Shown here one piece after another: positions 1 to 64,000 of a stretch of 64,000 bases of DNA. The translations under genes and the position numbers were made by a program. The notes beneath the pieces are model-generated. The model ran no database searches. It had not been told where the DNA came from and saw only the letters and a program-made list of their open reading frames with translations. Source of the DNA: Streptomyces sp. SCSIO 30461 (GTDB lineage Bacteria; Actinomycetota; Actinomycetes; Streptomycetales; Streptomycetaceae); NCBI RefSeq assembly GCF_037023745.1, contig NZ_CP146101.1:5844001-5908000 (forward strand), in the 5' to 3' direction. Numbering within the stretch: position 1 is the first letter of the stretch; each line of letters starts with the position of its first letter.

Positions 1-316
1 CGAGGTCGGCGGCGACGGCGAGCGCGAGCGGCGGGCCGTGCAGATGGGCGGCGCACCGGGGGTCCGCGGGGTCGGCCGCACCCGCTGCGAAGGAGCCGAC
101 GAGGGTACGGAGCGCTTCCTCGGCGCCGCTGCCGTGGTCCGGGACGACCGGCCTGACCGTGCCCCGGACCCTCCTGCCCACCGCGTCCGGGCCTCCGCGC
201 GGCAGCGGCCCGCCCCTCCGGTCCGCTCCCTCCTTCAGCGCGTCGAGTACGACGGCGAGGAGGGGGCGCAGGGCGTCACGCCCGGCAACCCCTCCGGCGA
301 GGGGCGGTGTGCTCAT
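1..316 (-). CDS. PLP-dependent decarboxylase, N-terminal part (runs off window)
   Basis: Reading leftwards from an ATG at 316, the frame stays open to the window edge, giving about 105 residues. It starts MSTPPLAGGVAGRDALRPLL and contains HLHGPPLALAVAADL near the edge. That arrangement, with a helical N-terminal arm and then an H-x-H/L-x-PP-x-AxAAxxL stretch, is what I remember from group II pyridoxal-phosphate decarboxylases (the diaminobutyrate/tyrosine/glutamate decarboxylase superfamily) of Streptomyces. The PLP lysine and the catalytic core lie outside the window, so the substrate cannot be inferred. The gene points the same way as pepN but is separated from it by a strong hairpin, so it is probably its own transcript. 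The family call is moderately sure; the function is open. Confidence 0.6.
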   Translation of the reverse strand, partial: MSTPPLAGGVAGRDALRPLLAVVLDALKEGADRRGGPLPRGGPDAVGRRVRGTVRPVVPDHGSGAEEALRTLVGSFAAGAADPADPRCAAHLHGPPLALAVAADL

Positions 317-382
317 GCGGGGTCCTTCGGTGCGCTGTGGGACGGCTGCACCAGGGTGGACTCGTTCGTCCCCGCGCTGTTC

Positions 383-405
383 CGGGTTGGGGGGTATCCA
401 ACCCG
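383..405. promoter_or_regulatory. Inverted repeat upstream of the decarboxylase gene
   Basis: The arms CGGGTTGG (383-390) and CCAACCCG (398-405) are a perfect 8-bp inverted repeat around a 7-nt centre. It lies 67-90 bp upstream of the ATG of the leftward decarboxylase gene, where an operator or promoter element would sit. No T tract follows, so a terminator is less likely. No regulator can be assigned. Confidence 0.35.
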
Positions 406-456
406 AACGGGTTACGGCACGTCGCGGTCCGCGGGGCGCCGGGACGCCCGGGGTGT

Positions 457-493
457 ACCGCGCCCCGTGGTGTGCTGCAGCACGGGGCGCGGT
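457..493 (-). terminator. Terminator hairpin after pepN
   Basis: The arms ACCGCGCCCCGTG (457-469) and CACGGGGCGCGGT (481-493) pair perfectly over 13 bp with an 11-nt loop. The hairpin starts 56 bp past the pepN stop, in its direction of transcription. As is common in Streptomyces, it lacks a clear T tract. It should end the pepN transcript and insulate the decarboxylase gene. Confidence 0.65.
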
Positions 494-548
494 GCGCCGC
501 GGAGGCCCGGGCGGACAGGACCGCCGGCCGGGTCGATGTGCTCGGGAG

Positions 549-3071
549 CTACCCCTGCTGCGAGCGCACCCGGTACGCGCGGCGCAAGTCGTCGAGCTGG
601 TCGACGAGCTTGCGGCGCAGAGCCGGGGGGATCTCCGCGTCGCGCAGGCACTCCTCCCCCACCCGCAGGTGCTCCGCTTCGACCGCGTGGACCGGGAACG
701 CGTGCTGGCCCGCTGCCTGGGCGATGGCCGGGCCGCGGCGGGCGGCGAGTGCCACGGCCGCGGGGTAGTAGCGCGGCACGTAGTCCCGTACCAGCTCGGC
801 CTGTTCGGGCTGCCAGAAGCCCTGGGCGGTCGCGTTGAACAGGTAGTTGGAGAGACCGTCGGTCTCGAAGAGCCGGGACCAGGCGGCTTGTTTGGCCTCC
901 GGCGTGGGCAGCGCGGCGCGGCAGCGCGCGGCGCCTTCCTGTCCGGTGGCGCTGGGGTCGCGGTCTAGCTCCACCGCGATCTCGGCCTCGCCGATCGCGC
1001 CGAGTACGGCGAGCCTGGCGAGGATGCGCCAGCGCAGTTCGGGGTCGAGTTCGGGTCCACCGGGCACGCTTCCCCCGTCGAGCCAGTCGTGCAGGCCGTT
1101 GGGGTGGGCTGCTGCGGCTGTGAAGTGGCGTACGGCGGTCAGCCGCAGACCGGGGTTCCTGCCGTCCTCGGTGCGGCGGATCAGATCCCGGGTGAGGTCG
1201 GTGATGAGTGCGAGCCCCGCCGGGCGCTGCCCGGGAGTGAGCAGGCGGTCGGTGATGTGGGTGGCCGCGAAGGCGAGGACGCCCTGGACGACGGCGAGGT
1301 CGGCCTCTTCGGGGAGATGGGCGCGCGCGGTCTCCAGATAGGCGACGGGTTCGAGTTGACCGTCGCGGACCATGTCCCGCAGGGCGTTCCAGACGACGGC
1401 GCGGGTGAGCGGGTCGGGGATGCCGGAGAGACCGCGCAGCGCGGTCTCCTCGGAAGCGCTGTCGAAGCGGATCTTGGCATAGCCCAGGTCCCCGCCGTTG
1501 AGCACCACGAGAGCGGGGCGACGGCCCGGTCGTATCGCGGGCGCGCTGCCCGGCGTGGGCTGCGGCTGCGGTACGTCGATCTCGAAGTGCTCACGCAGCA
1601 CGAGGCGTCGGGACTCGACGGGGTCGCGGTCGTAGGCGCCGACGGCGATACGGTGCGGGCGGCTGCCGTCCTGGGCGACGCGGAGCTGCCAGCCGCCGTC
1701 GGCCTCCGCCACTTCGGCGGTGAGCGTGTCGACCCCGGTGGTGCGCAGCCAGGCCTCTGCCCAGGCGTGCACATCGCGGTCGGTGACGGCGGCGAGCGAG
1801 TCGAGGAAGTCGGCGAGGGTGGCGTTCCCGAAGCGGTGCCGGGTGAAGTGGCGGTTGATCCCGGCGAGGAAGTCCTTCTCACCGATCCAGGTCACGAGCT
1901 GGCGCAGGGCCGACGCGCCCTTGGCGTAGGAGATGCCGTCGAAGTTGACGAGCGCCGACGCGCAGTCGGGCACGTCGTCGGGGTCGGGCGCGACCGGGTG
2001 GGTCGACGGGCGCTGGTCGGCGTCGTACCCCCACGCCTTGCGTGCGATGCCGAAGGAAATCCACGTGTCCGTGAACCGGGTGGCCTCGGTCAGGATCTGG
2101 TAGCCCATGTACTCGGCGAAGGACTCGTTCAGCCAGATGTCGTCCCACCAGCGCATGGTGACCAGGTCGCCGAACCACATGTGCGCCATCTCGTGGGCGA
2201 TGGTCACGGCACGGGACTGCCGCTCGGTGTCGGTGACGGCGGAGCGGAACATGTACTCGTCGCGGAAGGTGACCAGGCCCGGGTTCTCCATCGCGCCCGC
2301 GTTGAACTCGGGGACGAAGGCCTGGTCGTACGAGTCGAAGGGGTAGGGCTCCTCGAACCGCTCGTGGTAGCGGTCGTAGCAGGCCCGGGTGATGCCGAGG
2401 ATCTCGTCGGCGTCGGCGTCGAGGTAGGGGGCGAGGGACCGGCGGCAGTGGATACCGAACGGCAGCCCCGCGTGCTCGGTGCGCACGGAGTGCCAGGGCC
2501 CTGCGGCGACGGCGACGAGATAGGTGGGGATCAGCGGAGTGGGCGCGGCTGTCCAGCGTCCTTCGCCGTGGTGTTCGGTGATCCCGTTGGCGAGGACCGT
2601 CCATCCCTTGGGCGCGGTGACGGCGAGCTCGAAGACCGCCTTGAGGTCGGGCTGGTCGAACGCCGCGAAGACCCGCTGCGCGTCGTCCATGAACAGCTGG
2701 GTGTAGGTGTAGGTCTCGCCGTCGCTCGGGTCGGTGAAGCGGTGCATGCCCTCGCCGGTGTGCGAGTAGGTCATCGCGGCGTCCACGCAGAGCTCGTGTT
2801 CACCGGCCGTGAGCCCTTTCAGCGGGAACCGGTTCCCGTCGAGGGTCTCGGGGGCGAGGGGCAGGCCGTCCAGAGTGACGGAACGCAGGGCGGCGGGCTT
2901 GAGCTCGACGAAGCTGTCCCCGTCGGCCCGGGCCGTGAACCGGATCGCGGTTCGTGAGTCGAAGTTCTGATCACCGGTGGTGAGATCGAGTTCGATCGAG
3001 TACCGATGGACGTCGATGAGCTCGGCTCGGGTCTGCGCTTCGTCGCGCGTCAGTACGGACATGGGGGACAT
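549..3071 (-). CDS. pepN: Aminopeptidase N (M1 zinc metallopeptidase)
   Basis: Cytosolic M1 aminopeptidase that removes N-terminal residues from peptides. The protein has 840 residues, within the usual 830-870 for actinobacterial PepN. An N-terminal beta domain is followed by the exopeptidase motif GAMEN, the zinc motif HEMAH at about residues 293-297 with the third ligand in NESFAEY about 20 residues on, and a C-terminal ERAP1-like helical domain. Two starts are possible: ATG at 3071 (MSPMSV...) or ATG at 3062 (MSVLTRDEAQ...); the second matches the Streptomyces orthologues I remember, the first has slightly better upstream purines. Downstream is a strong hairpin. The gene is monocistronic or follows the chorismate mutase/asparaginase pair on the same strand. 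Very sure of family and activity. Confidence 0.95.
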   Translation of the reverse strand: MSPMSVLTRDEAQTRAELIDVHRYSIELDLTTGDQNFDSRTAIRFTARADGDSFVELKPAALRSVTLDGLPLAPETLDGNRFPLKGLTAGEHELCVDAAMTYSHTGEGMHRFTDPSDGETYTYTQLFMDDAQRVFAAFDQPDLKAVFELAVTAPKGWTVLANGITEHHGEGRWTAAPTPLIPTYLVAVAAGPWHSVRTEHAGLPFGIHCRRSLAPYLDADADEILGITRACYDRYHERFEEPYPFDSYDQAFVPEFNAGAMENPGLVTFRDEYMFRSAVTDTERQSRAVTIAHEMAHMWFGDLVTMRWWDDIWLNESFAEYMGYQILTEATRFTDTWISFGIARKAWGYDADQRPSTHPVAPDPDDVPDCASALVNFDGISYAKGASALRQLVTWIGEKDFLAGINRHFTRHRFGNATLADFLDSLAAVTDRDVHAWAEAWLRTTGVDTLTAEVAEADGGWQLRVAQDGSRPHRIAVGAYDRDPVESRRLVLREHFEIDVPQPQPTPGSAPAIRPGRRPALVVLNGGDLGYAKIRFDSASEETALRGLSGIPDPLTRAVVWNALRDMVRDGQLEPVAYLETARAHLPEEADLAVVQGVLAFAATHITDRLLTPGQRPAGLALITDLTRDLIRRTEDGRNPGLRLTAVRHFTAAAAHPNGLHDWLDGGSVPGGPELDPELRWRILARLAVLGAIGEAEIAVELDRDPSATGQEGAARCRAALPTPEAKQAAWSRLFETDGLSNYLFNATAQGFWQPEQAELVRDYVPRYYPAAVALAARRGPAIAQAAGQHAFPVHAVEAEHLRVGEECLRDAEIPPALRRKLVDQLDDLRRAYRVRSQQG

Positions 3072-3160
3072 GCTGCCTGATGGGGCCGAGCGAAGGCACG
3101 GGGGATTCGCTCTCAGCGTGGGCGGGTTTCACGCCGGCCGCGCCTGGTCACGCCCGGTCT

Positions 3161-3227
3161 CCGTGTCCCGCTCCCCGTGTCCCGCTCCCGCGCCGCGTCC
3201 GCCGGGCCTTGCTCCGTGTCCCGCTCC
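3161..3227. repeat. Three copies of a 14-bp direct repeat
   Basis: CCGTGTCCCGCTCC occurs at 3161-3174, 3175-3188 and 3214-3227, the first two immediately adjacent. It lies in the gap between the asparaginase remnant and pepN, just upstream of pepN. It is probably slippage-generated low-complexity DNA; no function is evident. Confidence 0.6.
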
Positions 3228-3242
3228 GCCCCGTGCTCCCGC

Positions 3243-3414
3243 TCATGCCGGGGCGAGCTCTCCGCCCGCGATCCTGTCGAAGGTCCCGGCGACGCGTTCG
3301 CGGTCCGCTCCGTCGGCCGGCAGCGCGTGCAGCAGCAGCCGGGCCTTGGGGGCGTCGAGATGGCCGGGCGGAGATGGCGCCACCGAGGGTGAAGACGGCC
3401 ACGGGGCTCGTCAT
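3243..3414 (-). pseudogene. Asparaginase remnant with a large internal deletion
   Basis: Leftward from the ATG at 3414 the peptide begins MTSPVAVFTLGGAIS, the N-terminal beta strand and catalytic TLGGT loop of L-asparaginases (here GGA in place of GGT). After about 16 codons the homology jumps frame and continues as PGHLDAPKARLLLHALPAD to a TGA at 3243-3245, which is the C-terminal segment of Streptomyces asparaginases. Roughly 270 residues between the two ends are missing, and the net length (172 bp) is not a multiple of three, so no enzyme can be made. The ATG overlaps the stop of the chorismate mutase gene as ATGA, so the intact ancestor was translationally coupled to it. Assignment of the two ends is from memory of the family. 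Confidence 0.7.
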
Positions 3415-3740
3415 GGCTGTCCCTGTTCCTTGTCGGCGATGGTCTCGTGGTGGCGGATGACCTCGGCGATGATGAAGTTCAGCAACTTCTCGGCGAACCC
3501 CGGGTCGAGCTTGGCGCTTTGGGCGAGTTCGCGGAGCCGGGTGATCTGGCGGGCCTCGCGGGCCGGGTCGGCGGGCGGGAGGTGGTGGCGCGCCTTGAGG
3601 TGCCCGACCTGCTGGGTGCATTTGAAGCGTTCCGCGAGCATATGGACGACCGCCGCGTCGATGTTGTCGATGCTCTCCCGCAACCGGATCAGCTCGGCTT
3701 GTACGGACGCGTCGATGCCGCTGGGCTCGCTTGTGCTCAT
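3411..3740 (-). CDS. Chorismate mutase, AroQ type
   Basis: A small all-helical chorismate mutase that converts chorismate to prephenate for phenylalanine and tyrosine synthesis. The 109 residues fit the stand-alone AroQ fold (90-110). Visible features are the long first helix (LIRLRESIDNIDAAVVHMLA), the loop with K and R of the active site (VGHLKARHHLPPADPAR) and a C-terminal helix carrying the active-site Gln region (HHETIADKEQGQ). No signal peptide, so it is cytosolic. Its TGA overlaps the ATG of the downstream asparaginase remnant. It lies 125 bp from the trypsin gene on the same strand. Confidence 0.88.
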   Translation of the reverse strand: MSTSEPSGIDASVQAELIRLRESIDNIDAAVVHMLAERFKCTQQVGHLKARHHLPPADPAREARQITRLRELAQSAKLDPGFAEKLLNFIIAEVIRHHETIADKEQGQP

Positions 3741-3865
3741 GGGGAGGGAGCTTACGTCGGCCGGGGGTCGTGCGGAGCGGGGAAGGCGACCTCCTGGTGC
3801 GCCTCCCCCGCCCCGTCCCGTACCGCGACGCGGATTACCGGGTCACGCTGCCGGGAGGTCGCGAG

Positions 3866-4690
<825 letters not shown>

Positions 4691-4916
4691 TCACTGGGTG
4701 ACATGAGCCCGTCAACACTGGTCCGGATTATGAGGACGGTGTGTCGTAGCCCACAAGGCGCACTTTCGGCCAGGCCGGGCCGGGGCGGCACGGCAGGAGG
4801 AGGGCCCGGACGCGGTCGGCGGGAGCGGCCCGGCGACGCGCGCCACCGCCGCACCGAGCCGTAGAGTTGACGGGTCTCACGTCTGACGTCGCACGGCACC
4901 GGCAGGGGGTACGGAC

Positions 4917-5849
4917 GTGGCGGAGGGCAGCAAGGTGGTACACGGCTACCCGCACCTCGACACCGCGCGGGCGGCCATCACCGCGCTGCACACACGCCTG
5001 TCGTCCGACGGCGTGCGGGCTTACGCGAGCAGCGTCGCCCCGGCCGATGTGGCCTTCGCCGACCAGGACGACCTCCATCTGGGGACGCAGCGGGTCGCCC
5101 ACGCCCTGGTGCGCCAACTCCGGCTGCCGGAAGCACGGATGATCGTGAGCTTCCGCGAGATGCGGCACGCCGCGAGCGTCGAACTCACCGCCGGGCCCGA
5201 GTACTTCATCGAGCTGAACGACCGCTTCCGCAGACACCGAAGGGACATCGGCGCGGCACTCGCACACGAGATCACCCATGTGCTGCTGCACCGCCTCGGG
5301 CTCGCCTTCCCCGGTACACGCGACAACGAGGTCCTCACGGACACCGTGACGACCTACCTGGGAGCCGGCTGGCTGCTGCTCGACGCCTACCGCGAGGACG
5401 CGGTGTCCAGCCAGAAGCTGGGCTATCTGACCCCTGAGGAATTCGGCTACGTGCTGGCGAAGCGCGCCCTGCTGTTCGACGAGGACCCTTCGGTGTGGTT
5501 CACCAGTCCGCAGGCGTACACGGCCTACACGAAGGGCCGTGCTCAGGCGCTGGGCGACGGACGGCAGCCGCCGCTCGCAGCGGCAGGCTGGAACGGGCGG
5601 CGCCGCTACGCGAAGGACCGGCGCGACGCGCAGCAGCGCCTCGCGGCGTCCGGGCAGCCGGGCCCTTGGCCCCCAGGATCGACCTACGCCCTCGAAGGGC
5701 CGGCCTACGCCTTCGAGGGGTCGCCCGGGGACGGACTGCGGGTGTCGTTCCCGTGCCCGGTGTGCCGGCAGCGGATCCGGGTGCCCGTACGGGGCCGGGT
5801 ACGGGCCCGCTGCGCGCTGTGCCGGACAGTTCTCGAATGCGATACCTGA
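4917..5849 (+). CDS. Uncharacterised zinc-metallopeptidase-like protein with a zinc ribbon
   Basis: 310 residues from a GTG start; no signal peptide or membrane segment, so cytoplasmic. Residues around 118-126 read HEITHVLLH, an HExxH zinc-binding motif on a helix, with acidic residues downstream (DNEVLTDTVTTYLGAGW) that could give a third ligand as in gluzincins. The C-terminus carries CPVCRQRIRVPVRGR and CALC, two CxxC pairs forming a zinc ribbon; before it lies a Pro/Gly-rich linker with two near-copies of YALEGPAYAFEG. The next gene starts 23 bp after the stop, so the two are probably one operon. The combination suggests a regulated peptidase, but neither substrate nor partner is known to me. 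Family recognised only by motif. Confidence 0.75.
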   Translation: MAEGSKVVHGYPHLDTARAAITALHTRLSSDGVRAYASSVAPADVAFADQDDLHLGTQRVAHALVRQLRLPEARMIVSFREMRHAASVELTAGPEYFIELNDRFRRHRRDIGAALAHEITHVLLHRLGLAFPGTRDNEVLTDTVTTYLGAGWLLLDAYREDAVSSQKLGYLTPEEFGYVLAKRALLFDEDPSVWFTSPQAYTAYTKGRAQALGDGRQPPLAAAGWNGRRRYAKDRRDAQQRLAASGQPGPWPPGSTYALEGPAYAFEGSPGDGLRVSFPCPVCRQRIRVPVRGRVRARCALCRTVLECDT

Positions 5850-5872
5850 GGACGTTTCCGTAGGGTTTCCCC

Positions 5873-7441
5873 ATGAGGACCGACGAGCCGGACGATCCGG
5901 GCACAGCGCTCTTCGAAGCCGTCTACGAGGGCGACGACGACGCCCTCGTACGAGCCCTGCGGGCGGGGGCGGCGGCAGAGGCAACCGACGAGGACGGGCA
6001 GACGGCGCTCTACGCCGCGGCGTCCCTGAACCGGCCGGGCATGGTGCGCCTGCTGCTCGCCGCGGGCGCCGATCCGAACCGCGCGAGCGGCGCCGACGGC
6101 GCGGAGCTGCCCCTGTGCGGGGCCGCGGTCTGGGGTCGCACCGAGGTGATGCGGGCTCTGCTGGCCGCGGGCGCTCGGCCCGATCTGGAGGAGGATCCCG
6201 GGGTGCGCGCGCTGACCTGGGCCTGCCGCCAGGGCCGCGCGGATGTGGCGGACCTGCTGCTCACCGCCGGCGCCGACCCGGATCTGCCGGGCTCAGGCGG
6301 TGAGCCGCCACTGGTGACCGCCGCCAGGCGCGGCTCACCCGCAAGCGTGCGAACCCTGCTGCGCCACGGTGCCAGGCCCACGCCGGAGGCACTCGGCGAG
6401 GCTCGCGAGTGGATCGGCGTCGATGTGGAGGCGCGGCTGCGCCGTGAGCTGTCCGGGATGGGCGGCGAAGGGCTTGAGACCGTGTCCCGTCGTGTCGACG
6501 AGGGCGGCACCGTGACGGTGATCGTCGAGCTGATCCAGGACGGGAGCCTGGTGGCAGGCAACGAGCAGCAGACCGGCCACGCCGCCGTCGCCACATTGCT
6601 GGAGGCCTCGATGGGCACGAGGACCCCCGCCGGCGAGCTGGCCGAGCGCGCCCTGCGCTGCGGCGATCCCGACCAGGACGACTGGACCGAGGCCGTGGGC
6701 GTGCTCCAGCGCCGCGGCGACGAGGAGACCTTCTTGGCCGCAGCCGCGTGGGTGGGAACCGAGGATCCGCTGCGGCAGGCGTTCGGGGCGGATGTGCTGG
6801 CGGGTCTCGGGCTGCCGGACGAGGAGCACGGCACCGGTGCCGCCGATCCGGACGGCGTCCCGGCCGGGTCGGGGCAGGCGAATCCCGGACACGCGGGGCT
6901 GCCAGCCCGCGTGGTGCCGCTGCTGCGGGAGCTCGCCCGGGAGGCCGGCGATCCTGAGGTGATCCGCTCCGCCGTCGCGGGGCTCGGACAGCAGCGCGAC
7001 CCGGCCGGGGTGGGGGAGATCCTGCGCCACGCCGGACACGCGGATCCCGAGGTGCGCTTCGGTGTGGCGGTGGCGCTGCACGGGCTGCTGCCCGGGGGCC
7101 ACGCCGAGGGCATCGACACGGTCATCGGGCTCACCCGGGACGAGGACGACGGAGTGCGGGACTGGGCGACGACCGTGCTGGCCGACACCGAGGCCGACGG
7201 CCCCGCGATCCGCCAGGCTCTCGCCGACCGCCTCGCGGACGCGGTCCCGGACATCGAGGCGGAGGCCGCGCGCGGCCTGGCGATGCGTCAGGACACCCGC
7301 GCGGTGGCGGCGTTGGAGCGGATCCTGGCGGACGAGGACCCGGGTGGGTACGCGTACTCCACCGCGGAGCAGGCGGTGGAGTACGTCTTGGACGAGGCGG
7401 CCCGTCGACGCCTGGACGCGACGGTGCCGCGCGGTCGCTGA
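5873..7441 (+). CDS. Ankyrin-repeat and HEAT-repeat protein
   Basis: 522 residues. Residues 8-165 hold four ankyrin repeats, seen from the recurring GxTALxxAAxxxxxxxVRxLLxAGADP pattern (for example MVRLLLAAGADPN, DVADLLLTAGADPD, SVRTLLRHGARP). A middle part of about 120 residues has no recognisable domain. Residues from about 340 to the end are alpha-helical HEAT/PBS-lyase-like repeats (IRSAVAGLGQQRDP, VRFGVAVALHGLL, VRDWATTVLAD). Both halves are protein-binding scaffolds; no catalytic domain or export signal is present. It is probably co-transcribed with the metallopeptidase-like gene 23 bp upstream and is followed by a strong terminator. Function unknown. Confidence 0.85.
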   Translation: MRTDEPDDPGTALFEAVYEGDDDALVRALRAGAAAEATDEDGQTALYAAASLNRPGMVRLLLAAGADPNRASGADGAELPLCGAAVWGRTEVMRALLAAGARPDLEEDPGVRALTWACRQGRADVADLLLTAGADPDLPGSGGEPPLVTAARRGSPASVRTLLRHGARPTPEALGEAREWIGVDVEARLRRELSGMGGEGLETVSRRVDEGGTVTVIVELIQDGSLVAGNEQQTGHAAVATLLEASMGTRTPAGELAERALRCGDPDQDDWTEAVGVLQRRGDEETFLAAAAWVGTEDPLRQAFGADVLAGLGLPDEEHGTGAADPDGVPAGSGQANPGHAGLPARVVPLLRELAREAGDPEVIRSAVAGLGQQRDPAGVGEILRHAGHADPEVRFGVAVALHGLLPGGHAEGIDTVIGLTRDEDDGVRDWATTVLADTEADGPAIRQALADRLADAVPDIEAEAARGLAMRQDTRAVAALERILADEDPGGYAYSTAEQAVEYVLDEAARRRLDATVPRGR

Positions 7442-7458
7442 GCGGGGTGCGCGCTCCC

Positions 7459-7486
7459 GGCGCACCGCACCCCGGTGCGGTGCGCC
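7459..7486 (+). terminator. Terminator hairpin after the ankyrin/HEAT gene
   Basis: The arms GGCGCACCGCACC (7459-7471) and GGTGCGGTGCGCC (7474-7486) pair perfectly over 13 bp with a minimal CC loop, 18 bp past the stop codon. It separates the ankyrin/HEAT operon from the ABC transporter operon. Confidence 0.65.
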
Positions 7487-7624
7487 GCCGGGTCTGCCCG
7501 CCTCACTCGTCGGGACCCGGCGGGTGCGGGCACCCCGCCCCGCCGAACCCGGCGCGCCCGGCAAACGCATCGCGGGCGACGTCTCGCGTTCACCACGGGG
7601 ACATTCCGGCCCGCCGTAATGCGG

Positions 7625-7655
7625 AGCTGTACGGACAACAGTTGTCCATACAGCT
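7625..7655. promoter_or_regulatory. Long palindromic operator before the ABC importer operon
   Basis: A 31-nt near-perfect palindrome has arms 7625-7639 (AGCTGTACGGACAAC) and 7641-7655 (GTTGTCCATACAGCT) around one central A, with a single mismatch. It sits 34-64 bp upstream of the binding-protein GTG, which is promoter/operator distance. The operon carries its own GntR/UTRA repressor gene at its far end, so autogenous control at this site is the simplest reading. The core GGACAAC-N-GTTGTCC is dimer-length for a winged-helix regulator. Confidence 0.65.
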
Positions 7656-7688
7656 TCGGCCCCGCCTCGCAACGCTCATGGAGTACGC

Positions 7689-8840
7689 GTGACCACCCCT
7701 GCACGTACCGCCGCTCTCACCGGCGCCCTCGGTATCGCCCTGACCCTCACCGCCTGTGGCGCCGCACCCGACAAGACCACCGCCACCACCGCCGACGGCA
7801 AGAACATCGCGACCGCGGCATCGGCTGCCGACGTGGGCGGGATGGACGCGCTGGTCGCCGCCGCGAAGAAGGAGGGCACGCTCAACGCGATCGCCATCCC
7901 CCGCGACTGGGCGAACTACGGGGCGATCATCGACGGGTTCACCGCCAAGTACGGCATCCAGGTGCACGTCGAGAACCCCGACGGCTCCAGCCAGGACGAG
8001 ATCAACGCGGTGAAGTCCCGCAAGGGCCAGGACCGCGCGCCGGATGTACTCGACCTCGGGGCTGCCTTCGCGCAGGCCGCGGCGGCACAGGGACTGACCG
8101 CCCCCTACAAGGTCGTCGCCTTCGACAAGATCCCTGCGAGCCAGCGCGACGCGCAGGGCCGCTGGTTCAACGACTACGGTGGTTACGTCTCCATCGGCTG
8201 CGACGCCAAGCGCGTCAAGGTCTGCCCGCAGACCTTCGCCGATCTGCTGAAGCCGGAGTACAAGGGCAAGGTCGCCCTCAATGGCAACCCCACCAAGTCC
8301 GGCTCTGCCTTCGGCGGTGTCTACGCCGCCGCGATCGCCAACGGTGGGTCGTTCGACGACATCCAGCCCGGAATCGACTTCTTCGGCAAGCTGAAGAGGA
8401 ACGGCAACTACAACCCCGTCGAGTCCACCCCGGCCACGATCGAGAAGGGCGAGACCCCGATCAGCATCGACTGGGACTACCTCAACTCCGGCTACGCCGA
8501 GCAGTTCAAGCCGAAGGGCCTCGACTGGCGCACCGTCGTCCCGAAGGACGGCGTCTACGCCCAGTACTACTCGCAGGCCATCAACAAGGACGCCCCGCAC
8601 CCGGCCGCCGCGCGGCTCTGGCAGGAGTACCTGTACAGCGCAGAAGGCCAGAACCTGTGGCTCAAGGGCCACGCCCGCCCGGTGCTGATGCCCGCCATGA
8701 CCGCCGACGACACCATCGACAAGGCCGCCTCCGCCGCTCTGCCGCCCGTCGAAGGCACCCCCCGGTTCCCGAGCGAACAGCAGACCGCCAAGGCCAAGGA
8801 GACCCTCGCCAAGGGCTGGGCCGCGGCCGTCTCCGGGTGA
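7689..8840 (+). CDS. ABC transporter substrate-binding lipoprotein
   Basis: Extracellular solute-binding lipoprotein of the spermidine/iron/phosphonate-type family (SBP family 1). The GTG start at 7689 gives MTTPARTAALTGALGIALTL, then the lipobox LTAC with the acylated Cys at about residue 19. The mature part (about 365 residues) contains typical hinge-region patterns such as SIDWDYLNSGYAEQF and ends with a helix-rich lobe. It is first in an operon with two permeases and an ATPase, followed by a HAD phosphatase and a GntR/UTRA regulator. A HAD enzyme next to such an importer favours 2-aminoethylphosphonate or another organophosphonate or phosphate ester, but ligand contacts cannot be read reliably, so the substrate is inferred from context. 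Confidence 0.85.
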   Translation: MTTPARTAALTGALGIALTLTACGAAPDKTTATTADGKNIATAASAADVGGMDALVAAAKKEGTLNAIAIPRDWANYGAIIDGFTAKYGIQVHVENPDGSSQDEINAVKSRKGQDRAPDVLDLGAAFAQAAAAQGLTAPYKVVAFDKIPASQRDAQGRWFNDYGGYVSIGCDAKRVKVCPQTFADLLKPEYKGKVALNGNPTKSGSAFGGVYAAAIANGGSFDDIQPGIDFFGKLKRNGNYNPVESTPATIEKGETPISIDWDYLNSGYAEQFKPKGLDWRTVVPKDGVYAQYYSQAINKDAPHPAAARLWQEYLYSAEGQNLWLKGHARPVLMPAMTADDTIDKAASAALPPVEGTPRFPSEQQTAKAKETLAKGWAAAVSG

Positions 8841-8847
8841 TCCGTCG

Positions 8848-9786
8848 ATGACCTTGCTGAACTCCCCCGCCCATGCCCCGGCCGGCACCGCACCGGCCGG
8901 CGGCGTGGGCGCGGGCCCCCGCCGGGGCTCGCTTCCCCGCAGGCTCAGGCCGCCGGCCTGGCTGTCCGCGCTACCACTGCTGCTGCTCGTCGCCGTCGCT
9001 TTCGGGCTGCCCGCACTGGCCATGGCCGACGGCGCCCTCACTGTCACCGACCCGTCCACCGGCCTCCCCACCGGCTACGGACTGGACCATGTGGTCGCGT
9101 CGGCCGACGGCGCCTACCGCACCGCCCTGCTCGGCAGTGTCAGGCTGTCCGCGCTCACCGCCGCCGCCGGAACGCTCTTCGGGCTGCTGCTCGCCCAGGC
9201 CGTCGTCACCTCGCGCGGCAGGGCGCTGCGCGAGGCGGTGCTCACCGCGTCCGGTGTGCTCGCCAACTTCGGCGGTGTGCCGCTCGCCTTCGCCTTCGTC
9301 GCCACGCTCGGCAACGCGGGCGTGCTCACCACCCGGCTCGGACTCGATGAGTACGGCTGGTCGCTGTACGGCTTCTGGGGACTGGCCCTGACCTATCTGT
9401 ACTTCCTGGTGCCCCTGATGGTGCTGACCGTCGCGCCAGCGCTCGACGGGCTGCGCACCCAGTGGCGGGAAGCCGCGCGTGACTGCGGCGCCTCCGCGGG
9501 CCAGTACTGGCGGCATGTCGGGGTACCGGTGCTGCTGCCGACGCTGCTGGGCGGCTTCGTACTGCTCTTCGGCAGCGCCTTCGCGGCCTACGCCACCGCT
9601 GCGGCGATGGTGGGCAGTTCGGTGCCGCTCGTCACCCTCCAGATCGCGGACGCGCTGTCCGGGAACGTCCTCGTCGGGCAGGAGAACGTGGCTCTCGCGC
9701 TCAGCCTCGACATGGTCCTGGTCGCCGCGCTGGTGATGGCCGTCCATCTGCCCCTTCAGCGGAGGAGCACCCGTTGGCTCGCCTGA
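8848..9786 (+). CDS. ABC transporter permease, first subunit
   Basis: 312-residue inner-membrane permease. After a Pro/Ala-rich N-terminal tail there are about six hydrophobic segments, and the coupling-helix EAA motif is seen as EAARDCGASAGQYWRHVGVPVLLP in the second half (Ala/Gly spacing as in binding-protein-dependent permeases). It starts 7 bp after the binding-protein stop and overlaps the second permease by 13 bp, so the two should be made together as a heterodimer. Substrate is inferred only from the operon. Confidence 0.88.
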   Translation: MTLLNSPAHAPAGTAPAGGVGAGPRRGSLPRRLRPPAWLSALPLLLLVAVAFGLPALAMADGALTVTDPSTGLPTGYGLDHVVASADGAYRTALLGSVRLSALTAAAGTLFGLLLAQAVVTSRGRALREAVLTASGVLANFGGVPLAFAFVATLGNAGVLTTRLGLDEYGWSLYGFWGLALTYLYFLVPLMVLTVAPALDGLRTQWREAARDCGASAGQYWRHVGVPVLLPTLLGGFVLLFGSAFAAYATAAAMVGSSVPLVTLQIADALSGNVLVGQENVALALSLDMVLVAALVMAVHLPLQRRSTRWLA

Positions 9787-10661
9787 ACGCCGTCCGTCCC
9801 TGGCGCGGGGCCGTCCTGCTGGCCGCCGGGATGTACTTCCTGGTGCCGCTGCTCGCATCGGCGGTCTTCACCCTGGACGTACCGGGCCAGGGCCTCACCC
9901 TGTCCTCGTACTCGCGGATCGTCGCCGCGCCCGGCTTCACCGGCAGCCTGCTGCTCTCGCTGGGGCTCGCGACTGCCACCGTGGCCCTGGTGCTGCTGGT
10001 CACCGTGCCCGCCGCGGTCGCGGCCCGGCTGTCGGCGCCACGGCTGCGCCCGGTACTCGAAGTGATGTGCACCCTGCCGCTGGTGGTCCCGCCCGTGGCG
10101 CTGACCGCAGGTCTCGGTACCGTGTTGCGCTGGGGACCCGAGAAGCTGTCCACGACCCCGCTTTACCAGACGTTCGTGGCCGTGCAGAACCCGGACTTCC
10201 CCCTCGTCCTGGTGCTCGCGTACGCCGTCATGGCGCTCCCGTTCGTCTACCGGGCGCTGGACGCGGGGCTGCGGTCCGTCGATGTGCGCACCCTGGTGGA
10301 GGCGGCCCGCGACTGCGGCGCTTCCTGGCCGCGTGCGCTGGTCTCGGCGGTTCTGCCCAACCTGCGCGGCGCTCTGCTGAACGCCTCGTTCCTCACGCTC
10401 GCGCTGGTGCTGGGCGAGTTCACGGTCGCCTCGCTGCTGGGGTTCCAGCCGTTCGCGGTATGGATCGTGCAGGCGTCCGGTTCCGACGCGCGGCTCTCGG
10501 TGGCCGTCTCGCTGCTGAGTCTGCTGCTGACCTGGGCGCTGCTGCTGGCCCTGACCGTGCTGGGCAACCGCCGCAGCGGGCCCGGCGCCTCGTACACGCC
10601 CGCTGCCATGCCCCCCGCCGCTTCCACTGCGGCGTCCACCGCCGAAGGAAAGACCTCCTGA
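9774..10661 (+). CDS. ABC transporter permease, second subunit
   Basis: 295-residue inner-membrane permease with six predicted transmembrane segments and its own coupling motif EAARDCGASWPRALVSAVLP. I chose the TTG at 9774 because a GGAGGAG ribosome site lies just upstream (about 9761-9767); this start lies inside the preceding permease gene. It ends with TGATG, sharing one base with the start of the ATPase gene. It is the partner of the 8848-9786 permease. TTG starts occur in Streptomyces but are weak, which could tune subunit ratios. Confidence 0.87.
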   Translation: MARLNAVRPWRGAVLLAAGMYFLVPLLASAVFTLDVPGQGLTLSSYSRIVAAPGFTGSLLLSLGLATATVALVLLVTVPAAVAARLSAPRLRPVLEVMCTLPLVVPPVALTAGLGTVLRWGPEKLSTTPLYQTFVAVQNPDFPLVLVLAYAVMALPFVYRALDAGLRSVDVRTLVEAARDCGASWPRALVSAVLPNLRGALLNASFLTLALVLGEFTVASLLGFQPFAVWIVQASGSDARLSVAVSLLSLLLTWALLLALTVLGNRRSGPGASYTPAAMPPAASTAASTAEGKTS

Positions 10662-11761
10662 TGCCCACGCTCGACACACCGGTGCGTACCGGCGCCGCTC
10701 TCCGGATGCGCGGACTGCGCCGTGCGTTCGGCCCCACCGTCGCCCTCGACGGGCTCGACCTGGACGTGGCACCCGGCGAGCTGCTCGCCCTGCTCGGCCC
10801 ATCCGGCTGCGGAAAGACCACCGCGCTGCGGGTGCTCGCCGGTTTCGAGCAGCCCGACCGCGGTCAGGTGCTGCTGGACGGCGAGGACATCGTGCCGGTG
10901 CCCGCCAACCGCCGTGACACGGCGATGGTGTTCCAGTCGTACAGCCTCTTCCCGCATCTGACGGCCGCCGACAACGTGGCCTTCGGGCTGCGGATGCGCA
11001 AGGTCGGGGGCGCCGAGCGCCGGGCGCGTGCCGCCGAGCTGCTGGAGCTGGTCGGACTGCCCGGTCACGGAGGGCGCTACCCGCACCAGATGTCCGGCGG
11101 TCAGCAGCAGCGTGTTGCACTGGCGCGCGCGCTGGCGCTGCGGCCCCGGCTGCTGCTGCTCGACGAACCGCTGTCGGCACTCGACGCGCAGGTGCGGGTG
11201 GCCCTGCGGGAGGAGATCCGCAGGCTGCAGCTCGAACTGGGCATCACCACCGTGTTCGTCACCCACGACCAGGAGGAGGCCCTGTCGATGGCCGACCGGG
11301 TCGCCGTGATGAACCAGGGTCGGCTGGAACAGTGCGCCACGCCGACCGAGTTGTACGCCCGACCCGCCACCGGCTTCGTCGCCGGTTTCATCGGCACCAT
11401 GAACCGGATTCCCGCACGCGCCGTCGACGGCGGCCTGGTGGAGCTGCTCGGCGTCCGGCTGCCGGTGGAAGGGGACGCGCCCGACCCCGGTGAGGTCCAG
11501 GCGCTGGTCCGGCCTGAGTCGCTCGACGTCGCGGCGGACGCGGACGGTACGGCCCGGGTGGCCGGAACCGCCTTCCACGGCCCCACCACGCGGGTCCGCG
11601 TCACGCTGGCCGACGGCACGTCCGTCAAGGCGGACGTACCCACGCATACGGTGGCCGGACTGGTCCCGGGCACGGCCGTGACCGTGAGCCCGCAGCAGCG
11701 GCCCGTGCTGGTCGCCTCGCGGAGTGCCGTCTCCCGGGGCGGGGAGGGCGGGCAGGGGTGA
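10661..11761 (+). CDS. ABC transporter ATP-binding protein
   Basis: 366-residue cytoplasmic ATPase that energises the importer. Walker A GPSGCGKTT is at about residues 45-53, the Q loop is in MVFQSYSLFPHL, the signature is MSGGQQQRVALARAL, Walker B is LLLLDEPLSALD, and the H loop is VFVTHDQEEALS. After about residue 240 there is a TOBE-type regulatory domain (LVRPESLDV and following). This is the PotA/FbpC/PhnT-like architecture. The start ATG at 10661 shares one base with the upstream stop; a longer upstream reading is open but overlaps the permease. The stop overlaps the next gene as GTGA. Confidence 0.93.
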   Translation: MPTLDTPVRTGAALRMRGLRRAFGPTVALDGLDLDVAPGELLALLGPSGCGKTTALRVLAGFEQPDRGQVLLDGEDIVPVPANRRDTAMVFQSYSLFPHLTAADNVAFGLRMRKVGGAERRARAAELLELVGLPGHGGRYPHQMSGGQQQRVALARALALRPRLLLLDEPLSALDAQVRVALREEIRRLQLELGITTVFVTHDQEEALSMADRVAVMNQGRLEQCATPTELYARPATGFVAGFIGTMNRIPARAVDGGLVELLGVRLPVEGDAPDPGEVQALVRPESLDVAADADGTARVAGTAFHGPTTRVRVTLADGTSVKADVPTHTVAGLVPGTAVTVSPQQRPVLVASRSAVSRGGEGGQG

Positions 11762-12417
11762 GCGGCCTGCACGCGGTGCTGTTCGACATGGACGGAACCC
11801 TCGTCGACTCCGAGGAGGTCTGGCTCGACGTGGTCGAGACGGCGGTGGTACGCCGCGGGCGCTCACTGGACCCGGCGCGGCGCTCGGCCGTGACCGGCCG
11901 CTCGGTGGACGACACGGCTGCCGTGCTGCACACCTGGCTGGGCACGGCGGAGGAGGAACTCGCCGCGGAACTGGGCGCGGACTTCGCCGCCCGGCTCGCG
12001 GTGGCCGCCGCCCCCCGCCCTGGTGCGCTGCGGCTGCTCGCCGCGCTACGCGCCCGACGGGTGCCCACGGCCCTGGTGTCGGCATCACCGCGAGCTGTGG
12101 TGGAGCAGGTCGCCAGAACTCTGGACGGGCATCGCTTCGACGCACTGTTCGGCGCGGAGGACACCGCGCGTACCAAACCGGCGCCGGACCCCTATCTGGC
12201 GGCCGCCGCCGCGCTCGGCGCGGACCCGCGTCGGTGTGTCGCGGTCGAGGACAGTCCGACGGGTGTGGCATCGGCCGTCGCGGCGGGTTGCCGGGTGCTC
12301 GCGGTACCGTCCGTCGAACCGCTCACCGCGACCGGCAACGTCACCCTGGTGCGCTCGTTGACCGAGGTGGACCCGGAGTTGCTGAGGTCGCTGGTGCCAC
12401 CGGTTCCGACGGCGTGA
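11758..12417 (+). CDS. HAD-superfamily phosphatase (beta-PGM/phosphonatase-like)
   Basis: 219 residues. HAD motif I is DMDGTLVDSEE near residue 10 (nucleophile Asp and the DxD acid/base), motif II is VSASPRAV, motif III includes the Lys of TKPAPDPYL, and motif IV is VAVEDSPTGVASA. A four-helix C1 cap follows motif I, as in beta-phosphoglucomutase, phosphonatase and sugar-phosphatase members. The GTG start overlaps the ATPase stop (GTGA), so it belongs to the importer operon. There is no Schiff-base lysine I can place for true phosphonoacetaldehyde hydrolase, so phosphatase activity on the imported compound is equally possible. Confidence 0.88.
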   Translation: MSGLHAVLFDMDGTLVDSEEVWLDVVETAVVRRGRSLDPARRSAVTGRSVDDTAAVLHTWLGTAEEELAAELGADFAARLAVAAAPRPGALRLLAALRARRVPTALVSASPRAVVEQVARTLDGHRFDALFGAEDTARTKPAPDPYLAAAAALGADPRRCVAVEDSPTGVASAVAAGCRVLAVPSVEPLTATGNVTLVRSLTEVDPELLRSLVPPVPTA

Positions 12418-12418
12418 C

Positions 12419-13192
12419 ATGGGTGTGCGCGTGAGCGAACGACGGACCGGGACGCCGCTGTATCTGAAGGTCGCCGCCGACCTGCGCGCCGCCATCACGG
12501 CGGGCGAGTACGGCTCCGGAGCGAAGTTGCCCGCGGAGGACGCGCTTGTCCGCCGGTACGGCGTTTCCAGGGGTACGGTCCGCCAGGCGCTCGCCGCCCT
12601 GCGCACCGACGGCCTGATCACCTCAAGGCGCGGCGCGCGCCGGGTCGTGCTGCCGACCGGCGGCCCGCTGCTGCACAGTTTCGGCGAGCTGCGCTCGTTC
12701 ACCCGCTGGGCGCGCTCGCTGGGAGAGGAGCCGGGCGGCCGTGTGGTGACGCTGGACCGGGTTCCGGCGGCCCCGGAGGAGGCGGAGCAACTCATCCTGC
12801 CACAGGGTGCGTTCGTCTTCCGGGTGCGCCGACTGCGTACTCTCTCGGGCACTCCGGTGATGGTGGAGCGGACGACGTATCCGGAGCGCATCGGGGAACT
12901 GGTTGCCGACATGCCGTCGGACACTGTGTCGCACTCGGAGGAACTGGAGTTCCACGGCGTCCTGTTCGCGGACGCCAGGCACACGATCGACCTGGTGCCC
13001 GCGGACGATGACGACGCGGAGCTGCTGGGCTGCCGCCAGGGCGAGTCCCTGCTGCGGGAGCGGCGGCATTCGACGGATCCGTCCGGCTCGCCCGTGGAGT
13101 GGTCCCAGGACCGCTATCTGCCGGGGACGGTGGCGTTCACGATGCAGAGCTCGACATCGGCGAGCGCGCTGGGACGCAAGCTCGGCGGTTGA
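12419..13192 (+). CDS. GntR-family regulator with UTRA effector domain
   Basis: 257 residues. The N-terminal winged helix-turn-helix covers about residues 10-78 (LYLKVAADLRAAITAGEYGS, then RRYGVSRGTVRQALAAL), followed by a UTRA ligand-binding domain (GELRSFTRWARSLG ... VERTTYPERIGELV ... LLRERRHSTDPSGSPVEWS). That is the HutC/PhnF subfamily, whose members sense small metabolites and usually repress the adjacent catabolic operon. It starts 1 bp after the HAD stop and is last in the operon. The palindrome at 7625-7655 is the likely target. Its last 56 bp overlap the opposing glyoxalase-fold gene. Confidence 0.9.
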   Translation: MGVRVSERRTGTPLYLKVAADLRAAITAGEYGSGAKLPAEDALVRRYGVSRGTVRQALAALRTDGLITSRRGARRVVLPTGGPLLHSFGELRSFTRWARSLGEEPGGRVVTLDRVPAAPEEAEQLILPQGAFVFRVRRLRTLSGTPVMVERTTYPERIGELVADMPSDTVSHSEELEFHGVLFADARHTIDLVPADDDDAELLGCRQGESLLRERRHSTDPSGSPVEWSQDRYLPGTVAFTMQSSTSASALGRKLGG

Positions 13193-13448
13193 GTTCCGGC
13201 ATCTCCAGGTAGTGCGCGTTGTACATGATGCCCAGGACGTTGCCGAAGGGGTCGACCACGGAGGCGGTCACGAACCCCGGGCCCCGCTCCGTCAACCGCT
13301 CGTAGACTTTCCCACCCATGGACAGACGGAACTCGGCGTACCCGGGGCGCTCGAAGTACGGCCCCTTGCCCAGCAGTTCGGTGTACCAGGCCTTGGCTGC
13401 GATCGGATCGGCTGCCTGGAAACTGACCGTGGTGAGTCCTCGCAACAT
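13137..13448 (-). CDS. VOC (glyoxalase-fold) protein, internally deleted
   Basis: 103 residues. It starts MLRGLTTVSFQAADPIAAKA and has WYTELLG, FGNVLGIMYN and HYLE, typical of small glyoxalase/bleomycin-resistance-fold proteins of Streptomyces. Relatives I remember are about 120-130 residues with a YWHV-type strand and a helix between the EFR strand and the TERG segment; here EFRLSMGGKVYERLTERG joins them directly, so about 40 codons appear lost in frame. The C-terminus (after MPEL) runs antisense through the end of the GntR gene, suggesting the normal stop is gone as well. Probably non-functional or much altered. Confidence 0.6.
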   Translation of the reverse strand: MLRGLTTVSFQAADPIAAKAWYTELLGKGPYFERPGYAEFRLSMGGKVYERLTERGPGFVTASVVDPFGNVLGIMYNAHYLEMPELNRRACVPARSPMSSSAS

Positions 13449-13516
13449 GGTCGCCTCCGCTCAGGCGCGAGTGCCGCGCCGCCGCTCTCCTCGGCGGCAT
13501 GGACGTAGACGGCGAA

Positions 13517-13681
13517 TAAGGGCTGTCCCGTAATCCGCGGTGGATCAGAGCGCGGCGTCAGGTGCGGTGCAACGCAAGGCGGAGGGTCGCCCGCATACTG
13601 GGTGTATTCGGGCGATTCGACAACGCAGCGGGGGCCGTAGCTGTCGTCGCGCGCCCGCCGGGGATTACGGGACAGCCCTTA
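13517..13681. mobile_element. Miniature inverted-repeat element, copy A (161 bp plus TA duplications)
   Basis: An 18-bp perfect terminal inverted repeat, AGGGCTGTCCCGTAATCC, begins at 13519 and its complement ends at 13679; weaker pairing goes on to about 25 bp. TA flanks both ends (13517-13518 and 13680-13681), as expected from TA-targeting elements such as IS630/Tc1. There is no transposase gene. A second, larger copy at 52677-53140 has the same ends and shares most of this interior (GGAGGGTCGCC, GGTGTATTCGGGCGATTCG and flanks). It is therefore a non-autonomous element that needs a transposase from elsewhere in the genome. Confidence 0.85.
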
Positions 13682-13727
13682 GGCCAGGAATCGTCCTCAT
13701 TGCCAGGACGCAGACAACTTCTTGACC

Positions 13728-13744
13728 ACCGGGAGCCTCCCGGT
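13728..13744. repeat. Perfect 17-nt palindrome
   Basis: ACCGGGAG and CTCCCGGT flank a single C. It lies between the miniature element and the RNase terminator, in DNA with no gene (13682-13858). It could be an operator remnant or a weak terminator; no assignment is possible. Confidence 0.35.
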
Positions 13745-13858
13745 CGGCGGTGACACCGGGGTTACGGCACGGTGGACAGTGCCAAGTCCCGGCGGACCGA
13801 CCGCGCCACTCCTCCCCCTCGGGCGGGCGACGAGCGATTCCGGCCCCTGCGGACACGG

Positions 13859-13892
13859 CCGTGCCGCCGGCCCGAAGGGGCCGACGGCACGG
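13859..13892 (-). terminator. Terminator hairpin after the RNase gene
   Basis: CCGTGCCG and CGGCACGG close a stem that continues as CCGGCCC/GGGGCC with a short GAA loop and one bulge. It lies 27 bp past the RNase stop on the minus strand. It is a GC-rich hairpin without a T run, as is common for Streptomyces terminators. Confidence 0.6.
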
Positions 13893-13919
13893 TGGTGGGG
13901 GTGGGGGAAGCGGCGGCGG

Positions 13920-14309
13920 TCAGCAGCCGTGGTCGACGAGGTCGAAGGACGCGTAGTGGTCGGCGGTGTAGTAGTCCTGCGACGCGTCACCGGTGACGAT
14001 GCGGCGGGCGCCACGCGTGGAGGAGCCGGGCGTCTCGACGGTGTACTCGTGGTAGTAGCCCTGCCACTCCGACGGGAGGATGCCTTCGCGGTTGGAGAAG
14101 ACCGTGCCGTCCTGGGAGTAGGGGAACGGACCGCCCTCATCGATGAGTTCGAGGGTGTCATGGGCCTGCGACGGCAGTTCGGAGTAGCAGATCTGGCCTA
14201 CGTACGATGCGGTGGCGGCGCTTGCGGGGGCCGCGATCGAGCCGCCGACGAGCAGCGTGGACACAAGGGCGGCGGCGCCGAACAGGGTGAATCGTGGGGG
14301 GATTCGCAT
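13920..14309 (-). CDS. Secreted guanyl-specific ribonuclease (RNase Sa/barnase family)
   Basis: Extracellular ribonuclease of the N1/T1/Sa family, which cleaves RNA 3' of guanosine. The 129-residue precursor has a signal peptide to about Ala32 (MRIPPRFTLFGAAALVSTLL, then APASA). In the mature part the catalytic residues are Glu88 (YYHEYTV), Arg103 (GARRIVTG) and His118 (TADHYASF), in the order and spacing of RNase Sa; Cys41 and Cys129 form the single disulfide. PFPYSQDGTVFSNREG is the guanine-binding region. I see no barstar-like inhibitor gene next to it, which fits a protein that is only active after export. Confidence 0.92.
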   Translation of the reverse strand: MRIPPRFTLFGAAALVSTLLVGGSIAAPASAATASYVGQICYSELPSQAHDTLELIDEGGPFPYSQDGTVFSNREGILPSEWQGYYHEYTVETPGSSTRGARRIVTGDASQDYYTADHYASFDLVDHGC

Positions 14310-14372
14310 GACTCCATTGACGCGCGTAGAAATTGACGCGTCAATGACAATCGTGGGGAGTTCCTGTGCATC

Positions 14373-14771
14373 TCACCTACACGAATCAGCCACCTCTGGA
14401 TGTTCATACGGATGACATCCCGCCGAAACCGGCTGACGGCCGCCGTCGTCCTGAACGGCCGCACCTCCGAGCAACACCAGCATCAGCAGTCCGGCCATGA
14501 CCAACTGTCCACGTACCAGGGCACGTTTGTGCGCCCAGGTGCCATAGGCGCACAGTGCGAGAGCAACCATCAACAGCACACCCACCACTCCGAGGCAGGG
14601 CCCCGCCGGATTCGCGCGCCCCACCGAGCCGAAGCTCAGCCCCGACCGCGCCCAGGCTCCGTATGTCAGCAGCAGACCCGCCAGCTCCAGGATCACCAGC
14701 GCGTACGCGGCGAACCCGGATGACTTCTGCTCGTCCTGCTGCGGATCGCGGTTAATGGAACGTTCACTCAT
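14373..14771 (-). CDS. Small membrane protein (DUF6234-like)
   Basis: 132 residues from the ATG at 14771 (MSERSINRDPQQDEQK). Three hydrophobic segments are visible (about residues 20-40, 58-80 and 88-110), with a charged N-terminus and a C-terminal tail holding two Cys (AGCHPYEH, DSCR). It resembles a Streptomyces-specific family I remember as DUF6234; no function is known. It is transcribed towards the RNase gene 63 bp away and could share a message with it. Confidence 0.6.
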   Translation of the reverse strand: MSERSINRDPQQDEQKSSGFAAYALVILELAGLLLTYGAWARSGLSFGSVGRANPAGPCLGVVGVLLMVALALCAYGTWAHKRALVRGQLVMAGLLMLVLLGGAAVQDDGGRQPVSAGCHPYEHPEVADSCR

Positions 14772-14867
14772 CCTGCCAGCTTGATCACGACGGCAGGTGG
14801 CGCGCATGAGTACCCGTACTCATGCGCACTGAGCACACCCGCCCGTCACCGGCAGCGGGCCGCCGCC

Positions 14868-15809
14868 CTAACCCCGCGCCCCGTACACCGGCAGTGGCGG
14901 TTCGGCGGCCTCCAGGAGCTTTCGGGCCGCCAGGCCCGCCTCCGCGGGGCTCCAGCGGGCGCCCTTGTCGGCCGTGGGACCCGGCCGCCAGCCCTCCATG
15001 ACCGTGATGCGTCCCGCCTCGGCCTCGAACACCCGCCCCGTCACCCCCTCGCTGTCCGCCGAGCCGAGCCAGACGACCAGCGGCGAGACGTTCTCCGGTG
15101 CCATCGCGTCGAACGCGGCCGGGTCGTCCGGGGTGGCCATCGTCACGGCGAAGGTCCGCTCGGTCATCCGGGTCCGGGCGGCCGGGGCGATCGCGTTGAC
15201 CCGGACCCCATACGGTGCGAGTTCCTCCGCGGCGACGAGGGTGAGCCCGACGATGCCCGCCTTCGCCGCGCTGTAGCCGCCCTGTCCGACCGATCCCAGC
15301 AACCCGGCTCCGCTGGAGGTGTTGACGATCCGGGCCTGGGGTTCGCGTCCCGCCTTCGCCTCGGTACGCCAGTGGGCGGCCGCGTACTTCAACGGCAGGA
15401 AGTGGCCCCGCAAGTGCACTCGCAGCACCGCGTCCCAGTCCTCGCCGTCCAGGTTGACGAGCATGCGGTCCCGAAGGAAACCGGCGTTGTTCACGAGGGT
15501 GTCCAGACGGCCGAACGAGTCCAGCGCGGTGGCCACCAGCGAGCGGGCACCCTCGCCCGTGGTGATGTCGGCGGCATGGGCGACCGCCTCCCCGCCGCTC
15601 GCCCTGATCTCCGCGACGACCTCATCGGCCGGTGAGGCGGATGCGCCCGACCCGTCGGGTCCGGTGCCGAGGTCGTTCACCACGACTCTCGCGCCCTCGG
15701 CGGCGAAGGCGCGCGCGTGCGCACGGCCCAGCCCCCGTCCGGCGCCTGTCACGATGACGACCCTGCCCGCGCAGATGCCGGGTGTCCCACCCGGTGTGGC
15801 GCTGCTCAT
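14868..15809 (-). CDS. Short-chain dehydrogenase, Rv3548c-like (steroid side of KstR2 cluster)
   Basis: 313-residue SDR. The cofactor motif is TGAGRGLG near residue 22, NNAG is at about 113, and the catalytic S-Y-K set is seen as NTSSGAG and YSAAKAG. The N-terminal half has the insertion (DLGTGPDGSGASASPADEVV) found in the hydroxyacyl-CoA dehydrogenase domain of 17beta-HSD type 4-like enzymes. Position and length match Rv3548c of Mycobacterium tuberculosis, which is in the KstR2 regulon. It likely oxidises a hydroxyacyl-CoA in HIP breakdown; the exact step is not assigned. It is 1 bp from the next SDR, with which it forms an operon. Confidence 0.85.
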   Translation of the reverse strand: MSSATPGGTPGICAGRVVIVTGAGRGLGRAHARAFAAEGARVVVNDLGTGPDGSGASASPADEVVAEIRASGGEAVAHAADITTGEGARSLVATALDSFGRLDTLVNNAGFLRDRMLVNLDGEDWDAVLRVHLRGHFLPLKYAAAHWRTEAKAGREPQARIVNTSSGAGLLGSVGQGGYSAAKAGIVGLTLVAAEELAPYGVRVNAIAPAARTRMTERTFAVTMATPDDPAAFDAMAPENVSPLVVWLGSADSEGVTGRVFEAEAGRITVMEGWRPGPTADKGARWSPAEAGLAARKLLEAAEPPLPVYGARG

Positions 15810-15810
15810 C

Positions 15811-16575
15811 TCAAACCTCCTTGTTGGCCGTTGCCGCGTCCAGAAACGCCGGACGCTCCCCGCCTCCGTGCACCAGCAGCGACGCCCCGCTCACATAGGC
15901 CGCGCGCGGCGAGGCGAGGAAGACCGCCGCATCGCCGACCTCGTCCGGCTCGGCCAGCCGCCCCAGCGGCACCGTGCGGCCCACAGCCGCCACTCCCGCC
16001 TCGTCGCCGTAGTGCAGTGGCGCCTGCTCGGTGCGGACCATCCCCAGCACCAGGGTGTTCACCCGGACCCGCGGGGCCCACTCCACCGCCATCGAGCGTG
16101 CGAGGTTCTCCAGCCCCGCCTTGGCCGCACCGTAGGCGGCCGTGCCGGGCGAAGGGCGGGCGCCGCTCACGCTGCCGATCATCACGACCGAGCCGCACGC
16201 CAGACGCAGTTGCTCATAGGCGGCGAGCGACACGGCCAGCGGACCCACCAGATTCAGCTCCAGCACCCGTGCGTGCCGTGCGGGGTCCGCGTCACCCAGC
16301 AACCGGTAGGGCGACCCGCCCGCGTTGTTGACCAGGGTGTCCAGCCTCCCGTATCTGCGCACCACCCGATCGACCAAGTCGCGCGCCGAGGTGGCGTCCC
16401 GCACATCCACGGGCTCGAAGTGGGCCGAACGTCCGGCGGCTTCGAGGGCGGACTGCGGTGGTCTGCGGGCGCAGACGACGACTTCGGCACCCGCGGCGAG
16501 GAAGGCGCGCGCGATGCCCGCCCCGACACCCCGGGTGCCGCCGGTGACGACGGTGACCCTCCCGTCCAGCTCCAT
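15811..16575 (-). CDS. Short-chain dehydrogenase, Rv3549c-like
   Basis: 254-residue classical SDR. The glycine motif is TGGTRGVGAG near residue 12, NNAGG at about 89, and the active site uses SGARPSPGTAAYGAAKAG (Ser, Tyr and Lys present). A C-terminal GGGERPAFLD ends the fold. It is first in a leftward two-gene operon, divergent from echA20 across a 67-bp gap that holds a KstR2-like palindrome. The order SDR-SDR-operator-echA20 is the same as Rv3548c-Rv3549c-Rv3550 in M. tuberculosis. Substrate inferred from context only. Confidence 0.85.
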   Translation of the reverse strand: MELDGRVTVVTGGTRGVGAGIARAFLAAGAEVVVCARRPPQSALEAAGRSAHFEPVDVRDATSARDLVDRVVRRYGRLDTLVNNAGGSPYRLLGDADPARHARVLELNLVGPLAVSLAAYEQLRLACGSVVMIGSVSGARPSPGTAAYGAAKAGLENLARSMAVEWAPRVRVNTLVLGMVRTEQAPLHYGDEAGVAAVGRTVPLGRLAEPDEVGDAAVFLASPRAAYVSGASLLVHGGGERPAFLDAATANKEV

Positions 16576-16607
16576 CGGCTGCTACCTTCCTCACTGGGCA
16601 GTCACCT

Positions 16608-16621
16608 AACAAACGTTTGGT
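16608..16621. promoter_or_regulatory. KstR2-like operator between the SDR operon and echA20
   Basis: AACAAACGTTTGGT is an imperfect palindrome that fits the mycobacterial KstR2 consensus AnCAAGnnCTTGnT except that G/C become A/T in the two inner positions. It lies in the divergent 67-bp gap and can control both directions. A second copy, with the same flanking CCTA, is at 25052-25065, which supports a shared regulator. Confidence 0.7.
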
Positions 16622-16642
16622 GGAAAGGTAGCTGATCGGCTC

Positions 16643-17407
16643 ATGGGTGTCTCCACCGCAAGCCCCGAGAAGGGCATATCCGTCGTCACGATCGATTTCC
16701 CGCCCGTCAACGCCTTCCCCGTGCAGGGCTGGTACGACCTCGCGGACGCCGTGCGGGCGGCGGGCCGCGACCCGGAGATCCGCTGCGTGGTGCTGGCCGC
16801 CGAGGGACGCGGCTTCAACGCGGGCGTGGACATCAAGGAGTTGCAGCGCGACACCGGGCACGAGGCCCTGATCGGCGCCAACCGCGGCTGCCACGAGGCG
16901 TTCGCGGCGGTCTACGAGTGCGAGGTGCCGGTGGTGGCCGCCGTCCACGGCTTCTGCCTCGGCGGCGGGATCGGGTTGGTGGGCAACGCCGACGCGATCG
17001 TCGCCTCCGATGACGCCGTCTTCGGGCTGCCGGAGCTGGACCGCGGCGCGCTCGGCGCCGCAACGCATCTCGCGCGGCTGGTGCCGCAGCATCTGATGCG
17101 GACGCTGTACTACACCTCGCGCACGGTGAGCGCAGCCGAGCTGATGGCGCACGGCTCGGTGTGGCGGGTCGTGCCCCGCGGGGAACTGCCGGACGCGGCC
17201 TCGGAGCTGGCACGCGAGATCGCCCGTAAGGACGGCAGGCTGCTCCGACTGGCCAAGGCCGCCATCAACGGCATCGACCCCGTGGATGTGCGCCGCAGCT
17301 ATCGCTTCGAGCAGGGTTTCACCTTCGAGGCGGGCCTCAGTGGGACGGCCGCGCGGGTGCGGGACACGTTCGGGAAGGAAGAAGAAGGGGGACGGGGGCG
17401 TGACTGA
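16643..17407 (+). CDS. echA20: Enoyl-CoA hydratase-family ring-opening hydrolase EchA20
   Basis: 254-residue crotonase-fold protein. The oxyanion-hole segments are GRGFNAGVDIKEL and HGFCLGGGIGL, and the downstream acidic segment FGLPELDRG holds the likely active residues. In M. tuberculosis EchA20 hydrolyses the D ring of HIEC-CoA in the last part of cholesterol ring degradation, and it precedes IpdA and IpdB exactly as here. The first gene of a rightward operon echA20-ipdA-ipdB-ipdC, under the operator at 16608-16621. The gene overlaps ipdA by 8 bp. The orthology rests on synteny plus family motifs. Confidence 0.88.
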   Translation: MGVSTASPEKGISVVTIDFPPVNAFPVQGWYDLADAVRAAGRDPEIRCVVLAAEGRGFNAGVDIKELQRDTGHEALIGANRGCHEAFAAVYECEVPVVAAVHGFCLGGGIGLVGNADAIVASDDAVFGLPELDRGALGAATHLARLVPQHLMRTLYYTSRTVSAAELMAHGSVWRVVPRGELPDAASELAREIARKDGRLLRLAKAAINGIDPVDVRRSYRFEQGFTFEAGLSGTAARVRDTFGKEEEGGRGRD

Positions 17408-18248
17408 CAAGACCATGACGCCGGACGAGGTGGCCTCCCGGCTGAGCAGCGGAATGACGGTCGGCATCGGCGGCTGGGGTTCCCGACGCAAGCCGATGGC
17501 CCTGGTCAGAGCACTGCTCCGGTCCTCGATCACCGATCTGACGGTCGTCTCGTACGGCGGACCCGATGTCGGCCTGCTGGCAGCCGCCGGCCGAATCCGC
17601 CGACTTGTCGCGCCCTTCGCGACGCTGGACTCGATCCCACTCGAACCGCACTTCAGGGCTGCCCGCGAGGGCGGCACCCTGCGGATGACGGAGCTGGACG
17701 AGGCCATGTTCATGTGGGGCCTGCAGGCGGCCGTGAACCGGCTGCCCTTCCTTCCGGTGCGCGCGGGCCTCGGCTCGGACGTGCTGCGGGTCAACCCCGA
17801 ACTGCGGACCATCACCTCGCCGTACGAGGACGGCGAGGAACTCGTCGCGGTGCCCGCGCTGCGGCTGGATGTGGCGCTGGTGCACATGAACCGGGCCGAT
17901 CGGATCGGCAACGGCCAGTACCTGGGCCCGGACCCGTACTTCGACGACCTCTTCTGCGAGGCAGCGGACGAAGCATACGTCTCCTGTGAACAGCTGCTGG
18001 ACACAGCCGAGTTGGCCAAGGACGCCGCGCCGCAGTCCCTGTTGGTCGGCCGCCACAGCGTCACCGGTGTCGTGGAGACCCCACACGGCGCCCACTTCAC
18101 CTCCTGCGTCCCCGACTACGGACGTGACGAGTCCTTCCAGAAGCTGTACGCCGACACCCCCTGGGACGGCTTCGCCGAGCGATTCCTGTCCGGCCCCGAC
18201 GAACAGGCCTACCAGTCGGCGGTACGCGCCTGGCGCGAGGAGCAGTGA
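17400..18248 (+). CDS. ipdA: IpdA, alpha subunit of the COCHEA-CoA hydrolase
   Basis: 282 residues from a GTG that overlaps the end of echA20. It has the class I CoA-transferase alpha fold, seen from MTVGIGGWGSRRKPMALVR (oxyanion-type loop) and the VALVHMNRADRIGN segment. IpdA pairs with IpdB; in mycobacteria and rhodococci the complex hydrolyses the C ring of COCHEA-CoA and does not transfer CoA. Four-base overlap coupling with ipdB supports a one-to-one complex. The assignment is by synteny with Rv3551-Rv3552 and by fold; no other CoA-transferase substrate is hinted at by neighbours. Confidence 0.9.
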   Translation: MTDKTMTPDEVASRLSSGMTVGIGGWGSRRKPMALVRALLRSSITDLTVVSYGGPDVGLLAAAGRIRRLVAPFATLDSIPLEPHFRAAREGGTLRMTELDEAMFMWGLQAAVNRLPFLPVRAGLGSDVLRVNPELRTITSPYEDGEELVAVPALRLDVALVHMNRADRIGNGQYLGPDPYFDDLFCEAADEAYVSCEQLLDTAELAKDAAPQSLLVGRHSVTGVVETPHGAHFTSCVPDYGRDESFQKLYADTPWDGFAERFLSGPDEQAYQSAVRAWREEQ

Positions 18249-19000
18249 TGACCGGTCCGACAACCCTTGCACCGGCCACCAGGGCGGACTTCTGCGTGGT
18301 CGCCTGCGCCGACGCCTGGCGCGGCGACGGCGAGGTGCTGGCCAGTCCGATGGGCCTGATCCCCGGAATCGGCGCCCGCCTCGCCCGCCACACCTTCTCC
18401 CCCGATCTGCTGCTGACCGATGGCGAGGCCATGCTCGTCGGCCTCGACGGCACGGTCGAGGGCTGGCTGCCCTACCGCCGCCATCTGACCATGGTCACCG
18501 GCGGCAGACGCCATGTGATGATGGGCGCCAGCCAGATCGACCGGTACGGCAATCAGAACATCTCCTGCATCGGCGACTGGTCGCGCCCGGCCAGGCAGCT
18601 GCTGGGAGTACGCGGCGCCCCTGTGAACACCCTCAACAATCCAGTGAGTTACTGGGTCTCCCGGCATTCGCGGCGGGTCTTCGTCGAGAAAGTCGACATG
18701 GTCAGCGGCGTCGGCTACGACAACGCCGCCGCGGCAGGCGACTCGGCGACCCGGTTCCACCGCATCCCCCGTGTCGTGTCCGATCTCGGCGTCTTCGACT
18801 TCGACACCCCGGACCACTCGATGCGGCTGGTGTCCGTGCACCCCGGAGTGACCGTGGAACAAGTCCAGGAGGCCACCGGCTTCCCGCTCGCCACCGCCGA
18901 CGACGTGCCGCACACCCGTGAACCGACCGCGGCGGAACTGCGGCTGATCCGCGAGGTCATCGACCCGGCCGGCGCCCGTGAGCGCGAGGTTCGCGGCTGA
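18248..19000 (+). CDS. ipdB: IpdB, beta subunit of the COCHEA-CoA hydrolase
   Basis: 250 residues. The ATG at 18248 overlaps the ipdA stop (TGATG); a GTG one codon earlier is also possible. It has the beta-subunit fold of class I CoA transferases, with VMMGASQIDRYGNQN and VEKVDMVSGVGYDN. The catalytic glutamate of true transferases is not evident at the expected SEN-type site, in line with the hydrolase role described for IpdAB. It overlaps ipdC by one base (TGATG). Confidence 0.88.
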   Translation: MTGPTTLAPATRADFCVVACADAWRGDGEVLASPMGLIPGIGARLARHTFSPDLLLTDGEAMLVGLDGTVEGWLPYRRHLTMVTGGRRHVMMGASQIDRYGNQNISCIGDWSRPARQLLGVRGAPVNTLNNPVSYWVSRHSRRVFVEKVDMVSGVGYDNAAAAGDSATRFHRIPRVVSDLGVFDFDTPDHSMRLVSVHPGVTVEQVQEATGFPLATADDVPHTREPTAAELRLIREVIDPAGAREREVRG

Positions 19001-20076
19001 TGCGCCGGATCGAGACGGCGTTCACCCGGCTGGTCGGGGTCGAGCACCCCGTCGTCCAGACCGGTATGGGCTGGGTCGCGGGCCCCCGCCTGGTGTCGGC
19101 GACGGCCCACGCCGGGGCGCTGGGCATCCTGGCGTCCGCGACCATGACCGCGGAGCAGCTCCGGCGGGCGGTACGCGAGGTCAAGTCCCGTACGGACGCG
19201 CCGTTCGGAGTCAATCTGCGCGCGGACGCGGGGGACGCCCGGGAGCGGGTGCGGATCGTCGTGGACGAGGGCGTACGTGTCGCCTCGTTCGCCCTCGCCC
19301 CGTCACGGGAACTCATCACCGAACTCAAGGACGCGGGCGTGGTGGTGATCCCGTCCGTCGGAGCCCGCCGCCACGCCGAGAAAGTCGCCGCCTGGGGCGC
19401 GGACGCGGTGGTCGTCCAAGGCGGTGAAGGCGGCGGCCACACCGGCGACGTCGCCACCACCGTGCTGCTCCCCCAGGTGGTGGACGCCGTCGACATCCCG
19501 GTGATCGCGGCGGGCGGCTTCCACGACGGGCGGGGCCTGGTGGCGGCGCTGGCGTACGGGGCTGCGGGCATCGCCATGGGGACGCGTTTCCTGCTCACAT
19601 CCGACTCGACCGTCCCGGACGCCGTCAAGGCCCGCTATCTGGCGGCCACCGTCAGGGACGTCACCGTGACGACCGCCGTGGACGGGCTCCCGCACCGGAT
19701 GCTCCGCACCGACCTCGTCGCCGCGCTTGAGCGGTACGGCCGCGCCCGCACCCTGCTGCATGCAGTCCGCCGAGCCGCCGGATTCCGCCGGCTCTCCGGG
19801 CTGTCCTGGGCCGCGATGTTGCGTGACGGACGCGCGATGCGGCACGGCAAGGATCTGACATGGGGCCAGGTCCTGCTCGCCGCGAACACCCCGATGTTGC
19901 TGAGAGCGGCCATGGTGGAGGGCCGCACCGACCTCGGGGTGATGGCTTCGGGCCAGGTGGCAGGGGTGATCGAGGACCTGCCGAGCTGCGCGGAGCTGGT
20001 GGACCGGGTGATGGAGGAGGCGGCCCAGGTGCTGGGCGCGCTCGGCCGGACCTGCGGACCTCCGGCTCCCGGATGA
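19000..20076 (+). CDS. ipdC: IpdC, flavin-dependent reductase of HIP degradation
   Basis: 358 residues with the nitronate-monooxygenase/2-nitropropane dioxygenase TIM-barrel fold: VVQTGMGWVAGPRLVSA at the N-terminus, then VVVQGGEGGGHTG (phosphate/flavin binding) and VIAAGGFHDGRGLVAALAYGAAGIAMGTRFL (FMN-binding). In the KstR2 pathway IpdC acts with IpdF on 5-hydroxy-HIP-CoA and sits next to ipdAB, as here. It is the last gene of the rightward operon and is followed by a long inverted repeat before the convergent helicase gene. The mycobacterial ferredoxin fdxB, which follows ipdC, is absent. Confidence 0.85.
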   Translation: MRRIETAFTRLVGVEHPVVQTGMGWVAGPRLVSATAHAGALGILASATMTAEQLRRAVREVKSRTDAPFGVNLRADAGDARERVRIVVDEGVRVASFALAPSRELITELKDAGVVVIPSVGARRHAEKVAAWGADAVVVQGGEGGGHTGDVATTVLLPQVVDAVDIPVIAAGGFHDGRGLVAALAYGAAGIAMGTRFLLTSDSTVPDAVKARYLAATVRDVTVTTAVDGLPHRMLRTDLVAALERYGRARTLLHAVRRAAGFRRLSGLSWAAMLRDGRAMRHGKDLTWGQVLLAANTPMLLRAAMVEGRTDLGVMASGQVAGVIEDLPSCAELVDRVMEEAAQVLGALGRTCGPPAPG

Positions 20077-20099
20077 CGCCGGAACCGCGCGACGGCGAT

Positions 20100-20167
20100 C
20101 CGGTGAACCGGTTCCGCGGGTCCCGCGCCCCGTGGAGCGGGCGACCTGCGTACGGCCGGTTCACCGG
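20100..20167. terminator. Long inverted repeat between convergent genes
   Basis: CCGGTGAACCGG (20100-20111) and CCGGTTCACCGG (20156-20167) are perfect 12-bp arms with a 44-nt GC-rich centre that can fold further. It fills the 99-bp gap between the ends of ipdC and the helicase gene. A bidirectional terminator is the simplest reading; the distal arm lies close to the helicase stop. Confidence 0.5.
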
Positions 20168-20175
20168 AGGACGAG

Positions 20176-21885
20176 TCACCTGGCCGCGGGCCGCCTGCCG
20201 CCGCCTCCGCCGGCGCCACCGCTCCGGGTGGTGCCGGACGCGCGGCTCCGGCCCTGGGCGTGAGCGCCGTCGGCGCGCCCCGGACGGCCGCGCCCGGACT
20301 GACCGCCGCCGGCCTGGGCGCGGCTGGAACCACTCCCCTGGCCACGGCCCGCCTGACCGCTGCCCGCCTGGGCGCGGGTGCCGCCATTCCCCTGGCCACG
20401 GGTGGAGCCGCTCCCCTGAGTGCTCCCCGCCGACTGGCCACGGGCGCCGCCGCTCCGGGCGCGCCTGCGCTTCGGCCGGGTCGACTCGGCCGACGGCTGC
20501 TGGGGCGGCTGCGGTACGTCGATGGTGACCGCGACACCGGACGGCTCGCGGGCGCCGGTCAGCCGCGCGAGTTCCTCGTCACTGGACTTCACCCTGGCGG
20601 TCCGCGGGCTGATCCCGGCGTCCGCCATCAGCCGGGTCATCTCCCGCTTCTGCTCCGGAAGCACCAGCGTCACGACGCTGCCCGACTCACCGGCGCGGGC
20701 GGTGCGCCCGCCCCGGTGCAGGTAGTCCTTGTGGTCGGTCGGCGGGTCGACGTTCACGACGAGGTCGAGGTCGTCCACGTGGATGCCGCGGGCCGCCACG
20801 TTGGTCGCGACCAGTGCCGTGACATGACCGCTCTTGAAATGGTCGAGGGTGCGGTTGCGCTGCGGCTGCGAGCGGCCCCCGTGCAAGCCGGCCGCGCGTA
20901 CTCCGCTGGCGAGCAGCCGCTTCACCAGCCGGTCCACGGACCGCTTGGTGTCCAGGAAGAGGATGACCCGGCCGTCACGAGCGGCTATGCGCGTGGTGAC
21001 CGCCTTCTTGTCCGTCTCGTCGGCGATGTACAGGACGTGGTGGTCCATGGTGGTGACCGCGCCCGCTGACGGATCCACCGAGTGCACCACGGGGTCGCTG
21101 AGGAACTGCTTGACCAGCCGGTCGATGTTGCGGTCCAGGGTGGCCGAGAACAGCATCCGCTGACCGCCCGGTTCGACCTGCTTCAGCAGCGCGGTGACCT
21201 GCGGCAGGAAGCCCATGTCGGCCATCTGGTCGGCCTCGTCCAACACGGTGATCGCGACCTGGTCCAGTCGGCAGTCGCCGCGCTCGATGAGGTCCTTCAG
21301 CCGCCCGGGGGTGGCCACCAGCACCTCGGCGCCCCTGCGCAGCGAGCCCGCCTGCTTGGTGATCGACATACCGCCGACCACCGTCGTCAGCCGCAGATTG
21401 ACGGCGGTCGCGTACGGCGTGAGGGCGTCGGTGACCTGCTGGGCGAGTTCACGTGTGGGCACGAGCACCAGAGCGAGCGGCGCGCCGGGCTCGGCACGCC
21501 GGCCGGCGGTGCGCGCGAGCAGTGCCAGGCCGAAGGAGAGGGTCTTGCCTGATCCGGTCCGCCCACGGCCGAGGAGGTCGCGGCCGGCGAGGGAGTTCGG
21601 CAGGGTTGCCGCCTGGATGGGGAACGGGGCGGTCACGCCCTGGGCGGCAAGCGTCTTCAGCAGGGCCGCCGGCATGTCGAGGTCACCGAACGCCTGGACG
21701 GGGGGCAGCGCGGGGGTGACGGTCTCGGGGAGGGTGAACTCCCCGGTGGGCAGGGTGCCACGTGCGGAGGATTTCGGGGAGGTCCTCGCGGACGGCTTCC
21801 CGGAAGTCCTCGCGGCTGCCCTGCCACGGGATTGCGACGGGCCCCTGCGTGCCTGGCCGGCACCGGGGCGTTCGGTACGAGTCAT
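20176..21885 (-). CDS. DEAD-box RNA helicase with Gly/Arg-rich tail
   Basis: 569 residues from the ATG at 21885, which has AGGAAGG at a good distance. The order is a basic N-terminal extension (about 75 residues), Q motif (PFPIQAATLP), motif I GRGRTGSGKT, motif II DEAD (VTVLDEADQMADMGF), motif III SAT, motif VI HRGGRTARAGESG, then a low-complexity tail rich in Gly, Ser, Arg and Gln from about residue 450 that resembles RNA-binding tails. It unwinds structured RNA, as cold-shock helicases do. A cold-shock protein gene lies 112 bp upstream on the same strand, as is usual in Streptomyces. The pair sits inside the steroid cluster. Confidence 0.93.
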   Translation of the reverse strand: MTRTERPGAGQARRGPSQSRGRAAARTSGKPSARTSPKSSARGTLPTGEFTLPETVTPALPPVQAFGDLDMPAALLKTLAAQGVTAPFPIQAATLPNSLAGRDLLGRGRTGSGKTLSFGLALLARTAGRRAEPGAPLALVLVPTRELAQQVTDALTPYATAVNLRLTTVVGGMSITKQAGSLRRGAEVLVATPGRLKDLIERGDCRLDQVAITVLDEADQMADMGFLPQVTALLKQVEPGGQRMLFSATLDRNIDRLVKQFLSDPVVHSVDPSAGAVTTMDHHVLYIADETDKKAVTTRIAARDGRVILFLDTKRSVDRLVKRLLASGVRAAGLHGGRSQPQRNRTLDHFKSGHVTALVATNVAARGIHVDDLDLVVNVDPPTDHKDYLHRGGRTARAGESGSVVTLVLPEQKREMTRLMADAGISPRTARVKSSDEELARLTGAREPSGVAVTIDVPQPPQQPSAESTRPKRRRARSGGARGQSAGSTQGSGSTRGQGNGGTRAQAGSGQAGRGQGSGSSRAQAGGGQSGRGRPGRADGAHAQGRSRASGTTRSGGAGGGGGRRPAAR

Positions 21886-21997
21886 CGGGATTGCCTTCCT
21901 GGACCTCATGGACAGCACAAACCGGGACCCGCGCCGTGGCGGCGCGGGTCCCGGCTGCGAGCCGGACCCTGCTGTGCAGGGCCTGGGCGCGCTGATG

Positions 21998-22201
21998 TCA
22001 GGCGGGGAGGATGTTCTCCGCCTGCGGGCCCTTCTGGCCCTGGGTGAGGTCGAAGGTGACCTTCTGGCCCTCCTGGAGCTCACGGAAGCCCGAGGTGGCG
22101 ATGTTCGAGTAGTGGGCGAAGACGTCGGGGCCGCCGCCGTCCTGCGCGATGAAACCGAAGCCCTTTTCCGAGTTGAACCACTTCACGGTGCCGGTGGCCA
22201 T
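21998..22201 (-). CDS. Cold-shock protein (CspA family)
   Basis: 67-residue single-domain RNA chaperone. RNP1 is KGFGFIAQ and RNP2 is VFAHYSNI, on the five-stranded OB fold beginning [12 protein letters not shown]. It starts at an ATG preceded by AGGAGAAAAAGTT. The leader of at least 90 nt contains a hairpin with a T tract (22248-22290), so expression is probably controlled within the leader. The DEAD-box helicase is downstream on the same strand. Confidence 0.96.
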
Positions 22202-22247
22202 AACTTTTTCTCCTGATCAGGTCGAGCAGCCCCATCCGGAAAACTCC

Positions 22248-22290
22248 GGAAAACAAAAATGCGCCCGACGAACATTTCCCGTCAGGCGCA
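22248..22290 (-). promoter_or_regulatory. Terminator-like hairpin in the csp leader
   Basis: On the minus strand TGCGCC-T-GACG and CGTC-G-GGCGCA pair (22260-22290, one mismatch pair) around a 9-10 nt A/T-containing loop, directly followed by ATTTTTGTTTTC (22260-22248). That is the form of an intrinsic terminator, yet it is 5' of csp, 47-89 bp before the ATG. A transcription attenuator or cold-dependent leader switch fits. A possible -10 TAGTCT is at about 22328-22333. An alternative reading is that it ends fadA6 read-through. Confidence 0.6.
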
Positions 22291-22442
22291 CATAACGTTC
22301 ATGGGTACCACAACTGCAACGATCGCAGACTAGCACACCCGTCCTCTGAATCCTGTGCCATCACGGCCGCGACCCGCCGAAACCATGGCGATCGCGGACA
22401 GCGGCACGGCCCACCCCGCCGCATCGGGAGCCGCACGGCCCG

Positions 22443-23600
22443 TCACAGCCGCTCGATGATCGTCACATTCGCCTGGCCACCGCCCTCGCACATGGTCTGG
22501 AGCCCATACCTACCGCCCGTGCGCTCCAACTCGTGCAGCAGCGTCGTCATCAGCCTGACCCCTGTCGCACCCAGCGGATGCCCGAGCGCGATGGCCCCGC
22601 CGTTGACGTTGACACGGGCCGGATCTGCTCCGGTCTCTTTGAGCCAAGCGAGCACAACGGGGGCGAAGGCCTCGTTGATCTCCACGAGGTCGATGTCGTC
22701 GATGGACAGTCCTGACCTGCCGAGCGCGTGGGCGGTCGCCGGGATCGGTGCCGAGAGCATGCGGATGGGGTCCTCCCCGCGTACGGAGAGATGGTGGACC
22801 CGGGCTCGCGGGGTCAGTCCGTGTGCGCGTACCGCCCGCTCACTCGCGAGCAGCATCGCCGCCGCACCGTCCGAGACCTGGGAGGAGCAGGCGGCGGTGA
22901 TGGTGCCGCCGTCCACCACGGGCCGGAGGGCGGCCATCTTCTCCAGCGAGGTGTCACGCCGGGGGCCCTCGTCCACGCTCACCTCGCCGTACGGGACCGT
23001 CTCGCGCTCGAAGCGGCCCGTGTCGATCGCGCGGAGCGCGCGCTGGTGGGAGCGCAGGGCGTACTCCTCCATGTCGCCGCGCGAGACACCCCAGTGACGT
23101 GCGATGAGTTCGGCGCCGTGGAACTGGTTGACGGGCGCGTCGCCGTAGCGTTCCCGCCAGCCCTTCGAGCCGTGGAAGGGACCTTCCGTGAGGCCCAGCG
23201 GTTCCCCGGCCTGGCGGGAGGCGAAGGCGATCGGTATCTGCGACATGTTCTGCACCCCGCCCGCGACCACCAGGTCCTGCGTCCCTGACAGCACCGCCTG
23301 GGCGGCGAAGTGCACGGCCTGCTGGGATGAGCCGCACTGGCGGTCGACGGTCACACCGGGCACCTCCTCCGGCAGGCCGGCCGCCAGCCAGCAGGTGCGG
23401 GCGATATCCCCGGCCTGCGGGCCGACCGTGTCCAGGCAGCCGAAGACCACGTCCTCCACGGCTGCCGGGTCCATCCCCGAGCGGGCGACCAGGGCCGTGA
23501 GGACATGTGCGCCCAGGTCGGCGGGGTGCACGGCCGCGAGGCCTCCCCTGCGCCGCCCCACCGGGGTGCGGACCGCTTCGACGATGTAGGCCTCGGCCAT
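22443..23600 (-). CDS. fadA6: FadA6-like thiolase of HIP degradation
   Basis: 385 residues from the ATG at 23600, preceded by GAGGAG; an upstream reading frame is open but lacks thiolase homology. The acylation Cys89 is in DRQCGSS, the His is in ALGHPLGATG, and the second Cys is in TMCEGGGQANVTIIERL. It is a degradative acetyl-CoA acyltransferase. It lies 20 bp after kstR2 on the same strand, matching Rv3556c-Rv3557c, so it probably performs a late thiolytic step on the C/D-ring product. Confidence 0.9.
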   Translation of the reverse strand: MAEAYIVEAVRTPVGRRRGGLAAVHPADLGAHVLTALVARSGMDPAAVEDVVFGCLDTVGPQAGDIARTCWLAAGLPEEVPGVTVDRQCGSSQQAVHFAAQAVLSGTQDLVVAGGVQNMSQIPIAFASRQAGEPLGLTEGPFHGSKGWRERYGDAPVNQFHGAELIARHWGVSRGDMEEYALRSHQRALRAIDTGRFERETVPYGEVSVDEGPRRDTSLEKMAALRPVVDGGTITAACSSQVSDGAAAMLLASERAVRAHGLTPRARVHHLSVRGEDPIRMLSAPIPATAHALGRSGLSIDDIDLVEINEAFAPVVLAWLKETGADPARVNVNGGAIALGHPLGATGVRLMTTLLHELERTGGRYGLQTMCEGGGQANVTIIERL

Positions 23601-23620
23601 GGCTGCTGCTCCTCGGGTCG

Positions 23621-24250
23621 TCAGGGGCGTACGGAAACCCCGTCCAGCACCATCGACAGGTACTGGCGGGCGATTTCGTCCGGGCTGTGCCCACCGCCCG
23701 GTCGATACCAGGACGCCGCGACCCACACCGTGTCGCGGACGAACCGGTAGGTGAGCCTGATGTCCAGGTCGTCGCGGAACACTCCGGTCCTGACCCCGCG
23801 CTCCAGGGTCCCCAGCCATGCCTTCTCGAACTTCCGCTGGGAGTCTCCGAGATAGCGGAAACGCGGCTGCGCGGAGAGGTGCTTCGACTCCTTCTGGTAG
23901 ATCGCGACGGCGGCGCGGTGCCGGTCGATCTCCCGGAAGGACTCGGTGACCAGGGCCTCGATGGTCTCCCGGGGCCCGAGACCGGCGCCGAGCACGGCGT
24001 CGTATCCGGCCCAGAGCTCATCGAGGAAGGTGGAGAGGATCTCGTCCAGCATCGACTCCTTCGAGTCGAAGTGGTAGTACAGGCTGCCCGCGAGCATCCC
24101 GGCCTCGTCGGCGATCCGGCGGACGGTGGTGGCGTTGTATCCCTGGGCCGCGAACACCTCGGCGGCGGTGTCGAGCAGTTCGCGGCGCCTGGCGGGAGAG
24201 GCGGTCACCTGGGTCTTCTTCTTTGCGGTAGGCACCTGTCCATTGTTCAT
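23621..24250 (-). CDS. kstR2: TetR-family repressor KstR2
   Basis: 209 residues. An N-terminal TetR helix-turn-helix spans about residues 15-62 (ELLDTAAEVFAAQGYNATTV, then DEAGMLAGSLYYHFDSKESM), with a helical ligand domain after it. In mycobacteria KstR2 binds HIP-CoA and represses the C/D-ring genes. Its gene lies between fadA6 and ipdF in the same order and overlaps ipdF as ATGA. Two palindromes matching its expected site occur in this cluster (16608-16621 and 25052-25065), the second before its own operon, implying autorepression. Confidence 0.9.
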   Translation of the reverse strand: MNNGQVPTAKKKTQVTASPARRRELLDTAAEVFAAQGYNATTVRRIADEAGMLAGSLYYHFDSKESMLDEILSTFLDELWAGYDAVLGAGLGPRETIEALVTESFREIDRHRAAVAIYQKESKHLSAQPRFRYLGDSQRKFEKAWLGTLERGVRTGVFRDDLDIRLTYRFVRDTVWVAASWYRPGGGHSPDEIARQYLSMVLDGVSVRP

Positions 24251-25035
24251 GCGCGCTGGGAGCTCACCGAGACCGTCTCACCGGTCATGTACGACGAGTA
24301 GCCGCTGGCCAGGAAGACGATCACGTTGGCGACCTCCCAGGGTTCGGCGTACCGGCCGAATGCCTCCTTCCCGGTGAGCTCGGTGAGCAACTCGGACGAG
24401 GTGACCTTCACCAAGTGCGGATGCATGGCGAGGCTCGGCGCGACGGCGTTGACCCGGACGCCGTATGCGGCGGCTTCGAGCGCCGCGCACCGGGTCAGGG
24501 CCATGACACCGGCCTTGGCGGCGGCGTAGTGGGCCTGGCCGGTCTGGGCGCGCCAGCCGACGACTGAGGCGTTGTTGACCACCACCCCGCCCCGCCCCCC
24601 GTCACGGAAGGCGCGCAGGGCAGCGCGCGTACAGCGGAAGGTGCCGGTGAGCGTCACGTCCAGGACCCGCGTCCACTGCTCGTCCGCCATGTCCACGAGC
24701 GGTGCGGTCCCGCCGAGGCCCGCGTTGTTGACGACGAGATCGAGGCCCCCGTGCAGCCGCACCGCCTCCCCGACCAGGGCCTGCACGGCGGCCTCGTCGG
24801 TGACGTCGCAGGGCAGTGAGGAGACCGCCTCCGCCCCGAACTCCCCGACGAGCGCCTCCTCGGTCTCCTTAAGTCTGCGTGCGTGGGCATCGCTGATCAG
24901 GACCCGCGCGCCTTCCTCCAGGAAGCGGCGGGCGGTGGCCCCGCCGATCCCGGCTCCGGCGGCGGCGGTGATGACGGCGCTGCGCCCGGCCAGCAGGGCG
25001 TGCCCCGGAACGTACTGAGCCTTGTTGTCCGTCAC
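24247..25035 (-). CDS. ipdF: IpdF-like short-chain dehydrogenase
   Basis: 262-residue SDR resembling Rv3559c. The N-terminus YVPGHALLAGRSAVITAAAG carries the cofactor loop TAAAGAGIG; NNAGLGG is at about 108, and the active site is NNASVVG and YAAAKAG (Ser/Tyr/Lys). In the characterised pathway IpdF oxidises 5-hydroxy-HIP-CoA-derived intermediates together with IpdC. It is the first gene of a leftward operon ipdF-kstR2-fadA6, divergent from the acyl-CoA dehydrogenase at 25139 with a KstR2-like operator between them. Confidence 0.87.
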   Translation of the reverse strand: MTDNKAQYVPGHALLAGRSAVITAAAGAGIGGATARRFLEEGARVLISDAHARRLKETEEALVGEFGAEAVSSLPCDVTDEAAVQALVGEAVRLHGGLDLVVNNAGLGGTAPLVDMADEQWTRVLDVTLTGTFRCTRAALRAFRDGGRGGVVVNNASVVGWRAQTGQAHYAAAKAGVMALTRCAALEAAAYGVRVNAVAPSLAMHPHLVKVTSSELLTELTGKEAFGRYAEPWEVANVIVFLASGYSSYMTGETVSVSSQRA

Positions 25036-25051
25036 ATCAGCACGTTAACCT

Positions 25052-25065
25052 ACCAAACACTTGTT
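25052..25065. promoter_or_regulatory. KstR2-like operator between ipdF and fadE30
   Basis: ACCAAACACTTGTT fits AnCAAGnnCTTGnT with one change; with its flanks it makes a 20-bp imperfect palindrome beginning CCTA and ending TAGG (25049-25068). It is 17-30 bp upstream of the ipdF start and 74-87 bp upstream of the acyl-CoA dehydrogenase start. Confidence 0.75.
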
Positions 25066-25138
25066 AGGGAACGGCCTCGTCTGCCGGCGATGTACTCGAA
25101 TCGGCGTCTTCGACGCCGTGGACGGAAGCGGACTTCTC

Positions 25139-26299
25139 ATGGATCTGACCCCTTCGGAAGACGAGACCGCCTTGAGGACGCTCGCCCGCGACTGGCTGCG
25201 CTCCCACGTCCCCGCCCGCCCCCTGCCTTCCCTGGAGACGGCGGAGGGCTTCGCCGCGCACCGGGAATGGGAGGCGACGCTGCACGCCGGCCGCTGGTCG
25301 GTGGTGTCCTGGCCTGAGGTCCACGGCGGCCGTGGCGCCGACATCTTCGGCTGGCTCGCGTTCGAGGAGGAGTACTACGCGGCGGGTGCGCCGGGCCGGG
25401 TCTCGCAGAACGGGATCAACCTGCTCGCGCCCACCCTCTTCGCCCATGGCACCGATGAGCAGCGGGCACGGGTGCTGCCCGCCATGGCGAGTGGTGAGGT
25501 GGTCTGGGCGCAGGCCTGGTCGGAGCCCGACGCCGGTTCCGACCTGGCGTCGCTGCGCTCTCGCGCCGTACGCGCGGACGGCGGCTGGCTGCTGTCGGGC
25601 CAGAAGACCTGGTCGTCGCGCGCCGCGTTCGCGGACCGGGCCTTCGGCATCTTCCGTTCCGCCCCCGTGACGGACACGGGGCCGCCGCACCGGGGGCTGA
25701 CCTATCTGATGTTCGACCTGCGGGCACCAGGCGTCACCGTCCGCCCGATCGGGCGCCTCGACGGCAAGCCCGCATTCGCCGAGGTGTTCCTGGACGAGGT
25801 GTTCGTACCGGACGAGGACGTGATCGGCGCGCCAGGCGAGGGCTGGCGCATCGCCATGTCCGCCACCGGCAACGAACGCGGCCTCACCCTGCGCTCCCCC
25901 GGACGCTTCCTCGCCACCGCGGACAGGCTGGTGGAGCTGTGGCACTCGGTCGGCGACCCCGACGACACGGCGATGCGCGACCGCGTCGCGGACGCGGTGA
26001 TCGGCGCCCGCGCCTACCAGCTGTTCACCCACGGGCACGCCTCCCGGTTCGCCGCGGGTGCCACGATCGGCGCCGAGGCGAGTGTGAACAAGGTGTTCTG
26101 GTCCGAGTACGACATCGCGCTGCACGAGACCGCGCTCGATCTGCTTGGCGGGGAAGGCGCGTTGGCCGACGAGCCGGGCAGCGGCTGGGCAGAGGGCCAT
26201 GTCTTCGCGCTCGCCGGGCCGATCTACGCCGGTACGAACGAGATCCAGCGGGACATCATCGCGGAACGACTGCTCGGCCTGCCCAGAGGACGCCGCTGA
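25139..26299 (+). CDS. fadE30: Acyl-CoA dehydrogenase, FadE30-like
   Basis: 386 residues from the ATG at 25139 (MDLTPSEDETALRTLARDWL). Flavoprotein with the FAD/substrate motifs WAQAWSEPDAGSDLASL and LSGQKTWSSRA, and the C-terminal helices with IYAGTNEIQRDIIAERLLGL. In the mycobacterial KstR2 regulon FadE30 dehydrogenates the C-5 side chain of HIP-CoA; its position after ipdF (Rv3559c-Rv3560c) matches, although here it is divergent. It is followed 44 bp on by a second, shorter dehydrogenase; these two may form a heterotetramer, as steroid FadE pairs do. Confidence 0.85.
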   Translation: MDLTPSEDETALRTLARDWLRSHVPARPLPSLETAEGFAAHREWEATLHAGRWSVVSWPEVHGGRGADIFGWLAFEEEYYAAGAPGRVSQNGINLLAPTLFAHGTDEQRARVLPAMASGEVVWAQAWSEPDAGSDLASLRSRAVRADGGWLLSGQKTWSSRAAFADRAFGIFRSAPVTDTGPPHRGLTYLMFDLRAPGVTVRPIGRLDGKPAFAEVFLDEVFVPDEDVIGAPGEGWRIAMSATGNERGLTLRSPGRFLATADRLVELWHSVGDPDDTAMRDRVADAVIGARAYQLFTHGHASRFAAGATIGAEASVNKVFWSEYDIALHETALDLLGGEGALADEPGSGWAEGHVFALAGPIYAGTNEIQRDIIAERLLGLPRGRR

Positions 26300-26343
26300 C
26301 TTCCCGGACCGCCCCGGCCGCCGCACGCGAAGGAGACGCCCCC

Positions 26344-27408
26344 GTGAAGTTCCTGCCGACCGGTGAACAACAGGCGTTCACCCGCTCGCTGGACGCCCTG
26401 CTGACAGCGGCGGACACACCGTCGGTGGCACGTGCCTGGGCCGCCGGCGACCCGGCCCCGGGTCGCGCCCTGTGGACCCGCCTGGGCGGGGCCGGGGTCT
26501 TCGCGCTGGCCGTACCCGAGCTCTACGACGGACTCGGGCAGCGCCCCGTCGAACTGGCACTCGCCTTCGTGGAGCTGGGTCGCCACGCGCTGCCGGGGCC
26601 CCTTGTGGAGACGGCCGCCACCGCCGTGCTGCTCGCCGGACTCGGCGACCCGGCACCCGCGAAGCGGCTGCTCCCGGGGATCGCTTCGGGCGAGGTGGCG
26701 GCGACCCTGCGGATAGCGGGCTCGGACCCGTTCGTCCTGGACGGGGACGCGGCCGAGCTCGTGCTCGTGGCAGACCTGGGCGAGCACGAGACCGCCGCAC
26801 GGCTGCGCCTCGCGTCCGGGCCCCACGGTCCGGCACGCGCCTCCACCGATCCGGCGCGCCGGCTGACCGAGGCCCCCGTCGGCGGCGAGATCCTGGCCGC
26901 GGGACCTGACGTGGCGCGCGCCGCGCGGGCCGCGGAGAGCTGGGCACGGCTGGCCACGGCGGCGCAGAGCCTGGGCGTCGGGCTGGCGCTGCTGGACCGT
27001 ACGGTCGCGTACGCCGGGCAGCGCACCCAGTTCGGCGTCGCCATCGGCTCCTTCCAGGCCGTCAAGCACCGGTTGGCGGATACGTTGATCGCGCTGGAGT
27101 TCGCGCGGCCTCTGCTGTTCGGCGCGGCGCTGACCATGACCCCCGCCGACATCGCGGCGGCGAAGGTCGCGGCGGGCGAAGCCGCCTACGCGGCGGCCCG
27201 CACCGCACTCCAGGTGCACGGCGCGGTCGGTTACACCGAGGAGCTCGACCTGTCGTGGTGGCTGCGCAAGGCGCGCCCGCTGCGGGACGCCTGGGGGACG
27301 CCGTCCCAGTGCCGGGCGGCTGTGCTGTCCGGCCGACCCTCACCCGGCCGATCGGACCCAGCGCCCGGGGGCGACCTGGGCCCGGGCACCGACCGCGCCG
27401 CCGGATGA
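26344..27408 (+). CDS. Acyl-CoA dehydrogenase, partner subunit (FadE31-33-like)
   Basis: 354 residues from a GTG preceded by AAGGAGA. It has the acyl-CoA dehydrogenase fold but with a weak FAD-binding segment and the C-terminal motif LQVHGAVGYTEELDLSWWL. Several steroid-degrading FadE enzymes work as alpha2beta2 pairs in which one subunit lacks part of the flavin site; the order here (full-length then short, 44 bp apart) suits that. The tail of about 30 residues after AVLSGRP is Pro/Gly-rich and poorly conserved in appearance. The mycobacterial fadD3 ligase gene, which lies among these, is not in the window. Confidence 0.83.
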   Translation: MKFLPTGEQQAFTRSLDALLTAADTPSVARAWAAGDPAPGRALWTRLGGAGVFALAVPELYDGLGQRPVELALAFVELGRHALPGPLVETAATAVLLAGLGDPAPAKRLLPGIASGEVAATLRIAGSDPFVLDGDAAELVLVADLGEHETAARLRLASGPHGPARASTDPARRLTEAPVGGEILAAGPDVARAARAAESWARLATAAQSLGVGLALLDRTVAYAGQRTQFGVAIGSFQAVKHRLADTLIALEFARPLLFGAALTMTPADIAAAKVAAGEAAYAAARTALQVHGAVGYTEELDLSWWLRKARPLRDAWGTPSQCRAAVLSGRPSPGRSDPAPGGDLGPGTDRAAG

Positions 27409-27514
27409 GCGGGGCTCCGCACGCGTGCCTCTCGTCGTGTGCGAGGGCAACAGCGCCTGACCGGGGCGACGGTGGACTGGAGGCTGCGGCTGGGGGCGCA
27501 GGCGGTCGACGAGG

Positions 27515-28402
27515 TCAAGAACCCCCCGTGAACGCGGTGGCGTGGTCGGCGGCCCACTGGCGAAACGTTCGCGGCGCCGTTCCCAGGATGTCGGCCACCC
27601 CAGTGGTGACGTAGGCGGGCCATCCGACCGCCGCGCTCCACGCGGCGAGCAGCATGTCGATGACCGCATCGGGCGCTGTGCCATCCGACAGGCTCCGGAA
27701 CTCGTCAGGTGTCATCTCCTCGAATGCGATCCGGCGCCCCAGGGCGTCACCGATGACGTCCAGTTGCGCTGCCTGGGACAGCGATTCGAGGCCTGTCAGG
27801 ACATAGTCGCCTCCGACATATCCGTCCTGACAGAGCGTCCGCGCCGCGACGGCTGCGACGTCCCGGTCGTCGACCGGTGCCGTCTCGGCAGCGCCGTAGG
27901 GCCACCGGACGACCTCGCCGGCCCGGATCGCGGGCGCCCACCAGGCCAGCGCGTTCGACGCGAGCATCCCCGGCCGGATGATCGTCGACTCGAGTCCGGT
28001 GGCCGCGATGAGCCGCTCGATGTCGGCGTGCAGCACCGCCATGGGATTGGGCTGCCGGAAGAAGGGATGCGGCGTCCGGTGCGGGGAGGAGAGGAAGACG
28101 ACCCGCCTCACATGGGCTGCCAGCCGCTCGACGACTGCCGCGGCGGTCCGAGGCGGTGCGGTCCAGACGAGGAAGACCGCACCGGCGCCCTTCAGTGCCG
28201 GGTCGAGTGACTCGGGCAGAGTGAGATCGCCGGTGAAGACCTCGACCTCGGCCGGCAGCGTCGCAGCCGCCTCGGGGTGCCGGACGAGGGCGCGGAGCGG
28301 CACGCCTGCGTCGAGGAGTCGGTCGATGACGACGCGGCCGATCCGACCCGTCGCCCCGGTGACGAGCACGGGAGGAACGTCCGATTGATTCATGGCACCC
28401 AT
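27515..28402 (-). CDS. NmrA-like NAD(P)-binding protein
   Basis: 295 residues. It is an atypical SDR with the Rossmann motif VTGATGRIG near residue 14 and no Tyr-x-x-x-Lys at the usual place, as in NmrA/HSCARG sensors and quinone reductase 2-like proteins. Tandem helices in the C-terminal half (YVGGDYVLTGLESL, FEEMTPDEFRSL) are typical of the group. Divergent from a TetR gene across a 54-bp gap that holds a clear operator, so it is very likely the regulated target. Start is ATG at 28402 or 28393. Substrate unknown. Confidence 0.83.
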   Translation of the reverse strand: MGAMNQSDVPPVLVTGATGRIGRVVIDRLLDAGVPLRALVRHPEAAATLPAEVEVFTGDLTLPESLDPALKGAGAVFLVWTAPPRTAAAVVERLAAHVRRVVFLSSPHRTPHPFFRQPNPMAVLHADIERLIAATGLESTIIRPGMLASNALAWWAPAIRAGEVVRWPYGAAETAPVDDRDVAAVAARTLCQDGYVGGDYVLTGLESLSQAAQLDVIGDALGRRIAFEEMTPDEFRSLSDGTAPDAVIDMLLAAWSAAVGWPAYVTTGVADILGTAPRTFRQWAADHATAFTGGS

Positions 28403-28407
28403 GAAAA

Positions 28408-28439
28408 CGTTACCCGGTTAAAAAAGCAACCCGGTAACG
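28408..28439. promoter_or_regulatory. Operator in the NmrA/TetR divergent gap
   Basis: CGTTACCCGGTT (28408-28419) and AACCCGGTAACG (28428-28439) are inverted 12-bp arms with one mismatch and an 8-nt A-rich spacer. The site fills the 54-bp divergent gap, so a bound TetR dimer pair would block both promoters. Confidence 0.75.
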
Positions 28440-28456
28440 AATGTTACGCTGGTCAG

Positions 28457-29053
28457 ATGAGCGAGCCGATGGGGCTGCGGGCCCGCAAGAAGGAGCGGAC
28501 GCGCGACGCCATCGGCGACGCCGCCGTCTCACTGTTCCTTGAGCGCGGGTTCGACCGCGTCTCGGTCAACGACATCGCCGCGGCGGCCGAGATCTCCAAA
28601 CCCACCCTCTTCCGGTACTTCCCCACCAAGGAAGACCTGGTGCTGCACCGATTCGCCGACCACCAGGGCGAGGCGGCACGCGTCGTACGTGACCGCGGGT
28701 CCGACATCAAGCCGGTGATGGCGCTGCACCGGCACTTCCTGGCCGGCCTCGATCGGTACGACCCCGTCACCGGTCTCAACGATCATCCCGAGGTGGTGGC
28801 GTTCCATCGGCTGGTGTTCACCACACCGAGCCTGGCGGGACGGCTCACGCAGTACCAGCTCGAGGACGAGCAGGCACTGGCGGACGCACTCGGCGAAGGC
28901 ATCCAGGCACACCTGCGAGCCGCCCAGGTACTCGCGGTCCAACGGGTGCTCGCCCGGACCAACTGGCAGAAGATCGCCGACGGCCGAACCGCCCACGATG
29001 TCCGTCCCGAGGCCGTGGCCGACGCCGACCAGGCATTCGACCGACTGCGATGA
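28457..29053 (+). CDS. TetR-family regulator
   Basis: 198 residues from ATG 28457 (MSEPMGLRARKKERTRDAIG). The helix-turn-helix is at about residues 12-58 (AVSLFLERGFDRVSVNDIAA, then ISKPTLFRYFPTKEDL), followed by a helical ligand domain with no further motif. Its likely target is the divergent NmrA-like gene plus itself through the palindrome at 28408-28439. The ligand is unknown; TetR/NmrA pairs often respond to electrophiles or oxidised compounds, but nothing in the sequence shows it. Confidence 0.87.
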   Translation: MSEPMGLRARKKERTRDAIGDAAVSLFLERGFDRVSVNDIAAAAEISKPTLFRYFPTKEDLVLHRFADHQGEAARVVRDRGSDIKPVMALHRHFLAGLDRYDPVTGLNDHPEVVAFHRLVFTTPSLAGRLTQYQLEDEQALADALGEGIQAHLRAAQVLAVQRVLARTNWQKIADGRTAHDVRPEAVADADQAFDRLR

Positions 29054-29255
29054 CAGACGGTGCTCTCAGCCGAAGAAGGCTCCACGGCGGCGGCATGCCG
29101 AACCCGCACGCACGGTGAAACCGCACGTCACGGGCAGGTGCCGGCATCGCCGGGTGCACGGGTCCGCATCGCGCCCGATGGGGTATGCGTCCCCGATACT
29201 CGCATCGGCCCAATCACGACAGCGGATGTCCGGTATTCACGCTTCGATGGGATCC

Positions 29256-29759
29256 ATGACCTACAGCTGGACAGACTTCCAGGCGGCGGAGCCCGACTTC
29301 GCCGCCGCCGTGCAACAGCGTTTCGAGAAGCACACCCACCACATCCTCGCCACCCTCCGCAAGGACGGTTCGCCCCGGGTGAGCGGTCTCGAGGTGAACT
29401 TCCGGTTCGGTGAGCTGTGGCTCGGGATGATGCCGAACTCCCGCAAGGCGCTCGACCTGCTGTGTGATCCACGGCTTGCCATCCACGCCAACCCGGGAGC
29501 TGACGCGTCCATGGAGGACGGGGACGTGAAGATCACCGGGCGGGCGGTGGAGGTGGCCGACCCGGCGACAAAGGACCGGTTCCAGTCCGATGACGGAGAG
29601 CCGCTGCCGTTCCACCTCTTCCGGGTGGAGCTCACCGAGGCCGTGCGGACCGCCGTCGACGGCGATGAGCTGGTGCTCCAGACCTGGCGGCCGGGGCAGG
29701 CGCTGCGGACCATCCGGCGCGGCAACGACGCGAGTCCGGCCCGTACCGTCCAGGGCTGA
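29256..29759 (+). CDS. Pyridoxamine 5'-phosphate oxidase-family (split-barrel flavin) protein
   Basis: 167 residues from MTYSWTDFQA; in-frame ATGs at 29226 and 29247 are possible. The split-barrel fold is recognised from HILATLRKDGSPRVSGLEV (FMN-contact strand), FGELWLGMMPNSRKALDL and the C-terminal LVLQTWRPGQALRTI. The family includes F420- and FMN-dependent reductases and haem-binding proteins; the specific cofactor cannot be told here. It stands alone after a 200-bp gap. A typical small actinobacterial oxidoreductase. Confidence 0.83.
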   Translation: MTYSWTDFQAAEPDFAAAVQQRFEKHTHHILATLRKDGSPRVSGLEVNFRFGELWLGMMPNSRKALDLLCDPRLAIHANPGADASMEDGDVKITGRAVEVADPATKDRFQSDDGEPLPFHLFRVELTEAVRTAVDGDELVLQTWRPGQALRTIRRGNDASPARTVQG

Positions 29760-29861
29760 AGCCCTTCGGGCGACGGACCGACGACCAGAGGTGCCGTGCC
29801 ACGGCGCAGGGCGGGCGCAACGCGCGTCGCCGTTTCCGCCGTGGTCGGACGGCACCGGCTG

Positions 29862-30578
29862 TCACCCCTGGCGGCGCCTGGACCCGATGAGGCGGGCGAC
29901 GCCCCAGCCGATGACGGCGGCCAGGACCAGGCCGAGCGGGGAGAACCAGTCGATCTCGCCACCGGTCGCTCCGTACCACCAGGCCTTGGCGGGGAAAAAC
30001 GGTTCTTCCCCCAGCACATCCACGACGAAGGAAGGCGATTGCCTCTCCACGGCGATCAGCAGCACGGCGTTGCAGTAGCCGAAGAACGCGCCGAGCGCGG
30101 CGACCACGGCCGCGCCGACGTGGGCGCCGCTGCGCCGGTGCCCCAGGAGGCCGGCCAGCAGACCGACGATCGCCGCGTTCACCGACGCATGGGTCAGGTA
30201 AAGGGCGTTGGCGATGGTGAGCGACTGGTCCTCGTAGGTGAGCACCATGGCGCCGCCGTAGAGCAGCGAGACGAGCACCGAGACGAAGAAGGCGAGGACG
30301 ACCGCGGCGACCGGACTGCCACTTCTGCCGGGCCGCGGGCCGCCGGGAGCCGCGGCGAATGGGGGCGCGGGATGCGTCTGAGGCGGGCCGGGGAAGGGCG
30401 CGTAGCCGAAACCCGTTGGCTGCGGCTGCTGTTGAGGCAACTGCTGCGGGACCGGCTGGGCGTAGGGGTTGGGGAAGACCGGCGCGGGCTGCTGTGCCGG
30501 TGCCTGAGGCGGCATCGGCGGTGACTGGTGGGGCGGGTGTGAAGGCGGTGGCGGTGGCTGATAAGGCGGCTGACTCAT
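29862..30578 (-). CDS. Proline-rich membrane protein
   Basis: 238 residues from the ATG at 30578. Residues 1-85 are almost only Pro, Gln, Tyr, Ala and His (SQPPYQPPPPPSHPP and similar), a flexible cytoplasmic tail. Then four hydrophobic segments follow (about residues 88-110, 120-145, 152-172 and 205-228), ending in a basic tail. This shape is common for actinobacterial envelope proteins that interact through their Pro-rich tail. No enzyme motif. Function unknown. Confidence 0.8.
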   Translation of the reverse strand: MSQPPYQPPPPPSHPPHQSPPMPPQAPAQQPAPVFPNPYAQPVPQQLPQQQPQPTGFGYAPFPGPPQTHPAPPFAAAPGGPRPGRSGSPVAAVVLAFFVSVLVSLLYGGAMVLTYEDQSLTIANALYLTHASVNAAIVGLLAGLLGHRRSGAHVGAAVVAALGAFFGYCNAVLLIAVERQSPSFVVDVLGEEPFFPAKAWWYGATGGEIDWFSPLGLVLAAVIGWGVARLIGSRRRQG

Positions 30579-30693
30579 GGGTCCCCCTGGGGCGAACTGG
30601 CGGGAGCAGCAAGCTATCAGTGGGCCAGGCCCGGTCTTCGGCTGCGCGGTGCCGTCGCACGCGCCGACCGGCGGCGACCGGGCCGCGGCAGCC

Positions 30694-31095
30694 TCAACCC
30701 GCCTGAGCGACGGCCCCGGCCCCCGCACTGCGCTCGGCGGCACTGCGTTCCACGCAGAACTCGTTCCCCTCGGGGTCCGCCAGCGTCACCCAGCCGGTGC
30801 CGTCCGCGTTGCGCCGGTCGGCGACGAGCGAGGCGCCGAGCTTCAGCAGCCGCTCGACCTCCTGGTCCCGGGTGCGTTCCTGCGGCTGGAGGTCCAAGTG
30901 GACGCGGTTCTTCCGGGTCTTCTTCTCCGGCACGGTCACAAAGAGAATGCCCACCCCGGGCGCCTCCACGAGCGCCTCCTCGTCACCGGGATGGTCGTCG
31001 TCACCCAGGGAGCACTCGAGTACCCCTGCCCAGAAGGTCGCCAGCTCGTAGGCGTCGGAGCTGTCGATCGTCACATGCCGCACCAAGGTAGCCAT
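30694..31095 (-). CDS. VOC (glyoxalase-fold) protein
   Basis: 133 residues from the ATG at 31095. MATLVRHVTIDSSDAYELAT, FWAGVLE, then VHLDLQPQERTRDQEVERLL and WVTLADPEGNEFCVE show the two beta-alpha-beta-beta-beta repeats and the D-P-E-G-N-E-F turn of glyoxalase/dioxygenase-like proteins (Glyoxalase_6 type). Metal-binding glutamate/histidine residues are partly present. It may bind a hydrophobic small molecule or give resistance; no neighbour suggests a pathway. Unlike the copy at 13137, this gene is full length. Confidence 0.85.
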   Translation of the reverse strand: MATLVRHVTIDSSDAYELATFWAGVLECSLGDDDHPGDEEALVEAPGVGILFVTVPEKKTRKNRVHLDLQPQERTRDQEVERLLKLGASLVADRRNADGTGWVTLADPEGNEFCVERSAAERSAGAGAVAQAG

Positions 31096-31321
31096 GCGCG
31101 CCACCCTTCCACGGCGCACGGGGCTCGTGCACCCGAATTCCGGCCCCCCGCGGCGGGTTTCAAGAGAGTGCTGCCGTAGGCGCCGGTTGTGGGCCTGACC
31201 TGCCACTTAAGCTTCCCGTGTGGGGAGTTGGCGATCACGCGGTCCACACAGGGTCCACAAGCGCAGGCACGCTCCGGAGGAAGACTACGGATCGCTTCAA
31301 GGGCTCAACCGACCGTGATGG

Positions 31322-31336
31322 TACCCAAGTTGGGTA
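31322..31336. repeat. Perfect 15-nt palindrome
   Basis: TACCCAA and TTGGGTA flank one G. It lies in non-coding DNA of lower GC content. It could be an operator left behind from a lost gene. Confidence 0.35.
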
Positions 31337-31714
31337 ATCCGCTGGGCCTTTCTGGCCCGTCGTCCTGATCGCGATCCTTCTGGACATGGCGAAGCGACCG
31401 AGGACGACCGCCTTGAACGATTCGGCGGGCCCTCCCGACACAGAGCGAACGGCCCTCAGGAAGACCCCTGACCTGGGCATAGAACCCCGCGTTCGGATGA
31501 GCATCCGGGTATCGCGGGACTCGGGCCGGACCTGGTCGCCGAGCACACGGGGTCCTGGAAGGCGACCCGTTCGACATCCTCTCCAACCCCGGCCGCTACC
31601 CCCCGTGCGAGTGCCCCCGCTGCGGCGGTACGTCGTCGTCAGCCCGTGCCCTGCGGCCGGCATCCATCGCACCGGGGGCGGCGTAGTGGCCGCCTTCCGA
31701 CGTTGAAAGCCTCC

Positions 31715-31846
31715 GTGGAGCGGGATTCCCGGTCCCGCCGCCGAGCACCGTGGGGCTGGCGCCAGCAGTTCGCCATGCCCCTCTACACCGCTGCCGTCAT
31801 CGTCCTGGTGGTCACCCTGGCCATCGCTGGTGATCCCGGCCGCTGA
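31715..31846 (+). CDS. Possible small membrane peptide
   Basis: A GTG-started frame of 43 residues: a basic start (VERDSRSRRRAPWGWRQQ) and then one hydrophobic helix (MPLYTAAVIVLVVTLAIAG). The basic-then-hydrophobic order is plausible for a single-span membrane peptide, but there is no ribosome site I trust and no family is known to me. It may be a remnant. Confidence 0.25.
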   Translation: MERDSRSRRRAPWGWRQQFAMPLYTAAVIVLVVTLAIAGDPGR

Positions 31847-32008
31847 CCGGCAACTGGCTTCCGGCCCGAGTCCCGCACTCGCTCCATCCGTGGCCTTACG
31901 CCACCCCCCTCTCCTCACCGGCCCGAAGCACCGGGCTGGTGAGACATGCCCCCCAACAGGGCTGGCCGGCGCCCGCCGGCTCTGGACTTACAGGAAGTGG
32001 AGACACAC

Positions 32009-32164
32009 ATGGCAGCGCAGAACGAAGACCTTCTGATCGGCGTCGAGAGCCTGATCAGGGTCCAGGACCGCTTCACCGCCGATGCTGCGGAGTCCGACCC
32101 GACCAGCACTTCCGCGGGCGACGACGGCGAGAACCGCGACGGCCTGAACCTCCCGCAGGAGTAG
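32009..32164 (+). CDS. Small acidic peptide of unknown function
   Basis: 51 residues from an ATG with AGGAAG 12 bp upstream: starts MAAQNEDLLIGVESLIRVQD and ends in a tail rich in Asp, Ser, Gly and Asn with no Cys. A 91-bp gap separates it from the JmjC-type remnant. A short leader-like helix and a polar tail next to a JmjC-type hydroxylase and an aldo-keto reductase remnant would fit a peptide-modification locus, but no known precursor family is recognised and the enzymes are broken. Start and coding nature are reasonable; the role is a guess. Confidence 0.45.
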   Translation: MAAQNEDLLIGVESLIRVQDRFTADAAESDPTSTSAGDDGENRDGLNLPQE

Positions 32165-32255
32165 CAGCACCACTACGCCACAGCACCAACCGGGGGCTCG
32201 TCATCCGCTGCGGGCCCCCGGTCCTCACGCCCAATGACGCAGACCGGAGGAGCAC

Positions 32256-32713
32256 ATGGACCACCACTTCGTCACCGCGATGGAGAAGGCCCTCGGCTGG
32301 AACGGCCCCAGGGAACTCGGAGCCGCTTTCGCCCGGGGAACCATCGAGGATCTTGATCTGCTCGATCGCCTGCTCAGCCCCAAGAAACTGCTGGACCTGG
32401 TGATGCGGCGCAGCGTCACGACCCCCAGTTCCGCATCTTCCAGGACGGCGCCGAACTGCACCCCGGCCGCTACATCCACCCCTCCGTCACCCGGCGGGGA
32501 CAGGCCATCCCCATGGCTGACATGCACCGGGTCGGCGCGCTGATGCGCGAGGGCTGCACCATGGTCCTGGACGAGGTCGACTTCTTCGACCCGGCCATGG
32601 AAGCCACCTGCCGCGCGCTCCAGTGGTGGGCCCATGAGCTGGTGCAGGTCAACGCCTATCTGACCACGCAGGACGCCAGCGGCTTCAAACTCCACTGGGA
32701 CGACCACGACGTC
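32256..32713 (+). pseudogene. JmjC/cupin-4 type oxygenase, frameshifted and truncated
   Basis: From ATG 32256 the frame reads MDHHFVTAMEKALGWNGPRE and on to SVTT at about 32420. There the continuation moves to another frame: PQFRIFQDGAELHPGRYIHP, then MADMHRVGALMREGCTMVLD and LHWDDHDV at about 32690-32713. A run of five Cs at 32422-32426 is one base too short to join the two parts. HWDDHD carries the HxD iron ligands of 2-oxoglutarate-dependent JmjC/cupin-4 hydroxylases. The protein ends there because the following DNA encodes the back half of another gene. The second His ligand and C-terminal domain are missing. Confidence 0.65.
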
Positions 32714-32727
32714 GGGACATCCGGCCG

Positions 32728-33123
32728 CTGGGCATGGTCGGCGTGGACGCCCTGCCGTCTCCGGACGTCCTCATGGTCCGGGCCGGCTTCCTCGTGAGCA
32801 TCGATCTCCTCGACACCACGACAGTCCTACGCAATGCCTGGCGGGCGGGCGAGACCTGGGGCATGAGCCCCTTCGGGGGCGGCAACGGGACGGTGTGGGA
32901 GGACTTCGACCCTCGTCCGTTCCTTCGACCGCCCCACGATGGCTTGTCCCGCGTGCAGGCAGCATTCCGTACGGCGTTCCACCTGCCGAGTGCTGCCGCG
33001 CTGGCTGTCGGCACCGACAACCCCGGTCACCTGGCGGAGCTGGTCATGGCCCTGGGCGCGGAGGTGGATACCACCGCCGTCAGTCAGTACCTGCGCGCCC
33101 TGCATGGGCGCCGTCATAGCTGA
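32728..33123 (+). pseudogene. Aldo/keto reductase-like C-terminal fragment
   Basis: An open frame of about 130 residues that begins within the wreck of the JmjC gene: LGMVGVDALPSPDVLMVRAG ... ETWGMSPFGGGNG ... SAAALAVGTDNPGHLAELVM ... YLRALHGRR. The GTDNPGHLAELV segment and terminal helix resemble the C-terminus of aldo/keto reductases, and the N-terminal half of the barrel with the catalytic Asp, Tyr and Lys is not present. I infer that one deletion removed the end of the upstream gene and the start of this one. No start codon of its own is convincing. Confidence 0.5.
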
Positions 33124-33972
33124 AGCTCGGCCACCAGGCGCTCGGCCTCTTTCCGGGCCGGCACGAGCAGCGGATCCTCCTCGTACGCGTGGGGTCCGAC
33201 GATTTTCGACAGGAAGAACAGCGACATCAGCTTGCCGTCTCGGCTCTCCAAGTCCGCACGCCGCTCCTGGTGGACGCGGTCCGCGAGCGCCGGGACGGCC
33301 AGCGCATTACCCCACAGCGTGGCGGTGTCCAGACCCCGGGGTGCCATGCCCCAGTCCTCCCAGTCGATGATGGAGAACTCCGGCCCCATCACATTGGCCC
33401 AGGTCAGATCCGCATGAGCCGGCGTCCACCGCTCGATCCGTGTATCGGCGATGCCGGGAAAGACCTCGCTGAGTGTCTGCGTCACCTGCTCCTGGGTGAT
33501 CGTCACCGTGTCCGGCGTCGCGATTCGCGGTGTCTGCTGTTCAGCGAGGGCGTCCAAAGAGGCGTTCAGAGCCGACCACCACGCATCCGGCATGCCCGGG
33601 TCTTCGAGCACCAAGGCGCCCTTGGCGACAGACGGCGATGCAAGCAGCTCCAGCTCATCCGCCCGCCACATCACCGGTTCGCCCGGCTCGCGCCACGCCA
33701 CGCCCTGGTACCACTCGGGCATCGCGACCCCTTGCAGCACTGCAGCGGCTTCGGTCCCATTCCAGCCCTGCGGGCCGATCCGCTCGAATCCCCGCCGCTC
33801 GATGCGCACCCACGTGCCCCGCTCCGTACGGCCCCCCCAAGGAACGGCGCTTGCGCACCAGCGCCTCCCGGTCCAACCGAACGCGCAGGGCCTCCTCCAC
33901 ACGCTCCAGCACGTCTTCGACCGGCTGACGACGCAGGTCTACTCGGGCAGCGACAGGCAGGGAAACAGCCAT
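33114..33972 (-). pseudogene. Aminoglycoside-phosphotransferase-like kinase, frameshifted
   Basis: The start is an ATG at 33972 with AGGAGG upstream: MAVSLPVAARVDLRRQPVED and on to VRKRRSLGG. There the frame is lost at a run of seven Cs on the plus strand (33832-33838); removing one base continues as RTERGTWVRIERRGFERIGP, and the rest is intact through HADLTWANV (catalytic loop) and IDWEDWG (metal-binding DxxD-like). These are the motifs of APH/ChoK-type small-molecule kinases. The intact gene would make about 285 residues. It overlaps the end of the reductase remnant by 10 bp on the other strand. Either a real pseudogene or a homopolymer error. Confidence 0.7.
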
Positions 33973-34357
33973 CATGACCTCCTCGGCGAACGGATGACCG
34001 TAGCAGCAGCGATCCCTCCGACACGACCCGCTCGTCAACGCCCTGTGCAGCAACTGCTGCCCCATCTTTGGATGGTGGCGTGTCCCGCCAACTCGCCCTA
34101 CGGGAAGCCCAACAGCGCAGTCCGATTCGACGCCAAATGCGCACGTACCTCAAAGCCACACCGCCTGCTTGATGCCCCATCAGTCGACGAGGCGGTCACG
34201 ACTGCCATCACTCTGGCTGGCCAAGAAGTGGTCCGCACCTGGTCCACACGCCATGATCCAAAGCGGCACATGGGCGAGTCAGGGTGAGACAGGACCTCAT
34301 GACGAAGGGGTGCCCCCCTGGTCGGCCCCCTCTGATCAGCGCGTTGTCTGACCTGCT
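33973..34357. other. Non-coding stretch before the tRNA remnant
   Basis: 385 bp with no gene I can support. Two near-repeats of GGTCC-CAC occur at about 34231-34255 (TGGTCCGCACCTGGTCCACAC), resembling a similar pair at about 31238-31262. They might be traces of an integrase end or an att region, but this is weak. Confidence 0.4.
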
Positions 34358-34407
34358 GCGGTGGGTGTGGGATTGAACCCACGGTGACATCGCTGCCACG
34401 ATGGGTT
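34358..34407 (-). tRNA. 3' half of a serine tRNA, degenerate (possible att site)
   Basis: The minus strand holds a variable-arm stem, a T-arm and an acceptor 3' strand ending CACCCACCGC: TCGTGGCAGCGATG, then TCACCGTGGGTTCAATCCCA. It resembles the 3' part of the Streptomyces tRNA-Ser that I recall with acceptor GGTGGGT. The T loop is one base short (TTCAATCCC against TTCAAATCCC) and the 5' half is absent. Integrative elements commonly leave such 3' fragments, so this is a likely old attachment site and not a working tRNA. Confidence 0.55.
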
Positions 34408-35130
34408 TCAGGACCGTACGATGCCCAGCCGCCGGGCTTCCGCCAGCCACGACGGGAACTCCGACACCAGCCGGTCGTACAACTCCGCGTCCGGCACGGC
34501 GCGCGGGTCCTGGCCCGCGTGGAAGAAGCCCGCGTTGTCGACGGGCCGCTTGGCGGGAACGGCCAGCTCGTCCAGCTTGCGGAGGAAGTCGAACTGCTTG
34601 CTGACCGGGTCACCGAACCCGATGAACTGCCAGAACATCGGCAGCTTGGCCGCCTTGCACAGATAGCGTTCGGCGGCCGGTTTGTTGATGGGCCCGCCGT
34701 CGGTCTGGAACACCACCAGTGCGGGAGCGGTGGCACCGCTGTCGAGGTAGTGGTCGATGACCGCATCCATGGCCAGGTGGTAGCTGGTCTTCCCCATGTG
34801 CCCGAGCCCGGCGACGATCCGGTCGACGCGCCCTTGGTGGTCGGCGAGCGCGATCTCGGTCTCCGCGTCGATGTCCGTGGAGAAGAACACGACGGGCACC
34901 CGCCCGTCGTCGTCCAGGTTCGCGGCAAGCCCGAGCACCCGGTCGGCCAGCGCCTGGACACTCCCGTCCTTGTAGTACGGCTTCATCGAGCCCGAGTAGT
35001 CGACCACCAGATGGACAGCGACCCGCTGCCCGTCGAGTCCGCTCTTCCGCAACGAGACGCCCGCGCTCTTGTAGAGGTCGACGAGGGCTGGTGCGGTCTC
35101 CTCCATCTTGCGAAGACCGATGGCCGCCAT
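34408..35130 (-). CDS. VWA-domain protein, TerF-like
   Basis: 240 residues from the ATG at 35130 (MAAIGLRKMEETAPALVDLY). The von Willebrand A fold is shown by the MIDAS motif VVDYSGSMKPYY, the threonine segment MGKTSYHLAMD and the aspartate QTDGGP. A helical C-terminal region (DPVSKQFDFLRKLDELAV ... LYDRLVSEFPSWLAEARRLG) follows. This type is associated with the tellurium-resistance ter genes of Streptomyces (TerF-like) and related stress proteins; none are next to it here, and it lies at the edge of the putative island. Cytosolic; likely binds a metal and a protein partner. Confidence 0.85.
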   Translation of the reverse strand: MAAIGLRKMEETAPALVDLYKSAGVSLRKSGLDGQRVAVHLVVDYSGSMKPYYKDGSVQALADRVLGLAANLDDDGRVPVVFFSTDIDAETEIALADHQGRVDRIVAGLGHMGKTSYHLAMDAVIDHYLDSGATAPALVVFQTDGGPINKPAAERYLCKAAKLPMFWQFIGFGDPVSKQFDFLRKLDELAVPAKRPVDNAGFFHAGQDPRAVPDAELYDRLVSEFPSWLAEARRLGIVRS

Positions 35131-35756
35131 GGTGCACTCCGTTCGCGGTGCCGGTGGAACCTTGGCGTTCGGTGCCGTCGCCGTGTGGGCCAAGGGATCC
35201 ACAGCGTATGCCCGCGCTCTGCCACCCGGTCCTCAACTCGGTTTTCCCGAGCGGCAGGTGACCGATCCGCTGTACGGCGAGCCGTCGACGGCTCGCCGTA
35301 CCGGACCGTGGCACCCCCGATGAGCGGCCATCCCCGTTTGCACCGCTTCCCACCCCCGTGGAGAAGCGGCGAGGGGGTGCCACCCCCGCCATGTCGCAGC
35401 GCTCCACCTGGATGTGGTGACGCGGTGGTCGTCGCGATCTCCGGCGGTGACTCGGTCACCTTCGGGGTGCTCCCCATCATGGCCGGTTCGCGACGATGCG
35501 CCAGCGGAGGGAAGGCAGCTTTCCCTTTTTGCCGTTCGATCCGCACAGGCCGGGCTTCCGATCGATCTCAGCCCGCGACCTGCGGATATCGCTCGGTAAG
35601 CTGTTCGAGACCGTGTGTGAGCGGGTGGCGACAGCGCCGAGGCGACATCGGCACGGGGGAAAGGAGCCAGGCGCCCGCATGGATCGCGGACCACGGCGAC
35701 ATCGCGATCAACCAGTCGGCACGCCGGTTCCGGGACCCCCGGGTGGGCAGGGCCAT
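35131..35756. other. Intergenic stretch with palindrome; fragmentary coding traces
   Basis: 626 bp without a confident gene. It holds a 30-bp perfect palindrome (35272-35301) and other GC-rich hairpins. From about 35560, the plus strand reads ISARDLRISLGKLFETVCER in one frame and, from about 35680, WIADHGDIAINQSARRFRD in another, which looks like parts of one gene separated by a frameshift. Confidence 0.45.
35272..35301. repeat. 30-bp perfect palindrome
   Basis: Each 15-bp arm begins GTACGGCGAGCCGTC and the centre is TCGA-like (GTCGAC). With no loop it would extrude as a cruciform or form a tight hairpin. It is about 140 bp upstream of the VWA-domain gene on its 5' side; a regulatory site is possible. 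Confidence 0.6.
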
Positions 35757-35913
35757 GGACGCCCACGTCATCACGGAGGCACACCACAGCTACGGCCTCA
35801 CCCTCCAGCGGGCCACGTTCGTGCTCCGCGAACGCGCCGCGGACGCCAAGGCCGAATCCGTCGAGCAGCTCGGCCTGTTCGATGTCGACGGCCCGGATCT
35901 GCCTGTCCACTGA
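35757..35913 (+). CDS. Short frame, probable gene remnant
   Basis: 52 codons from ATG 35757: MDAHVITEAHHSYGLTLQRA ... VEQLGLFDVDGPDLPVH. The strand has good coding character and the upstream region continues in the same frame without a start, so it is more likely the C-terminal end of a broken gene than a complete one. Family not recognised. Confidence 0.35.
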
Positions 35914-35969
35914 ACGCGTGTCCGTCCACTGCGCCCGCGCCGTTCCGGCGCCCCGGCCCCGGAACACAC

Positions 35970-36015
35970 CACGGCGCCTGCCCGGGGTCCGGTCGGGGAC
36001 GGGGCAGGCGCCGTG
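35970..36015 (-). terminator. Terminator hairpin after gltBD
   Basis: CACGGCGCCTGCCC (35970-35983) and GGGCAGGCGCCGTG (36002-36015) are perfect 14-bp arms with an 18-nt loop, 44 bp past the gltD stop. It also lies 57 bp past the plus-strand remnant, so it can work both ways. Confidence 0.75.
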
Positions 36016-36058
36016 CCAGTTCCGTACGCCGTTGTACGCAACGTCTATGGGGGATGTG

Positions 36059-37511
36059 TCAGACCACCAGCGCGCGATCCGTCGGGCGGATCGGAGCCGG
36101 GAGGTCGCTCGCACCCGTGAGGTAGCAGTCCACCCCGTGGGCGGCCGAGCGGCCCTCGGCGATGGCCCAGACGATCAGCGACTGGCCGCGGCCCGCGTCT
36201 CCGGCGACGAAGACGCCGTCGACGTTGGTCGCGAAGTCCGCGTCCCGGGACACATTACCCCGCTCGTCCAGGTCCAGGCCAAACTGGGAGACCAGGCCGT
36301 TCTGGACGTCCGTGCCGGTGAAGCCCATGGCGAGGGTGACGAGCTGGGCAGGGATGCTGCGCTCGGTGCCGGGCTTCTGGGTCAGCTTGCCGTCGACGAA
36401 CTCGACCTCGATGAGGTGCAGCGACTGCACATTGCCGTCCTCATCGCCCTCGAAGTGGGTGGTGGAGACGGAGTAGACCCGCTCGCCGCCCTCCTCGTGC
36501 GCCGAGGTCACCTTGTAGAGCATCGGGAACGTCGGCCAGGGCTGGCCCGCGTTCCGCTCATCGCCCGGGCGGGGCATGATCTCCAGCTGGGTGACCGAGG
36601 CGGCGCCCTGGCGGTGGGCGGTGCCGACGCAGTCGGCGCCGGTGTCACCGCCGCCGATGACCACGACGTGCTTGCCCTCGGCGGTGATCGGCGGGGCCAC
36701 GAAGTCGCCCTCGACCACCTTGTTGGAGAGCGGCAGGTACTCCATCGCCTGGTGGATGCCGTTCAGCTCGCGGCCCGGTACGGGCAGATCACGGGCGGTG
36801 GTGGCGCCTGCGGCGATCACGACGGCGTCGAAGCGCTTGCGCAGGTCCGTGGCGGTCAGGTCGCGGCCGATCTCGATACCGGTGCGGAACTTCGTGCCCT
36901 CCGCGCGCATCTGCTCGATACGGCGGTTGATGTGCCGCTTCTCCATCTTGAACTCGGGGATGCCATAGCGCAGCAGGCCGCCGATGCGGTCGGCGCGCTC
37001 GTACACCACCACGGTGTGTCCGGCGCGGGTGAGCTGCTGGGCGGCGGCGAGGCCGGCCGGGCCCGAGCCGATGACGGCGGCCGTCTTGCCCGAAAGCCGC
37101 TCGGGCGGCTGCGGCTTGACGTCGTTGGCGTCCCACGCCTTGTCGATGATGGAGACTTCGACGTTCTTGATGGTGACGGCGGGCTGGTTGATCCCGAGCA
37201 CGCACGCCGCCTCGCAGGGAGCGGGGCACAGCCGCCCGGTGAACTCGGGGAAGTTGTTGGTGGCGTGCAGGCGCTCGCTGGCGGCCTGCCAGTCCTCGCG
37301 GTAGGCGTAGTCGTTCCACTCGGGGATCAGGTTCCCGAGCGGGCAGCCGTTGTGGCAGAACGGGATACCGCAGTCCATGCAGCGCCCGGCCTGCTTGCTG
37401 ATGATCGGCAGCAGGGAGCCGGGAACGTAGACCTCGTTCCAGTCCTTGACGCGCTCGGCGACGGGGCGGGTCTCGGCGACCTCGCGCCCGGTGGTCAGGA
37501 AGCCCTTGGGG

Positions 37512-37519
<8 letters not shown>
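36059..37519 (-). CDS. gltD: Glutamate synthase small subunit
   Basis: 486-residue beta subunit of NADPH-dependent glutamate synthase; it supplies electrons from NADPH to GltB. The N-terminal iron-sulfur region has [16 protein letters not shown] and CPAPCEAAC, the FAD site is [14 protein letters not shown] near residue 146, and the NADPH site is [14 protein letters not shown] near residue 287; the C-terminal [16 protein letters not shown] closes the FAD domain. Length matches the family (480-490). It overlaps gltB by 8 bp and is followed by a terminator. Confidence 0.97.
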
Positions 37520-42143
<4,624 letters not shown>

Positions 42144-42173
42144 GTGCCGAGGGACGACGTTGGCCCTCGCGAA

Positions 42174-42189
42174 ATTTCGTGCAGATTAC
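42174..42189 (-). promoter_or_regulatory. Possible GlnR box before gltB
   Basis: On the minus strand GTAAT-CTGCAC-GAAAT matches the GlnR consensus gTnAC-n6-GaAAc with two end-base changes, 31-46 bp upstream of the first gltB ATG. A palindrome CGAAATTTCG (42170-42179) overlaps it. Nitrogen control of glutamate synthase would make sense, but half-sites this short are frequent by chance. Confidence 0.35.
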
Positions 42190-42498
42190 ATGATGGAGTG
42201 AATCCCGAGACGTGGATAGCTCATTCCAGCATGCGGACAGTCGGCTGCGGCGACGCTGCGAAGGAGTGGGACAGCGGCGCAGGTGGGAAGGGGTACGGAC
42301 CGATTCGGCGTCCGTGGCCCCGACTGACAGAGCGAGCTTCGTTGCCCGCGGCGCTTACGGCTCATGCCCGGCGGTTACATCCTCGAAACCGTCGAGTTAC
42401 AGCAGCCCTGTGGCGCCAAGCACAGTGTTGCATCGACCATGCTCCCGCGACACCCGGACGTACATCACAGAGTGGCACCGCAAAAGGGGTGAGAGGGA
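42190..42498. other. Intergenic region between gltB and the VIT1 gene
   Basis: 309 bp without a gene. The gltB promoter should be in its left part; the VIT1 gene ends at 42499 on the same strand. I see no strong hairpin and no recognisable RNA motif. Confidence 0.4.
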
Positions 42499-43227
42499 TC
42501 ATATCGCGGCCCCGACCAGGGATCCGACCCCATAAGTGAGCGCCGCGGCGGCGCCACCGAGCGCCAGCTGCCGCAGTCCGCTGAACCACCAACCGCGGGC
42601 CGTCACCCGGGCGACGAGCGCACCGCAGGCGAACAGGCCGATCAGCGCGCACAGCACGGCGGGCCACAGGGCGGTGGCGCCGAGCAGGTACGGCAGCACC
42701 GGCACCAGAGCACCGAGGGCGAACGAGGCGAAGGACGAGACTGCGGCGACGGCAGGCGACGGCAGGTCGTCCGGGTCTATGCCGAGCTCCTCACGGGCGT
42801 GGATCTCCAGCGCCTGCTCGGGGTCGCGGGAGAGCTGTACGGCCACCTCGCGGGCGAGGCGCGGCTCCACGCCGCGCGCCACGTAGAGGGCGGCGAGCTC
42901 CTCCATCTCGTCCACCGGGTGCTTGCGCAGTTCCCGGCGCTCGACGTCCAGCTCGGCCTGGACGAGCTCGCGCTGCGAGGCCACCGATGTGTACTCGCCG
43001 GCCGCCATCGAGAAGGCACCCGCCGCGAGTCCCGCGAGGCCGGTGATGACGATGACCTGCTGGGAGACGGCTCCACCGGCGACACCGGTCATCAAGGCGA
43101 GGTTGGAGACAAGCCCGTCCATGGCCCCGAACACCGCGGGACGCAGCCAGCCGCCGTTCACGTCGCGGTGCGTGTGGTTGTCGCGGTGCGCCTCGTGAAG
43201 TGCGGCCTCGGTCTCGATGATGGACAC
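42499..43227 (-). CDS. VIT1/CCC1-family iron/manganese transporter
   Basis: 242-residue membrane protein. Five hydrophobic segments are visible; the first part has GAMDGLVSNLALMTGVAGG and MAAGEYTSVASQREL, the conserved vacuolar-iron-transporter signatures, followed by a cytoplasmic metal-binding helix pair rich in Glu (LVQAELDVERRELR, EMEELAALYVARGVEP) between the second and third segments. It likely exports Fe2+ or Mn2+. A His-rich N-terminus (HEAHRDNHTHRDVNGG) may bind metal. It is next to gltB, as in other streptomycetes, with no obvious functional tie. Confidence 0.9.
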   Translation of the reverse strand: MSIIETEAALHEAHRDNHTHRDVNGGWLRPAVFGAMDGLVSNLALMTGVAGGAVSQQVIVITGLAGLAAGAFSMAAGEYTSVASQRELVQAELDVERRELRKHPVDEMEELAALYVARGVEPRLAREVAVQLSRDPEQALEIHAREELGIDPDDLPSPAVAAVSSFASFALGALVPVLPYLLGATALWPAVLCALIGLFACGALVARVTARGWWFSGLRQLALGGAAAALTYGVGSLVGAAI

Positions 43228-43353
43228 AGCTCTCCCCTGATTCCGTGCTCATGTCGTGCTCTGCTCAGCACCTCGAAAGTACGCGCGATGTAAGGGTCGT
43301 GCCAGCAAGGCAGGCTTTACTTACCTGCGATCTGCCAGGGTCAGCCGGGTGAC

Positions 43354-44442
43354 ATGAGGCCATCTGGCGGCGCACCGGGCGGCGCACGTGGCAAGCATCC
43401 AGAACAGACTCGGATGCGGGGTGACGCGTTGGAGTGCATCTCATGCGACCGGGCCCGCGGCGCACTGCTCGGACTGGCCGTCGGCGACGCGCTCGGCGCG
43501 CCCGCCGAGAACCTGCGGCCGTCCGAGATCCGCCGCCGCTGGGGACGGATCGAAGGTTTCGTGACCGACAACCCGACGGGCACGGACGACACCGAGTACG
43601 CGATCTTCTCCGGGCTGCTGCTGGCCAGGCACGGCTCCGCGCTGACCATCGCGCATGTCGAGAGCGCCTGGCACCGCTGGATCGCCGACCTCGACGAGGG
43701 CCCGTTCCGAGGCGCGGGCTTCAGCGAGCGGGGCACCCTGGAGAACCTGCGGCGCGGTCTGGCGGCCCCCATCACGGCCCAGCACCGGCACGCCTGGAGC
43801 GACGGCCTCGCCATGCGCGCGGCTCCGTTCGGCGTGTTCGCGGCGGGCGACCCGGCGGAGGCGGCGCGGCTGGTCGCGATCGACGGTCGCGTCAGCCATG
43901 ACGGCGAGGGCATCTACGGCGGCCAGGCCGTCGCGGCGGGGGTCGCGGCGGCGATGGCAGGCGCCGGACCCGCCGGGGTCATCGGCGCCGCGCTGTCCGT
44001 GGTCCCGATGGACTCCTGGACGGCGCGCTCCATGCGCCGCGCGGTGATCGCGGCGGAGCAGGCCGCAGAACCCGACCCCGTGCTGCGCGAACGTGCGGTA
44101 CGGTCCGCGGTCGTCATCGGCGGCTACCCCTGGACGGACCTCGCCCCGGAAGCGGTCGGCCTGGCCTTCGGCGCTTTCGCGGCGGCCCGCGGCGACTTCC
44201 GTACGTCGGTGCTCACCGCGGTCAACATGGGTCGCGACGCCGACACCACGGCAGCGGTCGCCGGGGCCCTCGCCGGCGCGCTGTCCGGCGCCTCCGCGAT
44301 CCCCCGCGAGTGGGCGAAGGCGATCGGCCCCGTGCGCGGCAGCTGCCTCCCCTCCATGCGGGGCTACCACGTGCTCGACATCGCCGACCTACTGATCCCG
44401 GACACCGACACTGAGGCCCTGCCATGCCCCCCGGCCCACTAG
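43354..44442 (+). CDS. ADP-ribosylglycohydrolase-family protein 1
   Basis: 362 residues; cytosolic. Metal/active-site motifs of the DraG/ARH fold are all present: GLAVGDALG at residues 41-48, GTDDTEYA at 76-83, and MGRDADTTAAVAGALAGA near 292-309 (Asp295, Asp297, Thr298). Members remove ADP-ribose from proteins or cleave small N- or O-ribosyl compounds with a dinuclear Mg site. The start at 43354 gives a 32-residue lead; ATG 43414 is an alternative. It is the first of four tandem family members, overlapping the second by 19 bp. The substrate is unknown. Confidence 0.87.
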   Translation: MRPSGGAPGGARGKHPEQTRMRGDALECISCDRARGALLGLAVGDALGAPAENLRPSEIRRRWGRIEGFVTDNPTGTDDTEYAIFSGLLLARHGSALTIAHVESAWHRWIADLDEGPFRGAGFSERGTLENLRRGLAAPITAQHRHAWSDGLAMRAAPFGVFAAGDPAEAARLVAIDGRVSHDGEGIYGGQAVAAGVAAAMAGAGPAGVIGAALSVVPMDSWTARSMRRAVIAAEQAAEPDPVLRERAVRSAVVIGGYPWTDLAPEAVGLAFGAFAAARGDFRTSVLTAVNMGRDADTTAAVAGALAGALSGASAIPREWAKAIGPVRGSCLPSMRGYHVLDIADLLIPDTDTEALPCPPAH

Positions 44443-45662
44443 ACCCCGTATCCGAGCCCACGGCCACTCCCCCGGCCACGGCACCGGACATCCGCCACGA
44501 GCCGGCCCCTGGCGGCCACGCCTGGTCCGAGCCGGCCGCCGACCTCAGGGACCGGATCCAGGGGCTGCTGCTCGGACTGGCCGCCGGGGACGCGGCGGGG
44601 TGGCCCGCCGCACGGCACCGCGCGGCCCGGATGCCGGAGTGGACCCGCCGCCTCACCCGCGAACTCGACACCTTCGCGGAGCAGAACGCGACGACGACCC
44701 TCCCTGTCCCGATCGCCCTCAACCAGGCGCCCGAACCCCTGCGGCTCGGGCCTTCGGACGACGCCGAGTGGGCCGCGTTCACCGCCGAGACGATCCTCGC
44801 CGGTGCAGCCGGCACCGGCGACGCCGACGGCGACCGGGGTGAGCTGGGCCGCCGGATGCGTGCCGCCGTGGACCTCTCCTGGAACTCCCTCGCCGGAAAG
44901 GTCGCCGCAGCCGCCGCCCGCGCCCCCGAGGTCGAGTCCGCCGTACTCCCGCTGCGTGCCCGGATCTCCGTACGCGCCGGGCTCGGCAACCTCGCCACCG
45001 GTCTGCGTCCGCCCGCGACCGGCCACGACAATCCGCACTACTTCGACGACGCCGCGTGCGTCCGCGCCGCCGTACTCGGCGCCGTCCATCCCGGCGACCC
45101 GCGAGCCGCCGCCGAACTCGCCGAGTTCGACGCCCGCTACACCCAGGACGGCGACGGGGTGCACGGCGCCCGCGCGATGGCCGCGGCGATCGCGGCGGCA
45201 CTCGGCGGGGCGACCGTGCGGGCGGCAGTCGATGCGGCGCTCGCGGAGCTTCCCGAGGTCACCGAGGTCGGCCGCAACGCGCGGCACGCGGTCAAGCTCG
45301 CCCGGGACGCGGACGACGCGTTCTCCCTGGTCCCCCTGCTGGAGCACCAGATCGTGGACCACGTCTACAGCTACGGCGTCGCCGCGGCTGAGACCGTCCC
45401 GGTGGCCCTCGCCCTCGCGACGGCCGCCCGCGGGCAGGTCGCTTCGGCGATCCCCGCGGCGGCCTGCCTGTCCCGGGTGGCCGACTCCGCTCCGGCCCTC
45501 GCGGGTGCGCTGACCGGCGCGTTGGGCGGTGGGGCCGCGGTGCCCACCACATGGCGCGACGCCTGCCGAACCCTCGCAGGCTGCGCCCTCCCCCACCTCG
45601 CGGACACGGACCTCGTCCCCCTCGCGGAACACCTCGCCGACGTGGTGTGCCGCGCCCGGTGA
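44424..45662 (+). CDS. ADP-ribosylglycohydrolase-family protein 2, altered metal site
   Basis: 412 residues. The fold is recognisable (GLLLGLAAGDAAG at 47-59; SDDAEW at 111-116), but the C-terminal metal loop that reads GRDADT in its neighbour is CLSRVADSAPALAGALTGAL here (348-367), keeping one Asp (354) and losing the others. The N-terminal TDDT is also SDDA. It may be a pseudoenzyme or a regulatory subunit, or it may use different chemistry. The first 40 residues are a Pro/Ala-rich extension. It overlaps gene 1 and is followed by a 177-bp gap with a hairpin before gene 3. Confidence 0.78.
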   Translation: MPPGPLDPVSEPTATPPATAPDIRHEPAPGGHAWSEPAADLRDRIQGLLLGLAAGDAAGWPAARHRAARMPEWTRRLTRELDTFAEQNATTTLPVPIALNQAPEPLRLGPSDDAEWAAFTAETILAGAAGTGDADGDRGELGRRMRAAVDLSWNSLAGKVAAAAARAPEVESAVLPLRARISVRAGLGNLATGLRPPATGHDNPHYFDDAACVRAAVLGAVHPGDPRAAAELAEFDARYTQDGDGVHGARAMAAAIAAALGGATVRAAVDAALAELPEVTEVGRNARHAVKLARDADDAFSLVPLLEHQIVDHVYSYGVAAAETVPVALALATAARGQVASAIPAAACLSRVADSAPALAGALTGALGGGAAVPTTWRDACRTLAGCALPHLADTDLVPLAEHLADVVCRAR

Positions 45663-45738
45663 ATCCCGGGGGCGGTTCGCACGGTCGGTGCGGTTCGTAC
45701 GGTGTGCCGCGCCGCGGGTCCGAACGGTGTGGCACCCG

Positions 45739-45765
45739 CGGTGCACCGCGTGGCGCGGTGCACCG
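45739..45765. terminator. Hairpin between ADP-ribosylglycohydrolase genes 2 and 3
   Basis: CGGTGCACCGCG and CGCGGTGCACCG are perfect 12-bp arms with a TGG loop, and each arm contains the palindrome GGTGCACC. It lies 77 bp past gene 2 and 75 bp before gene 3. It may end the first transcript or act as an operator for the genes after it. Confidence 0.45.
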
Positions 45766-45839
45766 CCCGGCCACGTCACCCGCCGACGCGAGGCGCGGCA
45801 CACCCCGGATCGGGGCCACCCGGGGTGGACAATTCCGAC

Positions 45840-46991
45840 ATGACACTCTCCCTTGAGGACCGCCTCACCGGCGCCCTCCTCGGCGCTGCGGTCGGTGACG
45901 CACTCGGCGGGCCGGTCGAGGGCTACACACCGGAACAGATCACGGAACGCCACGGAGGGCGGGTCCACGGCATCGTCGGCCCCTGGCACGGCGCCGACTG
46001 GCCGACCGCCCGCCCCATCGCCCCGTACCACAAGGGCGATGGGCACATCACCGACGACACCCTGATGACCCACGCCCTCGTACGGGTCTACACGACGGTG
46101 CGCGACCACCTCGACGCGTACGCCGTCGCCGAGCACCTCGTACCCGATCTGATCGGCACACCGCGCTGGATTCCCGAACTGGAGGCCGAGGCGCTGCCGG
46201 TCCAGCGGATCTTCCTTGCCGAGAAGTGGCTCGTGGCTCGGCTGCACTACGGGCACATCGACCCGCGCGAGGCGGGCAACGGCAACATCGTCAACTGCGG
46301 TGCCGCGATGTACATGGCACCGGTCGGCCTGGTCAATGCCGGAAATCCCGCCGCCGCCTACGCCGAGGCGCTGGATGTCGCGGGTGCCCACCAGTCCTCG
46401 TACGGCCGTGAGGCCGCGGGGGTCTTCGCTGCGGCGGTCGCCGCGGCCTGTGTGCCGGGGGCCGGTCCTGGCGGCGTCGTGGACACCTGTCTCGCACTCG
46501 CCAAGGACGGCACCCGCGCCGCGATCGAAGCCGTCGCCGAAGTCGCGGCCGCCTACCGCGACTTCGAGCCCGCGCTGCGCCCGCTACGGGAGGCCGTCGC
46601 GCCCTTCGACACGGTGGGTCCCGACTACCGCGCGCCGTCCCTCGGCGCCCGCAGACCGTCGCGGCTGCACGCGATCGAGGAGCTGCCGATCGCGCTGGGG
46701 ATGCTGCTGGTCGGGGACGGCGACTACCGCCGTACGGTACTCGGCTCCGTCAACTACGGCCGCGACTGCGACTCCATCGCCACCATGTCGGGCGCCATCG
46801 CGGGGGCGCTGCACGGCGCGGAGCCGATCCCGACCGCATGGGCGAAGGCCGTCGCCGAAGCCAGCCGAGTGGATCTGCACGCTCCCGCCCGGGAACTGGC
46901 GGAGGTCGCCCGGGAGGTGTTCGCCCGGGACAAGGAGCGCCGCCGTGCCCATGAGGCGGCCTTCGCCGCGCTGACGGACGCCGCCCGGTGA
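45840..46991 (+). CDS. ADP-ribosylglycohydrolase-family protein 3
   Basis: 383 residues. Conserved motifs are GAAVGDALGGPVEG at 15-28, HITDDTLMTHAL at 69-80, and NYGRDCDSIATMSGAIAGAL at 305-324 (Asp309, Asp311, Ser312 in place of Thr). Helices between carry NGNIVNCGAAMYMAPVG. It starts at an ATG (45840) and overlaps gene 4 by 4 bp (GTGA). The variant CDS of the C-terminal loop (Ser in place of Thr) is also seen in hydrolases of small ribosyl compounds. Probably catalytically competent. Confidence 0.88.
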   Translation: MTLSLEDRLTGALLGAAVGDALGGPVEGYTPEQITERHGGRVHGIVGPWHGADWPTARPIAPYHKGDGHITDDTLMTHALVRVYTTVRDHLDAYAVAEHLVPDLIGTPRWIPELEAEALPVQRIFLAEKWLVARLHYGHIDPREAGNGNIVNCGAAMYMAPVGLVNAGNPAAAYAEALDVAGAHQSSYGREAAGVFAAAVAAACVPGAGPGGVVDTCLALAKDGTRAAIEAVAEVAAAYRDFEPALRPLREAVAPFDTVGPDYRAPSLGARRPSRLHAIEELPIALGMLLVGDGDYRRTVLGSVNYGRDCDSIATMSGAIAGALHGAEPIPTAWAKAVAEASRVDLHAPARELAEVAREVFARDKERRRAHEAAFAALTDAAR

Positions 46992-48385
46992 ACCTGCGGC
47001 TCACCTGGGTCCAGCCCGAGGACCTGGTCGGCCATGAGTTGCGCCAGGCCGCCGAGGACGGGCGGGACGTCTCGGAGATCGCCGGGCGCTGGCGAGCCGC
47101 GGGCGGCCCCGACGCCCCTCCGGCGGCGGGCGCGTCCGCGGTCCCCGCCGAACCCCGTCTCCGCTCGCTGGCCCTGCTGCTCCTCGACGAACTGGACTCG
47201 CTGCCCTCCCCGTCCGCGCGGAACGAACCGGCCTCGCTGGCGGGGATCATCGCCGCCTGCCCCGACTGGCCGGGTGTGACACCAGCGGAAGGCGGACCGA
47301 CGAGCCTCACCGACCGCCTGCATGCAGCCTGGCTCGGCCGCGCTGCCGGCTGCCTGCTGGGCAAACCCGTCGAGAAGCTGCCCCTCGCCGGTATCCGCGC
47401 ACTGGCCCGCGCCGCGGGCAACTGGCCGCTCGACGGCTGGTTCACCGCCAAGGGCGTTCCCCCGGAGCTGCTCGCCGCCCACCCCTGGAATCGCAGGTCC
47501 GCGCCGACCTCTCTCGCCGAGAACATCGACGGGATGCCCGAGGACGACGATCTGAACTATCCACTGCTGAACCTGCTCCTCCTGCAGCGGTACGGAGACG
47601 GCTTCTCCACCGCCGACGTCGCCCGGCTCTGGCTGGACGAACTCCCCGCAGCCCGTACCTTCACCGCCGAGCGCGTCGCGTACCGCAATCTGCTCGCCGG
47701 GCTGGAACCCCCGCTCACCGCCACTCACCACAACCCCTTCCGGGAGTGGATCGGCGCCGCGATCCGGGCCGACGTGCACGGCTGGACCCGTCCGGGCGAC
47801 CCCGCGACCGCCGCGGCCCAGGCATACCGGGACGCGGCCCTCACCCATACCGCCAACGGGGTGTACGGCGCGATGTTCACCGCCGCAGCGCTCGCCGACG
47901 CCGCGACGGGCCGGGCTGATGTGCACCGGTGTCTGCGCACGGGGCTGCGGGTCGTGCCGCCCGGGTCGCGGCTGGCCGGGGCGATCCGCACCGGGATCGG
48001 GACCGCCCAGCGGTATGCCGACTTCGACACGGTGGTGGACCGGCTTCACGCCGCGTACGGCGGGTACCACTGGGTTCATGTCGTCCCCAACACCGCCCTG
48101 CTGTGCGCGGCCCTCACCCATGCCGACGGGGACTTCGTCGGCTCCGTCTGCCGGGCCGTCTCCGGTGGCTGGGACACCGACTCCAACGGCGCCACCGCCG
48201 GCTCGCTCGCCGGGCTGCTCGCCGGGCATCCTGACCGGCTGCCCGAGCGGTGGACCACCCCGCTCAGAAACCGGCTGGCCACCACCGTCGGCGGCTTCGA
48301 CGGCATCGGTTTCGACACCCTCGCCCGGCTCACCGCCGACCACGTCGCACGAGCCCCCATCCCCCAGGAGGACGTTCGCGCATGA
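46988..48385 (+). CDS. ADP-ribosylglycohydrolase-family protein 4 with N-terminal extension
   Basis: 465 residues from a GTG overlapping gene 3. The first 105 residues form an extra helical region (LVGHELRQAAEDGRDVSEIA) with no domain I know. Then the fold: WLGRAAGCLLGKPVE at 115-129, MPEDDDLNYPLL at 183-194 (an acidic TDDT variant), and SGGWDTDSNGATAGSLAGLL at 392-411 (Asp396, Asp398). The WDTDSNGATAG form marks a separate subfamily from genes 1 to 3. It overlaps the PfkB kinase gene as ATGA, so the kinase and this enzyme are made together. Confidence 0.87.
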   Translation: MNLRLTWVQPEDLVGHELRQAAEDGRDVSEIAGRWRAAGGPDAPPAAGASAVPAEPRLRSLALLLLDELDSLPSPSARNEPASLAGIIAACPDWPGVTPAEGGPTSLTDRLHAAWLGRAAGCLLGKPVEKLPLAGIRALARAAGNWPLDGWFTAKGVPPELLAAHPWNRRSAPTSLAENIDGMPEDDDLNYPLLNLLLLQRYGDGFSTADVARLWLDELPAARTFTAERVAYRNLLAGLEPPLTATHHNPFREWIGAAIRADVHGWTRPGDPATAAAQAYRDAALTHTANGVYGAMFTAAALADAATGRADVHRCLRTGLRVVPPGSRLAGAIRTGIGTAQRYADFDTVVDRLHAAYGGYHWVHVVPNTALLCAALTHADGDFVGSVCRAVSGGWDTDSNGATAGSLAGLLAGHPDRLPERWTTPLRNRLATTVGGFDGIGFDTLARLTADHVARAPIPQEDVRA

Positions 48386-49293
48386 CCGGCATCGTGGTGC
48401 TCGGCAGCACCAACATGGACCTCGTCGCCTATGCCCCCAGGGCGCCCAGGCTGGGCGAGACCGTCACGGGACGCGAGTTCCGCACCATCCCCGGCGGCAA
48501 GGGCGCGAACCAGGCCATCGCCGCCGCCCGTGCGGGTGCCGATGTGTCGATGATCGGGGCCGTGGGCTCGGATGAGTTCGGTGCCCGGCTGCGGGACACC
48601 CTGGAGCACTCCGGGGTCGACACCGATCTGCTGCGCACCGTCGACACCGCCTCCGGTACGGCGCACATCGTCGTGGACGACGAGGGCGGCAACGCGATCG
48701 TCGTCATCCCGGGCGCCAACGGCACCGTGGATCATCTCACTCCCGGAGACGAGGCCGTGATCGCCGCGGCCGACGCGCTGCTGCTCCAGCTCGAACTGCC
48801 GCTCGCCGGAGTGCTCGCCGGAGCCGAGGCGGCCCGGCGCCACGGGGTGCGCACCATCCTCACCCCGGCCCCCGCACAGCCCCTGCCGCCCGAGCTACTC
48901 GCGGTCGTCGACCTGCTGGTGCCGAACGAGCACGAGGCGGCCCTACTCGCCGCAACGGCCGACCCGCACGCCGCCGCCGACGCCCTGCTGCGCCAGGTGC
49001 CCGAGGTGGTCGTCACGCTGGGCGCCGAAGGCAGCCTCCATCTGGCCCGTGGCGCCGAGCCGGTGCGGGTGCCCGCGCCGCGGGTGCGCACGGTCGACAC
49101 GACGGCCGCGGGCGACACCTTCGTGGGCGCCCTGACGGTGGCCCTGGTCGAGGGCAGGCCGATGCACGAGGCGATGGTCTGGGCATCGGCCGCCGCCGCC
49201 CTCTCCGTGCAGCGTCAGGGCGCCTCGTCCGCCATGCCCACCCGCCCGGAGATCGACAAGGCCGTGGACGGGGGCGCCGCCCCGGGCCGCTGA
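48382..49293 (+). CDS. PfkB-family sugar kinase (ribokinase-like)
   Basis: 303 residues. The N-terminal motif PGGKGANQAIAAARAG at about residues 38-53 and the C-terminal DTTAAGDTFVGAL (anion hole and catalytic Asp) define a PfkB kinase; NMD near residue 12 is the sugar-binding Asp typical of ribokinase. It would phosphorylate ribose or a nucleoside. Four-base overlap with ADP-ribosylglycohydrolase 4 is a strong hint of a shared pathway, in which a hydrolase frees a ribosyl unit and the kinase traps it. E. coli has an analogous hydrolase/kinase pair, yegU-yegV. Confidence 0.92.
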   Translation: MTGIVVLGSTNMDLVAYAPRAPRLGETVTGREFRTIPGGKGANQAIAAARAGADVSMIGAVGSDEFGARLRDTLEHSGVDTDLLRTVDTASGTAHIVVDDEGGNAIVVIPGANGTVDHLTPGDEAVIAAADALLLQLELPLAGVLAGAEAARRHGVRTILTPAPAQPLPPELLAVVDLLVPNEHEAALLAATADPHAAADALLRQVPEVVVTLGAEGSLHLARGAEPVRVPAPRVRTVDTTAAGDTFVGALTVALVEGRPMHEAMVWASAAAALSVQRQGASSAMPTRPEIDKAVDGGAAPGR

Positions 49294-49355
49294 AACCGAC
49301 GCCTCTCACCGGGCCGTGTCCGACCCAGCAGCCGCCGATGGAGCTTGGAGCCCTC

Positions 49356-50588
49356 ATGCACGACCCCGACGCCGACGGTGTCACCGCCCCTCACCCCGCC
49401 GGGGACGGTCCGCTCGCCGGGCTGCGCGTCCTCGATGTCGCCACCCTCTTCGCCGGGCCGCTCGCCGCCACGATGCTCGGCGACTTCGGCGCCGAGGTCA
49501 TCAAGGTCGAGCACCCGGCCAAACCGGATCCCTCCCGCGGGCACGGACCCGACAAGGGCGGAGTCGGCCTGTGGTGGAAGCTGCTCGGACGCAACAAACG
49601 CGCCATCACCCTCGATCTGTCCACGCCCGGTGGGCGCGAGACGCTGCTGCGGCTGGTCGCCACGGCGGACGTGGTCATCGAGAACTTCCGCCCCGGCACC
49701 CTGGAGAAGTGGCGGCTCGGCTGGGACGAGCTGAGCGCCGTCAACCCCCGGCTGGTACTCGCCAGGGTCACCGCCTTCGGGCAGTTCGGGCCGTACTGCC
49801 ATCGTCCAGGCTTCGGCACCTTGGCCGAGGCGATGAGCGGATTCGCCGCCATCACCGGTGAACCCGAAGGACCGCCGACCCTGCCTCCCTTCGGTCTGGC
49901 CGACTCCATCGCGGCCCTGGCCACCTCGTACGCCGTGATGACCGCGCTCACCGCGCGTGCCACGTCCGGTCGCGGTCAGGTCGTGGACATGGCGATCATC
50001 GAACCGATCCTCACCGTGCTCGGCCCTCAGCCCATCTGGTTCGACCAGCTCGGGTATGTGCAGCCGCGCACCGGCAACCGCTCCCGCAACAACGCCCCGC
50101 GCAACACCTATCGGACGGCCGACGGGGCCTGGCTCGCGGTCTCCACCTCGGCCCAGTCCGTCGCCGAACGGGTGATGCGGCTGGTCGGGCGGGCCGAGCT
50201 GACACACGAGCCGTGGTTCGCCACCGGCAGCGGCCGGGCCGAGCACGCCGACGTACTGGACGAGGCGGTGGGCGGCTGGATCGCCCGGCACTCCCGTGCC
50301 GAGGTACTGGCGGCGTTCGAGCAGGCGGAGGCCGCGGTGGCGCCCGTCTACGACGTCCGGGACGTGATGGCCGACCCCCAGTACACCGCGCTGGACGCCA
50401 TCACCGAGGTGCCCGACCCCGAGCTGGGACCTATCCGGATGCAGAACGTGCTCTTCCGGCTCTCCGCCACTCCCGGCCGGATCCGCTGGGCGGGCCGACC
50501 GCACGGCGCGGACACGGACGCCGTGCTCGGCGAGCTCGGGCTGACGCCCGAGCGGATCGCCGCGCTGCGCCGCCAAGGCGCGCTGTGA
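49356..50588 (+). CDS. Family III CoA-transferase (CaiB/BaiF type)
   Basis: 410 residues from ATG 49356, which has GGAG at a 5-bp spacing; ATG 49338 is also in frame. Motifs are LRVLDVATLFAGPLAATMLG (N-terminal beta-alpha unit), DFGAEVIKVEHP, the catalytic Asp in GQVVDMAIIEP, and the C-terminal helix region. It moves CoA between carboxylic acids. It follows the kinase by 62 bp and is coupled to a CoA-ester lyase, so together they can activate and cleave a hydroxy-acid such as malate- or citramalate-like compounds. Whether this belongs to the same pathway as the upstream hydrolases is not shown. Confidence 0.9.
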   Translation: MHDPDADGVTAPHPAGDGPLAGLRVLDVATLFAGPLAATMLGDFGAEVIKVEHPAKPDPSRGHGPDKGGVGLWWKLLGRNKRAITLDLSTPGGRETLLRLVATADVVIENFRPGTLEKWRLGWDELSAVNPRLVLARVTAFGQFGPYCHRPGFGTLAEAMSGFAAITGEPEGPPTLPPFGLADSIAALATSYAVMTALTARATSGRGQVVDMAIIEPILTVLGPQPIWFDQLGYVQPRTGNRSRNNAPRNTYRTADGAWLAVSTSAQSVAERVMRLVGRAELTHEPWFATGSGRAEHADVLDEAVGGWIARHSRAEVLAAFEQAEAAVAPVYDVRDVMADPQYTALDAITEVPDPELGPIRMQNVLFRLSATPGRIRWAGRPHGADTDAVLGELGLTPERIAALRRQGAL

Positions 50589-51469
50589 GAACGCCCCAGG
50601 GCGATGCCGCCTCCTTCGCCACCACCGTCGCCGCTGATGCCTTCGTCACTCCCACCACCCTCATGACCCCCGAAACGACCCCGCTCACCTGGTTGTACGC
50701 GCCGGGCGACCATCCCGACGTCGTCCACAAGGCGCTCGGCTGCGGCGCCGACGTCGTGATCGTCGACCTCGAAGACGCGGTCCCGCCCGAACGCAAGGCG
50801 TACGCCCTCGCCGCGACCGCCGAACTACTCGCCTCCTCCCAGCCCGTGCCCGTCCATGTCCGGATCCACGCCGAACGGGACATCCCGGCGCTGGCCGGGC
50901 TGCCCGGGCTGGCCGCTCTGCGCATTCCGAAGGTGACACACCCCACTGACATCCTGGGTCCGGCGTCGCTCGCCCCGGGCACCGGGCTGTACGCCCTGTT
51001 GGAGTCCGCGTCCGGGGTCGAGCACGCCTACGCCATCGCGACCGCGACGCCCGCGGTGCACGGCATCGCGCTCGGCGAGGCCGATCTGCGTGCCGACCTC
51101 GGCGTACGGGACGACCGTGGGCTCGACTGGCCGCGCAGCCGCATCGTGGTCGCGGCACGCGCTGCCGGGCTCGCGCCGCCGTCGCAGTCGGTGTTTCCCG
51201 ACATCCGCGATCTGGACGGCCTGGCGGAGTCCTGCGCCCACGGCCGAGCCGTCGGCTTCCTGGGCCGTGCGGCGATCCATCCGCGGCAGCTCGCGGTCAT
51301 CGAGCGTGCGTATCTGCCGAGTCCCGAGGAGGTGGAGCAGGCGGAGGAGATCGTCAAGGCGGCCGAGACCGACGCGGGGGCGCTGGCCCTTCCGGACGGC
51401 CGCTTCGTCGATGCCGCGGTGGTGGCGACGGCGCACCGCACGCTCTCCCTGGCCCGCCGCGGCGCCTGA
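50585..51469 (+). CDS. CitE-like CoA-ester lyase (HpcH/HpaI family)
   Basis: 294 residues from the GTG that overlaps the transferase stop (GTGA); an internal ATG at 50663 (MTPETTPLTWLYAPGD) is also a good start and matches relatives better. TIM-barrel aldolase-type lyase: YAPGD, VIVDLEDAVPPERK (Mg-binding Asp/Glu), ALLESASGVEHA (second Glu ligand), GEADLRADLG and GFLGRAAIHPRQL. It would cleave a malyl- or citramalyl-type CoA ester to acetyl-CoA and an oxo acid. Together with the transferase it makes a succinct acid-degradation pair. Confidence 0.9.
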   Translation: MRTPQGDAASFATTVAADAFVTPTTLMTPETTPLTWLYAPGDHPDVVHKALGCGADVVIVDLEDAVPPERKAYALAATAELLASSQPVPVHVRIHAERDIPALAGLPGLAALRIPKVTHPTDILGPASLAPGTGLYALLESASGVEHAYAIATATPAVHGIALGEADLRADLGVRDDRGLDWPRSRIVVAARAAGLAPPSQSVFPDIRDLDGLAESCAHGRAVGFLGRAAIHPRQLAVIERAYLPSPEEVEQAEEIVKAAETDAGALALPDGRFVDAAVVATAHRTLSLARRGA

Positions 51470-51594
51470 GCGAGCGGGGCGGGATCGGACCGGTGGGCGG
51501 CGCAGGGCCGGGCCGGGGCGGGTGGGGCCGGAGGAAGGCGGAAACGGCGAAGCCGCCCGACCATGATGGCCGGGCGGCCTTCGGAGCCTCGGAG

Positions 51595-52563
51595 TCAGCC
51601 GTTTCGAGCGGGATTCGCGTCCGACGCGTCCGTCGCGTCGGCGTGTCGGGCCTTGCCTTGGCCCGCATCCGCGGCGTCCTCGGCGTCGGCGGCGCCCTTG
51701 GGGTCGGCCGTGGAGTCGGCGTCGGCACGGTCGGCCTCGGCCGCCTCCCCCTTCGGGGGTTCCACGACCTCCTCGCGGCCGGGGCGCAGCCGCGAGGAGA
51801 CCACGATGTAGGCCACCGCGAGCGCGAAGACGATGATCGCGGTCCAGACGTTCAGCCGCAGGCCCAGGACGTGGTGCGCCTCGTCCACCCGCATGTACTC
51901 GATCCAGGCGCGACCCGCGCAGTACGCGGCGACATAGAGTGCGAAGGCGCGGCCGTGCCCGAGCTTGAAGCGGCGGTCGGCCCAGATCACGAGCAGCGCG
52001 ACGCCGACGCACCAGAGCGACTCGTAGAGGAACGTCGGGTGGTACAGGCCGGCCTCCCGGTTGACGCCCTCGCTGATCTCAAGAGCCCAGGGCAGATCGG
52101 TCGCCTTGCCGTACAGCTCCTGGTTGAACCAGTTGCCCCAGCGTCCGATGGCCTGGGCCAGGGCGATTCCCGGCGCGATGGCGTCGGCGTACGCGGGCAG
52201 CGGGATGCCCCGCCTGCGGCAGCCGATCCAGGCGCCGACGGCGCCCAGGGAGATCGCGCCCCAGATGCCGAGGCCGCCCTCCCAGATCTTGAAGGCGTCG
52301 ACCCAGTTCTCACCCTCGCTGAAATACAGCTGGTAGTCGGTGATCACGTGGTAGAGACGGCCGCCGACGAGGCCGAACGGCACCGCCCAGACGGCGATGT
52401 CGGCCACCGTGCCGGTTTTGCCGCCGCGGGCGATCCAGCGTTTGTTGCCGAGCCAGACGGCGACGAAGACACCGATGATGATGCAGAAGGCGTAGCCGCG
52501 CAGCGGTACCGGTCCGAGATGGATCACACCGGTCGACGGGCTGGGAATGTAGGCAAGGTCCAT
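51595..52563 (-). CDS. lgt: Prolipoprotein diacylglyceryl transferase
   Basis: 322-residue inner-membrane enzyme that adds diacylglycerol to the lipobox Cys. Seven hydrophobic segments; the Lgt signature is GRWGNWFNQELYG, and the essential YAFCI and GGRLYHV segments are present. ATG at 52563 gives MDLAYIPSPSTG, the usual Streptomyces start. The last 65 residues are a hydrophilic Ala/Glu/Asp tail seen in actinobacterial Lgt. Upstream, the frame stays open into the repeat array of a miniature element; that extension is not homologous and is not counted. The element sits 114 bp upstream and may change lgt expression. Confidence 0.95.
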   Translation of the reverse strand: MDLAYIPSPSTGVIHLGPVPLRGYAFCIIIGVFVAVWLGNKRWIARGGKTGTVADIAVWAVPFGLVGGRLYHVITDYQLYFSEGENWVDAFKIWEGGLGIWGAISLGAVGAWIGCRRRGIPLPAYADAIAPGIALAQAIGRWGNWFNQELYGKATDLPWALEISEGVNREAGLYHPTFLYESLWCVGVALLVIWADRRFKLGHGRAFALYVAAYCAGRAWIEYMRVDEAHHVLGLRLNVWTAIIVFALAVAYIVVSSRLRPGREEVVEPPKGEAAEADRADADSTADPKGAADAEDAADAGQGKARHADATDASDANPARNG

Positions 52564-52676
52564 GGCACCACCGACGCTACCTTGCCGGGCCGGAACCGTC
52601 GCAATCCGCCTGGCAACGTCTGGATAACGAGCAGTCGAAGGGCAGCTTCCGGCCCCTGCGGGCGGAAGCGGTCGCC

Positions 52677-53140
52677 TAAGGGCTGTCCCGTAGTCCGCAA
52701 TGGACCAGAGCGCGGCGTCAGGTGTATGGGGTCTCCCCCGGCCCTTGGGGCCGAGGTGTATGGGGTCTCCCCCGGCCCTCGGGGCCGAGGTGTATGGGGT
52801 CTCCCCCGGCCCTCGGGGCCGAGGTGTATGGGGTCTCCCCCGGCCCTCGGGGCCGAGGTGTATGGGGTCTCCCCCGGCCCTCGGGGCCGAGGTGTATGGG
52901 GTCTCCCCCGACCCTCGGGGCCGAGGTGTATGGGGTCTCCCCCGACCCTCGGGGCCGAGGTGTATGGGGTCTCCCCCGACCCTCGGGGCCGAGGGGACGC
53001 AACGCAAGGCGGAGGGTCGCCCTCATACCGGGTGTATTCGGGCGATTCGACAACGCAGCGTGGGGGCACCTCCCGGCGAAGCCGGGGGGAGTGCCGTAGC
53101 TGTCGCCGCGCGCCCGCCGGGGATTACGGGACAGCCCTTA
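52677..53140. mobile_element. Miniature inverted-repeat element, copy B, with repeat array (460 bp plus TA)
   Basis: The ends are AGGGCTGTCCCGTAGTCC (from 52679) and the complement of AGGGCTGTCCCGTAATCC (to 53138), with TA on both sides (52677-52678, 53139-53140). The interior matches copy A at 13517-13681 except for two insertions: a 272-bp array of 34-bp units (52723-52994) and a hairpin unit of about 28 bp near 53062-53095. Copy A is therefore close to the basic element and copy B is the expanded form. It lies between the thioredoxin and lgt genes. No transposase is encoded. Confidence 0.85.
52723..52994. repeat. Eight tandem 34-bp repeats
   Basis: Contiguous units begin TGTATGGGGTCTCCCCCG, at 52723, 52757, 52791, 52825, 52859, 52893, 52927 and 52961. 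Unit 1 has CTTGGGG, units 2-5 CGGCCCTCGG and units 6-8 CGACCCTCGG, so units spread by slippage from few founders. Each unit holds two small hairpins (GGGG-TCT-CCCC and GGCCC-TCG-GGGCC). Because 34 is not a multiple of three and no stop occurs in any phase, all six frames are open through it. There are no spacers, so this is not CRISPR. Confidence 0.95.
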
Positions 53141-53304
53141 GTGCCGCATCAGCCAGGGTTTACCCCGTCGCGACGCCCGGCACGACACCTCGCGGCGTTG
53201 CCGAATCGCCCGAGTAGATCCACTACGAGGCCGATCCGGCGCCTCGCGATGCGCCGCACCGAGCGCCGTTCCCTGACGGGCGAACCTTGACCGACGCGGC
53301 ACTA
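53139..53304. mobile_element. Second miniature inverted-repeat element, different ends
   Basis: GTGCCGCATCAGCCAGGGTT (from 53141) pairs with the complement of GTGCCGCGTCGGTCAAGGTT (to 53302), again bounded by TA; it shares the left TA with the preceding element. About 162 bp. Its interior (CGTTGCCGAATCGCCCGA and the following 60 bp) is similar to the complement of the interior of the AGGGCTGTCCCG elements, so the two families share a core but differ in their ends. The right end contains CTA, which is the TAG stop of the thioredoxin gene. Confidence 0.75.
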
Positions 53305-54156
53305 GGAGGCCCCGGGTGCGCCCGAAGCCGTACCCGGCTGCTTGCCTTTGTTCGCCTCGGCGACCCAGGACTTCAGGCTGTCGGGGGTGAGGGGCTCGCT
53401 GTCCTTGGCGGGAAAGACCGGCTCCCCGTTGAGCAGCACCGTGGGCGTGCCCCTGTGCCCGGCGGTGCGGAAGGCATCGGCGGACTTGTCCACCCAGGCG
53501 TCGTACGTGCCCTTCTCCACACATTCGCGGAAGGCGGGGGTGTCCAGCCCGTCCACCTGCCCGGCGAGTTCGATGAGCTCGGCGTTGTCCCCGAAGGCGT
53601 CCTCGGACTCCGGGGGCTGGTTCTCGAACAGCACGTCGTGGTACGCCACGAACTTCCCGGCGTCCTGGGCGCACGCCGCCGCGTTGGCGGCGCGCAGGGA
53701 GCCGGTGCCGCCGAGGTTCCCGTCGATGATCGTGGCGAAGTGGTAGTCGACCTTGAGCTGCCCCGAGTCCATCAGCTCGTCGATCGCGTCCCGCATCGTG
53801 GTCTCGAACTGCGCGCACACCGGGCAGCGGAAGTCCTCCCAGACGGTGAGGGTGGACGGCGCGTCGGCCCTGCCCGCGGTGATCGCCGGCTCGGCCCCGC
53901 CGGTGGCCCCGCTGGGCGCGGCGACCGGCCCGGACGGCTGGACCGTCGTGTCCTTGGTGGACCGGCTGCCCTCACGGCCCGCGTTGGCGGCGATCACACC
54001 GACGACCGCGGCGAGACCGAGCACGCAGACCACAGCCGCGCACACGATCATCAGACGCCGCCGCTTGTCGCGGGCTTTGTCCAGCTCACGTTCGCGCACG
54101 AGCCGCTCGCGGGCGGCCCGACTTCCGTCGGCACCATCAGGGTTCTTCTCGCTCAC
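53302..54156 (-). CDS. Membrane-anchored DsbA-like thioredoxin
   Basis: 284 residues. A basic N-terminal cytoplasmic tail, one transmembrane helix at about 36-58 (LMIVCAAVVCVLGLAAVVGV), a Ser/Gly/Pro linker, then a DsbA/thioredoxin_4 domain with the redox pair CPVC in WEDFRCPVCAQF near residue 112 and the cis-Pro loop GTPTVLLNG near 244. It oxidises or isomerises disulfides in exported proteins. Its last codons run into the TA end of a miniature element, which provides the TAG stop; the C-terminal GKQPGTASGAPGAS may be shortened or altered by the insertion. Confidence 0.9.
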   Translation of the reverse strand: MSEKNPDGADGSRAARERLVRERELDKARDKRRRLMIVCAAVVCVLGLAAVVGVIAANAGREGSRSTKDTTVQPSGPVAAPSGATGGAEPAITAGRADAPSTLTVWEDFRCPVCAQFETTMRDAIDELMDSGQLKVDYHFATIIDGNLGGTGSLRAANAAACAQDAGKFVAYHDVLFENQPPESEDAFGDNAELIELAGQVDGLDTPAFRECVEKGTYDAWVDKSADAFRTAGHRGTPTVLLNGEPVFPAKDSEPLTPDSLKSWVAEANKGKQPGTASGAPGAS

Positions 54157-54252
54157 GCCACAGCAACGAACCGGGGAGGCGCATATGCGCCTCCCCGGTC
54201 AGAGGTCCACCCGGATGGACGAGCGGCGGTTTCCCCCCGCGTGCGCGCCCGC

Positions 54253-55095
54253 TCAGCGGCGGCGTACGCCCTGCGCCAGGTCGCCCGCCAGCTCACGCAC
54301 CGCCGCGAGCCCGGCCTCGTGGTCGTCGGCGTCCAGCAGCCGCTTGACGAAGGCGGAGCCGACGATGACGCCGTCGGCGAAGCCGGCGACCTCCGCCGCC
54401 TGCGCGGCGTCGGACACGCCGAGCCCGACGCAGACCGGGAGGCCGTCGCGGCCGGCAGGGGTGGCGCGGGTACGCCGCACCAGGTCCTCGGCCTGGGTGC
54501 CGACGGACTCACGGGTGCCGGTGACTCCCATCAGTGACGCGGCGTAGACGAAACCCGTACCGGCGTCGGTGATGGTGGCGAGGCGCTCGTCCTTGCTGCT
54601 CGGCGCCACGACGAAGACGGTGGCGAGTCCGTGCTTTTCGGCGTGCTCACGCCACACCTCGGACTCCTCGACCGGAAGGTCCGGCAGGATGCAGCCGGCG
54701 CCGCCGGCCTCCGCGAGCTCGGCGGTGAAGCGCTCGATGCCGTAGCGGTCGATCGGGTTCCAGTACGTCATGACCAGCACCGGCTTGCCGGTCGCCCGGT
54801 GCGCCTCGCGCACGGTCCGCATCACGTCCGCGATCCTCACACCGCCGCGCAGGGCGATGTCGTCGGCGGTCTGGATCACCGGGCCGTCCAGCACCGGGTC
54901 ACTGTGCGGCAGACCGACCTCGACCACGTCGGCACCGCCGTCGAAGATCGCCTTGATCGCCTCGATACCGCGGTCGACGGTCGGGAAACCGGCCGGAAGG
55001 TAGGCGACCAGCGCGGCCCGGTTCTCGGCCTTGGCACGCGCCAGGGTGTCGCTCAGCAGCCGGATGTTCCCGCCGGCGGATGCGGTCCCGCTCAT
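54253..55095 (-). CDS. trpA: Tryptophan synthase alpha chain
   Basis: 280-residue TIM-barrel that cleaves indole-3-glycerol phosphate. Catalytic Glu and Asp are in [20 protein letters not shown] (Glu in VGLP-preceding strand; Asp of SDPV), and LPDLPVEES and GVGVSD-like GLGVSDAAQ form the phosphate site. The ATG overlaps the trpB stop (ATGA), so the two chains are coupled. It is last in the trpC-trpM-trpB-trpA unit. Confidence 0.97.
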
Positions 55096-56387
55096 TTGGC
55101 GTCCCCCTCGATCTCGGCGACCTCGCCCGCAGCGTCGGCCTCCACGACGGCGCCCGCCGCCTCGGTGTCGTACAGCCCGAAGTAGCGGGCTGCCGTGTCC
55201 ATGTCCTTGTCACCGCGGCCGGACAGGTTGACCACGATCAGCCCGTCCTCGCCGAGTTCCCTGCCGAGGTCGAGCGCCCCGGCCAGGGCGTGCGCCGATT
55301 CGATCGCCGGGATGATGCCCTCCGTACGGGACAGCAGCCTCAGCGCCTGCATGGCGGCGTCGTCGGTCACGGCCCGGTACTCACCACGTCCGCTGTCCTT
55401 GAGGTACGAGTGCTCGGGACCGATGCCCGGGTAGTCGAGCCCCGCCGAGATCGAGTACGGCTCGGTGATCTGCCCCTCGTCGTCCTGGAGGACGTACGAA
55501 CGCGAGCCGTGCAGGATGCCGGGCTCACCCGCGGTCAGCGTGGCCGCGTGCTCCCCGGTCTCCACTCCGTGCCCGCCGGGCTCGCAGCCGACCAGCCGAA
55601 CGCCGGTGTCGGGGATGAACGCGTGGAACAGGCCGATGGCGTTGGAGCCGCCGCCCACGCAGGCCACGACCGCGTCCGGGAGGCGGCCCGCCCGCTCCAG
55701 GATCTGGCGGCGGGCCTCGACACCGATGACCCGGTGGAAGTCACGGACCATCGCGGGGAAGGGGCGCGGTCCGGCGACGGTACCGAAGAGGTAGTGCGTG
55801 TGGTCGACGTTGGCCACCCAGTCGCGGAACGCCTCGTTGATGGCGTCCTTGAGGGTGCGGCTGCCGGACTTCACGGGGATGACCTCGGCGCCGAGCATCC
55901 GCATCCGTGCCACGTTCAGCGCCTGGCGCTGGGTGTCGATCTCACCCATGTAGATGGTGCAGTCGAGGCCGAAGAGGGCACAGGCGGTGGCCGTGGCGAC
56001 GCCGTGCTGCCCGGCGCCGGTCTCGGCGATGACCCGGGTCTTGCCCATGCGCTTGGTGAGCAGGGCCTGCCCGAGCACGTTGTTGATCTTGTGGGACCCG
56101 GTGTGGTTGAGGTCCTCACGCTTCAGAAAGACCCGCGCGCCGCCTGCGTGCCCGGCGAACCGGGGCACCTCGGTGAGGGCGCTGGGCCGTCCCGTGTAGT
56201 TGACGAGCAGATCGTCGAGCTCGGCGGCGAAGGCAGGGTCGGCCTTCGCCTTGTCGTACTCGACGGCCACCTCGTCCACGGCGGCGACGAGCGCCTCGGG
56301 GATGAACTTGCCGCCGAAGTGACCGAAGTAACCACGGGCGTCGGGCACCAGGCCCTCGGGGTCGGGAATGAAGTAGTCGCTGGGCAT
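55092..56387 (-). CDS. trpB: Tryptophan synthase beta chain
   Basis: 431 residues from the ATG at 56387 with AAGGAG in front. PLP-dependent; the lysine is in [14 protein letters not shown], the catalytic Glu in [10 protein letters not shown], the phosphate-binding glycine loop is GGGSNAIG, and the C-terminal [10 protein letters not shown] and SGRGDKD complete the fold. It condenses indole with serine and couples to TrpA. It is separated by 142 bp from trpM, and this gap plus the trpM end carries an inverted repeat that could be regulatory. Confidence 0.97.
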
Positions 56388-56433
56388 GCCAGAACTCCTT
56401 GTGAGCTGAAAGCCGAGAAGAAGTGTGTGGGGT

Positions 56434-56543
56434 GATGGCGTCGCGCGACGTCGCGGCACGCTGAGCGCGCAGGCACCCGCGCGAACTCGGCGGATGTCCG
56501 TGCGTGCACGCGCGGTCAGTGCGAGTCGCTCAGCGACGCCATC
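56434..56543. promoter_or_regulatory. Inverted repeat spanning the trpM-trpB gap
   Basis: GATGGCGTCGC (56434-56444) and GCGACGCCATC (56533-56543) are perfect 11-bp arms with an 88-nt GC-rich centre; the right arm overlaps the trpM end. Such long-range pairing between trpM and the trpB leader could set relative expression of the two halves of the operon. Confidence 0.4.
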
Positions 56544-56748
56544 GCATGCCGTTGACCTGACCGGGCTCGTCCCCGATCACATAGCGGACCCGCCGCCCGT
56601 GCACCCGCCGTGCCGGTGCACGGCAGCCGCGGGGGCGGCAGCCGCGCGCCAGGGGCGCGTGCGGGAGCTGCGCCTGCGCGGCTGCGGCACCGCCCCGGAG
56701 GCGAAGCCCCGGGCGTCGGTGTGGGGCGGCGCGGCGGACAGCGGTCAT
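56530..56748 (-). CDS. trpM: TrpM-type small basic protein
   Basis: 72 residues; Arg-rich, with [19 protein letters not shown] and [19 protein letters not shown] at the C-terminus. This is the small protein I remember from Streptomyces trpCMBA operons, in S. coelicolor encoded between trpC and trpB and reported to influence growth and tryptophan metabolism. It starts at an ATG 8 bp after trpC. The N-terminal half ([16 protein letters not shown]) is variable. Molecular role not established. Confidence 0.85.
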
Positions 56749-56756
56749 GGCGGGGG

Positions 56757-57566
56757 TCAGCCCCTCCCGTGCCGCAGCGCCGGGTGGGCGCCGGCGGCGA
56801 CCAGATCGGCCACGGCGCCCTTGGGGTCGCGCCCGGTCACCAGAGACTCGCCGACCAGGACCGCGTCCGCACCCTCGTTGGCGTAGGCGATCAGGTCGTG
56901 CGGGCCGCGGATTCCGGATTCGGCGATCTTGACGACGCTCGCGGGGATCTCGGGGGCGACCCGCTCGAAGGTCGAGCGGTCGACCTCAAGGGTCTTGAGG
57001 TTGCGCGCGTTGACACCGATGACCTTGGCGCCGGCGTCCACGGCCCGCTCGACCTCGTCCTCGTCGTGGACCTCGACCAGCGGGGTGAGACCGATCGACT
57101 CGGCCCGCTCGATCAGGGAGACCAGGGCCTCCTGATCGAGCGCGGCAACGATCAGCAGCACGAGGTCGGCGCCGTACGCGCGGGCCTCCCACAGCTGGTA
57201 CGAGGTGACGATGAAGTCCTTGCGCAGCACCGGGATGTCCACCCGGGCCCGCACGGCCTCCAGATCCGCGAGCGAACCGCCGAAGCGGCGCTGTTCGGTG
57301 AGGACGGAGATGACGGCCGCGCCACCCGCCTCGTAGTCGGCGGCGAGAGCTGCCGGGTCGGCGATCGCGGCGAGCGCACCCTTGGAGGGGCTGGAGCGCT
57401 TCACCTCGCAGATGACCTTGACACCGTCGCCGCGCAGCGCGGCGACACCGTCCTTGGCCTGGGGCGCCTTGGCGGCACGCTCCTTGAGCTCGTCGAGGCT
57501 GACCCGCGCCTGCCGCTCTGCGAGGTCGGCGCGTACGCCTTCGATGATCTCGTCGAGCACACTCAC
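56757..57566 (-). CDS. trpC: Indole-3-glycerol-phosphate synthase
   Basis: 269-residue TIM barrel. Visible are [11 protein letters not shown] (catalytic Lys and phosphate site), [29 protein letters not shown] (second Lys), [22 protein letters not shown] (Asn), and [14 protein letters not shown] start at 57566. It is the first gene of the trpC-trpM-trpB-trpA unit; it is 130 bp after the DUF2752 gene. Confidence 0.96.
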
Positions 57567-57696
57567 GCGAGCGGCCCCCTTCCGGGTGGTTGTTGGTGGA
57601 TCACGGTCAGCTATGTCGATGGTATCCGCAGGAGGGGGATGGCCTCACATCCGGTTGACGGGCATCCCAATCCGTGGAACATCATCCCGCTGAGTG

Positions 57697-58182
57697 TCAT
57701 GGCGCGAGCACCGACCCGAACGGCAGGTTCCTGACCACGGAGAAGGCCAGCAGCACCCCGCCGAGTGCCCATGCCCACGCGGTGGGCAGGCGGAGGCGGA
57801 ACGGGCGTCCGCGGATCAGGCGAAGGATCCAGACGGTCCAGACCACGGCGAAGATCCCGTAGCCGACGGTGGCGACCGCGTTGGAGCTCAGGGCGGCCCC
57901 GAAGTCGCCGTGGACGAAGGCATGGGCACTGCGCAGACCGCCGCACCCTGGGCAGTAGATCCCGGTGAGGCGCAGGAGCGGGCATACCGGGTAGTGGCCC
58001 GGCTCATTGGGGTCGACGGTGCCGACGTAGGCGAAGGCCGCGGCGACGACGGCGAGGCCGCCCAGCGGTGGCGCGAGCCGTCGCACGAGGGAGGGCGCAC
58101 GGGCGGGTTCCGGTCCGGAGGACCGGCTCGCTCCCGGTTCGGTAGGGGCGGCGGTGAAGGCATCCACCCGCTGATTGTCCAC
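57697..58182 (-). CDS. DUF2752 membrane protein
   Basis: 161 residues. Three hydrophobic segments; the DUF2752 core is CPLLRLTGIYCPGCGGLRSAHAFVHGDF, with a CPxC-like cysteine pair, in the loop after the first. It is commonly found near trp genes in Streptomyces, but no activity is known. The Cys motif suggests metal or redox binding. Confidence 0.85.
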   Translation of the reverse strand: MDNQRVDAFTAAPTEPGASRSSGPEPARAPSLVRRLAPPLGGLAVVAAAFAYVGTVDPNEPGHYPVCPLLRLTGIYCPGCGGLRSAHAFVHGDFGAALSSNAVATVGYGIFAVVWTVWILRLIRGRPFRLRLPTAWAWALGGVLLAFSVVRNLPFGSVLAP

Positions 58183-58237
58183 CCGGTATGCGAGGAGACG
58201 CAGCCCGGGCCCGCCGGACCGCGTCTCACACAGCGCC

Positions 58238-58507
58238 TCAGGCGGTCGCGGTGACCTCGGCCGGAGCGGGCTTCGCGGTCGCGGTGCCGCCCTGGACGCG
58301 CACCGGCTGGAGCTTGGAGCCGAGACCGGCCGCCTTCATCGCCCCGCCCACGACGGCGCCCAGAAGGGTCACGCCGATACCGGCCCAGAAACCGAGGGGG
58401 TTGTTCATCACCATGAAGACTCCCGCGACGTTGAAGCCGATGAAGCTGATGATGACACCGGTCCAGGCGGCCGGGGTGTGACCGTGTCCGTGGCTGCTGC
58501 CCGCCAT
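58238..58507 (-). CDS. HGxxPAAW-family small membrane protein
   Basis: 89 residues. The N-terminus MAGSSHGHGHTPAAWTGVII carries the family motif HGHTPAAW, followed by two transmembrane helices and a hydrophilic tail. The family is actinobacterial and uncharacterised; it is usually encoded beside the tryptophan-associated membrane protein, as here. Confidence 0.87.
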   Translation of the reverse strand: MAGSSHGHGHTPAAWTGVIISFIGFNVAGVFMVMNNPLGFWAGIGVTLLGAVVGGAMKAAGLGSKLQPVRVQGGTATAKPAPAEVTATA

Positions 58508-58657
58508 GAAGTGCTCCTCGTTGGTGTTGCTCTGTGGGTGAGGTGAGGCCGTGAGGTCAGGCCGTCGGGTGGGTGGGCCGCCCTGCGCACGAGGCGCGGG
58601 AGACCTGCTCGTACCCCATTGTCCCGTACGTGGACGGGTGTCAGGACGTGGGGGTCG

Positions 58658-59302
58658 TCACTGATCGCGGGTGGGGTCCTCGCCGCGGTCCAGGGCTTTC
58701 CACAGCTCCTCGGGCCGGTCCGGGTCGGTGGCCTTGCGGGTCTTGCGGGGAGCGCCGCCCTCGCGCTCGTAGCGGCCGGACATCGCCGGCCAGGAGCTGC
58801 CGTAGCGCAGCGCCAGCAGCCCGGCGAGCAGGATCAGCAATCCGCCGCCCGCCGTGACGTAAGGCCAGACGGTGTGGGTGAGGGCCTCGGCAGCCGCATC
58901 GGATGTGCCGGTGGTACGCCGGGCCTGCTCGTCCAGCGTCCCGCTGCCACCGGCGCCGAGGAACGCGGCGATTGCCGCGCCCGCACCGCTGAACGCCAGC
59001 AGCGCGGAGACCAGCAGCCGACCGGCGCGGCGCACCGCGAACAAGGCAACCAGCGCGGCCAGGCCCACGACGGCGAGTGCGGCGGGCACCCCGGTGACCT
59101 CCCGACCGTCCGCCTTCAGCGGGACGGTGCCGCCGACGGCGTCGGCCGCGCCCTGCGCCCAGGTCTGGCCCGACGCGAGCAGCACCACGGCCGCGCCGAC
59201 GGCACCGAGCAGCAGGGCGGCGGCAAGGCTTCGTCTGCTGCTCGCCGCCGACGAACTCCGTGCGCTCTCGGTACGGGGCTGGGGTACGGATGCGGCACTC
59301 AC
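58658..59302 (-). CDS. Tryptophan-associated membrane protein (TIGR02234-like)
   Basis: 214 residues from the GTG at 59302 (VSAASVPQPRTES; GTG 59311 is an alternative). Four hydrophobic segments, with the conserved SGQTWAQG loop after the first and a C-terminal acidic/basic tail (PEELWKALDRGEDPTRD). It lies 23 bp after trpE in the same direction, the usual place of this actinobacterial family. A role as a tryptophan transporter or in regulation has been supposed but not proven. Confidence 0.88.
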   Translation of the reverse strand: MSAASVPQPRTESARSSSAASSRRSLAAALLLGAVGAAVVLLASGQTWAQGAADAVGGTVPLKADGREVTGVPAALAVVGLAALVALFAVRRAGRLLVSALLAFSGAGAAIAAFLGAGGSGTLDEQARRTTGTSDAAAEALTHTVWPYVTAGGGLLILLAGLLALRYGSSWPAMSGRYEREGGAPRKTRKATDPDRPEELWKALDRGEDPTRDQ

Positions 59303-59325
59303 GCACCCCACTATCCCCTATGCGC

Positions 59326-60828
59326 TCAGCCGCCGTGCAGCCGGTTCGCGGTGTGCACCGCCCGCAGCACGGCGGCGGCCTTGTTCCGGCACTCGGCGTC
59401 CTCGGCCGCCGGGTCCGAGTCGGCCACGATCCCGGCCCCGGCCTGCACATACGCGGTTCCGCCGCGCAGCAGCGCGGTGCGGATGGCGATGGCGGTGTCC
59501 GAGTCGCCCGCGAAGTCGAGATACCCGACACAGCCGCCGTACAGTCCGCGCCGGGACGGCTCCAGTTCCTCGATGATCTGCATCGCCCGGGGCTTCGGAG
59601 CACCGGAGAGGGTGCCCGCCGGGAAGCAGGCCGTCAGCACGTCGAAGGCGGTACGGCCTTCGGCGACCTTGCCGGTGACGGTCGACACGATGTGCATGAC
59701 GTGCGAGTACCGCTCGATGGACATGAAGTCGACCACTTCCACCGAACCCGGCTCGCAGACCCGGCCGAGGTCGTTGCGTCCCAGGTCGACCAGCATCAGA
59801 TGCTCGGCGCGCTCCTTCGGGTCGGCGAGCAACTCGTCCCCGAGGTCGTGGTCCTCCTGCGGGGTTGCTCCACGCGGCCGGGTGCCCGCGATGGGGTGCA
59901 CCATGGCGTGCCCGTCCTCGACCTTCACCAGTGCCTCCGGGCTGGAGCCGACCACGTCGAAGGGTTCCTCGTCGTGCGGGAAGCGGATCAGGTACATGTA
60001 CGGGCTGGGGTTGGTGGCTCGCAGCACCCGGTAGACATCGAGGGCACTGGCCGTGCAGGGGGTCTCGAACCGCTGCGAGGGCACGACCTGGAAAGCCTCC
60101 CCCGCGCGGATGCGCTCCTTGACGTCATCGACGGCTTCCCGGAACTGCTCGCCGCTCCACATGGGCGCGGTGTACGGGGGCAGCTCCGACGGCGGCAGGG
60201 CGGTCGGCGGGGAGTGCACCGGCCGGGCGAGGCCGGCCTCCATGGCGTCGAGCCGGGCGACGGCTCCTGCGTAGGCCTCGTCCACACCCGTGTCGAGGTC
60301 GTTGTGGTTGATCGCGTTGGCGATCAACAGCACGGAGCCGTCCCAGTGGTCGAGGACGGCCAGGTCCGATGTGAGCAGCATGGTCAGCTCGGGCAGCCGC
60401 AGGTCGTCCCGGCCGTGCTCACCGATCCTCTCCAGGCGGCGGACGATGTCGTAGCCGAGGTAGCCGACCATGCCGCCGGTGAAGGGCGGCATGCCGTCGT
60501 CGAGTCCCCGCGGGGTGTGCAGGGCCTCGACGGTGGCCCTGAGGGCCGCCAGAGGGTCGCCGTCCACGGGTACGCCCACCGGAGGGGTACCGATCCAGTG
60601 CGCCTGGCCGTCGCGGACGGTGAGGGCGGCGTCCGACCGTACACCGATGAAGGAGTACCGGGACCAGGAGCGCCCTCCCTCCGCCGACTCCAGCAGGAAG
60701 GTGCCGGGGCGCTCTCCGGCGAGTTTGCGGTACAGGCCGACCGGGGTGTCGCCGTCCGCGAGGAGGCGGCGGCTGACGGGGATGACACGGCGGTCGGCCG
60801 CCAGCTTGCGGAAGGTCTCGAGGTCCAT
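59326..60828 (-). CDS. trpE: Anthranilate synthase component I
   Basis: 500 residues from the ATG at 60828 ([20 protein letters not shown]); a GTG at 60852 overlapping the hisI stop (TAGTG) is possible. It makes anthranilate from chorismate and ammonia. The feedback site is near [19 protein letters not shown] (LLES), the chorismate-binding core includes [39 protein letters not shown] and [13 protein letters not shown]. It directly follows hisI, so histidine and tryptophan genes are linked. The glutaminase partner TrpG is not in this window. Confidence 0.96.
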
Positions 60829-60851
60829 GGCGTATGACCCTACTGCCGGCA

Positions 60852-61223
60852 CTACCGGTCGCCGAGCGGCAGCTCATCGGCGTCGAAACAGGTGCGGTCG
60901 CCGGTGTGGCAGGCGGCGCCGGTCTGGTCGACCCGGATGAGGACGGTGTCGGCGTCGCAGTCGAGTGCGACCGACTTGACCTGCTGCACATGGCCCGAGG
61001 TGTCGCCCTTGACCCAGTACTCCTGGCGGCTGCGCGACCAGTAGGTGGCGCGCCCGGTGGTGAGGGTGCGGTGCAGCGCCTCGTCGTCCATCCAGCCGAG
61101 CATGAGCACTTCACCGGTGTCGTACTGCTGGGCGATGGCCGGCAGCAGTCCGTCGGCGCTGCGCTTGAGGCGGGCGGCGATGGCGGGGGCCAGTGCGCTG
61201 GGAGTCCTGGGCGTGCCTGTCAT
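60852..61223 (-). CDS. hisI: Phosphoribosyl-AMP cyclohydrolase
   Basis: 123 residues from ATG 61223 ([20 protein letters not shown]); ATG 61232 is also in frame. Opens the purine ring of PR-AMP in histidine synthesis. Conserved motifs are [31 protein letters not shown], the metal-binding [12 protein letters not shown], and CHTGDRTCF; the three Cys that bind zinc are present. It overlaps or abuts trpE, giving co-transcription. Confidence 0.95.
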
Positions 61224-61307
61224 GAGGTTCATTGTGCCGTGCCCCACGTGGCATCCGGCCGTGCGTCCACTGGGCGGACGGGCGGCCCCGGACGTAGGCT
61301 GACCGGC

Positions 61308-61940
61308 ATGTCGACCCATGCCAAGCGTGAACGGCTGCTGCTCGCGGAACTGTTGGAGGCTGCCGGCCCCGCCGCCCCGACCCTGTGCGAGGGCTGGACC
61401 ACCCGTGAACTGGCGGCGCACGTGGTGGTGCGCGAGCGCCGGCCCGAGGCGGCCGGGATCGTGCTGAGCCCGTTGAGGAGCAGGCTGGAGCGGGTGCAGG
61501 CGGAGTACGCCGCCAAGCCGTACGAGGAACTGATCCAGCTGATCCGTACCGGTCCGCCGAGGATGTCGCCGTTCTCCCTCAAGCCGGTGGACGAGGCCTC
61601 GAACACCGTCGAGTTCTTCGTGCACGCCGAGGACGTACGCCGGGCTCAGCCCGACTGGACCCCGCGCGAGCTGGACCCGCTGTTCGCCGATGTCCTCTGG
61701 TCGCGCCTGGAGAAGGGCGCACGGCTGCTGGGGCGCAAGGCGCCGGTGGGCCTGGTGCTGCGCCGCCCTAACGGCCAGACGACCGTGGCACACCGCGGCA
61801 CCCCGGTCGTAACGGTGACCGGCGACCCGGGCGAGCTGACCTTGTACGCGTTCGGGCGGCAGGACGCCGCACACGTGGAGATCGAGGGCGACAAGGACGC
61901 CGTCGAGCGGGTGGGACGGGCCCAGCTCGGGATGGCCTGA
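61308..61940 (+). CDS. TIGR03085-family (maleylpyruvate isomerase-like) protein
   Basis: 210 residues from ATG 61308, transcribed away from hisI with a short divergent gap. The N-terminal four-helix bundle of mycothiol-dependent maleylpyruvate isomerase/DinB type is shown by [20 protein letters not shown], the W-T-x-R-E-L-A-A-H-V segment and [15 protein letters not shown] (metal-binding His and Asp); a C-terminal lipid-transfer-like region ends with [19 protein letters not shown]. Function unknown; mycothiol binding is possible. Confidence 0.85.
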
Positions 61941-61959
61941 CCCGCGCCCCCCCCGCGCC

Positions 61960-62398
61960 GCTCCGCACCGCCGGAGCTCAGCACCAGCACCCCGAGCCCG
62001 AAGTGCTTAGCCTCGGTGTTCTTCACGCACACCGAGACGGGGCAGCTCTTCGTTCCGCCGCCGAGTTCGACCGTGCCCGGTTCGAGCTGGGTGCGGAACG
62101 CCGCGGGCGACAGCAGCTCGCCTGTGCCGACCGCCTCAGCCGAGCGTGCCAGGTCGCAGATGTCCGTGGTGAGCACGGCACCGGGTGCGGTGGTCCGGGA
62201 GGGGTTCCAGAAGGTCGACTCCTCGTAGGTCCGCGCTCGTCGATGAAGGCGTGCAGCACCGGTGGCTGGATCTCGGGAGTGAAGCCGTTGCGGGTGCCGG
62301 CGAGTCCCAGCGGGTCCATGGTCCTCTGCCGCAGCAGCTCGTCCAGGGGCAGGCCCGGCATTATCCGCCAGAACAGCCGACTGAAGCGTGTGGATCAC
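61960..62398 (-). pseudogene. Serine hydrolase (beta-lactamase/D-Ala carboxypeptidase family) remnant
   Basis: The minus strand reads PGLPLDELLRQRTMDPLGLA and IQPPVLHAFIDERG to about 62233, then moves one frame to TYEESTFWNPSRTTAPGAVL, TDICDLARSAEAVGTGELLS and [10 protein letters not shown] down to about 61980. One base is missing near 62230. The piece corresponds to the middle-to-end of a class C beta-lactamase-fold protein; the N-terminal half with the SxxK nucleophile is absent, and the end is cut as well. No function remains. Confidence 0.75.
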
Positions 62399-62458
62399 CC
62401 CGAGGGCCGCGGTCGCCGCACCCGGCGGGTGCCCGTGTCTGCGGCGACGCCCACCGGG

Positions 62459-64000
62459 TCACGGGTTCCGCCCCTCTTGGGTGCGCGTCCTGTTCAGCCC
62501 ATCGTGGGGGTGCGCGTGCTTCTCATAGGGGCTCGGTACGGGGAAGTAGCCGTCGAGGAAGGGCTGGAGCAGCTCTTGCTGGTCCTGCGTGTCGTGCTCG
62601 GAGGAGACGGTGTCGTTGATGCAGAAGACATGGCGGTCGCGGTCGGCGAGAAGCCGGTCGAGGCGCGCGGGTGTGTCGGGGTGGGACAGGTCGAGGTAGG
62701 CGTAGCGGAGGGTGCCGGGGACGGCGCGGGCGCTTTGGTGGGCGTAGTAGTGATGCAGGTTGGAGGCGATCGACAGGTCGTCGAGACTGCGGAAGCGGTT
62801 GCCCGCGGTGACGTGGTGATGCCGGGGGAATGAGTCCTCGATCTCGGCGAGGACGCTGCGGCGAAGTGGATGCGGGGTGTGTTTCATCTTCTGGGTGATC
62901 GTGACGCCGAACCGGGACCCGAGCAGCGCTCGGTTGTTCTTTCCGGCCACCGATACGGGCACGTCGTCCGGGGTCGGCTGTCCGAGCGGAATGAGCGCCG
63001 GTGAGGGAAAGAACTTGGTGATCCCGTTGGCGTGGAAGAAATCCTGAGGAGTGGTGGGCCGCCCGAGGAACACGTCGTCGTTGAAATAGAGGAAGTGCTC
63101 GGCCAGCCCGTCGATATGGTGGAGCTGGCTCTCGATGGCATGGGAATTGAACGTGGGCAGCACACCCGGATCAGCGAAGATGTCCTTGTGGCTGACCACT
63201 TTCAGGCCTGGGCTCAAGGTGTCGAGCCAGTCCGGTGTCTGATCGTCGGTGACAAGGTAGACCGTGCGAATCCAGGGCGCGTTCTGATACAGGGACCGCA
63301 GGGAGTAGCGCAGTTCGTCACGACTGATGTAGCGGGCGGCGTTCGCCGCTTCCTCGTGGTATGCCTCGCCGGTGGCCTCGGCACGGCGACGGAGCCAGGC
63401 CGGGTCCTGCCCGTCCACCCAGGTGTAGACGGCGTCGATGGGGAAGCGTATGTCGTCCGGCAGGACGGTGATGAACTCCCGGCGGGTTCGCACCGTGGTC
63501 GCCGGCCGGTCGGCGACCGTTGAGGCCAGGCGTGTGAAGGTCGCGTCGGGAACCTGCACCGGTCTCCCGTGCCGCGGGATCTGCTCGGTGATCCGGTTGG
63601 GACGGGGCGCGAGAAGCCGGTCGCCGCAAGGGGTCCAGAACTCGATGTCGCAACCGTGCTCAGGGCCCAGCACCAGACGCAGCTCGGGGTCGCCGTAATA
63701 CCAGGTCATGCGGATCACATCGGCGTGGGCCACCCGGCGCCACACACCGGGCAGGGATCCGAGCTCGCTACGCGACGCCCCGCGCTGACCGTCCATCAAG
63801 GAGACATAGCCGGGCCGGCGCTCGGTCGACGCCGCCAGCGCTTCGAGCACACGAGGGCGGTCATCGGCCGCGACCCCGACTGTCGCCGTCCCGTCCCGGC
63901 GGCCGCGTACACAGAAGTAGTCGATACCGGCGTCGTCCAGTGCAAAGCGAACCGCCGCGAGATTGTCGCTTCTCGCTTGCAGCGGCGAAACGTCCGCCCT
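62459..64000 (-). CDS. Stealth-family sugar phosphotransferase (5' end outside window)
   Basis: At least 513 residues; the frame continues to the window edge (SPLQARSDNLAAVRFALDDA near the edge), so the start lies beyond. The four Stealth regions are seen: CR1 FPIDAVYTWVDGQDPAWLRR, CR2 ISRDELRYSLRSLYQNAPWI and VYLVTDDQTPDWL, CR3 SHAIESQLHHIDGLAEHFLY with FNDDVFLGRP, and CR4 near DLSHPDTPARLDRLL and CINDT. Stealth proteins transfer hexose-1-phosphate to exported polysaccharides. Likely an envelope or capsule modifier. Nothing upstream is visible to show its operon. Confidence 0.88.
   Translation of the reverse strand, partial: RADVSPLQARSDNLAAVRFALDDAGIDYFCVRGRRDGTATVGVAADDRPRVLEALAASTERRPGYVSLMDGQRGASRSELGSLPGVWRRVAHADVIRMTWYYGDPELRLVLGPEHGCDIEFWTPCGDRLLAPRPNRITEQIPRHGRPVQVPDATFTRLASTVADRPATTVRTRREFITVLPDDIRFPIDAVYTWVDGQDPAWLRRRAEATGEAYHEEAANAARYISRDELRYSLRSLYQNAPWIRTVYLVTDDQTPDWLDTLSPGLKVVSHKDIFADPGVLPTFNSHAIESQLHHIDGLAEHFLYFNDDVFLGRPTTPQDFFHANGITKFFPSPALIPLGQPTPDDVPVSVAGKNNRALLGSRFGVTITQKMKHTPHPLRRSVLAEIEDSFPRHHHVTAGNRFRSLDDLSIASNLHHYYAHQSARAVPGTLRYAYLDLSHPDTPARLDRLLADRDRHVFCINDTVSSEHDTQDQQELLQPFLDGYFPVPSPYEKHAHPHDGLNRTRTQEGRNP

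Follow-up and report, generated by a model that had tools for sequence, protein, structure and literature searches.

One described system that joins an ADP-ribosylglycohydrolase (ARH) to a kinase is the yegTUV operon of E. coli, in which overlapping genes encode a transporter, an ARH and a kinase under the repressor GgaR (PMC10819704, available text). The operon type described here has the same layout, but yegTUV itself contains one ARH, an MFS-type transporter and a GntR-type regulator, and neither a CoA-transferase nor a lyase. YegU is about 25% identical to ARH3, its best match in the window (the whole stretch of 64,000 nucleotides of Streptomyces sp. SCSIO 30461 that was analysed), YegV shares 23% identity with the window kinase, and YegU joins another gene of the window's genome in a quick tree (support 82, long branches). 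Orthology with yegUV was rejected on these grounds, and the analogy with yegU-yegV put forward in a sequence-only reading of the window survives for the layout but not for the proteins.

Another comparison is offered by the DraG, ARH1 and ARH3 hydrolases, which share the PF03747 fold with the four ARHs of the window and their binuclear metal motifs with three of them. The T/S-D-D and D-x-D-S/T motifs serve as metal ligands (PMC7050489, available text); according to the same text, ARH enzymes characterised to date rely on the cis 2''- and 3''-OH groups of ribose, and human ARH1 and ARH3 are alpha-selective (PMC7050489). In contrast to these hydrolases, the window-type genes lie in a catabolic operon context, miss the equivalog cut-offs and include an ARH2 that lacks one metal ligand. 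The rbs operon likewise has a LacI-family regulator, as do relatives of the window cluster, and a ribokinase, for which the cluster kinase exceeds the TIGR02152 cut-off; it has RbsABC, whereas the cluster importer uses an SBP_bac_1-type binding protein. A separate locus of the window's genome (L250), whose genes we named from the sequence, is presumably an rbs-like operon. Malyl-/citramalyl-CoA type pathways employ a class III CoA-transferase and a CitE-like lyase, and the same two families stand side by side here as in, for example, itaconate degradation with RipC. However, no hydratase gene lies between or beside CaiB and CitE in the cluster, the pair is linked to putative glycosidases and no equivalog cut-off is reached.

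The sequence-only reading had described four ARH/DraG genes and a PfkB kinase gene with overlapping ends, and on this point the ORFs, the DNA and the PF03747 matches agree (Table 1); the four metal-loop motifs that it quoted are all present in the translations. The run of five genes is real but goes on with CaiB and CitE, which had been missed: CaiB starts 44 nt past PfkB, and CitE overlaps CaiB by 4 nt. The outermost genes, which we take to be gltB and, within the right-hand ORF, lgt, are named after that reading. Inspection of the ORF and the DNA leaves 43414 as a possible start of ARH1 in place of 43354, and ARH1 overlaps ARH2 by 19 nt. ARH3 starts at the ATG at 45840, the ORF from 45702 being an upstream extension, and ARH4 has a GTG start, a 4-nt overlap with ARH3 and an N-terminal extension of about 105 residues. 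The gap between ARH2 and ARH3 contains perfect 13-nt inverted-repeat arms (45738-45750 and 45754-45766) and is long for this locus, since the spacing is -20 to +116 nt in 75 of the 77 Streptomyces loci measured, against 177 nt in the window; in the other two (L045 and L086) the ARH2 frame continues to the end of ARH3.

Table 1. Genes and other features of the locus, with window coordinates.
Feature	Position	Strand	Evidence and remarks
gltB, presumed (glutamate synthase large subunit)	37512..42143	-	ORF; conserved left flank, outside the pathway
VIT-family transporter	42499..43227	-	PF01988, E 5.3e-70; conserved left neighbour, probably outside the pathway
ARH1	43354..44442	+	PF03747; GTDDTE and RDADTT, both metal motifs intact
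ARH2	44424..45662	+	PF03747; degenerate; SDD present, D-x-D loop (RVADSA) with its first Asp missing
ARH2-ARH3 gap, 177 nt	45663..45839		inverted repeats; long for the locus
ARH3	45840..46991	+	PF03747; ITDDTL and RDCDSI, both metal motifs intact
ARH4	46988..48385	+	PF03747; PEDDDL and WDTDSN, both metal motifs intact
PfkB kinase, ribokinase-type	48382..49293	+	TIGR02152 above cut-off; ATGA coupling to ARH4
CaiB/BaiF-like class III CoA-transferase	49338..50588	+	PF02515, E 1.1e-121
CitE-like CoA-ester lyase (HpcH/HpaI)	50585..51469	+	PF03328, E 2.8e-25
ORF containing presumed lgt (prolipoprotein diacylglyceryl transferase)	51595..53007	-	conserved right flank, outside the pathway

All four ARH proteins match PF03747 far above its cut-off (E 5e-59 to 6e-34; 118 to 201 bits against 26.2), and the metal-binding Asp residues are all retained in ARH1, ARH3 and ARH4 in every alignment row scored. 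The two ARH1 motifs are conserved in 90/90 and 91/91 rows, and the final Ser/Thr of D-x-D-S/T is Cys in five rhizobial ARHb proteins. ARH2, by contrast, is missing the first D-x-D Asp in all 96 ungapped rows, and the ARH2 of L160, with GENIE and RNAAS in place of the two motifs, has lost more than one Asp. In the tree, ARH2 is the sister clade of ARH1 (support 91), ARH3 clusters with rhizobial ARHa and ARH4 with rhizobial ARHb (support 100 each). The enzyme genes are under purifying selection, with median dN/dS values of 0.17-0.28 (against 7-10 loci). CaiB scores above the PF02515 cut-off (406.9 bits) and reaches no NCBIfam equivalog cut-off; the CitE-like lyase passes PF03328 at family level, and its best NCBIfam match is RipC, although it stays below the cut-offs of both RipC (132.4 against 375) and CitE (105.8 against 443). 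The kinase belongs to the PfkB family (profile search, E 1.2e-65) and is of the ribokinase type: it exceeds the cut-off of the ribokinase equivalog TIGR02152 (314.9 against 299.65), the stricter NF008353 cut-off (341) being missed at 272.8; it is about 41% identical to the other RbsK-like kinase of the same genome.

Within Streptomyces, 80 named loci were compared, the best 80 of 589 by similarity to ARH4, so that the presence of ARH4 among them is given by construction. CaiB and CitE both occur in 80/80 of these best-matching loci, whereas the kinase is found in 49 and absent from 31. ARH1 is missing in 10/80 and ARH2 in 3/80, mostly at contig ends; L062, however, has ARH2 without ARH1, VIT or gltB although its sequence reaches 6.7 kb further upstream. 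ARH4 terminates in ATGA in all 49 kinase-bearing loci and in 29 of the 31 kinase-less ones, and in 30 of the latter 31 the projected CaiB start lies at -75 to +53 nt. Kinase presence requires at least six changes on a quick tree, and a single origin of the kinase-less loci was rejected (one-clade topology, p-AU 1.4e-49). The kinase is thus dispensable and the least conserved enzyme of the cluster, CaiB-CitE being more constant. Outside these 80 loci, the pair is missing downstream in L150 and from the 25 kb covered of L199; in L143, CaiB, CitE and the kinase are all absent from the remaining 1.9 kb of the contig. The position beside gltB/VIT and lgt is conserved in many Streptomyces but not in all, and the block is not core in this genus, contrary to what had been proposed: 62 of 245 genomes of the order have no ARH4 match at 1e-20, and among 17 cluster-negative Streptomyces examined the site is empty in 10 and carries remnants in 6. 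These 17 come from 20 listed of the 62, with two lacking a VIT match and one with VIT at a contig edge left out.

A survey of all 36 non-Streptomyces genomes of the class that match ARH4 found the same gene cluster in 29, the other seven having distant ARH homologues only (L162-L164, L173, L175-L177); extra paralogue loci (L166-L172, L178, L179, L181, L182) were left out of the counts. The association of the ARH genes with a ribokinase-type kinase is thereby conserved well beyond Streptomyces. CaiB and CitE are present in 27/29 clusters, and a LacI regulator, two permeases and a binding protein, forming a CUT1 importer, also in 27/29, the contigs of the other two beginning inside the cluster. 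The importer proteins are of the SBP_bac_1 and BPD_transp_1 types, usual for oligosaccharides and glycosides, and the profiles closest to the binding protein are of the MalE and chitin types, far under cut-off. A predicted LacI-type 12-mer operator, its pattern chosen post hoc, lies upstream of 25/25 lacI genes tested and of no other cluster gene. L160 has the same genes in a different order. In 16/29 clusters a protein of about 640 residues with an FGE domain is added, whose first 430 residues gave no Pfam match in the four proteins scanned and no convincing solved relative (best E 0.088); its AlphaFold model is poor (pLDDT 54.5), and the Foldseek matches to GH13/GH27 (TM-scores around 0.2) give only a hint of a resemblance. 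The window cluster consists of enzymes only, without importer or LacI regulator: the operator occurs on neither strand of the 64-kb window and in 0/67 Streptomyces VIT-ARH1 gaps, and the importer binding protein has no close match in the window's genome (best 25%).

Conservation extends across phyla to a reduced version on plasmids of rhizobia and their relatives, with ARH3- and ARH4-type genes, importer, LacI and often CaiB. In the 14 of 20 Hyphomicrobiales plasmid records examined, LacI, importer, ARHa and UgpC are present in 14/14, ARHb in 12/14, CaiB in 8/14 and CitE in 7/14, and the operator of the actinobacterial clusters in 0/14. Rhizobial ARHb is longer by about 350 residues, and of two proteins scanned one gave a Laminin-G match below threshold (E 0.17). 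A ribokinase stands in line only in L197; L256 has a complete one upstream on the opposite strand, and L195 has a fragment of 65 residues. Since six of these 14 loci lack CaiB and the ribokinase occurs in none of them together with CaiB, alternatives fit better than one fixed pathway.

The LacI regulator and sugar importer outside Streptomyces shift the idea from ADP-ribosyl removal to the breakdown of an imported glycoside, and we consider it probable, though far from certain, that the window block represents the enzyme part of an operon for glycoside catabolism and does not serve protein de-ADP-ribosylation. Where the gene set is fuller, a single operon under a LacI repressor would include a CUT1 ABC importer that takes up a small sugar conjugate. 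ARH-fold enzymes may then cut furanosyl, most likely alpha-ribosyl, linkages intracellularly, ARH1 working together with its degenerate sister ARH2, and ARH3 with ARH4; the ribokinase would phosphorylate the ribose set free, the CoA-transferase would activate the carboxylic acid remaining after cleavage, and the CitE-like lyase would cleave the CoA ester to give an acyl-CoA plus a 2-oxo acid. The pathway probably releases ribose and a carboxylic acid. The earlier proposal of ARHs and a ribokinase-type kinase in a multi-step pathway holds in that the two occur together beyond Streptomyces, but it was incomplete, given the inconstant kinase, the steadier CaiB-CitE pair and the ligand missing from ARH2. 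As the Streptomyces cluster is without importer, regulator and operator, its substrate would have to be made inside the cell or enter in another way; we infer that Streptomyces lost the importer, rather than never having had it.

The four ARH genes are probably orthologous to S. coelicolor SCO2028-SCO2031, an assumption based on locus numbers and gene order. In print, the latter are candidate ADP-ribosyl hydrolases, their operon context not being discussed in the available text (PMC5087735, PMC13036486, PMC9411070), and the available part of PMC5036795 has SCO2028 only as a primer and insert name. Accordingly, four DraG/ARH enzymes reversing ADP-ribosylation of proteins or nucleic acids would be the conventional reading, and the fold, the metal sites, the inclusion of SCO2028-SCO2030 among potential ADP-ribose protein hydrolases (PMC5087735) and the listing of SCO2028-SCO2031 as uncharacterised DraG/ARH homologues (PMC9411070) speak for it. 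We regard it as quite improbable, because the clusters elsewhere contain a LacI regulator, operator and sugar importer, and because it offers no evident role for a ribokinase, CoA-transferase and lyase; the DraG equivalog TIGR02662 (cut-off 337) is missed by far (ARH1 80.0, ARH3 58.5), as is that of the Tri1 immunity hydrolase (NF041672, cut-off 490, best 56.6), and purified SCO2028 and SCO2030 had no detectable activity on uracil-alpha-ADP-ribose, one linkage only (PMC13036486).

Salvage of nucleoside- or NAD-derived ribosyl groups, with a nucleoside, ADP-ribose or ribosylated base as substrate, is suggested by the yegTUV names and is somewhat unlikely in our view. Another ARH of the window's genome (L247) would fit it, adjoining genes that look NadR-like and PnuC-like by their first residues. 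So would the overlapping order of transporter, ARH and kinase in yegT-yegU-yegV, YegT being a predicted nucleoside symporter (PMC10819704). However, the window genes are not yegUV orthologues, and neither CaiB-CitE nor the large FGE-domain protein has an evident place in such a route. The SBP_bac_1 and BPD_transp_1 importer, of types generally associated with oligosaccharides and glycosides, also argues against it. The ARHs might instead act on a non-ribose furanoside, with the ribokinase-like enzyme phosphorylating that sugar, as the Laminin-G-like extra residues, the possibly GH13/GH27-like protein (low-confidence model) and the MalE- and chitin-type profiles may hint; this appears unlikely, since the kinase exceeds a ribokinase cut-off and the characterised ARH mechanism relies on ribose hydroxyls (PMC7050489). 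That independent genes are merely kept in a conserved chromosomal region could account for the equally conserved flanks gltB and lgt within Streptomyces and for the piecemeal losses, but it is very hard to reconcile with a set found in other families, reordered in L160, standing in L062 without gltB/VIT beside it, partly carried on alphaproteobacterial plasmids and joined by 4-nt overlaps.

Glycoside catabolism thus stays our preferred reading, and the operon type looks common to soil, plant-associated and freshwater bacteria. In the literature available to us, nothing was found that joins an ADP-ribosylglycohydrolase with an ABC transporter and LacI, and no description of the operon was found. 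More tentatively, and as a possibility that we hold with less than even confidence, this ARH/DraG branch could have become a set of glycoside hydrolases that act inside the cell, in active/degenerate and active/active pairs, on an undescribed natural conjugate of a ribose-like sugar and a carboxylic acid. Rhizobia and actinobacteria, small-genome freshwater lineages among the latter, would import this conjugate and split it into pentose phosphate, acyl-CoA and a 2-oxo acid. The pathway recurs in rhizobia and small-genome actinobacteria, so the compound on which it acts may be widespread in the environment. The many DraG-like genes of Streptomyces have been read as pointing to lively ADP-ribosylation (PMC5087735, available text); the window's genome has seven, four of them in the cluster. 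If these four serve a sugar-conjugate pathway, that conclusion would have to be revised, and substrate discovery could start from a pathway that offers an importer, a regulator and an operator as well as an order of enzymes open to testing. If the glycoside-hydrolase branch is real, many bacterial 'ADP-ribosylglycohydrolases' would not be ADP-ribosyl hydrolases.

The sequence-only reading had reported four ADP-ribosylglycohydrolase (ARH/DraG) genes, ARH1-ARH4, and a ribokinase-type PfkB kinase in one run, and open reading frames, profiles and the DNA bear out its coordinates, overlaps and motif words. The run stands as far as PfkB; its end had been placed two genes short, as a class III CoA-transferase (CaiB) and a CitE-like lyase come after the kinase. 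The seven-gene block, flanked by gltB/VIT on one side and lgt on the other, lies in a genome of 8.05 Mb and one contig that holds seven PF03747 matches, four of them in the block. Its enzyme genes evolve under purifying selection, with a median dN/dS between 0.17 and 0.28 in comparisons with 7 to 10 of the 10 loci chosen.

Genes of the ARH-PfkB-CaiB-CitE block (window positions)
Gene	Position	Strand	Basis
ARH1	43354-44442	+	ORF, profile match, DNA
ARH2	44424-45662	+	ORF, profile match, DNA
ARH3	45840-46991	+	ORF, profile match, DNA
ARH4	46988-48385	+	ORF, profile match, DNA
PfkB kinase	48382-49293	+	ORF, profile match, DNA
CaiB, class III CoA-transferase	49338-50588	+	ORF, profile match, DNA
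CitE-like lyase	50585-51469	+	ORF, profile match, DNA

The ARH2-ARH3 gap (45663-45839) exceeds those measured in other Streptomyces and contains short direct and inverted repeats, including one perfect 13-nt hairpin; in loci L045 and L086 the ARH2 frame continues to the end of ARH3, which may be a fusion of the two genes or a sequence slip. Upstream of lgt lies a 34-bp tandem repeat (8.1 copies, 99% match; 52720-52994).

A search with ARH4 across 345 genomes of the class matched 63 at 1e-15, 27 of them from the window's genus, and the region was fetched from all 36 others: 29 carry an orthologous cluster and seven hold distant ARH homologues only. The full gene order is LacI, permease, permease, solute-binding protein (SBP), ARH1, ARH2, ARH3, ARH4, PfkB, (FGE-domain protein), CaiB, CitE. 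LacI and the importer, of the CUT1 sugar type, occur in 27 of the 29 clusters (the contigs of the other two start within the cluster), PfkB in 25, and CaiB with CitE in 27, the exceptions being L150, where both are absent, and L143, where neither these genes nor a kinase is found in the 1.9 kb remaining on the contig. Nonomuraea gerenzanensis (L199), taken from the plasmid collection and counted outside the 29, has the importer, four ARH genes and the kinase, with CaiB-CitE absent from the 25 kb fetched. The arrangement varies further: L160 reads CaiB, CitE, LacI, importer, ARH3, ARH4, ARH1, ARH2, and genomes of 1.8 Mb (L161, 47% GC) and 1.3 Mb (L174, 45% GC) keep fewer ARH genes, ARH3 among them, alongside the importer, CaiB and CitE. 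A large FGE-domain protein lies between PfkB and CaiB in 16/29 clusters and shares one reading frame with the kinase in L159. This protein (L148:11548-13464 and 15 other clusters) has ~620-680 residues with an FGE-sulfatase domain at the C-terminus; its N-terminal part has no Pfam match, and a model of low confidence gives a hint of a glycosidase barrel.

Within 250 bp upstream of all 25 lacI genes tested lies a near-palindromic LacI-type operator (12-mer G[GT]AA[AG]CGNTT[ACT]C). It is missing upstream of every other cluster gene, with 15 to 28 copies of each gene tested, and present upstream of 9/135 other genes (28 loci, including L199 and excluding L161 and L174). The pattern was picked after the palindromes had been seen, which makes the comparison with other genes the informative control. 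The operator is absent from both strands of the 64-kb window and from 67 Streptomyces VIT-ARH1 gaps, and a genome-wide search for the binding protein alone gave a best match of 25% identity; thus, the enzymes are present in the window, and this importer and regulator are absent.

Relatives of the cluster are also carried in another phylum, by Hyphomicrobiales plasmids. Of 20 such records 14 were fetched, and all 14 loci have LacI, two permeases, SBP, ARHa and UgpC, with ARHb in 12, CaiB in eight and CitE in seven. ARHa clusters with ARH3 and ARHb with ARH4 (support 100 each, quick tree), and no separate ARH1 or ARH2 orthologue was seen in the six loci searched with both; the actinobacterial operator was found in 0/14. 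A ribokinase stands in line in L197; L256 has a complete one upstream, encoded on the opposite strand, and L195 a 65-residue fragment, all three loci being without CaiB. Rhizobial ARHb (L195:13207-15306 and others) has ~350 extra C-terminal residues with no Pfam match above cut-off and, in one of two scanned, a sub-threshold Laminin-G match.

The block had also been read as core and not accessory, which does not hold: among 245 genomes searched in the order, 62 lack an ARH4 match at 1e-20, some of the matches are distant paralogues only, and both empty sites and remnants occur. Of the 20 genomes listed without the cluster, which all belong to the window's genus, 18 match VIT and 17 regions were fetched. 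Ten have VIT and lgt within 1 kb with no cluster genes between, in L239 7.4 kb of other DNA fills this interval, and pieces remain in six: PfkB alone (L229, L230), ARH3 and CaiB (L231), ARH3 alone (L232), ARH1-3 with CaiB and CitE (L233), or PfkB with part of CaiB and CitE (L236). The VIT-lgt site is conserved, and the cluster content goes piecemeal.

The window's PfkB passes the ribokinase equivalog TIGR02152 (314.9; cut-off 299.65) and does not reach the cut-off of the stricter NF008353. Among the best 80 of 589 Streptomyces loci by ARH4 similarity, ARH3, CaiB and CitE are present in all 80, PfkB in 49 and missing in 31; kinase absence together with CaiB-CitE presence indicates that the kinase is dispensable and that CaiB-CitE are the more constant partners. 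ATGA terminates ARH4 in 49/49 kinase-bearing and 29/31 kinase-less loci. Kinase presence changes at least six times on a quick tree of ARH3 and CaiB, on which a single kinase-less clade was rejected. Dispensability is perhaps explained by a second ribokinase, which the genome probably has in a separate operon that, by the sequence of its genes, we take to be rbs-like (L250, G000:C1:3502000-3516000; LacI, proteins of 530, 324 and 310 residues, kinase, 106-residue protein), its kinase being ~41% identical to PfkB.

As for the hydrolases, ARH1, ARH3 and ARH4 retain the metal-binding Asp of both motifs in all rows scored (69-80 in Streptomyces, 21-29 elsewhere), and five rhizobial ARHb have Cys in place of Ser/Thr after that Asp. 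The second motif of ARH2 lacks its first Asp in 96/96 ungapped rows, and this Asp is also missing from ARH2-like genes of greater divergence in L166, L176 and L177. ARH1 and ARH2 are sister groups (support 91, quick tree), and every ARH2 adjoins an ARH1 in the class loci, as far as their sequence extends, and in Streptomyces, with the sole exception of L062 (Streptomyces sp. MZ04), where the cluster begins at ARH2 and ARH1, VIT and gltB are absent. The genes upstream there presumably resemble purN, purH and folD, judging by first residues; either this cluster is located elsewhere or the contig is misjoined. We infer that ARH2 would act as a partner to ARH1, either non-catalytic or altered. The vertebrate member named ARH2, a separate case, is likewise suspected to be inactive (PMC7050489). 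L166, L176 and L177 have ARH1-ARH2 pairs without ARH3, oriented divergently to genes for LacI and an importer, which suggests that other operons may use the pair too; the stretch fetched for L176 ends just inside a CaiB-like gene (48 residues, 75%). Another ARH gene of the window's genome (L247, G000:C1:5361000-5376000) has neighbors that, by first residues, we take to resemble NadR and PnuC, an arrangement that suggests a tie to NAD salvage.

By locus numbers and gene order, S. coelicolor SCO2028-SCO2031 are probably the orthologues of ARH1-4. These four genes are listed as DraG/ARH homologues (PMC9411070), three of them are so named in PMC5087735, and SCO2028 and SCO2030 had no detectable activity on uracil-alpha-ADP-ribose (PMC13036486). 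Characterized ARH enzymes act through the ribose cis-diol, human ARH1 and ARH3 being alpha-selective (PMC7050489).

The idea first proposed, a pathway in which hydrolases and a kinase act together on ribosyl or ADP-ribosyl groups, is partly supported, and a different description fits better. A LacI regulator and a sugar importer, combined with hydrolases, a sugar kinase and enzymes that activate an acid and cleave C-C bonds, make a catabolic operon, and the CaiB and CitE families together activate and split 2-hydroxy dicarboxylates. In the simplest pathway predicted from these gene families, a ribose or ribose-like conjugate would be imported and then hydrolyzed by the ARH enzymes, the released sugar would be phosphorylated by the ribokinase-type kinase, and an acid would undergo CoA-dependent cleavage by CaiB/CitE. 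The block is better described as the putative enzyme portion of a glycoside-catabolic operon that is widespread.
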